Shown here: positions 1 through 39,794 of the stretch, one piece after another
How positions within the stretch are numbered: position 1 is the first letter of the stretch
Layout: the number at the start of each line of letters is the position of its first letter
Translations under genes and position numbers: made by a program
Assembly (NCBI GenBank): GCA_040902535.1
Contig: JBBDXD010000008.1
Location: 1 to 39,794, forward strand
Direction: 5' to 3'
Length of the DNA stretch: 39,794 nt
From: Dehalococcoidia bacterium
GTDB taxonomy: Bacteria; Chloroflexota; Dehalococcoidia; DSTF01; JACRBR01
The notes under the pieces: generated by a model
The model's database searches: none
What the model saw: only the letters and a program-made list of their open reading frames with translations
Told to the model about the DNA's origin: nothing

Positions 1-759
1 GCTTCAGGATCGTGGTGGACTTGTGGGAGTTGGGTTCTCCCCCGTCTCCACCAACTCCACCAGTCCGGCTGGTCCGCGACCTCCGCAGGAAGCAGAACGC
101 ACGCGGACCAGTCCGGCTGTTCCAACACCCCCTGTAGCAGCGCGTCGAACCCCTCCGCCGGCGTGATCGCGCACAACTGCTTGCTCTCGACGTCCACGTA
201 GCGCGCTCGATAAGCGGTGCGATCAGGCGTCCACGCTCTTCAAGTGTTGCCTCGCCCCACAGCGCTGCGAGGTCCCCACGGCCAAACCCAGAGCCGCCTT
301 GTGGCGGTGGCTCTTGGCAACATGAACACCTGTCTGCGCTGAGAAGAACTCTTGCGCCGCTCCGAGCGTCGTCAGAATCATCCGGCCCACCGGAGTCGTG
401 AAGTCGATCTGCTCCGTCACGGAGGCGAAGCCGATGTTGCGCTTTCCGAGGTGCTCCAGCGTCGTGGCCTGGACCGTCGAGTTCCGCGCCCAGCGGTCGA
501 GCGTGTGCACGACCGCTATGTCGAAGGCGTCTGCGTCGGCGTCCGCGAGAAGTCGCACCAGCGCCGGCCGCCGCTCGATTCGGTCGGTGTACGCGCTCTT
601 TCCCTCATCGCAGTAGAAGCCGACGAGCTCGTAACCGTGCCGCTCGCACCATCGTGAAATCTCGTTGCGCTGGGCATCCAGAGAATGACCGTCGACCTGG
701 CTTTCGTCCGATACCCGGACGTAGCAGACCGCCCTGTTCCCCGTTCGCCTGTTCTTCAC
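1..759 (-). pseudogene. Serine site-specific recombinase, internally deleted and frameshifted
   Basis: The intact N-terminal part (GTG start at 759, TAA just upstream in frame) is a resolvase/invertase catalytic domain: YVRVS with the candidate nucleophile Ser17, then GHSLDAQ, a DRWARN segment and a VGRMILTTLGAAQEFF-like helix. After about residue 160 (GLAVGT) the recombinase DNA-binding and zinc-ribbon domains expected in large serine recombinases are absent. The DNA continues, after frame changes, with EERGRLIAPLIERA and YVDVES, which look like the C-terminal end of the same family and run off the left edge. I infer a deletion that joined the two ends plus at least one frameshift. The 178-residue open frame probably makes no working integrase. 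Confidence 0.75.
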
Positions 760-869
760 TTCGCAGCCCTTCGCTTAAGGATCGCTCGCACCACGTCCGC
801 CCACTCTCGGCATAGATGCTCGATCGCCGTGGGCGACGGCTGCGGCGTCGTCGGACATACCGTCAACAA
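756..869 (-). CDS. Small ORF overlapping the recombinase start
   Basis: A 37-residue frame with a TTG start at 869 ends in TGA that overlaps the recombinase GTG (GTGA). The peptide contains PTAIEHLCREWADVVRAILK, a plausible amphipathic helix, and reads more like protein than the alternative ATG frame on the same strand at 900, which is Ala/Asp/Gly-rich. The overlap suggests translational coupling to the recombinase. No function is known to me; the call rests on the overlap and composition only. Confidence 0.35.
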   Translation of the reverse strand: MLTVCPTTPQPSPTAIEHLCREWADVVRAILKRRAAK

Positions 870-935
870 CGTCTTTGGACACTACAACTAGAGTCGTCAT
901 GGATTTCCGTTTCAACCACTTCGGTCTCGCATCAC

Positions 936-1042
936 GGGCACCACCGTGATGCCCCACCGCTTCAGCCGAGGGTCAATCTTGGGCCGTTGTGTCTTCGACG
1001 GCCCCGTTCCCTTCGCGGTCGCCAGCTTCATACTCCGCCCGA
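936..1042 (-). repeat. Dispersed ~105-bp repeat, copy A
   Basis: One of three related copies (also 1663-1771 and 3762-3868). Read on the minus strand it encodes MKLATAKGTGPSKTQRPKID followed by PRLKRWGITVVPVM. The cores CTTCGACGG-CCCCG-TTCCCTTCGCGG and GATGCCCCACCGCTTC (plus strand) are shared with the other copies. This copy begins inside the 3' end of the membrane-protein gene and is the best-preserved reading frame of the three. I do not recognise the peptide. Confidence 0.7.
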
Positions 1043-1065
1043 GCCCCTTCAAAGTCGCTACCACC

Positions 1066-1539
1066 TCAATCGATCGTCGGTTCATTCGCCGTCGGGCCAG
1101 TGCGCCGCGCATACCAGCCGGGCGCGAATGCGATGCTGGCGAGGGACAACAGCACGATCACGCCACCACCGACCGGGAAGAGCCCAATTCCAATAATGAG
1201 TGCAACGCAAAGTCCAGCGACACGCTTGAGCTTCGCGCGAAACACGGTCGCCGCCAACGGGATTAAGGCCATCAAGGCGAGCAGGAAACTCACCACGTAG
1301 ATGGTGCCGAGGGCATCCATGCCAAGTCCGTCTGCGATGGCGTTGACGAGGCCAACGACCACCGCCGCTGCCGCAGCGACCCAGGCGACGATCATCACGG
1401 TACGCCCGCCGGCGATCCGGCCAATCGCCAGGACAGATGGCGCCGTCAAAATCCACGCCGCGGAGTAGCCGAAGACGGCGCTCCAATCCAGCGCGCCGTC
1501 CCGGAGCGGATTGCCCAGATAACGCCGGTCAGCAGCCAC
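1066..1539 (-). CDS. Small integral membrane protein, unknown function
   Basis: A 157-residue frame with a GTG start has about four hydrophobic segments: around SAAWILTAPSVLAIG, TVMIVAWVAAAAAVVVGL, IYVVSFLLALMALIPLAATV and GLCVALIIGIGLFPVGGGVIV. It ends in a short polar tail. No catalytic motif is visible. In another minus frame at 1446-1628 the peptide PTRIVWLLTGVIWAI also looks like a membrane segment, so the gene may once have had a longer N-terminus now separated by a frameshift. Its 3' end overlaps repeat copy A. Function unknown. Confidence 0.55.
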   Translation of the reverse strand: MAADRRYLGNPLRDGALDWSAVFGYSAAWILTAPSVLAIGRIAGGRTVMIVAWVAAAAAVVVGLVNAIADGLGMDALGTIYVVSFLLALMALIPLAATVFRAKLKRVAGLCVALIIGIGLFPVGGGVIVLLSLASIAFAPGWYARRTGPTANEPTID

Positions 1540-1662
1540 ACGATCCGCGTCGGGAGCTGCGGCAACTGCGGCGGCATCGCTGCGTCATTGCTCCTGCGGG
1601 CAAGGATACGCGAGCGCGCCACCGGCACCGGCTGCCCAGCCCAGGTCTCACGAGCGCCACGT

Positions 1663-1771
1663 GGGCACCAATGTGATGCCCCACCGCTTCGCCTCGGGCG
1701 AATCTTCGCGCGCTTGTGTCATCGACCGCCCCGTTGCCTTCGTGGTCGCCAACCAGCACATTCGCCCCATG
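1663..1771 (-). repeat. Dispersed ~105-bp repeat, copy B
   Basis: On the minus strand this reads WLATTKATGRSMTQAREDSP then EAKRWGITLVPTW, clearly related to copy A (LATAKGTGPSKTQ ... LKRWGITVVPVM). It has more substitutions and fills most of the gap between the membrane-protein gene and the gene at 1869. Nothing else is supported between 1540 and 1868. Confidence 0.65.
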
Positions 1772-1868
1772 TAGCCGATCATCCTGGCACAGGAGTAGAA
1801 TGGTGCCCCGCGGCGCCAGCCGCGCACCCGGTCCGCCACGGCGGCGAGTTGATCGCGGGAGGGTCCCG

Positions 1869-2330
1869 ATGCCTCCGATGTCCACCCTGCGCACCTTCAT
1901 CACGGCGCTCTCCACCGGAGAGACGCGCACGACGAAAGCGCTCGAAGGAGCGGCGCGGCGCCGCCGCGGAGCCGCTGCCGATGAGTTGCTCGCCGCGCTC
2001 AGACGGCGTGGCGCCCTTAACGCGCCGCTCAAGGATCCCATCCGCCAGGTGATCAGGAAGGCGCCGCTGCCCGACCGCTACATCGACGGCTGCATCGACG
2101 CGTGGCCCGATGCGCAGAAGGAGCGCGCCCGCCGCGCAGTGGTCAAGGCCATGCGCGATGGCAAACGCCTGCGGTTCCGCTGGGGCCTGACGGCAGGACG
2201 CGGATACGAGACCGAGATCCGCACCGTTGGCAGCCTCACGACGATTACCGCGCTGAGCCCGCGCCACACTTTGCACATCGGCGGCGGCGAGGTCCACGTC
2301 GCCCCGGCGCGATTCCCCCGCAAACGCTGA
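1869..2330 (+). CDS. Hypothetical basic protein, 153 aa
   Basis: The start ATG at 1869 is chosen because GGGAGGG lies about six bases upstream; the frame is open further upstream but overlaps repeat copy B and looks non-coding. The protein is Arg/Ala-rich, with a helical N-terminal half (around ADELLAALRRRGALNAPLK) and a C-terminal half that could be a small beta domain (TEIRTVGSLTTITALSPRH). No signal peptide or membrane span is seen. It lies 29 bp before the first cyclase fusion on the same strand. I do not recognise the family. Confidence 0.55.
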   Translation: MPPMSTLRTFITALSTGETRTTKALEGAARRRRGAAADELLAALRRRGALNAPLKDPIRQVIRKAPLPDRYIDGCIDAWPDAQKERARRAVVKAMRDGKRLRFRWGLTAGRGYETEIRTVGSLTTITALSPRHTLHIGGGEVHVAPARFPRKR

Positions 2331-2359
2331 CCCGATTGTCGTCTCGCGGCGGTACTCTT

Positions 2360-3751
2360 ATGCATGGCGGCGCTTCAGCCGCGAGGTACGCCGACGTGGA
2401 ACCTGACGTCCGCTTCTGCACCACCGACGACGGCATCCGCATCGCCTACTGCGTCGCCGGCGATGGCCCCGACATGATCTGTTGTCCGGACGCCCTGGGC
2501 TCGTTCGCGCTGGATCACCTGATCGAAGATCAGATGGGCTTTTGGCGCGCGCTCTGGCACGGCCGCCGCGTCGTCCGATTCGACATGCGCGGGATCGGCC
2601 TCTCCGACCGCGACGTCGAAGACGTGTCGCACGAAGCACTCGTCCGCGACCTGGCCGCCGTGGTGCAAGCGTCCGGCGCGAAGGACTTCACGCTTTGGGC
2701 CAGCACCATGAGCGGCCCGCGTGCGATCGCGTACGCCGCGCGGCACGCCGCAGACGTACGACGTCTCATCCTGCACCGCACCTTCGCCCGCGCCCGCGAT
2801 GTCATCTCCGTGGAGCAACTCCACAACTTCGCCGAACTCGCCCGCATGAACTGGAGAATGGCCGCCCAGGTGTTCGCCGATTTGCCCGTACGCAGGGAGT
2901 TGCCCGATGCCGGCGTGCACCAGGCGGAAGTGTACGTCCAATCAACCTCCGGCGATTTCGTCGCGCGGTTCCTCACCAGGGCGTTCGAGACCTCCGATGT
3001 GACCGCACTGCTTCCCGATCTGCGCGTGCCCACGCTGGTGCTCCACCGCGGCAACGATCCCATGTTCCCCTTCCGCGTGGCGCAGGATCTTGCGGCGAAG
3101 ATTCCGAGCGCGCGATTGCGCCCCCTCCCCCAGGGAATCATGAGCTACCTGGCTGCCGGCCGGATCGATGAAGTGATGAGCATCATCAATGCATTCATCG
3201 ATGATGGCGCAGCGACCGCATCCGCAGCCGACGCACGCAAGATCGATCCCACCGTGCGTATGGTGTTGTTCACCGACCTCGTGGGACACACCGAAATGAT
3301 GCGCCGCCTCGGCGACGATCTCGGCCGCAAGCTGCTCCGCGAGCACGAACGCATCACCCGCGACGTGCTGAGGCTCCACGGCGGCGCCGAAGTCAAGACG
3401 ATGGGCGACGGCTTTCTGGCCTCGTTCGGATCCGTTACGAAAGCCATGGATTGTGCGATCGGCCTACAACGCGCGTTTGCTACGCACACGGAATCTATGC
3501 CAGAACCGCTGCGCGTCCGCGTCGGCCTCAACGCCGGCGAACCTATCGAAGAAGAGGGTGACCTCTTCGGCACGACGGTGATTCTCGCGTCGCGGATCTG
3601 CGCCCACGCCGAGGCCGGCGAGATCCTCATCCCCGAGCCCCTGCGACACCTGCTGTCGGGCAAGAGTTACGTCTACGCCGACCGCGGCGACACGATGCTC
3701 AAGGGCTTCGAAGACGCCGTCCGCCTGTACGAAGTGCGCTGGCAGGAGTAA
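2360..3751 (+). CDS. Class III nucleotide cyclase fused to a degenerate alpha/beta-hydrolase domain (paralogue 1)
   Basis: 463 residues from ATG 2360; a GTG at 2396 is an alternative that matches the N-terminus of the paralogue at 10938. Residues ~12-285 have the alpha/beta-hydrolase fold pattern, but the nucleophile elbow reads WASTMSG, with Thr116 where the catalytic Ser should be, and no His is seen at the usual C-terminal position. Residues ~295-460 are a class III adenylate/guanylate cyclase domain: metal Asp in FTDLVG, second Asp in TMGDGF, Lys in EVKTMGDG, and ASRIC. The usual Asn is replaced in TTVILAS. Known precedent: mycobacterial Rv1900c joins a hydrolase to a cyclase. I infer that the dead hydrolase domain senses a ligand and tunes cyclic nucleotide synthesis in the cytoplasm. 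Confidence 0.85.
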   Translation: MHGGASAARYADVEPDVRFCTTDDGIRIAYCVAGDGPDMICCPDALGSFALDHLIEDQMGFWRALWHGRRVVRFDMRGIGLSDRDVEDVSHEALVRDLAAVVQASGAKDFTLWASTMSGPRAIAYAARHAADVRRLILHRTFARARDVISVEQLHNFAELARMNWRMAAQVFADLPVRRELPDAGVHQAEVYVQSTSGDFVARFLTRAFETSDVTALLPDLRVPTLVLHRGNDPMFPFRVAQDLAAKIPSARLRPLPQGIMSYLAAGRIDEVMSIINAFIDDGAATASAADARKIDPTVRMVLFTDLVGHTEMMRRLGDDLGRKLLREHERITRDVLRLHGGAEVKTMGDGFLASFGSVTKAMDCAIGLQRAFATHTESMPEPLRVRVGLNAGEPIEEEGDLFGTTVILASRICAHAEAGEILIPEPLRHLLSGKSYVYADRGDTMLKGFEDAVRLYEVRWQE

Positions 3752-3761
3752 ATCGACCACA

Positions 3762-3868
3762 GGCCAAGCTGATGCCCCGTCGCTCCAACCTCTGGTCAAC
3801 CCTCGCCCGTCCGTGTCTTCGACGCCCCCGCTCCCTTCGCGTTCGCCACTTCTTCCTCTGCCCGTCGA
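3762..3868 (-). repeat. Dispersed ~105-bp repeat, copy C
   Basis: Third copy. Plus-strand text GATGCCCCGTCGCTCC and GTGTCTTCGACG-CCCCCG-CTCCCTTCGCG matches copies A and B. On the minus strand it reads VANAKGAGASKTR and then stops, so this copy is frame-broken. It occupies the 170-bp gap between the cyclase and the convergent hydrolase gene. Confidence 0.65.
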
Positions 3869-3921
3869 GCAGGATCTCTCGGCCTCTTCGCGTAAGCGTA
3901 TGGCAATCGCTGGCGCGGCCC

Positions 3922-4788
3922 TTAACGTGACCGCTTACCAGGGACTCCAGCCGCCAGGCCGCTCATATCGCCTGCCATTGGGTGGCGAGCAAAGAACTCG
4001 GCGACGCCTCGCGCCACTGGCTCAGGACGCTGTATGTGCAACAGGTGTGCCACGCCGTCAATCGTGCAGTCCTCGGCTTGTGGGAACCAGGAGTGAAGCT
4101 GTGCGTGGCTGTCCACGAACAGCCGCTCCGTCTCCGTGCCCAGCACCGAGAGGACCGGCACCGAGATACCCGCTGCCTGAGCGGCGCCGAACTGCCATGC
4201 GCTAAGCGCAGGCAGATAGGAGCCGAAGAAATTGTCGGCATCGTTCACCGCACGAGCGACGCCCCCGGGCATGTGTTCCTCGATCACCTTCTGGCACGTT
4301 TCCCAGTCCAGGCCACACGCCATGCTCAGGAAGTTCGCCATCGCTCCCTCGCGGTCACCGGAGCCGTACGCCGCCAAAGCTGGCTCCGCCTTCTCGAAGA
4401 ACTCGGCAGCGCCGGGCGCGCCCAGCAGCGGTGGTTCGAGAAGGGCCAGCGAGCGAACGACGTCGGGACAATCGACGGCCAGTTGGAGAGCAATGGCGGC
4501 CCCCGTTGAGTGTCCGGCTACATGCGCGCGACCGATGCCGAGTTGGCGCAGCAGGTCGGCGGCATCGGCCGCATGTTCCGCGAAGGTCACCGGCGAAGGG
4601 CCATTCGCGCTGGGGACTGGTCGCCGCTGGTGGTAGCTGATTAAGCGATAGCGCTCGACCAGCGCTTTCTCCGACAAGAAGGGCACGAAGCCGTCCGCAA
4701 AGGGACCCGCGCTGATCAAGAGCACCGGTTCACCTGATCCCGCTTCCTCGTACTCCAACTCTGCTCCGCGGACGCGCGCCGTTTCCAT
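3922..4788 (-). CDS. Alpha/beta hydrolase
   Basis: About 288 residues. ATG 4788 is chosen because GGAGG lies eight bases upstream; the frame also offers ATG 4803 and TTG 4842. The catalytic set looks complete: nucleophile elbow GHSTG (in VAGHSTGAAIAL), an Asp/Glu-bearing strand near VLSVLGTETERLF, and the C-terminal His in GVAHLLHI. There is no signal peptide, so it is probably cytoplasmic. Substrate cannot be told; members include esterases, haloalkane dehalogenases and epoxide hydrolases. Unlike the hydrolase domains fused to the two cyclases, this one keeps its nucleophile. It is divergent from the TPR gene at 4939. Confidence 0.85.
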   Translation of the reverse strand: METARVRGAELEYEEAGSGEPVLLISAGPFADGFVPFLSEKALVERYRLISYHQRRPVPSANGPSPVTFAEHAADAADLLRQLGIGRAHVAGHSTGAAIALQLAVDCPDVVRSLALLEPPLLGAPGAAEFFEKAEPALAAYGSGDREGAMANFLSMACGLDWETCQKVIEEHMPGGVARAVNDADNFFGSYLPALSAWQFGAAQAAGISVPVLSVLGTETERLFVDSHAQLHSWFPQAEDCTIDGVAHLLHIQRPEPVARGVAEFFARHPMAGDMSGLAAGVPGKRSR

Positions 4789-4862
4789 ACCTTCTACCTC
4801 CATGTGGGTTGCGTATTCTCGGGCCAGCTCCAGGCTGCCCAATTACTAGTGCGTAATCGAGA

Positions 4863-4890
4863 CGGTTACGATGGGAACTTCTGCGGTTAC
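4863..4890. promoter_or_regulatory. Direct repeat CGGTTAC x2, 21 bp apart (candidate operator)
   Basis: CGGTTAC occurs at 4863-4869 and again at 4884-4890, a 21-bp spacing or two helical turns. It lies between the divergent hydrolase (start 4788) and TPR gene (start 4939), just upstream of the candidate promoter at 4893. Same-face direct repeats are typical of activator sites; the binding protein is unknown. Confidence 0.35.
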
Positions 4891-4892
4891 AA

Positions 4893-4923
4893 TTGCGGTC
4901 AGTTGGTCCCCGAGCCGTAATAT
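4893..4923 (+). promoter_or_regulatory. Candidate promoter for the TPR gene
   Basis: TTGCGG (4893-4898), a 19-bp spacer and TAATAT (4918-4923) lie upstream of the start at 4939. The -35 match is moderate and the spacer slightly long, consistent with activator dependence through the CGGTTAC repeats. Confidence 0.35.
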
Positions 4924-4938
4924 GGTGATCTCTTGTCG

Positions 4939-7056
4939 ATGAGCGATGAATTGGCGGGCGAACCCGTCCTTGGACCGGCACGAGATGCTGTCTCGCGCGG
5001 CGACTGGCAACAGGCGTACGATCTCCTCATCGCGGTGGACGCGCGGACGCCTCTGAGCGCGCCGGACCTCCCCCTTATGGCCGATGTGGCGTACGCAGCA
5101 GGTCACCTCGATGTGACGATCGCCGCTTGGGAACGGGCATACGGGCAGAGCCTACGCGCGGGTGATCATCTTGCCGCGGCAGGTGCCGCCGTCCGGCTCG
5201 CGCTGCACCTCCTCTTCGACACGGCTCTCATGGCCCCTGTGCGCGGCTGGGCGAAGCGGGTCGAGCGGCTTCTCGAGGGCATGGACGAGACACCAGTTCA
5301 CGCCTGGCTCGCCGTCGTCCGGAACTATGAACGCCTCCTCTCGGGCGACTTTCAGGAGGCGCGGAAGTGGGCCCGGCGCGCCATCGATGCGGGCACGAAT
5401 TGCGCTCCCGCGGCTGCGGCCATAGGTCGCGTCGCCGAGGCCCGCAGCCTCATCCTCGAAGGCGATGTGGCGCAGGGGGTCGGGCTGCTCAACGAAGCAG
5501 CTATGGCAGCCGTCTCTGGTGACCTCGATCCGCTTTTCACGGGGGTTGTCTATTGCGAAGTCGTCTGCGCTCTCCAAGCGCTCGCGCAATACGACCTGGC
5601 CGAAGAGTGGACCGAAGCCATGGAGCGCTGGCGGCAAGGTCAGCCGGTGGGGAGCATCCACGGACGCTGCCGCGTTCACCGCGCCGAGATCCTCCGGCTG
5701 CGAGGATCGTGCATCGAAGCCGAGAAGGAAGCGCTCCTTGCCTGCGAAGAGCTGCGCCCATATCTGCGGCGGGAGTTCGGATGGCCGCTGACCGAATTAG
5801 GCCGAATCCGCCTCAGAAGAGGAGACATCCGGGGCGCAGAAGCAGCATTCGTCGCGGCGCACGCGGCCGGTTGGGATCCACAGCCAGGTCTCGCCCAGGT
5901 GCAGCTGGCACAGGGTAACGCGGAGCAGGCACTCGCATCGATCCGAGATGCTCTGGATCACCCCGGGAACGTACCCTCAAAAGAGGTCCCACCGAATACA
6001 GAGTTGCGCCGGGCGCCCCTCCTCGAGGTCCAGGTCGAGATCGAGATCGCGGCCGGAAATCTCGACGCAGCCCGCGCGGCCGCTGCCGACCTCGCGCGTA
6101 TCGCAACCTCGTTCGAAAGCAAGGCGCTCGCCGCCGGCGCACTCTGTGCCGGGGGAAGAGTGAAGCTGGCTGAAGGTGATGCGGAGGGCGCCCGCAAAGA
6201 GTTCGACAAGGCAGCGCATCTCTGGAACGAGGTTGGCGCACCTTACGAGACGGCTATCGCTCGCATGGGGCTCGGGCACGCATGCCGCGCTGAGGGAAAC
6301 GAGGCTTTGGCCCGGCTGGAATTCCGCGCTGCCCAATCAGTCTTCGAACAGATCGGAGCCAGGCTCGAGGCCGTCCGAGCGGCGGAAGCCTGTGGCGACG
6401 CGCAAGAATGTGAGGAAGCGAAGCCCGCTCTACGTGCGCGGCAGGCTCCGCGTGGCGACGATGGCGTCGGCCGGGAAGACGCCTTTCGGCGGGAGGGCGA
6501 CTTCTGGTCCGTCGTGTATGAGGGCAACACCATACGCGTGCGCGATCTCAAGGGCCTGCACTACCTCGCTAAGCTCCTCTCCGATCCAGGAAGGGAGTTC
6601 CACGTTCTCGATCTGATAGCTGCTGAGAGAGGCGGAGCGGGAGACCTCAACCGCGTCTCGGAGACCGGTGTTTCATTCGCAACAGGGACGGATGCCGGTG
6701 AGTTGCTCGATGCTCCCGCCAGACACGCATACCGAAGACGGCTTGCGGAGATCGACGAGGACATCGAAGAAGCACGCGCAATGGCGGATTCCGAGCGCAC
6801 CGCACAGGCGGAAGCCGAACGTGACTTTTTGGTGCGGGAACTCGCTCGTGCAGTAGGGCTTGGCGGCCGTGGCCGGCGAGCGGGCTCCATTTCGGAACGG
6901 GCGAGAGCCAGCGTGACCCGGGCCGTCCGCCAGGCCATAGCACGTATCCGCGAACACAACTCGCCATTGGGGGAGCACCTCGATCGGGCCATCCGCACGG
7001 GCTCGTACTGTGTTTACCTTCCCGATCCTCGTCTTCCCGTCCGTTGGAAGGTCTAA
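4939..7056 (+). CDS. TPR-repeat protein with C-terminal winged-helix-like regulator domain
   Basis: About 705 residues; ATG 4939 is preferred (GGTGAT upstream) over TTG 4933. Residues ~10-490 are Ala-rich helical TPR-like repeats, for example AAGHLDVTIAAWERAY, EGDAEGARKEFDKAAHLW and AEGNEALARLEFRAAQSVFE. The C-terminal ~200 residues carry FWSVVYEGNTIRVRDLKGLH, LAKLLSDPGREFHVLDL and SERARASVTRAVRQAIARI, a module that I recall at the C-terminus of large actinobacterial and Chloroflexota ATPase or LuxR-type regulators. No AAA, STAND or cyclase domain precedes it here. I infer a signalling or transcription-related scaffold in the cytoplasm. Confidence 0.7.
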   Translation: MSDELAGEPVLGPARDAVSRGDWQQAYDLLIAVDARTPLSAPDLPLMADVAYAAGHLDVTIAAWERAYGQSLRAGDHLAAAGAAVRLALHLLFDTALMAPVRGWAKRVERLLEGMDETPVHAWLAVVRNYERLLSGDFQEARKWARRAIDAGTNCAPAAAAIGRVAEARSLILEGDVAQGVGLLNEAAMAAVSGDLDPLFTGVVYCEVVCALQALAQYDLAEEWTEAMERWRQGQPVGSIHGRCRVHRAEILRLRGSCIEAEKEALLACEELRPYLRREFGWPLTELGRIRLRRGDIRGAEAAFVAAHAAGWDPQPGLAQVQLAQGNAEQALASIRDALDHPGNVPSKEVPPNTELRRAPLLEVQVEIEIAAGNLDAARAAAADLARIATSFESKALAAGALCAGGRVKLAEGDAEGARKEFDKAAHLWNEVGAPYETAIARMGLGHACRAEGNEALARLEFRAAQSVFEQIGARLEAVRAAEACGDAQECEEAKPALRARQAPRGDDGVGREDAFRREGDFWSVVYEGNTIRVRDLKGLHYLAKLLSDPGREFHVLDLIAAERGGAGDLNRVSETGVSFATGTDAGELLDAPARHAYRRRLAEIDEDIEEARAMADSERTAQAEAERDFLVRELARAVGLGGRGRRAGSISERARASVTRAVRQAIARIREHNSPLGEHLDRAIRTGSYCVYLPDPRLPVRWKV

Positions 7057-7186
7057 CGAGCGCCATAGCGGACCCTGTCAGCCAATCGGCTCATCGTAAA
7101 GCGTCCGTCCGCCGGCGTCATGCCCGCCTTTGTGCGCATGTGCGGATTTCGCCTCGGCTCCCTATATTGACCGCGTGATCAGAAGA

Positions 7187-7361
7187 ATGACCGTTACGGA
7201 ACTGAAGGCAAGGCTCCCCGCCCTGCTCGACGAGATCGAAGGGGGCGATGAGATCGAGATCACGAGGCATGGCAACACCGTAGAAGCGGCTCACCCCGGC
7301 CCGCCGCCCGCATGCCCTCAATGGCCGCTTCGCGGGCGTGGCTATGAGTGCGGCCTTCTGA
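7187..7361 (+). pseudogene. Orphan, frameshifted Phd/YefM-type antitoxin
   Basis: From ATG 7187 (or GTG 7175) the frame reads MTVTELKARLPALLDEIEGG then DEIEITRHGNTV, the N-terminal DNA-binding half of Phd/YefM-family antitoxins. It then loses frame. In another frame the expected C-terminal tail appears as ALNGRFAGVAMSAAF with a TGA at 7359-7361. No VapC/PIN or other toxin gene follows, so this is a decayed toxin-antitoxin remnant. Confidence 0.75.
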
Positions 7362-7401
7362 TGGCGGTCTGGCAAAAATCTACCGCACAGGCTGTCGATC
7401 T

Positions 7402-7435
7402 TGCCGGCTGCGAATCGTCGAAATCATAGCCGGCA
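7402..7435. repeat. Inverted repeat TGCCGGCT / AGCCGGCA
   Basis: Perfect 8-bp arms at 7402-7409 and 7428-7435 with an 18-nt spacer, between the antitoxin remnant and the VOC gene. It could form a hairpin or serve as an operator; there is no T-tract, so a terminator is not well supported. Confidence 0.35.
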
Positions 7436-7517
7436 GTCTGCCGTCGGTCACGTAAGTGCGTCCCGTGATAGCTATACTCGCCCGCACGACGCACTGAATC
7501 TCTCGTCGGAGGTCGCC

Positions 7518-7991
7518 ATGCAAACGATCGTTCCCTACCTCTGGTTCGACAGCCAGGCCGAAGAGGCGATGCGATTCTATACGGCGCTGTTCCCGAACTC
7601 ACGCGTCGGCGACGTGTCGCGCTACGGGGAAGGTATGCCCATGCCCGCCGGCACCGTCATGTCCGCGACCTTCGAACTCGATGGACAGGAGTTCGTGGCG
7701 CTCAACGGCGGTCCGATGTTCAAGTTCACGGAGGCGATATCGCTGTTCGTGAAGTGCGAAACGCAGGAGGAAGTTGACCGCCTGTGGTCGGCGCTGACCG
7801 CCCACGGCGGCGAGGAGAGCATGTGCGGCTGGCTGAAGGACAGGTACGGCCTGTCGTGGCAGATCATCCCGAATGCGCTCGGCAAGCTGTTGGGCGATCC
7901 TGATCCCGAAAAAGCTGGGCGCGTGATGCAGGCGATGCTCCAGATGCGGAAGATCGACATCGCAGGCTTGCGGGAGGCGTATGAGGCGTAA
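7518..7991 (+). CDS. PhnB-like VOC (glyoxalase-fold) protein
   Basis: 157 residues. The ATG at 7518 has an excellent site (GGAGG, six bases upstream). The N-terminus IVPYLWFDSQAEEAMRFYTA and the segments TFELDGQEFVALNGGP, ISLFVKC and WLKDRYGLSWQIIP are characteristic of the PhnB / 3-demethylubiquinone methyltransferase-like subgroup of the vicinal oxygen chelate superfamily. These are cytoplasmic beta-alpha-beta-beta-beta proteins, often dimeric. The C-terminal MQAMLQMRKIDIAGLREAY completes the family. Substrate unknown; TATACT at 7473-7478 may be its -10 element. Confidence 0.88.
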   Translation: MQTIVPYLWFDSQAEEAMRFYTALFPNSRVGDVSRYGEGMPMPAGTVMSATFELDGQEFVALNGGPMFKFTEAISLFVKCETQEEVDRLWSALTAHGGEESMCGWLKDRYGLSWQIIPNALGKLLGDPDPEKAGRVMQAMLQMRKIDIAGLREAYEA

Positions 7992-8047
7992 GGTCGCACC
8001 TGCCGTGAACTGACTCACACCATCTACACTCAACCGCCACACGCCGC

Positions 8048-9568
8048 ATGCATCTCACCATAGAACGGCACTCGCGCGCGCGCTACATGCTGAACGTAGC
8101 ACAGAGACTGAATCGAGGCACATTGGCGAACTTCGGCGAACTCACCGTCAGTGATGGCGTGCTGCGGGCCCTGCAGGACATGGGGTTCGAGGAGCCGACG
8201 CCCGTCCAGGTCCGCGCGATCCCCCACCTCATGGATCGGCGCGATGTCGTCGCCCAGGCGCTTACCGGCACCGGCAAGACCGCCGCGTTCGGCATCCCGC
8301 TCGTCGAGTCGATCGATACGGCGCGCGACGTGCCGCAGGCCGTTGTGTTGACGCCGACGCGCGAACTCGCCGTGCAGGTCGCGGAGCACCTCACGCGCCT
8401 TGGCCGATATCGACGCCTCCGGCTCCTGCCCATCTACGGAGGACAGCCCATCTCCCGCCAACTGGCGGCGCTCCGGCGCGGCGTTCACGCGATCGTCGCG
8501 ACGCCCGGCAGGCTCATGGACCACATGCGGCGCGGCACTGTCGATCTCAGCGCCGTCGGCATGCTCGTGCTCGATGAGGCGGATCAGATGCTGCAGATGG
8601 GATTCCAGGAGGATGTCGAGTACATCCTCGAGCACCTGCCGCAAGCTCACGTCACCGCGTTGTTCTCGGCCACGATGCCCAAGCCGATCCTGGACATCGT
8701 GCATCGCTATATGCGCGCTCCGGAAGTCATCCTCCTCAGCAAGCCGAAGGCGCTCACGGCGCCGGAAATTGACCAGTCGTTCTATATCGTCCCGTACCCC
8801 CAGAAGTTCGACGCCCTCGGCCGCGTGCTGGATGCGCGGCAACCGGACCGCACGCTCGTCTTCTGCGCGACGAAGCGCACGGTCGATGAAGTGGCGGACC
8901 GGCTGCAGGCGCGCGGCTACAACGCCGACGCCATCCACAGCGACATCAGCCAGGCAATGCGCGAAAAGGTCCTGCGCAGCTTCCGCGATGGCAACACCGA
9001 CGTGCTCGTCGCGACCGATGTCGCGGCGCGCGGCCTCGATATCACGGACGTCACGTTGGTCCTGAACTTCGATATCCCGCCGGACCCCGAGTACTACGTC
9101 CATCGCATCGGCCGCACCGGGCGTGTCGGACGGCATGGAGAGGCGATCACGTTCGTGAATCCGCGCGAGATGCGCGAACTCAAGGCCATCGAGCGTGTTA
9201 CCGGAGCCCACATCCGGCGCGGGGAGGTGCCGACGGCGCTCGATGCCGAAGAGCGGGAGTTCCAGGTCCTTTCAGAGCGGCTCCTGGACGTCCTCGGCAA
9301 GAACGAGTGGGGAAGGTTTCGCGCGGTCGTCGACCTGTTGGCCGACGACTATGACTCGATGGACGTGGCGGCGGCGGCCATTTCGCTCGCCGCGCGCCCT
9401 CGCGCCGCAACCAAGGCTCGTGCTAAGCCTGCGCCGGAGCCCGCGGCTCCTCCCCCGGCCCGTGCCGCCCGCCCGAAGCGGCACGCTGAGCCGAAGCCCA
9501 AACCTCGACCGAAGAACAGGCGCTCCGCCCCGCCTCGTCACGCCGCTGCCCGCGGACGCCGTACCTGA
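8048..9568 (+). CDS. DEAD-box ATP-dependent RNA helicase
   Basis: 506 residues. All helicase motifs are visible in order: Q motif (FEEPTPVQVRAIP), motif I ALTGTGKT, Ia PTRELAVQV, Ib TPGRLMD, II LDEADQML, III SAT, IV LVFCATK, V ATDVAARGLDI and VI HRIGRTGR. A short DbpA/RNA-binding-like segment follows, then a ~70-residue Ala/Pro/Lys/Arg-rich basic tail likely to bind RNA. It probably remodels ribosomal or messenger RNA in the cytoplasm. The start is uncertain: ATG 8048 and 8087 lack a Shine-Dalgarno, while TTG 8123 has GAGG four bases upstream. A TACACT at 8025-8030 could be the -10. Confidence 0.95.
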   Translation: MHLTIERHSRARYMLNVAQRLNRGTLANFGELTVSDGVLRALQDMGFEEPTPVQVRAIPHLMDRRDVVAQALTGTGKTAAFGIPLVESIDTARDVPQAVVLTPTRELAVQVAEHLTRLGRYRRLRLLPIYGGQPISRQLAALRRGVHAIVATPGRLMDHMRRGTVDLSAVGMLVLDEADQMLQMGFQEDVEYILEHLPQAHVTALFSATMPKPILDIVHRYMRAPEVILLSKPKALTAPEIDQSFYIVPYPQKFDALGRVLDARQPDRTLVFCATKRTVDEVADRLQARGYNADAIHSDISQAMREKVLRSFRDGNTDVLVATDVAARGLDITDVTLVLNFDIPPDPEYYVHRIGRTGRVGRHGEAITFVNPREMRELKAIERVTGAHIRRGEVPTALDAEEREFQVLSERLLDVLGKNEWGRFRAVVDLLADDYDSMDVAAAAISLAARPRAATKARAKPAPEPAAPPPARAARPKRHAEPKPKPRPKNRRSAPPRHAAARGRRT

Positions 9569-9611
9569 TGCCTCGCGCGAGACCGTAGCGGGCCAATCGC
9601 TAGCATGTCCT

Positions 9612-10348
9612 ATGCCAGATATGCCACGCGACGCCGGCGAAATCGTCGTCGTCCATACGTCCGACCTCCATCTCGGCACGCACGGTGAGCGCGATGACCT
9701 CGATGTTCTCCGCCGCGTACTGACCACCGCGGCGCAGGCCGCCGCCGATGCGCTTCTGCTGGCGGGTGACATCTTCGATACCAACCGCCTGCCCATCACC
9801 GTCATCGATAGCGTGGCGCGCTTGCTCGCCGACGCATCGCTGCCCGTTGTCGTCCTGACGGGCAATCACGATCCTGCCACCGCCGACTCGGCGTATCGGA
9901 AGGGCGGTCTCGCTGATCCGCCCAACGTCCACGTGCTGGGCGTCACCTGCGAAGATAGCGTCGTCCTGGAGCACATTTCCCTCGAGATCTGCGGCACGCC
10001 GCACACGGATTATGTCGATATGTCGCCCATCAGTACGCCCTCGACCCGCGCCGCCCGGCACCAGATCGTCATGGCGCACGGTCACTTCGTCCGCAGCGCC
10101 TATGACTTGCATCGCAGTTGGCTCGTCCACGATGCCGACCTGGAGGCCACCGGCGCCGACTACGTCGCGCTTGGACACTGGAGGTCGCCGAGCGCGTGGG
10201 CTCGGGCGCGGTGGAAGCGCATTACTCCGGCTCGCCGCACCGCGCCGGCAGCGTGAACGTCGTAAGGCTCAACGGCAGCGTCCCCGCCGTCGCCCGCATG
10301 TCCGTCAGGCGCGAAGATGTCGAGCTTCGCCAGCGCGAGAATCGCTGA
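9612..10348 (+). pseudogene. SbcD/Mre11-like metallophosphoesterase, frameshifted
   Basis: The ATG 9612 frame contains the calcineurin-like phosphoesterase motifs SDLHLG, GDIFD, GNHD and MAHGHF, as in DNA-repair exonuclease subunit D and related phosphodiesterases. At about 10180-10185, just after ALGHW, the frame is lost. The correct continuation is one frame over: VAERVGSGAVEAHYSG, then GSPHRAGSVNVVRLNG, ending at TGA 10348. Restoring one base gives a continuous ~245-residue protein. Either the gene is a recent pseudogene or this is a one-base assembly error. No SbcC partner is present. Confidence 0.8.
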
Positions 10349-10478
10349 CGCGAGAGTGCCGCCTTCCGGCCGGCGAACCTCGCTGCTACCCGTTTGTCAC
10401 ATCTTCTGCGATCTCATGATCGCGCATGTTCGGCAGTCGCCGCGATCATGCGTACAGGCAGGTAGGCAGGAGGACACC

Positions 10479-10748
10479 ATGGTCGCACAGCGCACCGAAG
10501 GCGAAGGAGCCGAAGCCGAGCACACCCACGAAGACCGCATGCACGCGCACGACCACTATCACGTCTCGCATCACCACGGCGGCGGCATGATGTCTGAGTG
10601 GAAGCACCGCACGTACTGGCACACGCACGACCACAACCACAACGAACTGACACACAGCCACGATTACAGCTCCGGCCAGGAAGAGGCCGAGCACGGCAAG
10701 GAAGCCCACATTCACGACCACGCCGCCCCGACGAAGTCGCCGGCCTAG
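10479..10748 (+). CDS. Small histidine-rich protein, putative metal binder
   Basis: 89 residues with a strong ribosome site (AGGAGG before ATG 10479). About 20 residues are His, arranged as H-x-H and HHH runs (HAHDHYHVSHHHGGG, HTHDHNHNE, HIHDH), with many Asp and Glu. No signal peptide or membrane span is visible, so it should be cytoplasmic. The composition resembles nickel, zinc or cobalt storage proteins and His-rich metallochaperones, but no family domain is recognisable and no metal transporter or hydrogenase/urease gene is adjacent. Metal buffering is an inference from composition. Confidence 0.75.
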   Translation: MVAQRTEGEGAEAEHTHEDRMHAHDHYHVSHHHGGGMMSEWKHRTYWHTHDHNHNELTHSHDYSSGQEEAEHGKEAHIHDHAAPTKSPA

Positions 10749-10937
10749 CGCTCGTCGAAGACCGACCCCCGCCGCGCTGGCTCCGGAATCTCGTAACGGG
10801 CGTTGGGACCGCCAGGGTCTCGAATGTAGCGCTGGTAGCGCCGTTCATGTTTGACCGCCCCGCCGCCCACATGTCTTCGGGCTACGACGGCGTTCCCGGC
10901 GCGTGCCCGGTCAGACGCTCCCTGCTAGCATGGATCC

Positions 10938-12320
10938 ATGGACCCACGCATCCAGTACGCCACCAGCTCTGACGGTGTAAGTCTCGCTTACTGGACCCTC
11001 GGCGATGGGCCGGCGCTCGTGAACCCGCCGCCCGCCAGTCCGTGGAGCCACGCACAGATGGAGTGGCAGATCCCCGAATGGCGCCACTGGTATGAGCACC
11101 TCATCCGCGACCTCAAAGTCGTCCGCTACGACAACAGGGGCGCCGGTCTGTCCGACCGCGACGCCGACGACTGCTCTCTCGAGTCCAACGTGCGCGATCT
11201 CGAAGCCATCGTGGACACGCTCGGTCTGCAGCGGTTCGCGCTCTTCGGGATCTACTACGCCAGCACTGCGGCGATTGCGTACGCGGCCCGGCATCCAGAA
11301 CGCGTAACTCATCTCATCCTTTGGTGCGGTTTCGCCCGCCAGGAAGATGCGCAGGCGACCGGCACGAACGATGCCCTGCGCGCCCTCCTCGATGTCGATT
11401 GGACGCTCTTCACGGAGACACTCGCTCACAGCGTGTTCGGCTGGTCGCAGGGAGCGCCCGCGCACCGCTTTGCGGAATACATGCGCGCCAGCACGACGCC
11501 GGAGATGGTCCGTAAGACCTGGATGTCGAACGAAGGTCTCGACCTGCTCGGCGAACTCCCGAAGATCCAGGCGCCGACGCTCGTGATGCACCGGCGCCAG
11601 TTTCCCTTCATCAAACTCGAGACGGCGCGCGACCTCGCGGCGCGTATCTCTAATTCGGAACTCGTCGTGTTCGAGGGCGACTCCGTGTCACCGTATCTCG
11701 ACGATATGGAAGACGTGATGTCGACCATTCTCGACTTCATGGGCGTCACCTCCGATGGCGCCCGCACCCACGTCGCCGAGCGCAGCAGCAGGTCTGCCTC
11801 CAGCGTCGGGTTCCGCACGATCATGTTCACCGACATGGAGGGCTCTACAGAGGCCACGCAGCGTCTTGGCGATGCTCAGGCGCAGTCGATGGTCCGGCGT
11901 CACAACGAGATCGTTCGGGACGCGCTCCATGCCTATGGCGGTACCGAGGTGAAACACACCGGCGATGGCATCATGTCGTCATTCCCGTCGTCGTCGCTCG
12001 CCGTCGAGTGTGCCGTCGCCATTCAACGGGCCATCGAGGCGCACTCCCAATCGCACCCCGACGAGGCGATCCGCGTGCGTATCGGCCTCAACGCCGGTGA
12101 GCCCGTCGCGGAGGGCGACGACCTCTTCGGCACCGCCGTACAGCTGGCATCGCGCATCTGCAGTCGCGCCGAGCCGCGCCAGGTGCTCGTGTCCGATGTC
12201 GTGCGACAACTCGTCGCCGGCAAGGGCTTTTTGTTCGGCGACCGTGGCGAGACCGAACTGCGTGGCTTCGAGGACCCCGTGCGCATCTTTGAGGTGCGCT
12301 GGCAGGATCAAAACTCCTAG
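10938..12320 (+). CDS. Class III nucleotide cyclase fused to a degenerate alpha/beta-hydrolase domain (paralogue 2)
   Basis: 460 residues with the architecture of the gene at 2360: alpha/beta-hydrolase fold (~1-275) then class III cyclase (~290-455). The nucleophile elbow reads LFGIYYAS, with Tyr106 at the Ser position. The usual Asp strand is MHRRQFPFI and the C-terminal His is missing (FEGDSVSPY), so all three catalytic residues appear lost. The cyclase keeps both metal Asp residues (FTDMEG, HTGDGI) and Lys in EVKHTGDG; GTAVQLASRIC has Gln for Asn, a common bacterial variant. TAGCAT at 10926-10931, six bases before the ATG, suggests a leaderless transcript. Inferred role: ligand-controlled cyclic nucleotide synthesis. 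Confidence 0.88.
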   Translation: MDPRIQYATSSDGVSLAYWTLGDGPALVNPPPASPWSHAQMEWQIPEWRHWYEHLIRDLKVVRYDNRGAGLSDRDADDCSLESNVRDLEAIVDTLGLQRFALFGIYYASTAAIAYAARHPERVTHLILWCGFARQEDAQATGTNDALRALLDVDWTLFTETLAHSVFGWSQGAPAHRFAEYMRASTTPEMVRKTWMSNEGLDLLGELPKIQAPTLVMHRRQFPFIKLETARDLAARISNSELVVFEGDSVSPYLDDMEDVMSTILDFMGVTSDGARTHVAERSSRSASSVGFRTIMFTDMEGSTEATQRLGDAQAQSMVRRHNEIVRDALHAYGGTEVKHTGDGIMSSFPSSSLAVECAVAIQRAIEAHSQSHPDEAIRVRIGLNAGEPVAEGDDLFGTAVQLASRICSRAEPRQVLVSDVVRQLVAGKGFLFGDRGETELRGFEDPVRIFEVRWQDQNS

Positions 12321-12334
12321 CGAGGACGTCCGCC

Positions 12335-13978
12335 ATCAGCGCAGATAGTACGCCTCAGCGCGTCTTCGACCTCATCGTCCGCGGCGGCACGCTCTACGAC
12401 GGTAGCGGCGGCGAAGGCTACGACGCCGATATCGGTATCGTCGGCGATCGCATTGAAGCGATCGGCAATCTCACTGAAACGCGGTCCGCCGAAACGATCG
12501 ACGCAACGTCGATGGCCGTCGCGCCCGGCTTCATCAACATGCTCAGCCACTCCTACATGAGCATCCTGCAAGATCCCCGCTCCCTCGGTGAGCTGAAACA
12601 GGGCGTCACGCTGCAGATCTTCGGCGAAGGCACATCGATGGGCCCGCTGACCCCCGATATGCACCGCCGCATGCAGAAGGGCATGCACGAAGATTCGCTT
12701 CCGGTCGACATTCCGTGGCGCACGCTCGCCGAATACCTTGCCCACGTCGAACAGGTCGGCATCTCGCAGAACGTCGCGTCCTACATCGGCGCCACGACAC
12801 TGCGCCAGTACGCCGTCGGCGCCGAAGACCGCCCCGCGACGACCGCCGAACTGGACGTCATGCGTGGCCTCGTCCGCGACGAGATGTCCGCGGGCGCGCT
12901 CGGCATCGGTTCGTCGCTGATCTATCCGCCGGCGTTCTTCGCTTCCACCGAAGAGCTCGTGGAGCTGTGCAAGGCGGCCGCGCCCTATGGCGGCAAGTAC
13001 ATCTCACACATGCGCAGCGAGGGCGACGCTCTCATCGAAGCAGTCGAAGAACTCATGCGTATCATGCGCGAGGGCGGTGTCCCCGCGGAGATCTATCACC
13101 TGAAGGCCGCTGGCCGCCCGAACTGGCACAAGCTGGATCAAGTGATCGACATGGTGCAGCGCGCCCGCGCGGAAGGCGAGCCAATTACCGCCGATATGTA
13201 CCTCTACAACGCAGGCGCCACGGGACTCTCGAACTGCATCCCGCCCAAGTACCACGATGGCGGCTCCGGCAAACTCCTCGATCGCCTTGAAGACGCGACA
13301 GTACGCAAGCAGATCCACGACGACATCGCTAACTCGCACGAAGGCTGGGAGAACCTCTACGCGCGGGTCGGCGGACCGTCCGGCGTGCTGATCCTCAGCG
13401 TCCGCAAGGACGAGAATCGTCAGTACCAGGGCAAGACCATGGACGTCATCGCGCGGATGATGAACATCGACGATCCGATCGATGCCTTGATCGAACTCGT
13501 ACGGCGCGACCGCTCCCGCATCACGACGGCATATTTCATGATGTCGGAGGAGAACATCCGCAAGGAAGTACAGCTTCCGTGGGTGGCGTTCGGCTCGGAC
13601 TCACCGTCGTGGGCCGCCGAGGGAGAGTTCCTCAAGGCATCGACGCATCCGCGCGCCTACGGCAACTTCGCTCGCCTGCTCGGCACGTACGTCCGCGACG
13701 AGCATCTCGTCTCGCTGCCCGAGGCGGTCCGCCGCCTCACGCGCTTCCCCGCCGACAACCTCGGACTCGCCGGCCGCGGGCGCATCGAACGCGGCTTCTT
13801 CGCCGATGTCGTTGTATTCGACCCGGCAACGATCGGCGACCGCGCGACGTACGAGGAACCACATCAATACGCGGTCGGCGTCCGCGATGTCATCGTGAAC
13901 GGACATCCCACCTTGCGAGATGGCGAACACAGCGGCGCGTTCCCCGGCCGCGCCGTCTACGGCCCCGGCAAACAGTAA
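12335..13978 (+). CDS. D-aminoacylase-like amidohydrolase without a standard start codon
   Basis: The reading frame begins just after the upstream cyclase and matches N-acyl-D-amino-acid deacylases from its first residues: DLIVRGGTLYDGSGGEGYDA, then VAPGFINMLSH. Later parts include ISHMRSEGD, YHLKAAGRPNWHKLD, GSDSPSWAAEG, THPRAYGNFARLLG and the C-terminal ADVVVFDP. The usual metal HxH after PGF is changed to NMLSHSY, a variant I recall in one subgroup. In this frame no ATG, GTG or TTG occurs between the upstream stop (12290) and ATG 12512, which would delete the first beta domain. GAGG at 12321-12324 points to ATC 12335 as the place where a start is expected. Length from there is ~547 residues, normal for the family. 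Confidence 0.85.
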   Translation: MSADSTPQRVFDLIVRGGTLYDGSGGEGYDADIGIVGDRIEAIGNLTETRSAETIDATSMAVAPGFINMLSHSYMSILQDPRSLGELKQGVTLQIFGEGTSMGPLTPDMHRRMQKGMHEDSLPVDIPWRTLAEYLAHVEQVGISQNVASYIGATTLRQYAVGAEDRPATTAELDVMRGLVRDEMSAGALGIGSSLIYPPAFFASTEELVELCKAAAPYGGKYISHMRSEGDALIEAVEELMRIMREGGVPAEIYHLKAAGRPNWHKLDQVIDMVQRARAEGEPITADMYLYNAGATGLSNCIPPKYHDGGSGKLLDRLEDATVRKQIHDDIANSHEGWENLYARVGGPSGVLILSVRKDENRQYQGKTMDVIARMMNIDDPIDALIELVRRDRSRITTAYFMMSEENIRKEVQLPWVAFGSDSPSWAAEGEFLKASTHPRAYGNFARLLGTYVRDEHLVSLPEAVRRLTRFPADNLGLAGRGRIERGFFADVVVFDPATIGDRATYEEPHQYAVGVRDVIVNGHPTLRDGEHSGAFPGRAVYGPGKQ

Positions 13979-14004
13979 GTCGGCCGGAAGGCAGGAGTCG
14001 CAAT

Positions 14005-14166
14005 TTGAAGCTCAGCCCGGCCGATCTCGCCCGTATGCGCGGCAAGACGCAGGAACTTGTCGACAAGCACCACCTGCCCGGCATCGCGCACGGGCGTGTG
14101 ACGGCGCTCCGCTTCGACGACTGCGCCATGCTCCGAAAGAACCCGACGATCGAACCATGGGCGTGA
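14005..14166 (+). pseudogene. Possible N-terminal remnant of a serine hydrolase (beta-lactamase family)
   Basis: A TTG at 14005, with AGGAG about eight bases upstream, starts a 53-residue frame: LKLSPADLARMRGKTQELVD then KHHLPGIAHG. This resembles the first ~30 residues of class C beta-lactamase-type serine hydrolases. The following residues (RVTALRFDDCAML) no longer fit, and no SxxK or YxN motif follows. I read it as a truncated remnant; a genuine small protein is the alternative. Confidence 0.35.
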
Positions 14167-14191
14167 CCGACCCCGTTCCCTGACGCTGCAC

Positions 14192-14446
14192 TCACGCCAG
14201 CCCTTCGATCTCGCACTCACGGACCACGCAGACGCAAGCGCAGCCGTCGTGCTCCACACGCAGGGCGTACGCAGCGCCACCCTCGACCCAGCAGCACTCC
14301 ATCACCACGCCGATCGTCCACGGTGGCAGACAGGCCGGATCGACCCGCGCCCCGCGTTCGATGTTGTGCGTCTCGGCGCCCGCCAATTCGGCGACCACCT
14401 CATCGCCGGGCGAGTACTGGTGCCGAATCTTTGTAGTTGCGTGCAT
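14192..14446 (-). CDS. Small Cys-containing protein divergent from the WYL regulator
   Basis: 84 residues; ATG 14446 is preceded by GGGAGG at good spacing. The sequence begins MHATTKIRHQYSPGDEVVAE and has Val-rich strands consistent with a small beta barrel. Cys pairs occur in MECCW and GCACVC, plus one in RECE. No signal peptide is seen. It is transcribed divergently from the WYL regulator, about 90 bp away, so it may be a target of that regulator. Family not recognised. Confidence 0.55.
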   Translation of the reverse strand: MHATTKIRHQYSPGDEVVAELAGAETHNIERGARVDPACLPPWTIGVVMECCWVEGGAAYALRVEHDGCACVCVVRECEIEGLA

Positions 14447-14545
14447 TCCCGCCTCCCGGGCAAAGATAGGCGCTGGCGGCGACAGATCGTGTCGCTCCTT
14501 GACACAATTTCCGCGCAGTTCGCGTCGGGAAGTAGCATGGACGTC

Positions 14546-15586
14546 ATGAATCCCCAGCGGCGCTCTGTGCGCCTTGCGAAAATCCTCGAGTTGCTGCGCG
14601 GTCGCAAGGCCGGCTACACGGCGCGTGAACTCGCGGACATCACCGGCCGCAACATCCGGACGATTCAGCGGGACATCAATGTGCTGCAGTCGGAGATGGG
14701 CGAACCGCTCATGGAGGATCGCGGCCGGTACGCGCTGCTCCGCGAAGAGCGGCTCTCGCCCCTCGAACTGACCCTCCAGCAGGCGCGCGCGCTCTTTATC
14801 GCCACGCGCCTCTTCCTCCGTTACAGCGACGAGGGCGACCCGTTTGCCGCCGAGGCGCTCCGCAAGGTCGCGCAGATCATGCCGCAACGCGTGCGCGAAC
14901 TCGTCCGCGCCGCCGCCGAGACCGTCGCCTCCCGGTCGTTCGATGCGGAGTTCGCCCGCCACATGACGACCGTCACCGAAGCGTGGTCACGCCAACGCGT
15001 GCTCAAACTCAGCTATCGGTCGGCCGGAAGGCAGCGGCCTCGCGAGGTGATCGTGGAGCCATACTTCATCGAGCCCAGCGCCGCCGGCTTCGCCACCTAC
15101 CTGATCGCCTACTCCCGCACGCACGAGAGCATGCGCACCTTCAAGGTGGAGCGCATCGTCTCCGCCGAGATGCTGCCGCAGGCGTTCGCCGTCCCCGACG
15201 ACTTCGACATCGATGCGTTGCTGTCGTCGGCATGGGGCATCATCTGGGGCGAAGGGAAGACCGTCGAGCTGCAATTCTCCCCGGACGTCGCGTGGCGCGT
15301 GAGGGAAACGCGCTGGCACCCCACCCAGTCCGTCGAAGATCTGCCCGGTGGCGGTGTCCTGCTCACCATGACGGTCGCCGGCATGATGGAAGTCGGCCGC
15401 TGGGTGCGTAGCTGGGGCGATAAGTGCCAGGTGCTGGCGCCACCCGAACTGCGCGCCGAACTGCGGGAGGAAGCTCTGCGCCTCGCGCGTCAGTACGCCA
15501 GCCCCGCGAGGCCCGCCCCGCGCAAGCGCACAACCTCCCGCCAGCCGGCAGCGGCATCGAAAGGGCAAGCGCGCCTCGGGGCCTGA
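14546..15586 (+). CDS. WYL-domain transcriptional regulator
   Basis: About 346 residues. The N-terminal helix-turn-helix (SVRLAKILELLRGRKAGYTA, RELADITGRNIRTIQRDINVL) is followed by a WYL domain (RQRPREVIVEPYFIEP, TYLIAYSRTHESMRTFKVER) and a C-terminal WCX-type extension (VRETRWHPTQSVEDLPGGGV). Such proteins bind DNA as dimers, and the WYL domain senses nucleic-acid or nucleotide ligands. ATG 14546 lies seven bases after TAGCAT (14533-14538), suggesting a leaderless start; ATG 14537 is the alternative. TTGACA at 14499 is too far for a standard spacer. The C-terminal tail is Arg/Pro-rich. Confidence 0.9.
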   Translation: MNPQRRSVRLAKILELLRGRKAGYTARELADITGRNIRTIQRDINVLQSEMGEPLMEDRGRYALLREERLSPLELTLQQARALFIATRLFLRYSDEGDPFAAEALRKVAQIMPQRVRELVRAAAETVASRSFDAEFARHMTTVTEAWSRQRVLKLSYRSAGRQRPREVIVEPYFIEPSAAGFATYLIAYSRTHESMRTFKVERIVSAEMLPQAFAVPDDFDIDALLSSAWGIIWGEGKTVELQFSPDVAWRVRETRWHPTQSVEDLPGGGVLLTMTVAGMMEVGRWVRSWGDKCQVLAPPELRAELREEALRLARQYASPARPAPRKRTTSRQPAAASKGQARLGA

Positions 15587-15635
15587 CCTTTTGCCCTCGT
15601 CAAATCTCGACGTTACCCGAGTCGTGGCATGAGCG

Positions 15636-16685
15636 CTATCGAGGCAGCCGTCCCGCGACCGGCGGCAAAACGGGAAACGCACCGTGAGGCTCCGTCTGGT
15701 ACCAGTACGCCGTGCTCGAGTAGTCGTTTGACAGGTCGTTGGCGTGACCGTGCTCGATCGTCACCTTGATCGACTCACGAAAGTGAATCGGATCTTCGAT
15801 GTGCCAGCGGTACATCGAGTTCTTGCCGGACCACGGCCAGTCGGCGCTGCCCGAGTACACAGGCAGCCCGTAATACGGCGTGTGGAACGCCCGCGTCGGC
15901 GACCACGCCGTACCGAAGTAGTCCTCGGTGCCGGTGCCGCGCAGCCGCAGTTCGCCATCGATCCAGATCATGTCGTCGCCTTCGCCGTACCAGTCGTTCT
16001 GTTGCCGCTCGAACACATCGACGTTGAGGTTGCATCCTGCGTAGTGCCCCCGCCCGGTCGCTTCCAGGATCACGTAATTCCCTGCGCCCTCCAGGTTCGG
16101 ACGCTTCCAGAACTCTTCGCGTTCGCGATTCCCGTGCGGTTCGCCCTTCGCTCCCCAGCCGTCGGTCGGGTTCTCGCGCCGCCACTGCGCGTGGAACAGG
16201 GCAATGTCGTCGACGCGACGTTCGTACGTCTCGTAGTCGACGTAGAAGTAGCAAACAAGCGGCTTGTCGCCGTCATTCGCGATCTCGATGCGCCCGCCGT
16301 CGTTAAACGGCATCGGGAAGAAGCAGTTGAATCCGCGACCGCTCCGCGGACTCATCGCAAGGGGTAGCGACCAGTACTCCGGCGTGATGCCGTGCCCGAC
16401 GCCGAAGAAGTCCCCCGTCGGCACCTCGACGCACGGCGTCGATGCGCCGTCCCACCACATGCGGAGCACGCTGCGGCGTGGATACCGCACTTCCGGCGAA
16501 GCCAGCGTCAGCCATACGTGCCGGACGCAGCCAGGGCCGCTCATCTCAGCCATCAGGTGACGGTCGCCGGGCAGAATCGTCACGTAGTCGGCATTGCCGC
16601 CGGTCCGGTCCCACGAAGAGCTTCGCGCGCTCCGCGCATCGCGTAGCCGCGTCAACCCATTCAGTCCGCCAGAGCTGATCGTCAT
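15636..16685 (-). CDS. DUF2961 / glycoside hydrolase family 172 protein
   Basis: 349 residues from ATG 16685 (AAGGG upstream). Family hallmarks are GPGCVRHVWLT, the segment VLRMWWDG, VEVPTGDFFGVGHG, FPMPFNDGGRIEI, GEGDDMIWIDGE, RGTGTEDYFGTAWSP and WHIEDPIHFRESIKVTIEHG. DUF2961 proteins were reclassified as GH172, which includes fructofuranosidase/difructose-anhydride enzymes and D-arabinofuranosidases. The conserved acidic residue in TEDYFG is a likely active-site component. There is no signal peptide, so it appears intracellular, unlike some extracellular members. Length is typical of a full-length domain. The exact sugar substrate cannot be told; no transporter or other sugar gene is adjacent. 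Confidence 0.88.
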   Translation of the reverse strand: MTISSGGLNGLTRLRDARSARSSSWDRTGGNADYVTILPGDRHLMAEMSGPGCVRHVWLTLASPEVRYPRRSVLRMWWDGASTPCVEVPTGDFFGVGHGITPEYWSLPLAMSPRSGRGFNCFFPMPFNDGGRIEIANDGDKPLVCYFYVDYETYERRVDDIALFHAQWRRENPTDGWGAKGEPHGNREREEFWKRPNLEGAGNYVILEATGRGHYAGCNLNVDVFERQQNDWYGEGDDMIWIDGELRLRGTGTEDYFGTAWSPTRAFHTPYYGLPVYSGSADWPWSGKNSMYRWHIEDPIHFRESIKVTIEHGHANDLSNDYSSTAYWYQTEPHGAFPVLPPVAGRLPR

Positions 16686-16761
16686 CGCCTGCCCTTTCTG
16701 TTGCGCTGGCGAGTATCGCCATGCTTATCATGAAAGGGCAGCTCGTTCGCGGCCGCGCCCC

Positions 16762-17082
16762 TTACGCCTTCGCGGGCGACCTGAACTCCTGCTCGATTAC
16801 CGCCTCGAAGAGTTTCACCGCCGGCGGCCCCTGCAGGACACCCATCAACGAACCCTGTCGGTGCCCGGCCCTGAAGGCCTCGCTCTGCGTCCAGGCGATG
16901 AACGCGTCGCGGCTCTCCCAGGTGCTGTGGCTGATGTATTCGCCCTCCGCATCGCCCCGCAGCAGCGCGAAATGAACGATGCCCGGAACATCCTTCAGAT
17001 AGCTGTCGCGGCCTTTCCAGATCTGCTCAAACTCCTCGCCCTTCCCCGCCGCCACCGTGAAGTTGTTCATCGCAATGAACAT
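16762..17082 (-). CDS. Antibiotic biosynthesis monooxygenase (ABM) / HmoA-like protein
   Basis: 106 residues. ATG 17082 is preferred because a near-perfect Shine-Dalgarno (GGGAGGTGAT) precedes it; the in-frame GTG 17091 lies inside that site. FIAMNNFTVAAGKGEEFEQI, DVPGIVHFALLRGDAEGEYI and STWESRDAFIAWTQSEAFRA are typical of the ABM ferredoxin-like fold shared with heme-degrading HmoA/IsdG enzymes. Dimeric and cytoplasmic in known cases. A heme or flavin role cannot be separated from other ABM roles here. It lies downstream of the Tad terminator and is probably its own unit. Confidence 0.85.
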   Translation of the reverse strand: MFIAMNNFTVAAGKGEEFEQIWKGRDSYLKDVPGIVHFALLRGDAEGEYISHSTWESRDAFIAWTQSEAFRAGHRQGSLMGVLQGPPAVKLFEAVIEQEFRSPAKA

Positions 17083-17160
17083 CGGAATCACCTCCCGTAA
17101 TCACTCACTCTCGACGACGGCATCGTAGCAGGCGGCAAGACTGCACGCGGCGGCAAGCAG

Positions 17161-17183
17161 AAAACCCGCAATCTGCGGGTTTT
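17161..17183. terminator. Intrinsic terminator, bidirectional, after tadC
   Basis: Arms AAAACCCGCA (17161-17170) and TGCGGGTTTT (17174-17183) are perfectly complementary, with a 3-nt loop. The A and T ends give a U-tract in both directions. It lies 38 bp past the tadC stop on the minus strand and ends the Tad operon. Confidence 0.85.
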
Positions 17184-17221
17184 CGTCGCTTCTCAGGTGG
17201 TTGCCCGTCAGGCGTTTCGCC

Positions 17222-18142
17222 TCACTCGAACCCGTTCATAATCGTGATGATCGCAGGTCCCAGGATGACGATGAACAACGTCGGAAAGATGCAGATCACG
17301 AGTGGAAAGAGCATCTTGACCGGCGCTTTGTACGCCTGCTCTTCCGCCCGCTGCCGGCGCCGGATCCGCAACTGGTCCGACTGCACGCGCAGCACCTGGC
17401 CGATCGACGAACCCATCGCCTCGGCCTGGATCACGGCATTGGTGAACTGCATCAGGTCCGGCACCTGCGTCCGGTCTCCCAGTTCCTTCAGCGCATCGCG
17501 CCGCGTCTTTCCGAGGGCGATCTCCCGGAGCGACCGTGAAAGCTCCTGCGCGAACGGCCCCTGCACCTTCTCTGAAACGCGAGACAGCGCCGCATCGAGC
17601 CCCAGGCCGGCCTCGACGCACGTCGTAATCAGGTCGAACGCGTCCGGCAGGCTCTTGACGATCGCATGCTGACGCTGTCGTGCGCGCGAGTTCACGATGT
17701 AGAACGGCAGGTAGAATCCGACGAACGCGAGCAACCCGAAGATGCCGAACTGCATCGGCCCCATCGATGAGCGCATCACGAACATGATCAGCAGCCCAAT
17801 CCCCGTCGCCGCCGCCGACGAGACAAGCACCATCGTCAGGAACCCGTTCAGATTCATCGGCTCGCCGGCCGTGATCAACTTGCGTTCCACGCCGGACAGC
17901 AGCGTTTTCGGCAGCAGATTGCCCAGACTCCGCGCCGCGCCCTGTACCAGTGGAGCGACCATCCGCTGGCCGAAGCCCGGCACTTCGATCTCCGTGTCCG
18001 CATCCGACCCGCGCTTGAACGACTCGAGCCGCTGGCGGGCCATGCTTCCCGAACCGCGCGCCGTCACACCCAGCACGAAGAACAACACCATGCCGAAGAT
18101 CGCGGCCGCGCTTCCCAGTGCCAGGGGATCCATTCCAGCCAT
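17222..18142 (-). CDS. tadC: Tad secretion inner-membrane platform protein TadC
   Basis: 306 residues with a type II secretion F domain: MRQRQHAIVKSLPDAFDLIT-like core (seen as RARQRQHAIVKSLPDAFDLI), CVEAGLGLDAALSRVSEK, GKTRRDALKELGDRTQVPDL and GSSIGQVLRVQSDQLRIRR. Hydrophobic spans are at the N-terminus, around residues 100-145 and at the C-terminus (FPLVICIFPTLFIVILGPAI). The start ATG 18142 has GAGG upstream, two bases after the tadB stop. With TadB it forms the membrane platform that the CpaF ATPase acts on during Flp pilus assembly. Last gene of the operon. Confidence 0.93.
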   Translation of the reverse strand: MAGMDPLALGSAAAIFGMVLFFVLGVTARGSGSMARQRLESFKRGSDADTEIEVPGFGQRMVAPLVQGAARSLGNLLPKTLLSGVERKLITAGEPMNLNGFLTMVLVSSAAATGIGLLIMFVMRSSMGPMQFGIFGLLAFVGFYLPFYIVNSRARQRQHAIVKSLPDAFDLITTCVEAGLGLDAALSRVSEKVQGPFAQELSRSLREIALGKTRRDALKELGDRTQVPDLMQFTNAVIQAEAMGSSIGQVLRVQSDQLRIRRRQRAEEQAYKAPVKMLFPLVICIFPTLFIVILGPAIITIMNGFE

Positions 18143-18144
18143 GC

Positions 18145-19119
18145 TTATACCTCGATATTCAGGATGCGCTGAATGACCATCACACCGATCACTTCCAGCA
18201 CGACCGCCAGGCCGATCATGAACCGGCCCATGAACGTCGTGAAGAGCGGCTCGATGTACCCGGGACTCATGATCTGGAACAGCACGCCCACGCCGATCGG
18301 AATGAACCCGATCACCAGGCCGGTGAGCTTCTGCTGCGCCGTCAACGTCGTGATCTCCCCCCGGATGCGAATCCGCTCGCGCATCGTCTCCGCCACGTTG
18401 TCCAGGATCTCGCCGAGGTTACCGCCGACCGTGCGCTGCACCAGGATCGCCGTGACCACGATGTCCAGGTCGTAGCTCCCCGAGCGATCGCTCAGCGCCA
18501 CGAGCGCCTCTTCCGCGCTCGAACCGATGTTCATTTCGTGAATCGTCCGCCCTAGCTCCGTCGAGATCGGGTGCGAGAGCTGGTCCGCGGCGTTGTCCAT
18601 GGCCTGGAGCAGGCCGAAGCCCGCCTTCAGCGCGTTCGAAATAATCTGGAGCGCTTCCGGGAGCTGCGCGTTCATCTTCGCCACGCGTGACTTGCGCTTT
18701 CGCGTCAGGTAGAACATCGGCCCGTTGTACGCGACCACTGCCGCCACTGCGCCCACGATCCACGCGGTTACGCCCGGTATGAAGGCGATCGGCATCACGA
18801 ACGCCGCCGCGGCGAACCCGAACTTCATCGCGATGAACTCGCCCGGGCGCACACTCATGTCCGCCCGCTCGAGTTGAAGCGCCAGGTCTTCGCTGTTTCC
18901 CTTAAACAGGTCGCCCAAAATGCCGCCTTCGCGTGTCACCCGAAGCGCGCCCGGCACCCCGCCCCCCACGTCTACGACAGACGTGCCGGACATCAGCCCC
19001 TGCAGGCGGCCGCGCACGGCCTGTGATTGCGGCATGGCCGAACCGTAGAACGCGAAGAGCGCCACCACGATGGTCGCCATGACCGAGAATGCTGCTACTG
19101 CTGCAAGCGGATCGATCAT
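18145..19119 (-). CDS. tadB: Tad secretion inner-membrane platform protein TadB
   Basis: 324 residues with a T2SF domain: LPEALQIISNALKAGFGLLQ, STELGRTIHEMNIGSSAEEA, LDIVVTAILVQRTVGGNLGE and LDNVAETMRERIRIRGEITT. An N-terminal span, a middle pair (ITAWIVGAVAAVVAY region) and a C-terminal pair of membrane segments are visible. The ATG overlaps the cpaF TGA by one base (TGATG), implying translational coupling. It partners TadC in the Flp pilus platform. Confidence 0.93.
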   Translation of the reverse strand: MIDPLAAVAAFSVMATIVVALFAFYGSAMPQSQAVRGRLQGLMSGTSVVDVGGGVPGALRVTREGGILGDLFKGNSEDLALQLERADMSVRPGEFIAMKFGFAAAAFVMPIAFIPGVTAWIVGAVAAVVAYNGPMFYLTRKRKSRVAKMNAQLPEALQIISNALKAGFGLLQAMDNAADQLSHPISTELGRTIHEMNIGSSAEEALVALSDRSGSYDLDIVVTAILVQRTVGGNLGEILDNVAETMRERIRIRGEITTLTAQQKLTGLVIGFIPIGVGVLFQIMSPGYIEPLFTTFMGRFMIGLAVVLEVIGVMVIQRILNIEV

Positions 19120-20498
19120 CAGAGCACTGATCCTGCTACTGCAAAGAGGTCCGGCGGCAGATGTATGCCCGAAACCTCGAACTTCTCGACAAACCGCGGA
19201 CGGATGCCCGTCGTGCGCAGTTCTCCAAGGATGCGGCCGTCCGTGTCGACGCCCGTCTGCACGAATCGGAACAGGTCTTGCATCGTCACCACCTGGCCCT
19301 CCATGCCCGAAACCTCGGCCACGGATACGACCTTGCGTGTCCCATCAGGGAAGCGCGCGATCTGAATGACAACGTGCAGCGCCGATGACATCTGTTCCCG
19401 GATCGCCTTCACCGGCAGTTCGAACCCCGCCATCATCACCATGTTCTCGATCCGCGCGAGCGCGTCGCGAGGCGTGTTGGCGTGGACTGTGCCGAGCGAG
19501 CCTTCGTGACCGGTGTTCATCGCCTGGAGCATGTCGAATGCTTCCGGCCCGCGCACCTCACCCACGATGATGCGGTCCGGCCGCATGCGCAGCGAGTTCC
19601 GGACCAGGTCGCGCTGCGTCACCTCGCCCTTGCCTTCGAGCGATGCCGGGCGCGCTTCCAGCGTCACGACGTGGCCCTGCTGGAGCTGAAGCTCCGTCGG
19701 GTCCTCGATCGTCACGATGCGCTCGGTATCCGGAATGAACGACGAAAGCGCGTTGAGCATCGTCGTCTTACCCGAGCCGGTACCGCCGGAGATCAGGATG
19801 TTGAGTTGAGCCTGTACGCACGCACGAAAGAACTCCGCCAGTTCGTTCGTCAACGCACCCGTCGCGACGAGGTCGTTGATCGTCATCTTGTCCGTGCGGA
19901 ACTTTCGGATCGTCACCGTCGGGCTTTTCGGCGCCACGGGCGGAATGATGATGTTGACACGCGAACCATCCGGCAAGCGCGCGTCCACCATCGGCGAAGA
20001 CTCATCGACGCGCCGGCCTAGCGGCGCCACGATACGCTCGACGATCCGCATGATGTGCGTGTCATCGCGGAACCGCACCGAACTCAGGTAGAGCCGTCCT
20101 TCTTTTTCATAGAAGACCGTGTCCGGCGCGTTCACCATCACTTCGGAGATGGCGCCGTCCCTCAGCAAAGGCTCGAGCGGGCCGAAGCCCAGCACTTCAT
20201 CAGCGACGGCTGAGACCAGTTCGTCCCGCGTCGTCCCGACGATGCCCGGCATCTCCTGCGCGATGAGCGTGCGAGCGGCTTGCTCGACGGCTTCGCGCGC
20301 CTTCTCCTTGCCCAGCCCTTCGAGCTTGTTGGGATCCAGCTCCTCGATCAGGCGCTGGTGGAGCGTGAACTTCAACTCGTTCAGCGCGACGACGTTCTGC
20401 GACAGCTGGTTCGGCCGCTGTCCGAAGCCGCCGCCTGCCGCCCCCGTCGATCCCTGGCCCGGCTGGACCCTCCGCTGCTGCCACTGAAACTGACTCAT
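19119..20498 (-). CDS. cpaF: Tad/Flp pilus assembly ATPase CpaF (TadA)
   Basis: 459 residues. After a Gln/Gly-rich leader comes a type II/IV secretion ATPase: N-terminal linker with [20 protein letters not shown], then [20 protein letters not shown], Walker [10 protein letters not shown], Asp box [11 protein letters not shown], Walker B-like [19 protein letters not shown], His box [20 protein letters not shown]. It is a hexameric cytoplasmic motor that drives pilus assembly or secretion via TadB/TadC. GAGGGGG precedes ATG 20498, and the gene follows cpaE by 22 bp. Confidence 0.96.
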
Positions 20499-20520
20499 GA
20501 TGCGTCCCCCTCAGGCATGT

Positions 20521-21714
20521 TCAGGCAGATCGGCCGAGGAATCGGTCGAGGAAGCCGCGCTTCTCTTGCTTCGTGCCTGTCAGCTGGTGCGTCAGGTCGA
20601 TAATCGACCGCGACACGCGGGCGTAAGGCTTTGCGATCACGATTGGCTGACCCAATTGCGTGCTGCTGGACACCGACAGGTCGTGCGGGATCCGCCAGAA
20701 CACGTCGTACTCCAGCACGCGCGACACGTCGTCTTCCCGCAGGCTGTTGGCCGCCGTCGAATGGTTGATTGTGAGCTTCACCTTGTCTTCGGAGATCGCC
20801 GCCGCTCGCAGCATCTCCAGCGCCAGCGCCGTGTCTTTGATGCTCGCAATGTCCATGCTCGTGATCAGCAGGATCAGGTTCGCGAGCTCCAGCGCCGCCG
20901 CGATCAGCTCGTTGAACGTGCCCGGCGTGTCGATCACGACGTAGTCGTGCGTCTGCGCCAGCAGCTCTATGATCTTCTCGATGTGCTGCGGCGTCATGTT
21001 CCGCCACTCTGTCGGGTGCAGCGGCGCCGGCAGGATCGAGACGCCGCTGTGGTGCTTCACCAGGTAGTCGCGGATCTTGTCGCGGTCGATCTCATCGATG
21101 CGGCGAGCCACGTCGGCGATGCTCGCCTCGACTGCCACATCCATCATGATCGCCACGTCGCCGAAGCGCGTGTCCATGTCGAGCAGGCAGACGTTGGCGC
21201 CTGTCATCTTCGCGAGCGTGGTCGCCAGGTTCGTCGAGATCGTCGTCTTGCCGATACCGCCTTTCGCGCCGAACACCGTGATGACGGTCCCGCGTGCAGG
21301 TGCCTCGGTGCCGCCGCCATCGGCGCGGATGCGCTTGCGCTCTTCCTGCTCGAGCACGCCGTACACGGCGCGGCTCAAATCTTCCGGCTTGAGCGGCTTG
21401 ATCAGGTAATCCCGCGCGCCCGCCACCATCGCCCGCCGTACCGACTGCGCATCCGCGAGCGACGAGTACACGACGGTCGGCACGCCCGGCTGGGCATCCG
21501 CGAGCGACTCGATCGTCTGCAGCGCCAGCGCTACCGGCTCTTCGACGGACACCAGGAACACGTCCGGCGTGGTCTCCCGCGCCACGGTCACAGCCTCGAC
21601 TCCGTACCCCGCTTCCCCCGTCACGGTGAAGTGCGCGATCTGCGCGGCACGCTTGGTCTCGGCCCTGCTCCCGAGTTCGGGGTCTACGGTTACGATTTCC
21701 GGATTGCGAGCCAT
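20521..21714 (-). CDS. cpaE: CpaE-like receiver-domain and MinD-type ATPase of the Tad system
   Basis: 397 residues. Residues ~1-125 form a receiver-like fold (DVFLVSVEEPVALALQTIES ... AGARDYLIKPLKPEDLSRAV), here with Val/Glu where phosphorylatable receivers have Asp, as is usual for CpaE. Residues ~140-385 are a ParA/MinD-type P-loop ATPase with deviant Walker A GAKGGIGKTT, then LLDMDTRFGDVAI and YVVIDTPGTFNE. CpaE proteins localise the Tad machinery to the membrane or pole. AGGAG precedes ATG 21714. It is not a chromosomal ParA, although a parS site lies 15 kb away. Confidence 0.92.
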   Translation of the reverse strand: MARNPEIVTVDPELGSRAETKRAAQIAHFTVTGEAGYGVEAVTVARETTPDVFLVSVEEPVALALQTIESLADAQPGVPTVVYSSLADAQSVRRAMVAGARDYLIKPLKPEDLSRAVYGVLEQEERKRIRADGGGTEAPARGTVITVFGAKGGIGKTTISTNLATTLAKMTGANVCLLDMDTRFGDVAIMMDVAVEASIADVARRIDEIDRDKIRDYLVKHHSGVSILPAPLHPTEWRNMTPQHIEKIIELLAQTHDYVVIDTPGTFNELIAAALELANLILLITSMDIASIKDTALALEMLRAAAISEDKVKLTINHSTAANSLREDDVSRVLEYDVFWRIPHDLSVSSSTQLGQPIVIAKPYARVSRSIIDLTHQLTGTKQEKRGFLDRFLGRSA

Positions 21715-21763
21715 CGGCTGCGTCTCCTACGTCGGCTTGCTAGCTACTTCCCCTGTTGCCCTC

Positions 21764-22603
21764 TTACGGCGCGTCCTGGTAACCCTCGGGCCTCAGGCCC
21801 AGCGGCAGCCGCGCTACCTCTTCCGGCGTCAGGATGTCGGAGAGGATCGCCGTACCGCTGTCTCCGACCACGTCGTCGCCATCGCCCCGCAGCGCGATAC
21901 GCAGCTCGCCACGCCCCTCTGCAAGCGCGATGATCTGCGCCTCTTGCGGCGTCAACAGCAGCGTTGTGGTCGATGCGTCGGGCACCGGCTCGCCGTCAGG
22001 ACCGGGCACCGGCTGCTCGGCGCTGCCCGCCTGGGGCGCCGCCGGCACCAGCGACTGCGCCACCGCAGCCACCTGCACGTTGCTCAGCAGCGTCTTCGAG
22101 ATGATGTCGTCGCCGTTGCAGCAGATCCACACCAGGTCGACGTAGTCGCCCGGCAGCACCAGGCCGCCGGCGTTGCCGACTTGTGATGCCGTGATCGATA
22201 TAGCGCGCTTGCCCGAAGGAATGATCTCCGACAGCGCCTCGGCGGGCCGGTCCGATTCCACGATCGCGCTTTGCGAGATCTGCGCGTTCGCCGCGATCGG
22301 ATACTTCGTCACCCGCCCGATGGCACTCGCCGGTTCGCTGAGCGCGTCCTGGGCGATGCCATTGATACCGACGTTGCGGATCTCCAGCATGTCCGTCGTA
22401 ATCACGGAGTTCGCCGGGATTTCGGCCTTCGCCACGACGACCTGGCTCGTGTCGGAGGTCGCTGCGCCTCCGCCCGATATCGTGTCGTCCGCTGCGATTT
22501 TCGCGTACACCAGCACCGCGCTCACCGCGGCCAGCAACACCGCGATAATCAGGAACCGGCGATTCGTGCGTGACGGTGCTGCGCCCGCAACAGTTCGTGC
22601 CAT
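21764..22603 (-). CDS. cpaB: Flp pilus assembly protein CpaB/RcpC
   Basis: About 279 residues from ATG 22603, chosen for the GGGGGAAG site upstream. There is one N-terminal membrane span (FLIIAVLLAAVSAVLVYAKI) and then a SAF domain: VVVAKAEIPANSVITTDMLE, followed by RVTKYPIAANAQISQSAI and GKRAISITASQVGNAGGLVL with PGDYVDLV. The RcpC-type C-terminal domain carries TTLLLTPQEAQIIALAEGRG. CpaB acts in the periplasm or cell envelope in Tad export. The final residues (RLPLGLRPEGYQDAP) are a short tail. First gene of the cpaB-cpaE-cpaF-tadB-tadC run. Confidence 0.92.
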   Translation of the reverse strand: MARTVAGAAPSRTNRRFLIIAVLLAAVSAVLVYAKIAADDTISGGGAATSDTSQVVVAKAEIPANSVITTDMLEIRNVGINGIAQDALSEPASAIGRVTKYPIAANAQISQSAIVESDRPAEALSEIIPSGKRAISITASQVGNAGGLVLPGDYVDLVWICCNGDDIISKTLLSNVQVAAVAQSLVPAAPQAGSAEQPVPGPDGEPVPDASTTTLLLTPQEAQIIALAEGRGELRIALRGDGDDVVGDSGTAILSDILTPEEVARLPLGLRPEGYQDAP

Positions 22604-22785
22604 GGCTTCTTCCCCCATGTCCGGATTCAGGCCCAAAGGCCGCTAAGCTGTATAGGTATCGGCTGTACGTTCTATGGCTTTACGACCGACCCCGAAACTG
22701 CCAGACCGCTCTGGCTTCGTTCCCCTGACCCCTCGCGCCACTCGATTCGAGAGCCTCCTGCTTCCCCGCAGTCGGCCCCGCTGCC

Positions 22786-23361
22786 TCAGACAGCAGGATC
22801 CAGCAGCTTCATCTGCTTGCGCAGTGAATTGAGCGCGCGATGTTGGATGACGCGGATGGCCGCGACACTCTTACCGATAATCTCGGCCACTTCGCGATAA
22901 TCTAAATCCTCGATGAAGCGGAGAATGATCACCTGCCGCTGCTCTTCTCGCAGCTTCAGGATGGCTTCCCGGACCAATTCCTCTTCCGCCGTCTGCTCGT
23001 ACGCCGATTCCGGATCGCGCCGCATCTTGTCGTCGATGATGCCTTCGTGGACCTGCGACGTCTCCCGCTTCGCTCGAAGGTGGCTCACGCCCAGGTTGTG
23101 AGCGATCCGCAGCAGCCACGACACGAAAGGCGCCCCTCGTACCTGGTACCGCTCGATGGCTTCCCAGGCCTTCAGGAACGTCTGCGCCGTCAAATCCTCC
23201 GCTTCTGGCGAGTTCCCCACCATGTAATAGATGTGCCTGTACACCCGCACGACGTGGCGGTCATACAACTCGCCGAACGCGTCCTGGTCACGTTGGATGG
23301 CGCGCAGCACGAGTGGCGTGTCATCGTTTGCGCGCGGTACCGCCTGGTTGGCGCTGACCAT
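22786..23361 (-). CDS. ECF-type RNA polymerase sigma factor
   Basis: 191 residues from ATG 23361 (GGGGAG upstream). Region 2 is YDRHVVRVYRHIYYMVGNSP then EAEDLTAQTFLKAWEAIERY; region 4 is LREEQRQVIILRFIEDLDYR then EVAEIIGKSVAAIRVIQHRA, with a helix-turn-helix. No anti-sigma gene with a zinc ZAS motif is adjacent. It sits between the VWA/FHA gene and cpaB, all on the minus strand, so it likely controls the Tad cluster or is expressed with it. No C-terminal extension is present. Confidence 0.93.
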   Translation of the reverse strand: MVSANQAVPRANDDTPLVLRAIQRDQDAFGELYDRHVVRVYRHIYYMVGNSPEAEDLTAQTFLKAWEAIERYQVRGAPFVSWLLRIAHNLGVSHLRAKRETSQVHEGIIDDKMRRDPESAYEQTAEEELVREAILKLREEQRQVIILRFIEDLDYREVAEIIGKSVAAIRVIQHRALNSLRKQMKLLDPAV

Positions 23362-23422
23362 GCTGTCTCGCACTCCCCGCTGTGCTGAACTGCGATCGAT
23401 CCCCAGAGTCCCCGTTCGCGGC

Positions 23423-23438
23423 GTTCCCCTACGGGAAC
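23423..23438. promoter_or_regulatory. Inverted repeat GTTCCC-CTAC-GGGAAC upstream of the sigma gene
   Basis: Perfect 6-bp arms with a 4-nt spacer lie about 62 bp upstream of the sigma start. It could be an operator or a hairpin in the 5' leader. TATAC sequence at about 23508-23513 on the minus strand may be the matching -10 element. Confidence 0.4.
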
Positions 23439-23581
23439 TCCCAATGAGGATCGGCAGCACACAGGTCGTGCTTGAGTGCTTGCAGCGCGCACTCTCAGAT
23501 CGGCCGGGCGTATAAAGGGGGCGAAGCGTGGAGAACAGCCGCCCTCGGCTGTTCAATTCGCCGCAGGCGAACCACCAGCAA

Positions 23582-25540
23582 CTACTCTTCGTCGTCGGTG
23601 TCGACGTCGTCGTGAACCCGCGGTCCGCCTTCGCTCGAAGGCATCATGTCCGCCAACGGAATGCGGACCACGTCCTGTGATGCCGGCGCCGCTGCATCCG
23701 AGGCCACCGGATCGCGCAGGACGTTCGGCACCGGTCCGCTATCCACCGGTACAGGCGCGAGTGCAGGTGATGGTGCAGCATCGTCAGCGGCGATCTGCAG
23801 CGTTGACACGGGCGTGTCGAGCATCCGGAACTCGAAAACATGCTCGCCGATGGCAAACGTGTCGCCGGGCTCGAGGATCATCCATCCGCCCGACGTTCCA
23901 TCGGCCGCGATCACCGAAAGGCGCGTCATCCGGTGCACCATGAGGTGTCCGCCGCGGACCCACGTGCGCGCTTCCTCCGCCGCCAGCTCCGCATCGTCGA
24001 TCCGCACGCCGCACCGCGCGGCGGACCCCATACTCACGGGCGCGGCCCCCACCGTATACTCGCTGCCGAGGTCCGCGCCGCCGCGAGAAATCAACACGCC
24101 CAGCGGCTCGCCGATTGATTCTTGCTCCACTTCGGGTTCATCTATGTGCAACAGGGGCATTTCCGGCGCCGCGCGCGTTTGGGCGACTTGTTGCGCCCAT
24201 GGGACCGTGCGTTGCGTGACGCTCAGTTGCGCAATATCCGTCCCTCGGTGCCGGAACTTGAAGTAACCCAGGATGCAGCTACCTACGATCACGACCGCGA
24301 TTGCAGCGCCGAGAACGACGATCAGCGGCAGTCCGCCGCCACCGCTTCCGGTAGCCGCGACGGGTGGGCCGGACGTGAACGATACGCTGCTCTCGAGCGG
24401 CTGCCCGGCGACCTCCACGACCACGCGAATCACATGCTCGCCATTGGCAACGCTTCCAGCGTCGAACCTGAACACGTACGGCCCCGTTGCCATCTCCGCG
24501 ACTTGCGACCCATCGACGAAGAACAGCACCCGGGCTGCTTGCGTCGCCGGCCCGATGTTTACGAGGATGTCGCGCACGCCGTCCACCGTGTCGCCATCTT
24601 CGATGCCGCTGATGTCCACGAGCGGCGCAAAGCCCGGCGCCGGGCGGTACGTCGCTTCATCGCTCGCCTCGCGCCCGGCCGCGGAAACGCGCACGTTGAT
24701 CGTCGACTCCGGAAGCGCCGCGACGCCGGTGGCATCGAACGTGACGATGTATTGGTTGCGCAGCAGCCGCCCGACGCTCAGGTACAGGCTCCGCAGGTCA
24801 GCGGGATTGACGGCTTCCAGTAGCCGGCCCTTCGACACGTCGGCGACCTCCCGCAGATAGGGCAGGTCCAGGTCCGATCCCTGCGCGATCGTGAAGTACG
24901 GCACGCCGGCGTTGCGCGCGGCGTTGATCGCTTCGTCTCGCGTCGCCGCGCTCGCCCCGCCGAAGTCCGCGCCGTCGCTCAGCAACACCACCGCTTTCCG
25001 CGTCGCGGTCGAAGAGACGGCTTTGAACGCAGCCACGGCCGTCGCCTGGTAGAGCGCTGTGTTCCCCTGCGCGACCAGTCCGTCGACCGCCGACGTCACC
25101 AGTTGTCGGTCCTGCGTGTAGTCCTGCACCACGACGACCTGATCCGCGAAACTCACGACGGCCACGCGGTCGCTGGCTGCCAGTTCGCTCACCAGCGCCT
25201 TGGCTGCGTCCTTCGCGCTCGTCATCGCCGCGCCCGCCATGCTGCCGCTTGTGTCCATCACGAGCAGGAGGTCGAGCGGCTCGTCCTGCGACGACGCCAG
25301 CTCGGCGCTCACAACCGCCGCTGGCGCTCCGTTCGCCGTGATCGCGATGTTGTCCGCGCCCAGCTCCGCCAAGCCTGCGGCCGAATCATCTTCGATGTTC
25401 AGCACGAGCCGCGCGTGCGGATACGTGTCATCAGAAACGGATGCGATGTTGGCGCGCAGTGTCGACTCTTGTGCGGACGCCCCGAATGACCCGATCGCCA
25501 CCGCGAAGACAGCCGGTGCAAGCGCCAACCGCAATCTCAT
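23582..25540 (-). CDS. Secreted/membrane VWA-domain protein with C-terminal degenerate FHA domain
   Basis: 652 residues from ATG 25540 (GAGG upstream). Signal peptide LRLALAPAVFAVAIGSFGAS then AQ. The VWA domain has an intact MIDAS: DTSGSMAG, Thr in GNTALY and Asp in LLSDGADFGG. Next come Ig-like segments (VDISGIEDGDTVDGVRDILV), one membrane span (LPLIVVLGAAIAVVIVGSCI) and a cytoplasmic FHA-like domain. The FHA phosphothreonine residues seem lost: GS replaces GR, and AELAAEEA replaces the S-R-x-H stretch. An acidic tail ends in DDVDTDDEE. It lies at the head of the Tad cluster and may couple external adhesion or assembly to the cytoplasm. Confidence 0.88.
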   Translation of the reverse strand: MRLRLALAPAVFAVAIGSFGASAQESTLRANIASVSDDTYPHARLVLNIEDDSAAGLAELGADNIAITANGAPAAVVSAELASSQDEPLDLLLVMDTSGSMAGAAMTSAKDAAKALVSELAASDRVAVVSFADQVVVVQDYTQDRQLVTSAVDGLVAQGNTALYQATAVAAFKAVSSTATRKAVVLLSDGADFGGASAATRDEAINAARNAGVPYFTIAQGSDLDLPYLREVADVSKGRLLEAVNPADLRSLYLSVGRLLRNQYIVTFDATGVAALPESTINVRVSAAGREASDEATYRPAPGFAPLVDISGIEDGDTVDGVRDILVNIGPATQAARVLFFVDGSQVAEMATGPYVFRFDAGSVANGEHVIRVVVEVAGQPLESSVSFTSGPPVAATGSGGGGLPLIVVLGAAIAVVIVGSCILGYFKFRHRGTDIAQLSVTQRTVPWAQQVAQTRAAPEMPLLHIDEPEVEQESIGEPLGVLISRGGADLGSEYTVGAAPVSMGSAARCGVRIDDAELAAEEARTWVRGGHLMVHRMTRLSVIAADGTSGGWMILEPGDTFAIGEHVFEFRMLDTPVSTLQIAADDAAPSPALAPVPVDSGPVPNVLRDPVASDAAAPASQDVVRIPLADMMPSSEGGPRVHDDVDTDDEE

Positions 25541-25626
25541 TGCATTCCTCTTCGTTGGCTTCGATTGCCCTTGATAAGCGCCGGGCGGCAGCCGCTTTTG
25601 CGTGTAAAGTTTGGCTATCCCGCCTC

Positions 25627-25655
25627 TTGACAGCCCTCTGGCCCCATGGCAGAAT
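25627..25655 (+). promoter_or_regulatory. Promoter candidate for the AAA+ ATPase leader
   Basis: TTGACA (25627-25632), a 17-bp spacer and CAGAAT (25650-25655) give a perfect -35 and a 4/6 -10. Transcription would start near 25662 and give a ~490-nt leader before the ATPase ATG at 26149. Confidence 0.5.
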
Positions 25656-25659
25656 CGTG

Positions 25660-25911
25660 CCACCTTATGGTGGTGCGGAGCGCCAGGTGGAGCCGTAAGG
25701 GACATCTCACAGAGCAGTATCGACAAACTGTTGGCCGTGCTGAGCGGCAGCGTGAATGCAGGACGCAGTCACACGCGATTCCGGCAAGTCAATTTTCACG
25801 CGCGCCTCAGGCTGCGCGCGACCCTTCCGCTTCGGCGGAAGTCACGTCGGGGCCAAGGGTCCAGGGGACGACTGTTCAGGAGGCGGGGCCTGGCTGGCGT
25901 CCTCTGGCCCC
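25660..25911 (+). ncRNA. Candidate structured leader RNA upstream of the AAA+ ATPase
   Basis: Four stems are seen in about 250 nt without a credible ORF. (1) CCACC-TTAT-GGTGG at 25660-25673. (2) CGCGCGC (25799-25805) with GCGCGCG (25814-25820). (3) CTTCCGC-TTCG-GCGGAAG at 25824-25841, a 7-bp stem capped by a C(UUCG)G tetraloop. (4) GGGGCCA (25849-25855) with TGGCCCC (25905-25911), enclosing a nested AGGGGACG/CGTCCTCT helix and an inner CAGG/CCTG pair. A pyrimidine-rich tract follows. It does not match the c-di-GMP, cobalamin or other riboswitch consensus I know. An arrangement of this kind could be a cis-regulatory leader or an independent RNA. Confidence 0.35.
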
Positions 25912-26148
25912 AACCCGTTTCTTCCCTCCCTTCCCCCTTTGCTCACGTCCTTCTCGCCTCGACCCTCAGCATCAAGTGACGTGGCCCGACCCGGGCATCT
26001 CCAGCTTTCCCGCTTCCATCCGATACTCCATACGAGGACATGAGGGCGCCGCCGCCGAGGGCTAAGTTCCACATGGCCGGTCCACACCACGCCGGTTGCA
26101 CGGCGGTAGCGACGCGCTTCTTTGATGCGCTCGTCGGGAGAGCCCGGT

Positions 26149-27576
26149 ATGACGTTTGACACCGCCCGGAGGGAGACCGCCGCCGACGTTTCCATCAGCG
26201 CCCGCAATGGCGTCCCCGATTGGCAACCGGCCCCGTTCGTCCCACAGCCGCAGACCGTCGAAGAGACGGGCCTCGACTTCTCGACGGTCCTCGACCTGGT
26301 CGTGAAGGCCATCTACTTCGGCGGCCGGCCTGCCGCGCGCCAGATCGCCGCCCAGCTCGCACTGCCGTTCCCCGTGATCGACGAAGTCCTGGGGTTCATG
26401 AAGCGTGAGCAGATGGCCGAGGTGGTCGGCAGTTCCGGCATGGGCGAGCAACTCTACCAGTACTCGCTGTCACAGAAGGGCTCGGAAAAAGCCGAAGAGG
26501 CGCTCAATCGCAATCAGTACGTCGGTGCCGCACCCGTACCCTTCGAGTTGTACCTCGAAGTGCTGCAACGACAGACCATCCGCGCCATGCGGGTGCCGCC
26601 GCAGTCTGTCGAAGCATCCATCGCCCACCTGGTCATCGATCGCCCCGTCGTCGAGGCGCTTGGCCCTGCCGTGAACTCGGGCCGCTCGATGCTGCTGTAC
26701 GGAGGCTCCGGCAACGGAAAGAGCACCATCACCAACTCCATCGGACGCATGCTCCCCGGCGAGGTGCTCATCCCCTACGCCGTCGAGGTCAACGGCACCA
26801 TCGTCAAGGTCTTCGACCCGCGCGTGCACCAGGAAATTCCGCTCGATCAGCAGGTCGACCGCCGCAATCCCGACCCCGCGATGGCCGCCAACGAGCGCCG
26901 CCGTGACCGGCGTTGGGTCGTCGCGCGCCGCCCTATGATCTCGGTCGGCGGTGAACTGACGCTCCAGGAGCTCGAACTGCGATACTCACCGCAATCTCAG
27001 TTCTACATCGCCCCCATTCAGTGGAAAGCGAATAGCGGCATCCTCATCGTCGACGACTTCGGCCGGCAGATGATCCAGCCCAAAGAGCTGCTCAACCGCT
27101 GGATCGTGCCGATGGAAGAGCGCGTCGACCACTTGTCGCTGCACACGGGCGACATGGTCGAAGTGCCGTTCGACGTGTTGCTCATCTTCTCGACGAACCT
27201 TCATCCGTCGCAACTCGGCGACGAAGCGTTTTTCCGCCGGATCCGGCACAAGATCCACATCCCGGATCCGTCGCACGAGCAGTTTCTCGAGATCCTCGCC
27301 CGCGTCTGTCAGCAGCGCGAGATGCCGCTCGAAGCGGATGCCGCCCTCTACCTCATCGACGAGTACTACACGCGCACCGGTCGCGGGTTCAAGGGCTGCC
27401 ATCCCCGCGACATCGCCGAACTCGTCGCGGACATCTGCATGTACAACGGCGATCAACCGGCGTTCACGCGCAAGTTCCTCGACGCCGCCTGTAACTCCTA
27501 CTTCGTCGAGACCAACCAGGAAGCGGTCGCCGCCCACGTTACGGCGTTTGGCGGACTCGGCCAGGCCGCAGCGTAG
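26149..27576 (+). CDS. AAA+ ATPase divergent from the Tad cluster
   Basis: About 475 residues; ATG 26149 has GGGAGA upstream (an ATG at 26122 is less likely). The N-terminal ~150 residues are a winged-helix-like unit (LDLVVKAIYFGGRPAARQIA, then FMKREQMAEVVGSSGMGEQL). The ATPase core follows: Walker A GGSGNGKST, Walker B ILIVDDFGR, sensor-like LLIFSTNLHP, arginines FFRRIRHK and a lid helix (HPRDIAELVADICMYNG). Such ATPases are common beside Flp/Tad loci in Chloroflexota as I recall, but their role is not established. No membrane span is present. Inferred role: remodelling or regulation of the Tad system from the cytoplasm. Confidence 0.82.
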   Translation: MTFDTARRETAADVSISARNGVPDWQPAPFVPQPQTVEETGLDFSTVLDLVVKAIYFGGRPAARQIAAQLALPFPVIDEVLGFMKREQMAEVVGSSGMGEQLYQYSLSQKGSEKAEEALNRNQYVGAAPVPFELYLEVLQRQTIRAMRVPPQSVEASIAHLVIDRPVVEALGPAVNSGRSMLLYGGSGNGKSTITNSIGRMLPGEVLIPYAVEVNGTIVKVFDPRVHQEIPLDQQVDRRNPDPAMAANERRRDRRWVVARRPMISVGGELTLQELELRYSPQSQFYIAPIQWKANSGILIVDDFGRQMIQPKELLNRWIVPMEERVDHLSLHTGDMVEVPFDVLLIFSTNLHPSQLGDEAFFRRIRHKIHIPDPSHEQFLEILARVCQQREMPLEADAALYLIDEYYTRTGRGFKGCHPRDIAELVADICMYNGDQPAFTRKFLDAACNSYFVETNQEAVAAHVTAFGGLGQAAA

Positions 27577-27704
27577 AACCCGAACGCAGCTTGCAGCCAA
27601 CAGCGGACTCGCCATACGCGTCCGATCCGCCCAAACCCACGCCATTCAACGAGACGCCAGCCACCAAGCGGTCAGCGCGAGAGCTGATCGACCGACAGAC
27701 TGAT

Positions 27705-27732
27705 CCACCAACCAGCGACCACTCACCAGCGA
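27705..27732. repeat. 7-bp-period array (CCACCAA/CCAGCGA type)
   Basis: Four units in strict register: CCACCAA, CCAGCGA, CCACTCA, CCAGCGA. It lies in the 170-bp gap between the convergent AAA+ ATPase and CAP genes. The unit is related to the reverse complement of the TGGTCGC/TGGTCAC array at 37839. Nothing else is visible in this gap. Confidence 0.7.
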
Positions 27733-27745
27733 CTAAGCGACCAGA

Positions 27746-28597
27746 TCAGTGTCCCGTAAAGACGATCGTGAAGTACTTCATCCCCGTCGCGTCAATCGTC
27801 AGCGCGATGCCGACGTCGGTGTAGTGCGCGTTCAGGATGTTCGCGCGGTGCGATGGGCTATTCCACAACGCCTCATCGGCCACCGCGACGGTCTGGTCGT
27901 TCGGGTAGTTGTTCTTCGCCAGGTTCTCGCCCGCCCAGCCGTACGGCACGCCGTACTGGTCCATGAGGCTGAACGCCGAGTGCCCCGTGATCGGGCTCTC
28001 GTGCGCAAAGTAGTTGTATGTCGCCATCTCGTCCGACCGTAGCCGCGCTATGCCGACCAGGTAGCCATTCACGCTCAGCGGCGCCAGTCCGCTCGCCGCG
28101 CGACGGGCGTTCGTTGCGCCGAACAGCGCCTGCTCGAAACCATCCATCGGCGACGTGTCGAGGCCCCCGCTTGCGGGCGGCGCCGGCGGTACCGGCGTCG
28201 GCGGTATTGGCGTCGTCTGCGCGGGCGGCGCGCTCTGCGGCTGCCTGGGCGCCGGGCGCGGTGCCGGCGTCGATGTTGCCGTCGGCGGCACGGGTGTCGG
28301 TGGCACCGCCGTCGCGGTTGGTGTCGCCGTGGCCTGCGAGCGGAGTTCGACGTCCGCGTACTGCCACAGGTCACGCATCGTCTCTGATTCCGTGGCGATC
28401 GTCATGCCGATCGGCGGCGTCGCTGTCGCCACGACCTGGCCGACGTCTTCGGCATCGTTCGCCGACGAGCCATGCGCCATCACCGCTGCGGCGCCCGATA
28501 GCACCACAGCGCCGGCGAGCACGCCTGCGCCGGCATACGCTGCCTGCTTCGTCGCCAGGAGCCGTCGGAATACGGACGCGCGGGACTCGTCCGACAT
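27746..28597 (-). CDS. Secreted CAP/SCP-domain protein
   Basis: 283 residues from ATG 28597 (GAGG upstream). A cytoplasmic stub is followed by a membrane span or signal anchor (AYAGAGVLAGAVVLSGAAAV), an extracellular stalk and a ~65-residue Pro/Thr/Ala-rich linker. The C-terminal ~120 residues are a CAP (SCP/PR1) domain: ALFGATNARRAASGLAPLSV, YFAHESPITGHSA, GWAGENLA, NSPSHRANIL and HYTDVGIAL, with the His/Glu residues of the CAP cavity. Bacterial CAP proteins (for example YkwD-like) are outside the cell; the function is often unknown, with proposals in wall or lipid binding. Three CCCT/AGGG palindromes lie upstream. Confidence 0.88.
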   Translation of the reverse strand: MSDESRASVFRRLLATKQAAYAGAGVLAGAVVLSGAAAVMAHGSSANDAEDVGQVVATATPPIGMTIATESETMRDLWQYADVELRSQATATPTATAVPPTPVPPTATSTPAPRPAPRQPQSAPPAQTTPIPPTPVPPAPPASGGLDTSPMDGFEQALFGATNARRAASGLAPLSVNGYLVGIARLRSDEMATYNYFAHESPITGHSAFSLMDQYGVPYGWAGENLAKNNYPNDQTVAVADEALWNSPSHRANILNAHYTDVGIALTIDATGMKYFTIVFTGH

Positions 28598-28623
28598 GAG
28601 TTGCTGCCTCTAGTACGCCTAAT

Positions 28624-28740
28624 CCCCTAAGGGGTCAGGGGATGCCAACCACAGGAATGCTCGGCACCCTTAGGGGCGGACTTGAGGCTCCCGAATCTGA
28701 AGAGGCGTTTTCGACGTGCGATCCCTACTCCCTGATAGGG
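28624..28740. promoter_or_regulatory. Three CCCT...AGGG palindromes between divergent genes
   Basis: Site 1, CCCCT-A-AGGGG, is at 28624-28634. Site 2, CCCT-T-AGGG, is at 28667-28675, with centre 42 bp away (four helical turns). Site 3, CCCT-GAT-AGGG, is at 28730-28740. They lie between the CAP gene (minus) and the acyl-CoA synthetase gene (plus) and look like operators of one regulator. Confidence 0.45.
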
Positions 28741-28863
28741 CCGTACGGGTGTTTGGTTGCCCGTCGATCGGGCGGTTGATAGCATGGCCCGCCGACGGGT
28801 CTTGCAGCGCCCGGCGACCGCCTCTTATGTCCCGCAGCAGCGCGCCCCGCGCCCCGGAGTTCC

Positions 28864-30312
28864 ATGCCGCAAGGCTCCTTCGCCTCGCTCGACTACATGT
28901 TTCATCCCCGCTCGGTCGCCGTCGTCGGCGCTTCCACGCAGGAAGGGCCTGGTTCGTTCGTCAGCGCTATCAAGGACATGGGTTTCACCGGCGACCTCTA
29001 CCCTGTGAACCCCAGGGCCGACGAGATCGCCGGCCTCAAGTCCTATCCCCGCCTCACCGACATCCCCGGCGACGTCGACCACGTCATCTCCAGCGTGCCG
29101 CTGCGCTTCGTCGAGCAGCTCGTCGAAGACTGCGGCGAGAAGCACGTGAAGGTGATCCACTTCTTCACCGCCGGCTTCAGCGAGACCGGCGACGAAGAGG
29201 CCGGCGCCCTTGAGGCGCGAGTGCTCGCTCGCGCGAAGGCGCTCGGCATGCGCGTCATCGGGCCGAACTGCATGGGGCTGTACGCGCCAGCGTCCGGGCT
29301 GTCGTTCATGCCCGGGATGCCCGTCGAACCCGGTCCGGTCGCGCTGATCTCGCAGAGCGGCGCCAACGCCGGCGAGTTCTGCCGCACCGGCGCCGTGCGC
29401 GGTCTGCGCTACAGCAAAGTCGTCAGCTACGGCAACGGCGCCGACGTGCGCGAGTCCGAACTGCTCGAGTACGTCGCCGAAGATCCCGCGACCGACGTCA
29501 TCGCCTGTTACATCGAAGGGCTGCGCGACGGCGCGCACTTCCTGCGCGCGCTCCGCAAAGCATCGGCGACAAAGCCCGTCGTCATCCTGAAGGGCGGCCG
29601 CACCGAAGCCGGCACGCGCGCCGCCAACTCGCACACGGGCAGCCTCGCGGGCTCGCTGCAGATCTTCGACGCGGCGGTGCGCCAGGGCGGCGGCGTGCGC
29701 GTCGACCGCATGGAGGAGTTGGTCGATACGACCGTCGCGTTCCGGTTCCTGGGCGGCCTGCGAGGCGCCCGCGGGGGCATCGTCGGTGGCGGCGGCGGCT
29801 ACAGCGTGCTCGCGTCCGACGAGGTCGGCTCGCACGGGCTCGAGATGCCGGCGCTTCCCGGCGACATCCAGCAGAAGCTGCACGACTTCACGCCGACGGC
29901 CGGCACCAGCGTGCGCAACCCCGTCGACACGAGCGTCGGGTGGGGGCCTGACGGCCTCAAGCCGATGCTCGACACGATCCACATCGTCGCGGAGGCGCCG
30001 AACATCGATTACATCCTCTATCACACGGGCTGGGGCTGGGGGCCAAACCGCGGCGGCGGCCCGGACATCGTCGAGATGGCGAAGAACACGGGCGAGAAGC
30101 TCGGCGAACTCGCATCCGACGTCGGCAAGCCGATCGTCTGCGTCTCCCGCACGCCGTCGAGCGAGCCGGGCATGGCGGCCACGCTCGCGTTCCAGGAGGT
30201 CGCCGCCACGCACGGACTGGCGACGTTCAGCAGCGTCGCGGCGGCATCGCTCGCGCTCCAGCGTGTGCTCGCATGGCGCTCCGCCCGCGACGAGTTCGTC
30301 CCCGCAAAGTAG
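28864..30312 (+). CDS. Acyl-CoA synthetase (ADP-forming) alpha-type subunit / CoA-binding protein
   Basis: 482 residues from ATG 28864 (GGAG five bases upstream). The N-terminal CoA-binding Rossmann domain reads MFHPRSVAVVGASTQEGPGS with VNPRADEIAGLKSYPRLTDI and RVIGPNCMGLY. Two succinyl-CoA-ligase-like flavodoxin domains follow: VALISQSGANAGEF, KVVSYGNGADV, PVVILKGGRTEAGTRAANSH, with His in NSHTGSLAGS as the likely phosphohistidine. The ATP-grasp beta domain is not in this protein, so a partner subunit would be needed. None is adjacent, and the partner gene may lie elsewhere. In known enzymes it makes ATP from acyl-CoA or activates acids to acyl-CoA in the cytoplasm. Confidence 0.87.
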   Translation: MPQGSFASLDYMFHPRSVAVVGASTQEGPGSFVSAIKDMGFTGDLYPVNPRADEIAGLKSYPRLTDIPGDVDHVISSVPLRFVEQLVEDCGEKHVKVIHFFTAGFSETGDEEAGALEARVLARAKALGMRVIGPNCMGLYAPASGLSFMPGMPVEPGPVALISQSGANAGEFCRTGAVRGLRYSKVVSYGNGADVRESELLEYVAEDPATDVIACYIEGLRDGAHFLRALRKASATKPVVILKGGRTEAGTRAANSHTGSLAGSLQIFDAAVRQGGGVRVDRMEELVDTTVAFRFLGGLRGARGGIVGGGGGYSVLASDEVGSHGLEMPALPGDIQQKLHDFTPTAGTSVRNPVDTSVGWGPDGLKPMLDTIHIVAEAPNIDYILYHTGWGWGPNRGGGPDIVEMAKNTGEKLGELASDVGKPIVCVSRTPSSEPGMAATLAFQEVAATHGLATFSSVAAASLALQRVLAWRSARDEFVPAK

Positions 30313-30596
30313 GCGAACCGTCGAGGCTCTGCAGTGTCGCGATGTCCGCTGCGAATTTGATTGCGTGCATTTCTTGGTTGCGGACTCGGGCGTGTCCAGA
30401 TTCGGATCTCGTCCGATCTTGATTGTCCGGATTGATTGAGTGCGCCTCACAGCGGCTCCAGTCCGGCGGCGCATGTCGATCGACGGTGTCCCGCGTCCCG
30501 GCACTGCGCGTACCTCCGGTCGCGATCTTCGACCAGCAATCGCCAAACTCCGAGCATTGCGCGTCATCCCCAACGTGACCGCAGCGGCCGTCCGAT

Positions 30597-30626
30597 CCCG
30601 CATCCCGCCTCCCGCCTCCCGCATCC
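30597..30626. repeat. 7-bp-period array (CCCGCAT/CCCGCCT)
   Basis: Four units in register: CCCGCAT, CCCGCCT, CCCGCCT, CCCGCAT. It ends 10 bp before the TACACT element of the metallopeptidase gene. The rest of the gap 30313-30647 shows no gene or strong signal. Confidence 0.6.
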
Positions 30627-30647
30627 ATCGCCCGCTACACTGCCTGC

Positions 30648-31022
30648 ATGCACGAAGTGCCGCTCGAAGAGGTCGAGGAGATGGTGCGACGCGGCGTCGA
30701 GGCGCTGCCGCCGGAGTTCGGCGACCGCATCGCCAACGTCGAATTCGCGGTCGAGGAGGTGGCGCGCGCTTCGGACTACGCGCTCGGAACGGCGCACAAT
30801 GCGACGCTGCTCGGCGTCTATCGAGGCGTGCCGCTGACGCGGCGCGGCGCCTACTACAACATGATCACGCCCGACCGCATCGTCGTCTTCCGCCAGCCGC
30901 TGCAGCGCATGGCCCGCGACGCCGCCGACCTGGAAGCGCGCGTCCACCACGTCGTCCGCCACGAGGTCGCGCACTACTTCGGCATCAGCGACGAGAGGCT
31001 ACGGGAGATCGGGGCGTATTAA
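30648..31022 (+). CDS. Zincin-like metallopeptidase (DUF1025-type, HExxH)
   Basis: 124 residues. The C-terminal RHEVAHYFGISDERL carries the HExxH zinc motif with a downstream Asp, as in the small minimal zincins of the MPP/DUF1025 group. The N-terminal part (PLEEVEEMVRRGVEALPPEF) is the family helix. No signal peptide: probably cytoplasmic. It has no Shine-Dalgarno; TACACT (30636-30641) lies six bases before ATG 30648, suggesting a leaderless transcript. A degenerate copy of its 3' end follows at 31045. Confidence 0.9.
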   Translation: MHEVPLEEVEEMVRRGVEALPPEFGDRIANVEFAVEEVARASDYALGTAHNATLLGVYRGVPLTRRGAYYNMITPDRIVVFRQPLQRMARDAADLEARVHHVVRHEVAHYFGISDERLREIGAY

Positions 31023-31044
31023 ACTGGTCAAAGTCTGACGAAGT

Positions 31045-31108
31045 GCGACGCCGCCGACGTTGAAGCGCGCGTGCATCACCTCGTTCACGAAGTGGCGCAG
31101 TCCTTCGG
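31045..31108 (+). repeat. Degenerate duplicate of the metallopeptidase 3' end
   Basis: The DNA reads DAADVEARVHHLVHEVAQSF, against DAADLEARVHHVVRHEVAHY in the intact gene just upstream. One codon is missing and the second zinc His has become Gln (HEVAQ). It is a ~64-bp tandem duplication remnant, in no open gene of its own. Confidence 0.8.
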
Positions 31109-31185
31109 AGGTAGCTAGGAGCGATCCCTCGAGGTGGCGTGCATCGGTGATGTGCGAGTGGGACGTGACGGAGGACTCAACAAAA

Positions 31186-31461
31186 TCAGGGGTGCCGATA
31201 TACGTCATCGTGGTTACAGCAGGCCCGGAGAAAAACCACTGTGCCGTCGACTGTTAGCGTGATGACTTGTCCATCAGTGGCGTGTACGCCGCGAATGTCG
31301 CCGTGTCCCTCAAGCTTATGCGTCTGTAACGATGGATAATAGAGATCCCGAGCCATCATTCGGAGGGCGCGCTTTATCGAGTTACGGTGCTGCTCGCTCT
31401 TCGTTGCAAATGAGTCTTGGAAGCCTTGCCCCCACTCGATCTTACTTGGAGTCAGCGGCAT
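31186..31461 (-). CDS. RelE/ParE-superfamily toxin-like protein
   Basis: 91 residues; ATG 31461 has GAGG six bases upstream and overlaps the end of the preceding gene by 20 bp. The frame contains SIKRALRMMARDLYYPSLQT, HKLEGHGDIRGVHATDGQVI, then TLTVDGTVVFLRACCNHDDV and YRHP. The order (helix, PSLxxHKLxG, Arg-bearing strands, HDxVYR end) is that of RelE/YafQ-type mRNA interferases, with candidate active residues His, Arg and the terminal His/Tyr. A toxin is therefore plausible but not proven. The gene is last of three on the minus strand (31738 and 32072 genes upstream). Base composition is more A+T-rich than its surroundings, suggesting acquisition. Confidence 0.72.
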   Translation of the reverse strand: MPLTPSKIEWGQGFQDSFATKSEQHRNSIKRALRMMARDLYYPSLQTHKLEGHGDIRGVHATDGQVITLTVDGTVVFLRACCNHDDVYRHP

Positions 31462-31738
31462 CCGCAGCCTCGTCCAGCCGCCGGATAATGTCCTCGATGT
31501 CCGTAGACTCGTGCACAGCACCAACAGCCCGATCCCAGTCGGCAAGTCTTTCCTTCCGAAGCCAAGTCTCTGACCAGTACTCCGGTTGAGTCCCATGGCG
31601 TGCCCATGCAGGTAATACGTACACGTGGCGAGCAGGCGACGCGTTCGTCACCGTGCCGACGGCAGAGGATGCTAGTCGAAACTCGTAGGTCGAACCAAGA
31701 ATGCCAGCTCGAGCCACGCTAATGTTGATACTATCCAC
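31442..31738 (-). CDS. Unknown protein upstream of the RelE-like toxin, possible antitoxin
   Basis: 98 residues; GTG 31738 follows GGAGG at 10-base spacing, and that site sits over the stop of the upstream gene. The sequence begins MDSINISVARAGILGSTYEF; the central part (HVYVLPAWARHGTQPEYWSE) is Trp/Tyr-rich; the end (TDIEDIIRRLDEAADAADSK) is an acidic helix that could wrap a toxin. No ribbon-helix-helix, AbrB or helix-turn-helix motif is visible. Position and overlap, not homology, suggest the antitoxin role. Confidence 0.5.
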   Translation of the reverse strand: MDSINISVARAGILGSTYEFRLASSAVGTVTNASPARHVYVLPAWARHGTQPEYWSETWLRKERLADWDRAVGAVHESTDIEDIIRRLDEAADAADSK

Positions 31739-31745
31739 GACGCTT

Positions 31746-32072
31746 CTACCTCCGATCTGTTGCCTGCTCGTAGGTTTCAAGCATGCGCGTCATGAGATCG
31801 CGAAATTCTCGAACCCTCGATACAGGTAACGCAACCTTGGCGACGACCTTCACTGTCACGTAGGGTAGTGCTGCAAGTCGCGCCTTGTTCTCATCTTCAC
31901 TCCCCATGAGAACTGGGGGATGCAACTGACCGAGCGTGACCAGGAACTCCGATTCATTTCCCGGTGGTCCAAGCTGGACAATCATCTGATTCACGAACTT
32001 GATCTCGGCCGTGTCTAACCCATCCCAAAGCAGGGGGATCGAGACAAGTTCACCGCCAGACTCGTTGCTCAT
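31746..32072 (-). CDS. DUF3467-like protein, first gene of the toxin operon
   Basis: 108 residues; ATG 32072. The pattern AEIKFVNQMIVQLGPPGNES then EFLVTLGQLHPPVL and VAKVALPVSRVREFRDLMTR resembles DUF3467-type proteins (N-terminal strand with FVN, EFxLxFGQ strand, then a Leu-Pro strand and a C-terminal helix). The similarity is from memory and is moderate. TACAAT (32087-32082) and the perfect inverted repeat at 32096 form its promoter region. Longer upstream starts would run into the operator and are less likely. Confidence 0.5.
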   Translation of the reverse strand: MSNESGGELVSIPLLWDGLDTAEIKFVNQMIVQLGPPGNESEFLVTLGQLHPPVLMGSEDENKARLAALPYVTVKVVAKVALPVSRVREFRDLMTRMLETYEQATDRR

Positions 32073-32081
32073 AACTCTCTC

Positions 32082-32132
32082 ATTGTATCGGGGAGCGTAG
32101 AAGCGGAGAGTAGTTGGGGAGTCGCTTCTACG
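32082..32132 (-). promoter_or_regulatory. Promoter and perfect inverted-repeat operator of the toxin operon
   Basis: CGTAGAAGCG (32096-32105) and CGCTTCTACG (32123-32132) are perfect 10-bp arms with a 17-bp spacer. They lie directly upstream of a TACAAT -10-like hexamer (32082-32087 on the minus strand), so a bound repressor would cover the -35 region. The operon starts at ATG 32072. Confidence 0.6.
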
Positions 32133-32250
32133 CAACTCCAAGACTTGACGGTAAATGATCAAGTTAGCGATCACTTTCCGCTTGCATATCGCCACTGTCG
32201 CAGGCGCGTCCACCCTGAAGCGCGGCCCACGATGGCCTTCGCGTATCGCT

Positions 32251-33063
32251 TCACCGCTCAATCACCGAATCATCCCGATTCCCCCACTCCTGCCACGAGC
32301 CGTCGTAGTTCTTGACGTTCGGGAAGCCGAGCACGTGCTTCAGCACGAACCAGGTGTGCGACGCGCGTACGCCGAGCTGGCAGTGCGCGATCACGCCCTT
32401 GTCCGGTGTCACGCCCTGCGCTGCGTACATCCGGCGGAGGTCGTCGAGCGGCTTGAGGACGTTGTCGCCGGCCGTGGCGTCGGTCCACTCGACGTGCGCG
32501 GCGCCCGGGATGTGGCCGCCGCGCTTCGCGCGCACGCTCTTGCCGGTGTATTCGTCTTCGGAGCGCACGTCGAGCACGACCGCCTGCGTGTCGTCGATGG
32601 CGTCGCGCACGGCCTGCCACGACGCATGATTCGCGTCGTTGTGCGTAGTGGGCACGGGATACGACGCACGGGCGGCGCCGGAAGTATCTGCTGTCGTCGG
32701 ACGGCCTTCGCGCAACCACCGCTCGCGGCCGCCGTCCAGCACGTGGACGCCGCCCGGGTGCGCGTAGTAGTCCATCATCCAGAAGCCGCGCGTGGCGTAC
32801 GAGCTATGGCGGTCGCCGTACCAGACGACCGTCGTCGCCGGCGTGACGCCGAGACGGCTCATCGTCGCCGCGTACTGCTCCGGCGTCAGCACCAGGCCCG
32901 ACGACTCGTCGCCATTGCGCAGCAATTCGAGATGGTCGATCCAGCGCGCGCCGGGAATGTGCCCGCCGTCGTACGACGCTTTGTCGACGCTCGACTCAAG
33001 GATGCGTACGGCGGGGTCGTCGAGACGCGCCTGCAGCCAGTCGGGGTCGACGAGCGCGCTCAA
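32251..33063 (-). CDS. Two-domain rhodanese sulfurtransferase (thiosulfate/3-mercaptopyruvate type)
   Basis: 270 residues; TTG 33063 overlaps the thioesterase stop (TTGA) and is preceded by GGAAG. First rhodanese domain: YDGGHIPGARWIDHLELLRN, VVWYGDRHSSYATRGFW (inactive position without Cys). Second domain: VVLDVRSEDEYTGKS, RGGHIPGAAHVEW and active-site loop HCQLGVRASHTWFVL, with the catalytic Cys. Cytoplasmic, no signal peptide. It transfers sulfane sulfur to cyanide or thiols. Final gene of a four-gene overlapping operon, an unusual partner for hydratases. Confidence 0.9.
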   Translation of the reverse strand: MSALVDPDWLQARLDDPAVRILESSVDKASYDGGHIPGARWIDHLELLRNGDESSGLVLTPEQYAATMSRLGVTPATTVVWYGDRHSSYATRGFWMMDYYAHPGGVHVLDGGRERWLREGRPTTADTSGAARASYPVPTTHNDANHASWQAVRDAIDDTQAVVLDVRSEDEYTGKSVRAKRGGHIPGAAHVEWTDATAGDNVLKPLDDLRRMYAAQGVTPDKGVIAHCQLGVRASHTWFVLKHVLGFPNVKNYDGSWQEWGNRDDSVIER

Positions 33064-33536
33064 GGTATGACTTCCGGCGCGTCGCCGCGACCGGCCTGCG
33101 CCGCGATGTCGGACATTTCGCGCGCCATGCGTTCGTCGAGCCGCATGAACGTGCCGTCGCCCTCGGCTAGCAGTTCGCCGCTCGCGTCGCGCAGCTCGGC
33201 GCGCACTTCGATGAGCCGCGTGCGCAGGCGCACCACCCATGCCTCGATGCGCAATGGCACGTCGAGCCGCACCGGGCGTCGATAGCGGATGTTCAGCCGC
33301 GCCGTCGCGCCCCATTGCGCGGCGCCGTACACGGCCCAGCCCATCGCCTCGTCGATCAGCGTCGCGACGATGCCGCCGTGCATGCGGCCGGGATAGCCCT
33401 GCTGGTAGTCGCACGGCGTGTAGTCGCAGATCGCGCGGTCGCCCTCGCGGCGAAACTCCATGTGCAGCCCCTGCTCGTTCTGCACGCCGCACGCGTAGCA
33501 CATGATGCCGCGGCCGGACCCGCGATCCTCGCTCAC
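33060..33536 (-). CDS. PaaI-family hotdog thioesterase
   Basis: 158 residues from GTG 33536, whose TGA-overlapping position (GTGA) is shared with the upstream gene's stop. A CYACGVQNEQGLHMEFR start is typical of one thioesterase subgroup; HGGIVATLIDEAMGW contains the catalytic Asp/Glu region of PaaI thioesterases, followed by ARLNIRYRRPVRLDVPLRIE. It hydrolyses acyl-CoA. Next to two MaoC-type hydratases it probably acts on a short or branched acyl-CoA. Confidence 0.88.
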   Translation of the reverse strand: MSEDRGSGRGIMCYACGVQNEQGLHMEFRREGDRAICDYTPCDYQQGYPGRMHGGIVATLIDEAMGWAVYGAAQWGATARLNIRYRRPVRLDVPLRIEAWVVRLRTRLIEVRAELRDASGELLAEGDGTFMRLDERMAREMSDIAAQAGRGDAPEVIP

Positions 33537-33916
33537 GCCGCCGCTCCGACGCCTGCGCGGCCCTCGATCACCACCTCGCCGATTTCGTTGGCACATTGCA
33601 CCGCGTGCTCGATCGCATCGCCGGTTTGCTTCGCGTCCGAAGCCGATGCGGTGACGGTGGCGCCCGGGCGCGTCGGCGCTTTGAAGCGGACCTTGAGTTT
33701 GCCTTCGCGCAGCCAGCGGTCACCGTACGCCGCGTGCATCATCTCGGCGATCAGCGCCAGCACGAGCATGCCGTGTGCGATTGTGCCGCCGAACGCCGTG
33801 CTGGCGGCGAACGCCGGGTCGACGTGGAGCGGATTGTGGTCGCCGGACGCGTCGGCATAGGCGTGTAGCTGCTGTTGCGTGATCGTGCGCGTCACCGGCT
33901 GCACGTCGATGCTCAT
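33533..33916 (-). CDS. MaoC-type (R)-specific enoyl-CoA hydratase
   Basis: 127 residues, ATG 33916, overlapping the upstream gene's stop (ATGA). The hydratase motif YADASGDHNPLHVDPAFAAS with Asp26 (in ASGDHNPLH) and His31 region, then FGGTIAHGM, is clear. Hotdog fold, cytoplasmic. It likely works as a complex with the N-terminal-type partner encoded just upstream, hydrating an enoyl-CoA. Confidence 0.9.
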   Translation of the reverse strand: MSIDVQPVTRTITQQQLHAYADASGDHNPLHVDPAFAASTAFGGTIAHGMLVLALIAEMMHAAYGDRWLREGKLKVRFKAPTRPGATVTASASDAKQTGDAIEHAVQCANEIGEVVIEGRAGVGAAA

Positions 33917-34317
33917 GATGCGGCTGCCGGCGCCATGATCGTCGAGCGCGCGCGGACGCCGGCGCCGGCAGCCGACACGATCTCGAACTCCAGCACGCTG
34001 ATCACCATCCCCTGGCGCTCCGACCGCTGCGCGATGCGTCCGGTGAGCGTCAGCGCATCGCCGACGCGCAGCATCGTGAGATGTTCGACCTCCTGGCCTG
34101 TGTGCAGCGAGCCCTCCGGTAGCGCGATGCGCTCCTGCAGCGCCGCAAGCCCGAGCGCGACCGCGGCGAGCGGCGGCACCGCATCACCGTACGACGTCGT
34201 GTCGCCGGTGGCGCGCAGGTACGCATCGACCTGCTCGCGGCCGAGCGCGAACGTCGTCGCAGCGAACTCATGGCCGCGCGGGAATGCGCTGATGCTCGTG
34301 CGGGCGGATGACGTCAT
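33913..34317 (-). CDS. MaoC N-terminal-type hydratase partner (FAS1-like dehydratase)
   Basis: 134 residues from ATG 34317, chosen as the nearest to the conserved region (ATG 34353 is possible). The sequence EFAATTFALGREQVDAYLRA, ATGDTTSY, GDAVPPLAAVALGLAALQER and SLHTGQEVEHLTMLRVGDAL fits the MaoC_dehydrat_N hotdog, which usually lacks the catalytic pair and forms a heterodimer with the active subunit downstream. First gene of the operon 34317-32251. Confidence 0.82.
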   Translation of the reverse strand: MTSSARTSISAFPRGHEFAATTFALGREQVDAYLRATGDTTSYGDAVPPLAAVALGLAALQERIALPEGSLHTGQEVEHLTMLRVGDALTLTGRIAQRSERQGMVISVLEFEIVSAAGAGVRARSTIMAPAAAS

Positions 34318-34397
34318 TGCTTTGAGGCTACGGGGCGGGATCGCCGGAGTCAATTCAGTGCGCGGTGAACCTCAGTTCGCAGATCCGTTCGCAACGT

Positions 34398-34425
34398 GTA
34401 GGGGCGCACAGCTGTGCGCCCCTAC
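34398..34425. repeat. 28-bp perfect palindrome, copy 1
   Basis: GTAGGGGCGCACAG (34398-34411) is followed at once by its exact reverse complement (34412-34425). A second copy is at 34741-34768, and a half-copy begins near 34919. This looks like a dispersed REP-type element. Confidence 0.85.
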
Positions 34426-34561
34426 GGCGCAGGTAGCCGAGACGTTGCGTCCGCCATGCCGTTGAAGGGCGGACGGCTCCCGTTAGTGCGTCATGCAGAG
34501 CGAACGCGAAGCATCTCCCGACTGTCAGAGTTTGTGCGCAGCGGGCGGTCGATCGCTGCGG

Positions 34562-34650
34562 CGGGATCCTTCGGCTGCGCTGCGCTTGCTCAGGATGACG
34601 GGATGCGGTGTTTGCTCAGGATGACGGGATGCGGTGCTCGCTCAGCATGA
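34562..34650. repeat. GGATCCTTCG...GCTCAGGATGAC repeat cluster, copy 1
   Basis: GGGATCCTTCGG is followed by CTTGCTCAGGATGACGGGAT, then two shorter copies of TTGCTCAGGATGACGGG / CGCTCAGCATGACG. The same family occurs three more times at 36961-37170. No coding potential; common interspersed text in this gap. Confidence 0.7.
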
Positions 34651-34672
34651 CGACGCGCGCTGCGCTTCGCAA

Positions 34673-34698
34673 GCAGCTAAAGCTACGTCCCTACGATC
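34673..34698. repeat. GCAGCTAAAGCTACGTCCCT repeat, copy 1
   Basis: Near-identical copies lie at 34843-34868 and 39774-39794 (the window's right end). Copy 2 begins with GGACG and ends with CGTCC, so it can form a short hairpin. Confidence 0.75.
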
Positions 34699-34740
34699 CG
34701 CGTGTCGATGCTTAGCGACTGAGAGACTGAAAGCTGACGT

Positions 34741-34768
34741 GTAGGGGCGCATAGCTGTGCGCCCCTAC
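34741..34768. repeat. 28-bp palindrome, copy 2
   Basis: GTAGGGGCGCATAG followed by CTGTGCGCCCCTAC; the same palindrome as 34398 with one mismatched pair. Confidence 0.8.
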
Positions 34769-34842
34769 GACGCCGCTGAACGCCATCGAAGGATCGAAGA
34801 ATTGACGAACGGAACGAGCTGGCGCACTGCTGCGATTCGGAC

Positions 34843-34868
34843 GCAGCTAAAGTTACGTCCCTACGATC
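34843..34868. repeat. GCAGCTAAAGTTACGTCCCT repeat, copy 2
   Basis: One mismatch against the copy at 34673 over the core; the flanking text TACGATC-AGCGTTTCGATGCT also matches. This indicates a longer ~45-bp shared element. Confidence 0.75.
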
Positions 34869-34879
34869 AGCGTTTCGAT

Positions 34880-34918
34880 GCTGAAAGACTGAAAACTGAG
34901 AACTGAGAACTGAAAACT
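34880..34918. repeat. 7-bp-period array (ACTGAAA/ACTGAGA)
   Basis: ACTGAAA, ACTGAGA, ACTGAGA, ACTGAAA, ACT run in register from 34888 to 34918, with an imperfect unit before. Its reverse complement (AGTTTTC type) is related to the array at 37921-37959. Confidence 0.75.
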
Positions 34919-34923
34919 CGCCC

Positions 34924-35271
34924 CTACACACACGGCTCGGTCATGTAGGTCTCGCCCCAGTTCTCGAGCGCGGCGAGTGCCGTGCCGAGTTGCGCGCCCT
35001 TCGGAGTCAGTTCGTACTCCACCCACGGCGGCATCACGGCGACGATGTTGCGGCTGACGATGTCGAGCGATTCGAGGCTTTTGAGGCGATCGCGCAGCGT
35101 GCGCGAGTTGCAGCCGCCGATGTTGTGCGCCAGTTCGTTGAAGCGCCGCTTGCCGCTCATCAACTCGTGGATGATGTGCGGCACCCACTTCTGGCCCAGC
35201 AACGCCAGGGTCGCGCGGATCGGGCAGTAGAGGTCGTTCTCGTCCAGGACCAGCTTGCGTTCAAGCACCAT
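34924..35271 (-). CDS. HxlR-family helix-turn-helix regulator
   Basis: 115 residues. The Cys-Pro N-terminal motif (DLYCPIRATLALLGQKWVPH) and winged helix (SGKRRFNELAHNIGGCNSRT, LRDRLKSLESLDIVSRNIVA, YELTPKGAQLGTAL) are those of HxlR/DUF24 regulators. The first Cys can sense aldehydes or disulfide stress in related proteins (for example HypR, YodB, QorR). It binds DNA as a dimer. ATG 35271. Its neighbours are the repeat-filled gap and the convergent-direction gltD-like gene upstream on the same strand, so the target may be its own promoter or that gene. Confidence 0.9.
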   Translation of the reverse strand: MVLERKLVLDENDLYCPIRATLALLGQKWVPHIIHELMSGKRRFNELAHNIGGCNSRTLRDRLKSLESLDIVSRNIVAVMPPWVEYELTPKGAQLGTALAALENWGETYMTEPCV

Positions 35272-35379
35272 GCTGAATCTGTTCTACCCCACCCTGCGTG
35301 CTGCTGTAAAGCCGCGTACGCGATTCACCCTCTCAGTATGACACGTCGGGCTTGGTGGTTCGGCACGCGTGTGCGTTAC

Positions 35380-36834
35380 TCAGGAGGCGGCGGCCGCCGG
35401 CACTTCCCGCGCGAGGTACTCGAGCATCGCCGTGGCGGCGACGCGGGCGTCCCGGACCGCCGTGACGACGAGGTCGGCGCCGTTGATATTGTCGCCGCCG
35501 GCGAAGACGCCGGGCTTGTCGGTGGCGCCCGTGGCGCGATCGACCTCGACGATGCCCCACTCGTCGTACGACACGCCCGTCGCTGAGGCGGCGACGTCGG
35601 CGTCGGCGTTGTAGCCGATCGCCAGCACGACGGTGTCCGCTTCGAGCGAAAACTCGGAGCCGGCGACGGGCTGCGGGCGACGGCGGCCGCTCTCGTCGGG
35701 CGGGCCAAGCTCCATGCGCGTGAGTTCGACGGCGCGCACGCGGCCGGCGGCCGTGCCGAGGAAGCGGAGCGGCGCCGCCAGGAACTCGAAGCGCACGCCC
35801 TCTTCGCGGGCGTGTTGACGCTCTTCTTCGCGGCCGACCATCTCCTTCTCGGTCCGGCGATAGACGAGTGTCACCTTGCGCGCGCCGAGACGCACCGCCG
35901 TCCGCGCGCAGTCCATCGAGGTGTCGCCGCCGCCGATGATCACGATCCGCCGCCCAACGTGCATCGCTTCGCGCATGTGCTCGGGCAGTTCGTCCTTTGT
36001 GAGATTGGCGCGCGAGAGGAACTCCGTCGCCTGCATGACGCCCGTCAGGTCGCCGCCCTCGACGTCGAGCGGGTTGCCGACGGACGCGCCGTGTGCGAGG
36101 AAGACGGCGTCGTAGCCATCGGCGAGCAGATCGTCGACGCTGCGGTTGCCATCGTCGCCGATGTACGTGTTCTGCACAAACGTGATCGGCAGCCGCTGCA
36201 GCGCTTCGACCTTCTCATCGACGATGTGCTTTTCGAGTTTGAAGTCGGGGATGCCGTAGCGCAGGACGCCGCCGGGCTTCGGCCAGGCGTCGAAGATGGT
36301 GATGGCGTGTCCTGCGTTGCCGAGTTCCTCGGCGACGGCGAGGCCCGCCGGGCCGGCACCGACGATGGCGACGCGCTGGCCGCTGAGCGCGACGGGCGCG
36401 GGCGCCTTCGGGGCGTGCTCGCGCTGCCAGTCGGCGACCAACGCCTCCAGGCGGCCGATCGCGACGGGCTTGGCGTGCTTGCCGACGACGCAATGGCCCT
36501 CGCAGAGGCGCTCCTGCGGGCAGAGGCGGCCGCACATCTCGGGCAGGTTGTTGGTCTCGTGGAAGACGTCGGAGGCGGCGTCGGGGTCGCCGTTTTCGAG
36601 CAGCCAGAGGGCGCCGGGGATGTCGTTGCCGACGGGGCAGGCGACCTGGCACGGCGCCGCGGGGCACTGGATGCACCGCTCCGCTTCGACCTTCGCGGTC
36701 TCGATATCGAGCGGGAGGTAGACCTCGCTCCAGTTGAGGACGCGGACGTTGGGATCCTGCTTGGGGATCCGTTGTGCGGGGATCTGCAGGCGGGCCTTGC
36801 GGTCGACGGGCGGGCGTTCGCGCGATTGCGCCAT
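35380..36834 (-). CDS. gltD: GltD-like FAD/NAD(P)H oxidoreductase with [4Fe-4S] clusters
   Basis: 484 residues. The N-terminal ferredoxin-like domain has CIQCPAAPCQVACPVGNDIP and CGRLCPQERLCEGHC. The FAD-binding GAGPAGLAVAEEL and NADPH-binding GGGDTSMDCARTAVRLGARK Rossmann motifs follow, ending with VFAGGDNINGADLVVTAVRD. This is the architecture of glutamate synthase small subunit and of the dihydropyrimidine dehydrogenase electron-input subunit PreT. No gltB or preA is adjacent, so the partner is unknown. It would pass NADPH electrons through FAD and Fe-S to a partner enzyme in the cytoplasm. A perfect parS site lies 56 bp upstream of ATG 36834. Confidence 0.88.
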   Translation of the reverse strand: MAQSRERPPVDRKARLQIPAQRIPKQDPNVRVLNWSEVYLPLDIETAKVEAERCIQCPAAPCQVACPVGNDIPGALWLLENGDPDAASDVFHETNNLPEMCGRLCPQERLCEGHCVVGKHAKPVAIGRLEALVADWQREHAPKAPAPVALSGQRVAIVGAGPAGLAVAEELGNAGHAITIFDAWPKPGGVLRYGIPDFKLEKHIVDEKVEALQRLPITFVQNTYIGDDGNRSVDDLLADGYDAVFLAHGASVGNPLDVEGGDLTGVMQATEFLSRANLTKDELPEHMREAMHVGRRIVIIGGGDTSMDCARTAVRLGARKVTLVYRRTEKEMVGREEERQHAREEGVRFEFLAAPLRFLGTAAGRVRAVELTRMELGPPDESGRRRPQPVAGSEFSLEADTVVLAIGYNADADVAASATGVSYDEWGIVEVDRATGATDKPGVFAGGDNINGADLVVTAVRDARVAATAMLEYLAREVPAAAAS

Positions 36835-36889
36835 TCAGTCACATCCTTGCGTGATTGTCGTCACCATCGCCGATGCAGCTTAGCAGGAA

Positions 36890-36905
36890 TGTTTCACGTG
36901 AAACA
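36890..36905. promoter_or_regulatory. parS: parS site (ParB-binding palindrome)
   Basis: TGTTTCACGTGAAACA is an exact match to the 16-bp bacterial parS consensus. The palindrome extends to AATGTTTCACGTGAAACATT (36888-36907). ParB binds and spreads from such sites to build the partition complex with ParA. Chromosomal parS sites cluster near the origin in most bacteria. Neither parA/parB nor dnaA is in the window. It lies in the gap upstream of the gltD-like gene. Confidence 0.95.
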
Positions 36906-36960
36906 TTTGTTCGGGCGGGCGGGGCTTGGCCGTAGGCGTTGTGGTTAGGTGGAGATGACG

Positions 36961-37170
36961 GTATGCGGGGCGCCCGTTGCGAGGTGACGCGGGTCGCCGC
37001 GACGGGATCCTTCGCCGCGCTGACGCTTGCTCAGGATGACGGTATGCGAAGCGCCGGCTGCGGGGTGACGCGGGTCGCCGCGACGGGATCCTTCGCATTC
37101 GCTCAGGATGGCGGTATGCGGAGCGCCGGCTGCGGGATGGCGCGGGTCGCCGGGACAGGATCCTTCCGGT
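36961..37170. repeat. Tandem ~72-81-bp repeats with GGATCCTTCG and GCTCAGGATGACGG cores
   Basis: Units begin with GTATGCGG/GTATGCGAA at 36961, 37042 and 37114 (spacing 81 and 72 bp). They share GTGACGCGGGTCGCCGCGAC and GGGATCCTTCG. The same core is seen at 34562-34650. The units show no coding constraint. They fill most of the gap 36906-37306. Confidence 0.8.
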
Positions 37171-37306
37171 AGCTTGATCGTGGGATGGGCGGCGATAAGC
37201 TAGCGCTGTCGCCGAAGCAGGCGCACGATCCACGATCAAGGAGCCAGTCCCTGCACTGCCTGCGATACGCCGCTCGAATGCTCTTCTTCGGTCGGAGCGA
37301 GCGCTG

Positions 37307-37837
37307 ATGACGACGGACTTCGGCCTTGCGCGCGGCATCGACGCGCAGACGTTCGGACAGCCTGGCCAGCGCACGTTCCGGCTGCGGATCGTCGGCGAGG
37401 ACGCGCAGACGGCGTCACTCTGGCTCGAGAAGGAGCAGATCCAGGCGCTGAGCCTCGCGCTCAAGCAGATGCTCGCCCAGCTCGAGTACGACAAAGAGCC
37501 GCCGGCGGCCGACGCGGGCGACTTTCCGATCGTCGCGGACCATGACTTTCGCGTTGGCCGGATGGGCATGGGCTTCAACGCGGGGGACCGCACGGTGATC
37601 CTGTTCACGTATGAAGTGGGCGTCGAGGACGACGAGACGCCGACGTTGCGAGCGCGCTTGTCGCAGGAAGCGTGCGCATCGTTAGGGGCGCTGCTCGACG
37701 ACATCATCGCCGGCGGGCGTCCGCTGTGCCCGTTGTGCGGCGTGCCGATGGAGGCCGACGGTCATGGCTGCGTGCGCGCGAACGGGCATTCGAAGCAGCC
37801 GATCCCGGATGAGGAATCGGATGAGGATGCTGGTTGA
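37307..37837 (+). CDS. DUF3090-family protein
   Basis: 176 residues from ATG 37307 (GGAGCGAG upstream; TGATG overlap with a short upstream frame). Conserved features are GQPGQRTFRLRI, SLWLEKEQIQALSLAL, FRVGRMGMGFNAGDRTVILF and the C-terminal zinc-like motif CPLCGVPMEADGHGCVRANG. DUF3090 proteins occur in Actinobacteria and Chloroflexota, often next to a histidine-phosphatase family gene and a ubiquitin-like SCO1664-type kinase; neither is seen here. Function unknown. Confidence 0.88.
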   Translation: MTTDFGLARGIDAQTFGQPGQRTFRLRIVGEDAQTASLWLEKEQIQALSLALKQMLAQLEYDKEPPAADAGDFPIVADHDFRVGRMGMGFNAGDRTVILFTYEVGVEDDETPTLRARLSQEACASLGALLDDIIAGGRPLCPLCGVPMEADGHGCVRANGHSKQPIPDEESDEDAG

Positions 37838-37838
37838 C

Positions 37839-37919
37839 TGGTCACTGGTCACTGGTCACTGGTCACTGGTCACTGGTCGCTGGTCACTGGTCACTGGTCG
37901 CTGGTCACTGGTCACTGGT
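37839..37919. repeat. Heptamer tandem array TGGTCAC/TGGTCGC, 11 full units
   Basis: Eleven perfect 7-bp units run from 37839 to 37915: five TGGTCAC, one TGGTCGC, two TGGTCAC, one TGGTCGC, two TGGTCAC, then a partial unit. It starts within a few bases of the DUF3090 stop at 37837. Such arrays vary in copy number by slippage and would be visible between strains. Confidence 0.95.
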
Positions 37920-37920
37920 G

Positions 37921-37959
37921 AGTTCTAAGTTTTAAGTTTTCAGTCTTAAGTTCTGAGTC
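37921..37959. repeat. Heptamer tandem array AGTTCTA/AGTTTTA type
   Basis: AGTTCTA, AGTTTTA, AGTTTTC, AGTCTTA, AGTTCTG and AGTC follow in register directly after the TGGTCAC array. The unit is related to the reverse complement of the ACTGAAA array at 34880. Confidence 0.85.
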
Positions 37960-37988
37960 GACGGCGCCTCTACGCGTTCGTTCAACTT

Positions 37989-38002
37989 ACCGACGCGTCG
38001 GT
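37989..38002. promoter_or_regulatory. 14-bp palindrome ACCGACGCGTCGGT
   Basis: Perfect palindrome in the 420-bp gap before the Thr-rich protein gene. A partial match, ACCGACGGTCCGGT, follows at about 38116-38129. It could be a TetR-type operator. The rest of 37960-38259 has no gene or recognisable signal. Confidence 0.35.
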
Positions 38003-38259
38003 GACTTCTTCTTCGTGCTGCTTCGGCATGCATTTGTGGCTGTTGTGCGTCGTGTGCTTGGGAGTGTGCGGCGCAAGCTCGCCGCGTGAACTACGGGCGA
38101 TCGCGGCCGGGGCACTTACCGACGGTCCGGTTCATTCTTGTTCCATCGAGCAATAAAACACGACCTCGTGCGTTACCCCGCCGCGCCAGCGGTCGTTAGA
38201 CGGGTCGAGGCGCGCAGGGGCGCCGATAGTTGGGGATGCCTGGAACGGGAGTGTATTGC

Positions 38260-38778
38260 ATGCAATGGGGTTCGTTCGGACAGAAGACGATCGCGATCGT
38301 GGCGGGGGTGACGCTCGTGTCGCTCGCGGCGGTCGGTGCGTTTGCGTCGCAGGAACTGGCGACGGTGCAGGAAGAGACGCCGACGGTCGAGGGGACTGAG
38401 ACGGCGACGGCTACGGCGACGGAGACGTCGGAAGCGACCGCAACGCCGACGGAAACGCCGGAAGCGACGGAGACCGCGGAACCGACATCGACGGCGACAG
38501 GGACGCCGGAGTCGACCGCGACGGCAACGGGGACGCCGGACGACGGTGACGACGGTGACGGCGAGGGCGAGGGACAGCGCGAGATCGGCGGCATTCCGGA
38601 GGACCACCCGGTGTTCGTGCCGGACGAGGACGGCGAGTGCGAGAAGCACGAGACGCGCGTGAAGACGACGCCGAGCGGCCGCCAGGTGCGCGTGCCGTGC
38701 CACGCGGCCGGCGGTGATGACGACGGTGATGCGCGTCCTGGGCGCGGCCACAAGAAGGGCGCCGCCGGCGACGAGTAG
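38260..38778 (+). CDS. Thr/Ala/Glu-rich secreted or anchored protein
   Basis: 172 residues; ATG 38260 has GGGAG at eight-base spacing. After a short basic start comes a signal anchor (TIAIVAGVTLVSLAAVGAFA) and then a ~65-residue Thr/Glu/Ala-rich low-complexity stalk (TATATATETSEATATPTETP), an acidic Asp/Gly run and two short Cys-containing segments (DGECEKHE, VRVPCHAAG). It ends in a basic GHKKG stretch. The stalk resembles mucin-like or O-glycosylated linkers in Chloroflexota surface proteins. No enzymatic domain is present. Confidence 0.7.
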   Translation: MQWGSFGQKTIAIVAGVTLVSLAAVGAFASQELATVQEETPTVEGTETATATATETSEATATPTETPEATETAEPTSTATGTPESTATATGTPDDGDDGDGEGEGQREIGGIPEDHPVFVPDEDGECEKHETRVKTTPSGRQVRVPCHAAGGDDDGDARPGRGHKKGAAGDE

Positions 38779-38825
38779 AGGAAGCGAACAGATAGGCCTC
38801 AGACGCAAGCCTGCCAGAGGCGACG

Positions 38826-38851
38826 AAGGCCCCGGAGTGATCCGGGGCCTT
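38826..38851 (+). terminator. Hairpin terminator after the Thr-rich gene
   Basis: AAGGCCCCGG (38826-38835) and CCGGGGCCTT (38842-38851) are perfect 10-bp arms with a 6-nt loop; flanking CGACGA/CTCGTCG lengthens the stem. The U-run is short (CTTCTCG), so it may be inefficient or Rho-assisted. Confidence 0.75.
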
Positions 38852-39117
38852 CTCGTCGTGTCGCGCGTTGGTGCGCGTCACGCGAGATGGTGGCGTTGCT
38901 CGGGGTGGGTGTTTGTCCGCAGATGGAGCAGATGGGACGGATGGGGGTGGCGACGGGCTACGGTTAGTCAGAGGTTGGCTGTCGCGCCGTAGATCTGCGT
39001 TCAGCATGAGTTGCTAAGAGCACGGCCCTTTCGGTCGTTCGATTGAGCGGTGTTCAACCCAAGAACCTCCACCCGACGAGACAGAATCTCTCCACCCGGC
39101 GCGAGCGATGCCGGGCG

Positions 39118-39666
39118 ATGGCGTACGCGGCGTCGCATCCGGAGCGCGTCGGGCGGCTGGTGCTGGCGAGCACGCTGGCGCGCCTTTCGCAGGAACACGC
39201 GGACGCGATGGAAGCGGCGATGGCGTTGCGGAGCGGCGAGCCGTCGGACGACGACGCACGCGCGGCGCTCGAAGCGGAGCAGTCGGGCGAGGTGCGTGAC
39301 GACGAGGCGCTGAGTGCGCTCGTGATGCGGGAGTTTCCGTTCTATTTCGCGCGGTACGGCGCGTCGGAGGCGGCGTAGGTCGGCGTGCTGTCGACGGAGC
39401 AGGTGAACGGTGATGCGCTGAGGCTGTTCAACAGCGAGATCATGGGGACGTTCGACCTGCGGGCGGACCTGGCGCGCATTCGGGCGGAGACGCTGGTGAT
39501 CACGGGCGATGCGGACTTCATCACGGGGCCGGTGTGCGCTTCGGAGATCGCGCCGGGGATCGCGGGTGCGCGGATGGTGGTGATGGCGGATGCGGGGCAT
39601 TTCATCTTTGTCGAGGCGGCGGAGGTGTTTCGTCGGGAGGTGGCGGGGTTTTTGGCGGGGGGATGA
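39118..39666 (+). pseudogene. Alpha/beta hydrolase remnant, 5'-truncated with an internal stop
   Basis: From ATG 39118 the frame reads MAYAASHPERVGRLVLASTL, which is the segment directly after the nucleophile elbow of alpha/beta hydrolases; the elbow itself and all upstream sequence are missing. The frame is then cut by a TAG at 39376-39378. Past it, the same frame continues with VITGDADFITG (catalytic Asp) and DAGHFIFVEAAEVFR (catalytic His), to TGA at 39666. One stop mutation plus the N-terminal loss make it a pseudogene. It cannot be catalytically active as it stands. Confidence 0.85.
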
Positions 39667-39690
39667 TCGGCGGGGACCTCACCCCCGGCC

Positions 39691-39713
39691 CCCTCTCCGT
39701 CGAGCGGAGAGGG
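39691..39713. repeat. Hairpin CCCTCTCCG-TCGAG-CGGAGAGGG
   Basis: Perfect 9-bp arms with a 5-nt loop just after the hydrolase remnant. This type of CCCTCTCC/GGAGAGGG palindrome is widespread as a dispersed intergenic element in many genomes. Confidence 0.6.
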
Positions 39714-39773
39714 AGAGTTGGTTCCATGTGGGGCATCGTGCACGACGTTGCGCGCGGGCGGCCGCGCGCGGAC

Positions 39774-39794
39774 GCGGCTGAAGCTACGTCCCTA
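39774..39794. repeat. GCGGCTGAAGCTACGTCCCT repeat at the right edge
   Basis: Third copy of the element at 34673 and 34843, differing at two bases in the first ten. It ends at the window edge, consistent with an assembly breaking in a repeat. Confidence 0.7.

Follow-up and report, generated by a model that had tools for sequence, protein, structure and literature searches.

In Streptomyces coelicolor, the transcripts from the opposing promoters of scbA and scbR overlap by 53 bp, and in the model proposed for this gene pair polymerase collision and antisense pairing together produce a bistable switch (PMC3134472). The locus analyzed here resembles scbA–scbR in the overlap of two transcripts at their 5' ends (53 bp there, 47–59 predicted here), with interference and antisense pairing being possible. 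It differs from that system, where a regulatory gene pair yields two mRNAs: one of the partners here is a noncoding RNA with structure, and two types of sigma factor seem to serve the promoters. With the orphan structured RNAs such as Chloroflexi-1 (RF01698, PMC2864571) our RNA shares the narrow spread, the conserved hairpins and a role not yet assigned, but it is set apart from them by a fixed pair of opposing promoters and by the lack of an Rfam 15 match. The c-di-GMP-I riboswitch (RF01051) adjoins the RNA, within the same predicted transcript, in the genomes G017, G015, G010, and G008; the RNA itself is not such an aptamer, and in the family of the studied bacterium none was found at this position. 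The RNA does not appear in the titles and abstracts consulted on noncoding RNA of Dehalococcoidia or on Tad genes and c-di-GMP riboswitches in Chloroflexi.

The window (the whole analyzed stretch of 39,794 nt from an uncultured Dehalococcoidia bacterium) carries, between two pilus-linked genes, an undescribed noncoding RNA of ~260 nt whose structure is conserved, as judged from comparative sequence analysis. The RNA and its neighbors are listed below (f1 denotes the window's own family; f2, f3, and f4 denote others).

22786 to 23364, minus strand: gene of a small, ECF-like sigma factor limited to regions 2 and 4, the candidate reader of the CGATA boxes described below
23582 to 25540, minus strand: gene of a VWA-domain protein (Pfam VWA, 2e-17), divergent from the RNA
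25627 to 25655, plus strand: predicted sigma70-type promoter of the RNA, TTGACA-N17-CAGAAT; TTGACA and a spacer of 17–18 nt in 13/13 f1, f4, and G283 genomes
25662 to 25921, plus strand: noncoding RNA of ~260 nt, the 5' end placed from the promoter and the 3' end from the stop of conservation
25663 to 25700, plus strand: 5' stem P1, CCTTATGG (25663–25670) with CCGTAAGG (25693–25700), with compensatory changes among f1 relatives
25824 to 25841, plus strand: stem P4 with a UUCG loop, CTTCCGC-TTCG-GCGGAAG; seven of eight positions double-changed in f1, for hand-chosen arms
25848 to 25917, plus strand: core 3' hairpin of three stacked helices, covarying in 17 genomes
25881 to 25888, plus strand: apical loop of the core hairpin, AGGCGGGG, similar among relatives
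26149 to 27576, plus strand: gene of an AAA+ ATPase of 475 aa with a Walker-A-like GGSGNGKS

An initial annotation had placed a promoter at 25627. The site is present, matches 10 of the 12 consensus positions, has TG ahead of the -10 box, and is the sole sigma70-like site within 25400–26400, where 0.1 is expected by chance. Identity among the f1 genomes amounts to 0.86–0.96 over 25857–25916, drops to 0.08–0.38 over 25917–25996, and goes up again over 25997–26056; the conservation of the RNA ends at ~25917, and the spacer that comes next is poorly conserved and varies in length. No reading frame stays open through the hairpin in all 17 genomes, in agreement with the earlier view that no ORF of this region looks coding. 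A search with Rfam 15 gave no match in the window at the gathering score, the c-di-GMP-I riboswitch (RF01051) included; the initial annotation had likewise reported no match to a known riboswitch consensus.

The promoter and the stems of the initial annotation were thus confirmed, but the folding energy of the 487-nt stretch is ordinary (z -0.23), 35 of 100 dinucleotide shuffles being at least as good. The z values were -1.39 for 25662–25921, -1.57 for the hairpin alone, and +0.32 for 25922–26148. A single sequence folds no better than chance would predict, and stems by themselves would carry no weight in a GC-rich genome; the argument is built on what relatives show, namely conservation and covariation. 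Stem P1 is absent from the minimum free energy fold of the window sequence alone, and the arms used for the covariation of P1 and P4 within f1 were picked by hand. The UUCG-capped stem (P4) and the nested hairpin (the core hairpin) of the initial annotation were both found, and most relatives have a hairpin at the P4 position. In the alignment of 17 core hairpin sequences 91.8% of cells are paired, with double changes in 14 of 23 pairs (28 such cells). None of 500 shuffles reached these values, a figure that is not a probability since the sequences share ancestry and their alignment was fitted to the model; shifting the partner by one to three columns destroyed the covariation. The paired positions hold G-U in 31 cells and A-C in two, which identifies the plus strand as that of the RNA. 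Families f2 and f3 use other letters for the helix but keep a loop close to AGGCGGGG; within the RNA, variation is lowest in this loop, in contrast to the changing helix letters. No conserved pseudoknot partner of the loop was seen inside the RNA. A long-range helix of AGTATCG (25716–25722) with CGATACT (26021–26027) was rejected on account of uncompensated mismatches in three of seven f1 genomes, and it is also opposed by the constant -35 partner of the 5' motif on the minus strand.

The ordinary folding energy is what a functionless GC-rich intergenic stretch with hairpins would give. Such a chance origin is already contradicted by the comparative data, namely the covariation, the G-U strand bias, and a conservation higher than at the 5' end of the ATPase gene, and we regard it as scarcely conceivable.

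The DNA search among 40 relatives detected the element in six of seven relatives of f1 and in three others of the order, the matches being strongest over 25849–25921. The covariance model R1, built from the core hairpin and used to scan genomes, raised this to 16 of 18 genomes of the order and to all 12 near-complete ones. Conservation and covariation of the stems, proposed earlier as the check on the element, were both observed. R1 also found the element in G283, assigned to another family; the respective locus (L051, G283:C98:54000-68000) is a close copy of the f4 locus in a genome of another family, pointing to transfer or a misbinned contig. At 15 loci with long flanks, the RNA lies between the divergent VWA gene and the AAA+ ATPase gene, and the VWA gene is followed by the sigma gene and the Tad genes CpaB, CpaE, and CpaF as far as the stretch reaches; the shorter loci of G002 and G005 have the same neighbors. 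This shared VWA–ATPase setting validates the weak matches in f2 and f3. Elsewhere (393 genomes of the class and 400 of the phylum), R1 gave only weak matches to GC-rich hairpins, several of which scored on the two strands alike; these were rejected as false, and the two inspected ones, L058 and L059, were without the VWA–ATPase context. Named records with a near-exact core were Dehalococcoidia and Chloroflexota MAGs. Altogether, several features of an independent noncoding RNA gene were found here, namely a promoter of its own, retention in relatives, and a covarying structure on the transcribed strand with no coding frame. The sequence comparisons show that the structured RNA, so far undescribed and outside the known families, is real and has its own predicted promoter.

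The constancy of the loop against changing helix letters, and the retention of the RNA where neighbors were lost, could point to a trans-acting small RNA, the AGGCGGGG loop of which would pair with C-rich sites of mRNAs or bind a protein, the VWA overlap being a by-product. The RNA was, however, never found outside the VWA–ATPase spacer or in two true copies, the loop has no conserved partner inside the RNA, and the targets are putative. We consider such a role unlikely.

A diverged universal housekeeping RNA, 6S RNA in particular, was also considered. The 6S model RF00013 gave no match in the bacterium's own genome (G000) at E 10, which speaks for this identity, and none within 25500–26250; as RF00013 detects 6S RNA in just eight of 14 control genomes, its absence says little. 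SRP RNA, RNase P RNA, and tmRNA lie elsewhere (C1:56689, C22:243083, and C1:2-352, respectively), none of them being the RNA locus, and the place beside the Tad genes is fixed. With no Rfam 6S signal at the locus, this identity is very improbable.

Three promoter-like boxes of another type were found in the cluster.

23447 to 23479, minus strand: box of the sigma gene, CTCAAG...GCCGATCCT, in ten genomes
25716 to 25744, minus strand: box within the RNA gene, pointing at the VWA gene, CTCAGC (25744–25739)-N16-CGATACT (25722–25716), in 13/13 genomes
25999 to 26027, plus strand: box of the ATPase gene, CTCCAG (25999–26004)-N16-CGATACT (26021–26027), in the f1 conservation island 25997–26056

The VWA box has a spacer of 16 nt in 12 of the 13 genomes (f1, f4, and G283) and of 17 nt in one. 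The sigma-gene box occupies the same place in all five f1 loci that are long enough and in G283, G017, G015, G008, and G009. The ATPase box, ~120 nt upstream of the ATPase ATG, occurs in 7/7 f1 genomes; in G283, G017, G015, and G008 the same type of box precedes the ATPase operon, 46–82 nt from its first gene. The f1 ATPase boxes are weaker (~11–17 bits) and differ at -35, the one of G006 falling below the 10.5-bit cut. The box model, trained on the VWA sites, gave a background of ~0.45 matches of at least 14.5 bits per 14 kb of Markov-resampled DNA; hence, single weak boxes prove little, and the argument is their repeated position. A facing VWA box was not clearly found in f2 and f3, with only G011 giving one (18.4 bits). 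The boxes may be read as promoters of one alternative sigma factor, most likely the small two-region sigma factor of the cluster. The predicted regulon would span the sigma, VWA, and ATPase genes (CTSAAS/CTCCAG, 16–17 nt, CGATAYT); similar boxes lie near the start of a CAP-domain gene in the f4 genomes. A sigma28-like CTTT-N11/12-CCGATA was rejected as a genome-wide promoter: one exact site in 3.18 Mb indicates that the strict pattern is not general.

Different surroundings were observed on the 3' side of the RNA in relatives. Directly 3' of the hairpin, a c-di-GMP-I riboswitch exceeding the gathering score was found in two f4 genomes, G017 (38.8 bits) and G015 (49.1 bits), and in two f2 genomes, G010 (64.1 bits) and G008 (42.5 and 36.9 bits), and one was seen there by eye in G283 and G014 as well. 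At the locus L053 of G008, around 6962 in core orientation, a single leader has one such riboswitch on either side of the RNA core. An intrinsic terminator follows the riboswitch in G017 and G010, and next comes, in several genomes, a gene encoding a product that is hydrophobic and signal-like at its N-terminus. Neither the riboswitch nor its downstream gene was found in the f1 genomes, G012, and G013, which kept the RNA, so the RNA is more than just a leader for that gene. The 3' region of f1 was rejected as a decayed c-di-GMP aptamer, since its profile misses the aptamers of relatives. G000 has two c-di-GMP-I riboswitches, both on other contigs.

An orthologue of the ATPase, which matched no Pfam family at E 0.001, is encoded downstream of the RNA in every genome with a true match; its paralogues in the same genome map to contigs C17 and C23. 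The flanks examined for ATPase homologues outside the order contained no such hairpin or riboswitch upstream. The initial annotation had offered two readings, a cis-regulatory RNA for the ATPase or an independent small RNA; made without relatives, it had no means of revealing the opposing promoter within the RNA gene or the riboswitch that adjoins the RNA in other genomes. In the former, readthrough from 25627 to 26149 would let a leader, perhaps left over from a c-di-GMP-riboswitch leader, control the ATPase in cis. The two lie on the same strand in a constant gene order, and relatives have a riboswitch and a terminator between the RNA and the next gene. No clear terminator was found 3' of 25917 in the window, only GTTTCTTCC, so readthrough into the ATPase gene is possible; in G009, an intrinsic terminator stands directly 3' of the hairpin. 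Against cis control speak the conservation gap at 25917–25996, the variable spacer (92–221 nt from the anchor to the box in f1), and the separate box right upstream of the ATPase. Moreover, in sister families the RNA leads into a gene other than the ATPase, which is 0.3–4.6 kb away, often with other genes between. We find ATPase control in cis somewhat unlikely. Given the loss of conservation after 25917 and the second promoter-like box immediately ahead of the ATPase gene, a box also present before the ATPase operon in sister families, the RNA is probably not mainly an ATPase leader; of the two original readings the independent unit is favored.

The arrangement of the promoters bears on what such a unit could do. 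With start sites placed 7 nt past each -10 box, the predicted 5' ends of the noncoding RNA and of the VWA mRNA share 47–59 nt in 13/13 genomes. By sequence prediction, all 13 thus have opposing promoters with overlapping transcripts, and the overlap held despite divergence of the intervening sequence and a changing distance to the hairpin. We propose that the principle modeled for scbA–scbR applies to this locus as well. Since the promoter of the RNA opposes that of the VWA gene at a fixed distance, mutual interference between them is probable. The reading we prefer is an independent noncoding RNA unit locked against an opposing VWA promoter that belongs to an alternative-sigma regulon, with about an even chance of being correct.

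According to this preferred reading, the housekeeping sigma70-type promoter at 25627 would give rise to an RNA of ~260 nt ending at or near the very conserved hairpin, while on the opposite strand of the RNA gene an alternative-sigma promoter would drive the VWA gene. As the promoters face each other and the predicted starts overlap by ~50 nt, a polymerase from each must traverse the other. By default, transcription of the RNA and the 5' antisense overlap would hold the VWA promoter down. Activation of the cluster-encoded sigma factor would reverse the repression of the VWA gene and switch on the ATPase from the box at 25999–26027. In part of f4, f2, and G283 the transcript would run into the c-di-GMP-I riboswitch, making the RNA there also the start of a unit probably controlled by c-di-GMP; the window's family lacks that part and kept the RNA. 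What the sequences show directly is a conserved, structured RNA on the plus strand, promoters conserved together with their geometry, and the riboswitch and terminator of relatives; from these patterns we infer the start and end points, the sigma factor reading the boxes, and the interference.

With this finding, a class that is largely uncultured gains a structured RNA family not described before. The RNA receives a testable position in the regulation of Tad-type pilus genes and is linked with c-di-GMP and with a small sigma factor for which a binding box is predicted. The fixed overlap of 47–59 nt constitutes one clear, testable prediction. A more speculative and rather doubtful extension raises the hypothesis that Dehalococcoidia possess a novel regulatory RNA class, the gene of which doubles as an operator of the pilus regulon. 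The structured RNA, produced by the housekeeping sigma factor, would be pitted against an alternative-sigma promoter in a mutual-exclusion switch, joined in some lineages by the c-di-GMP riboswitch. If true, the level of the second messenger and the activity of the sigma factor would jointly choose between two surface programmes.
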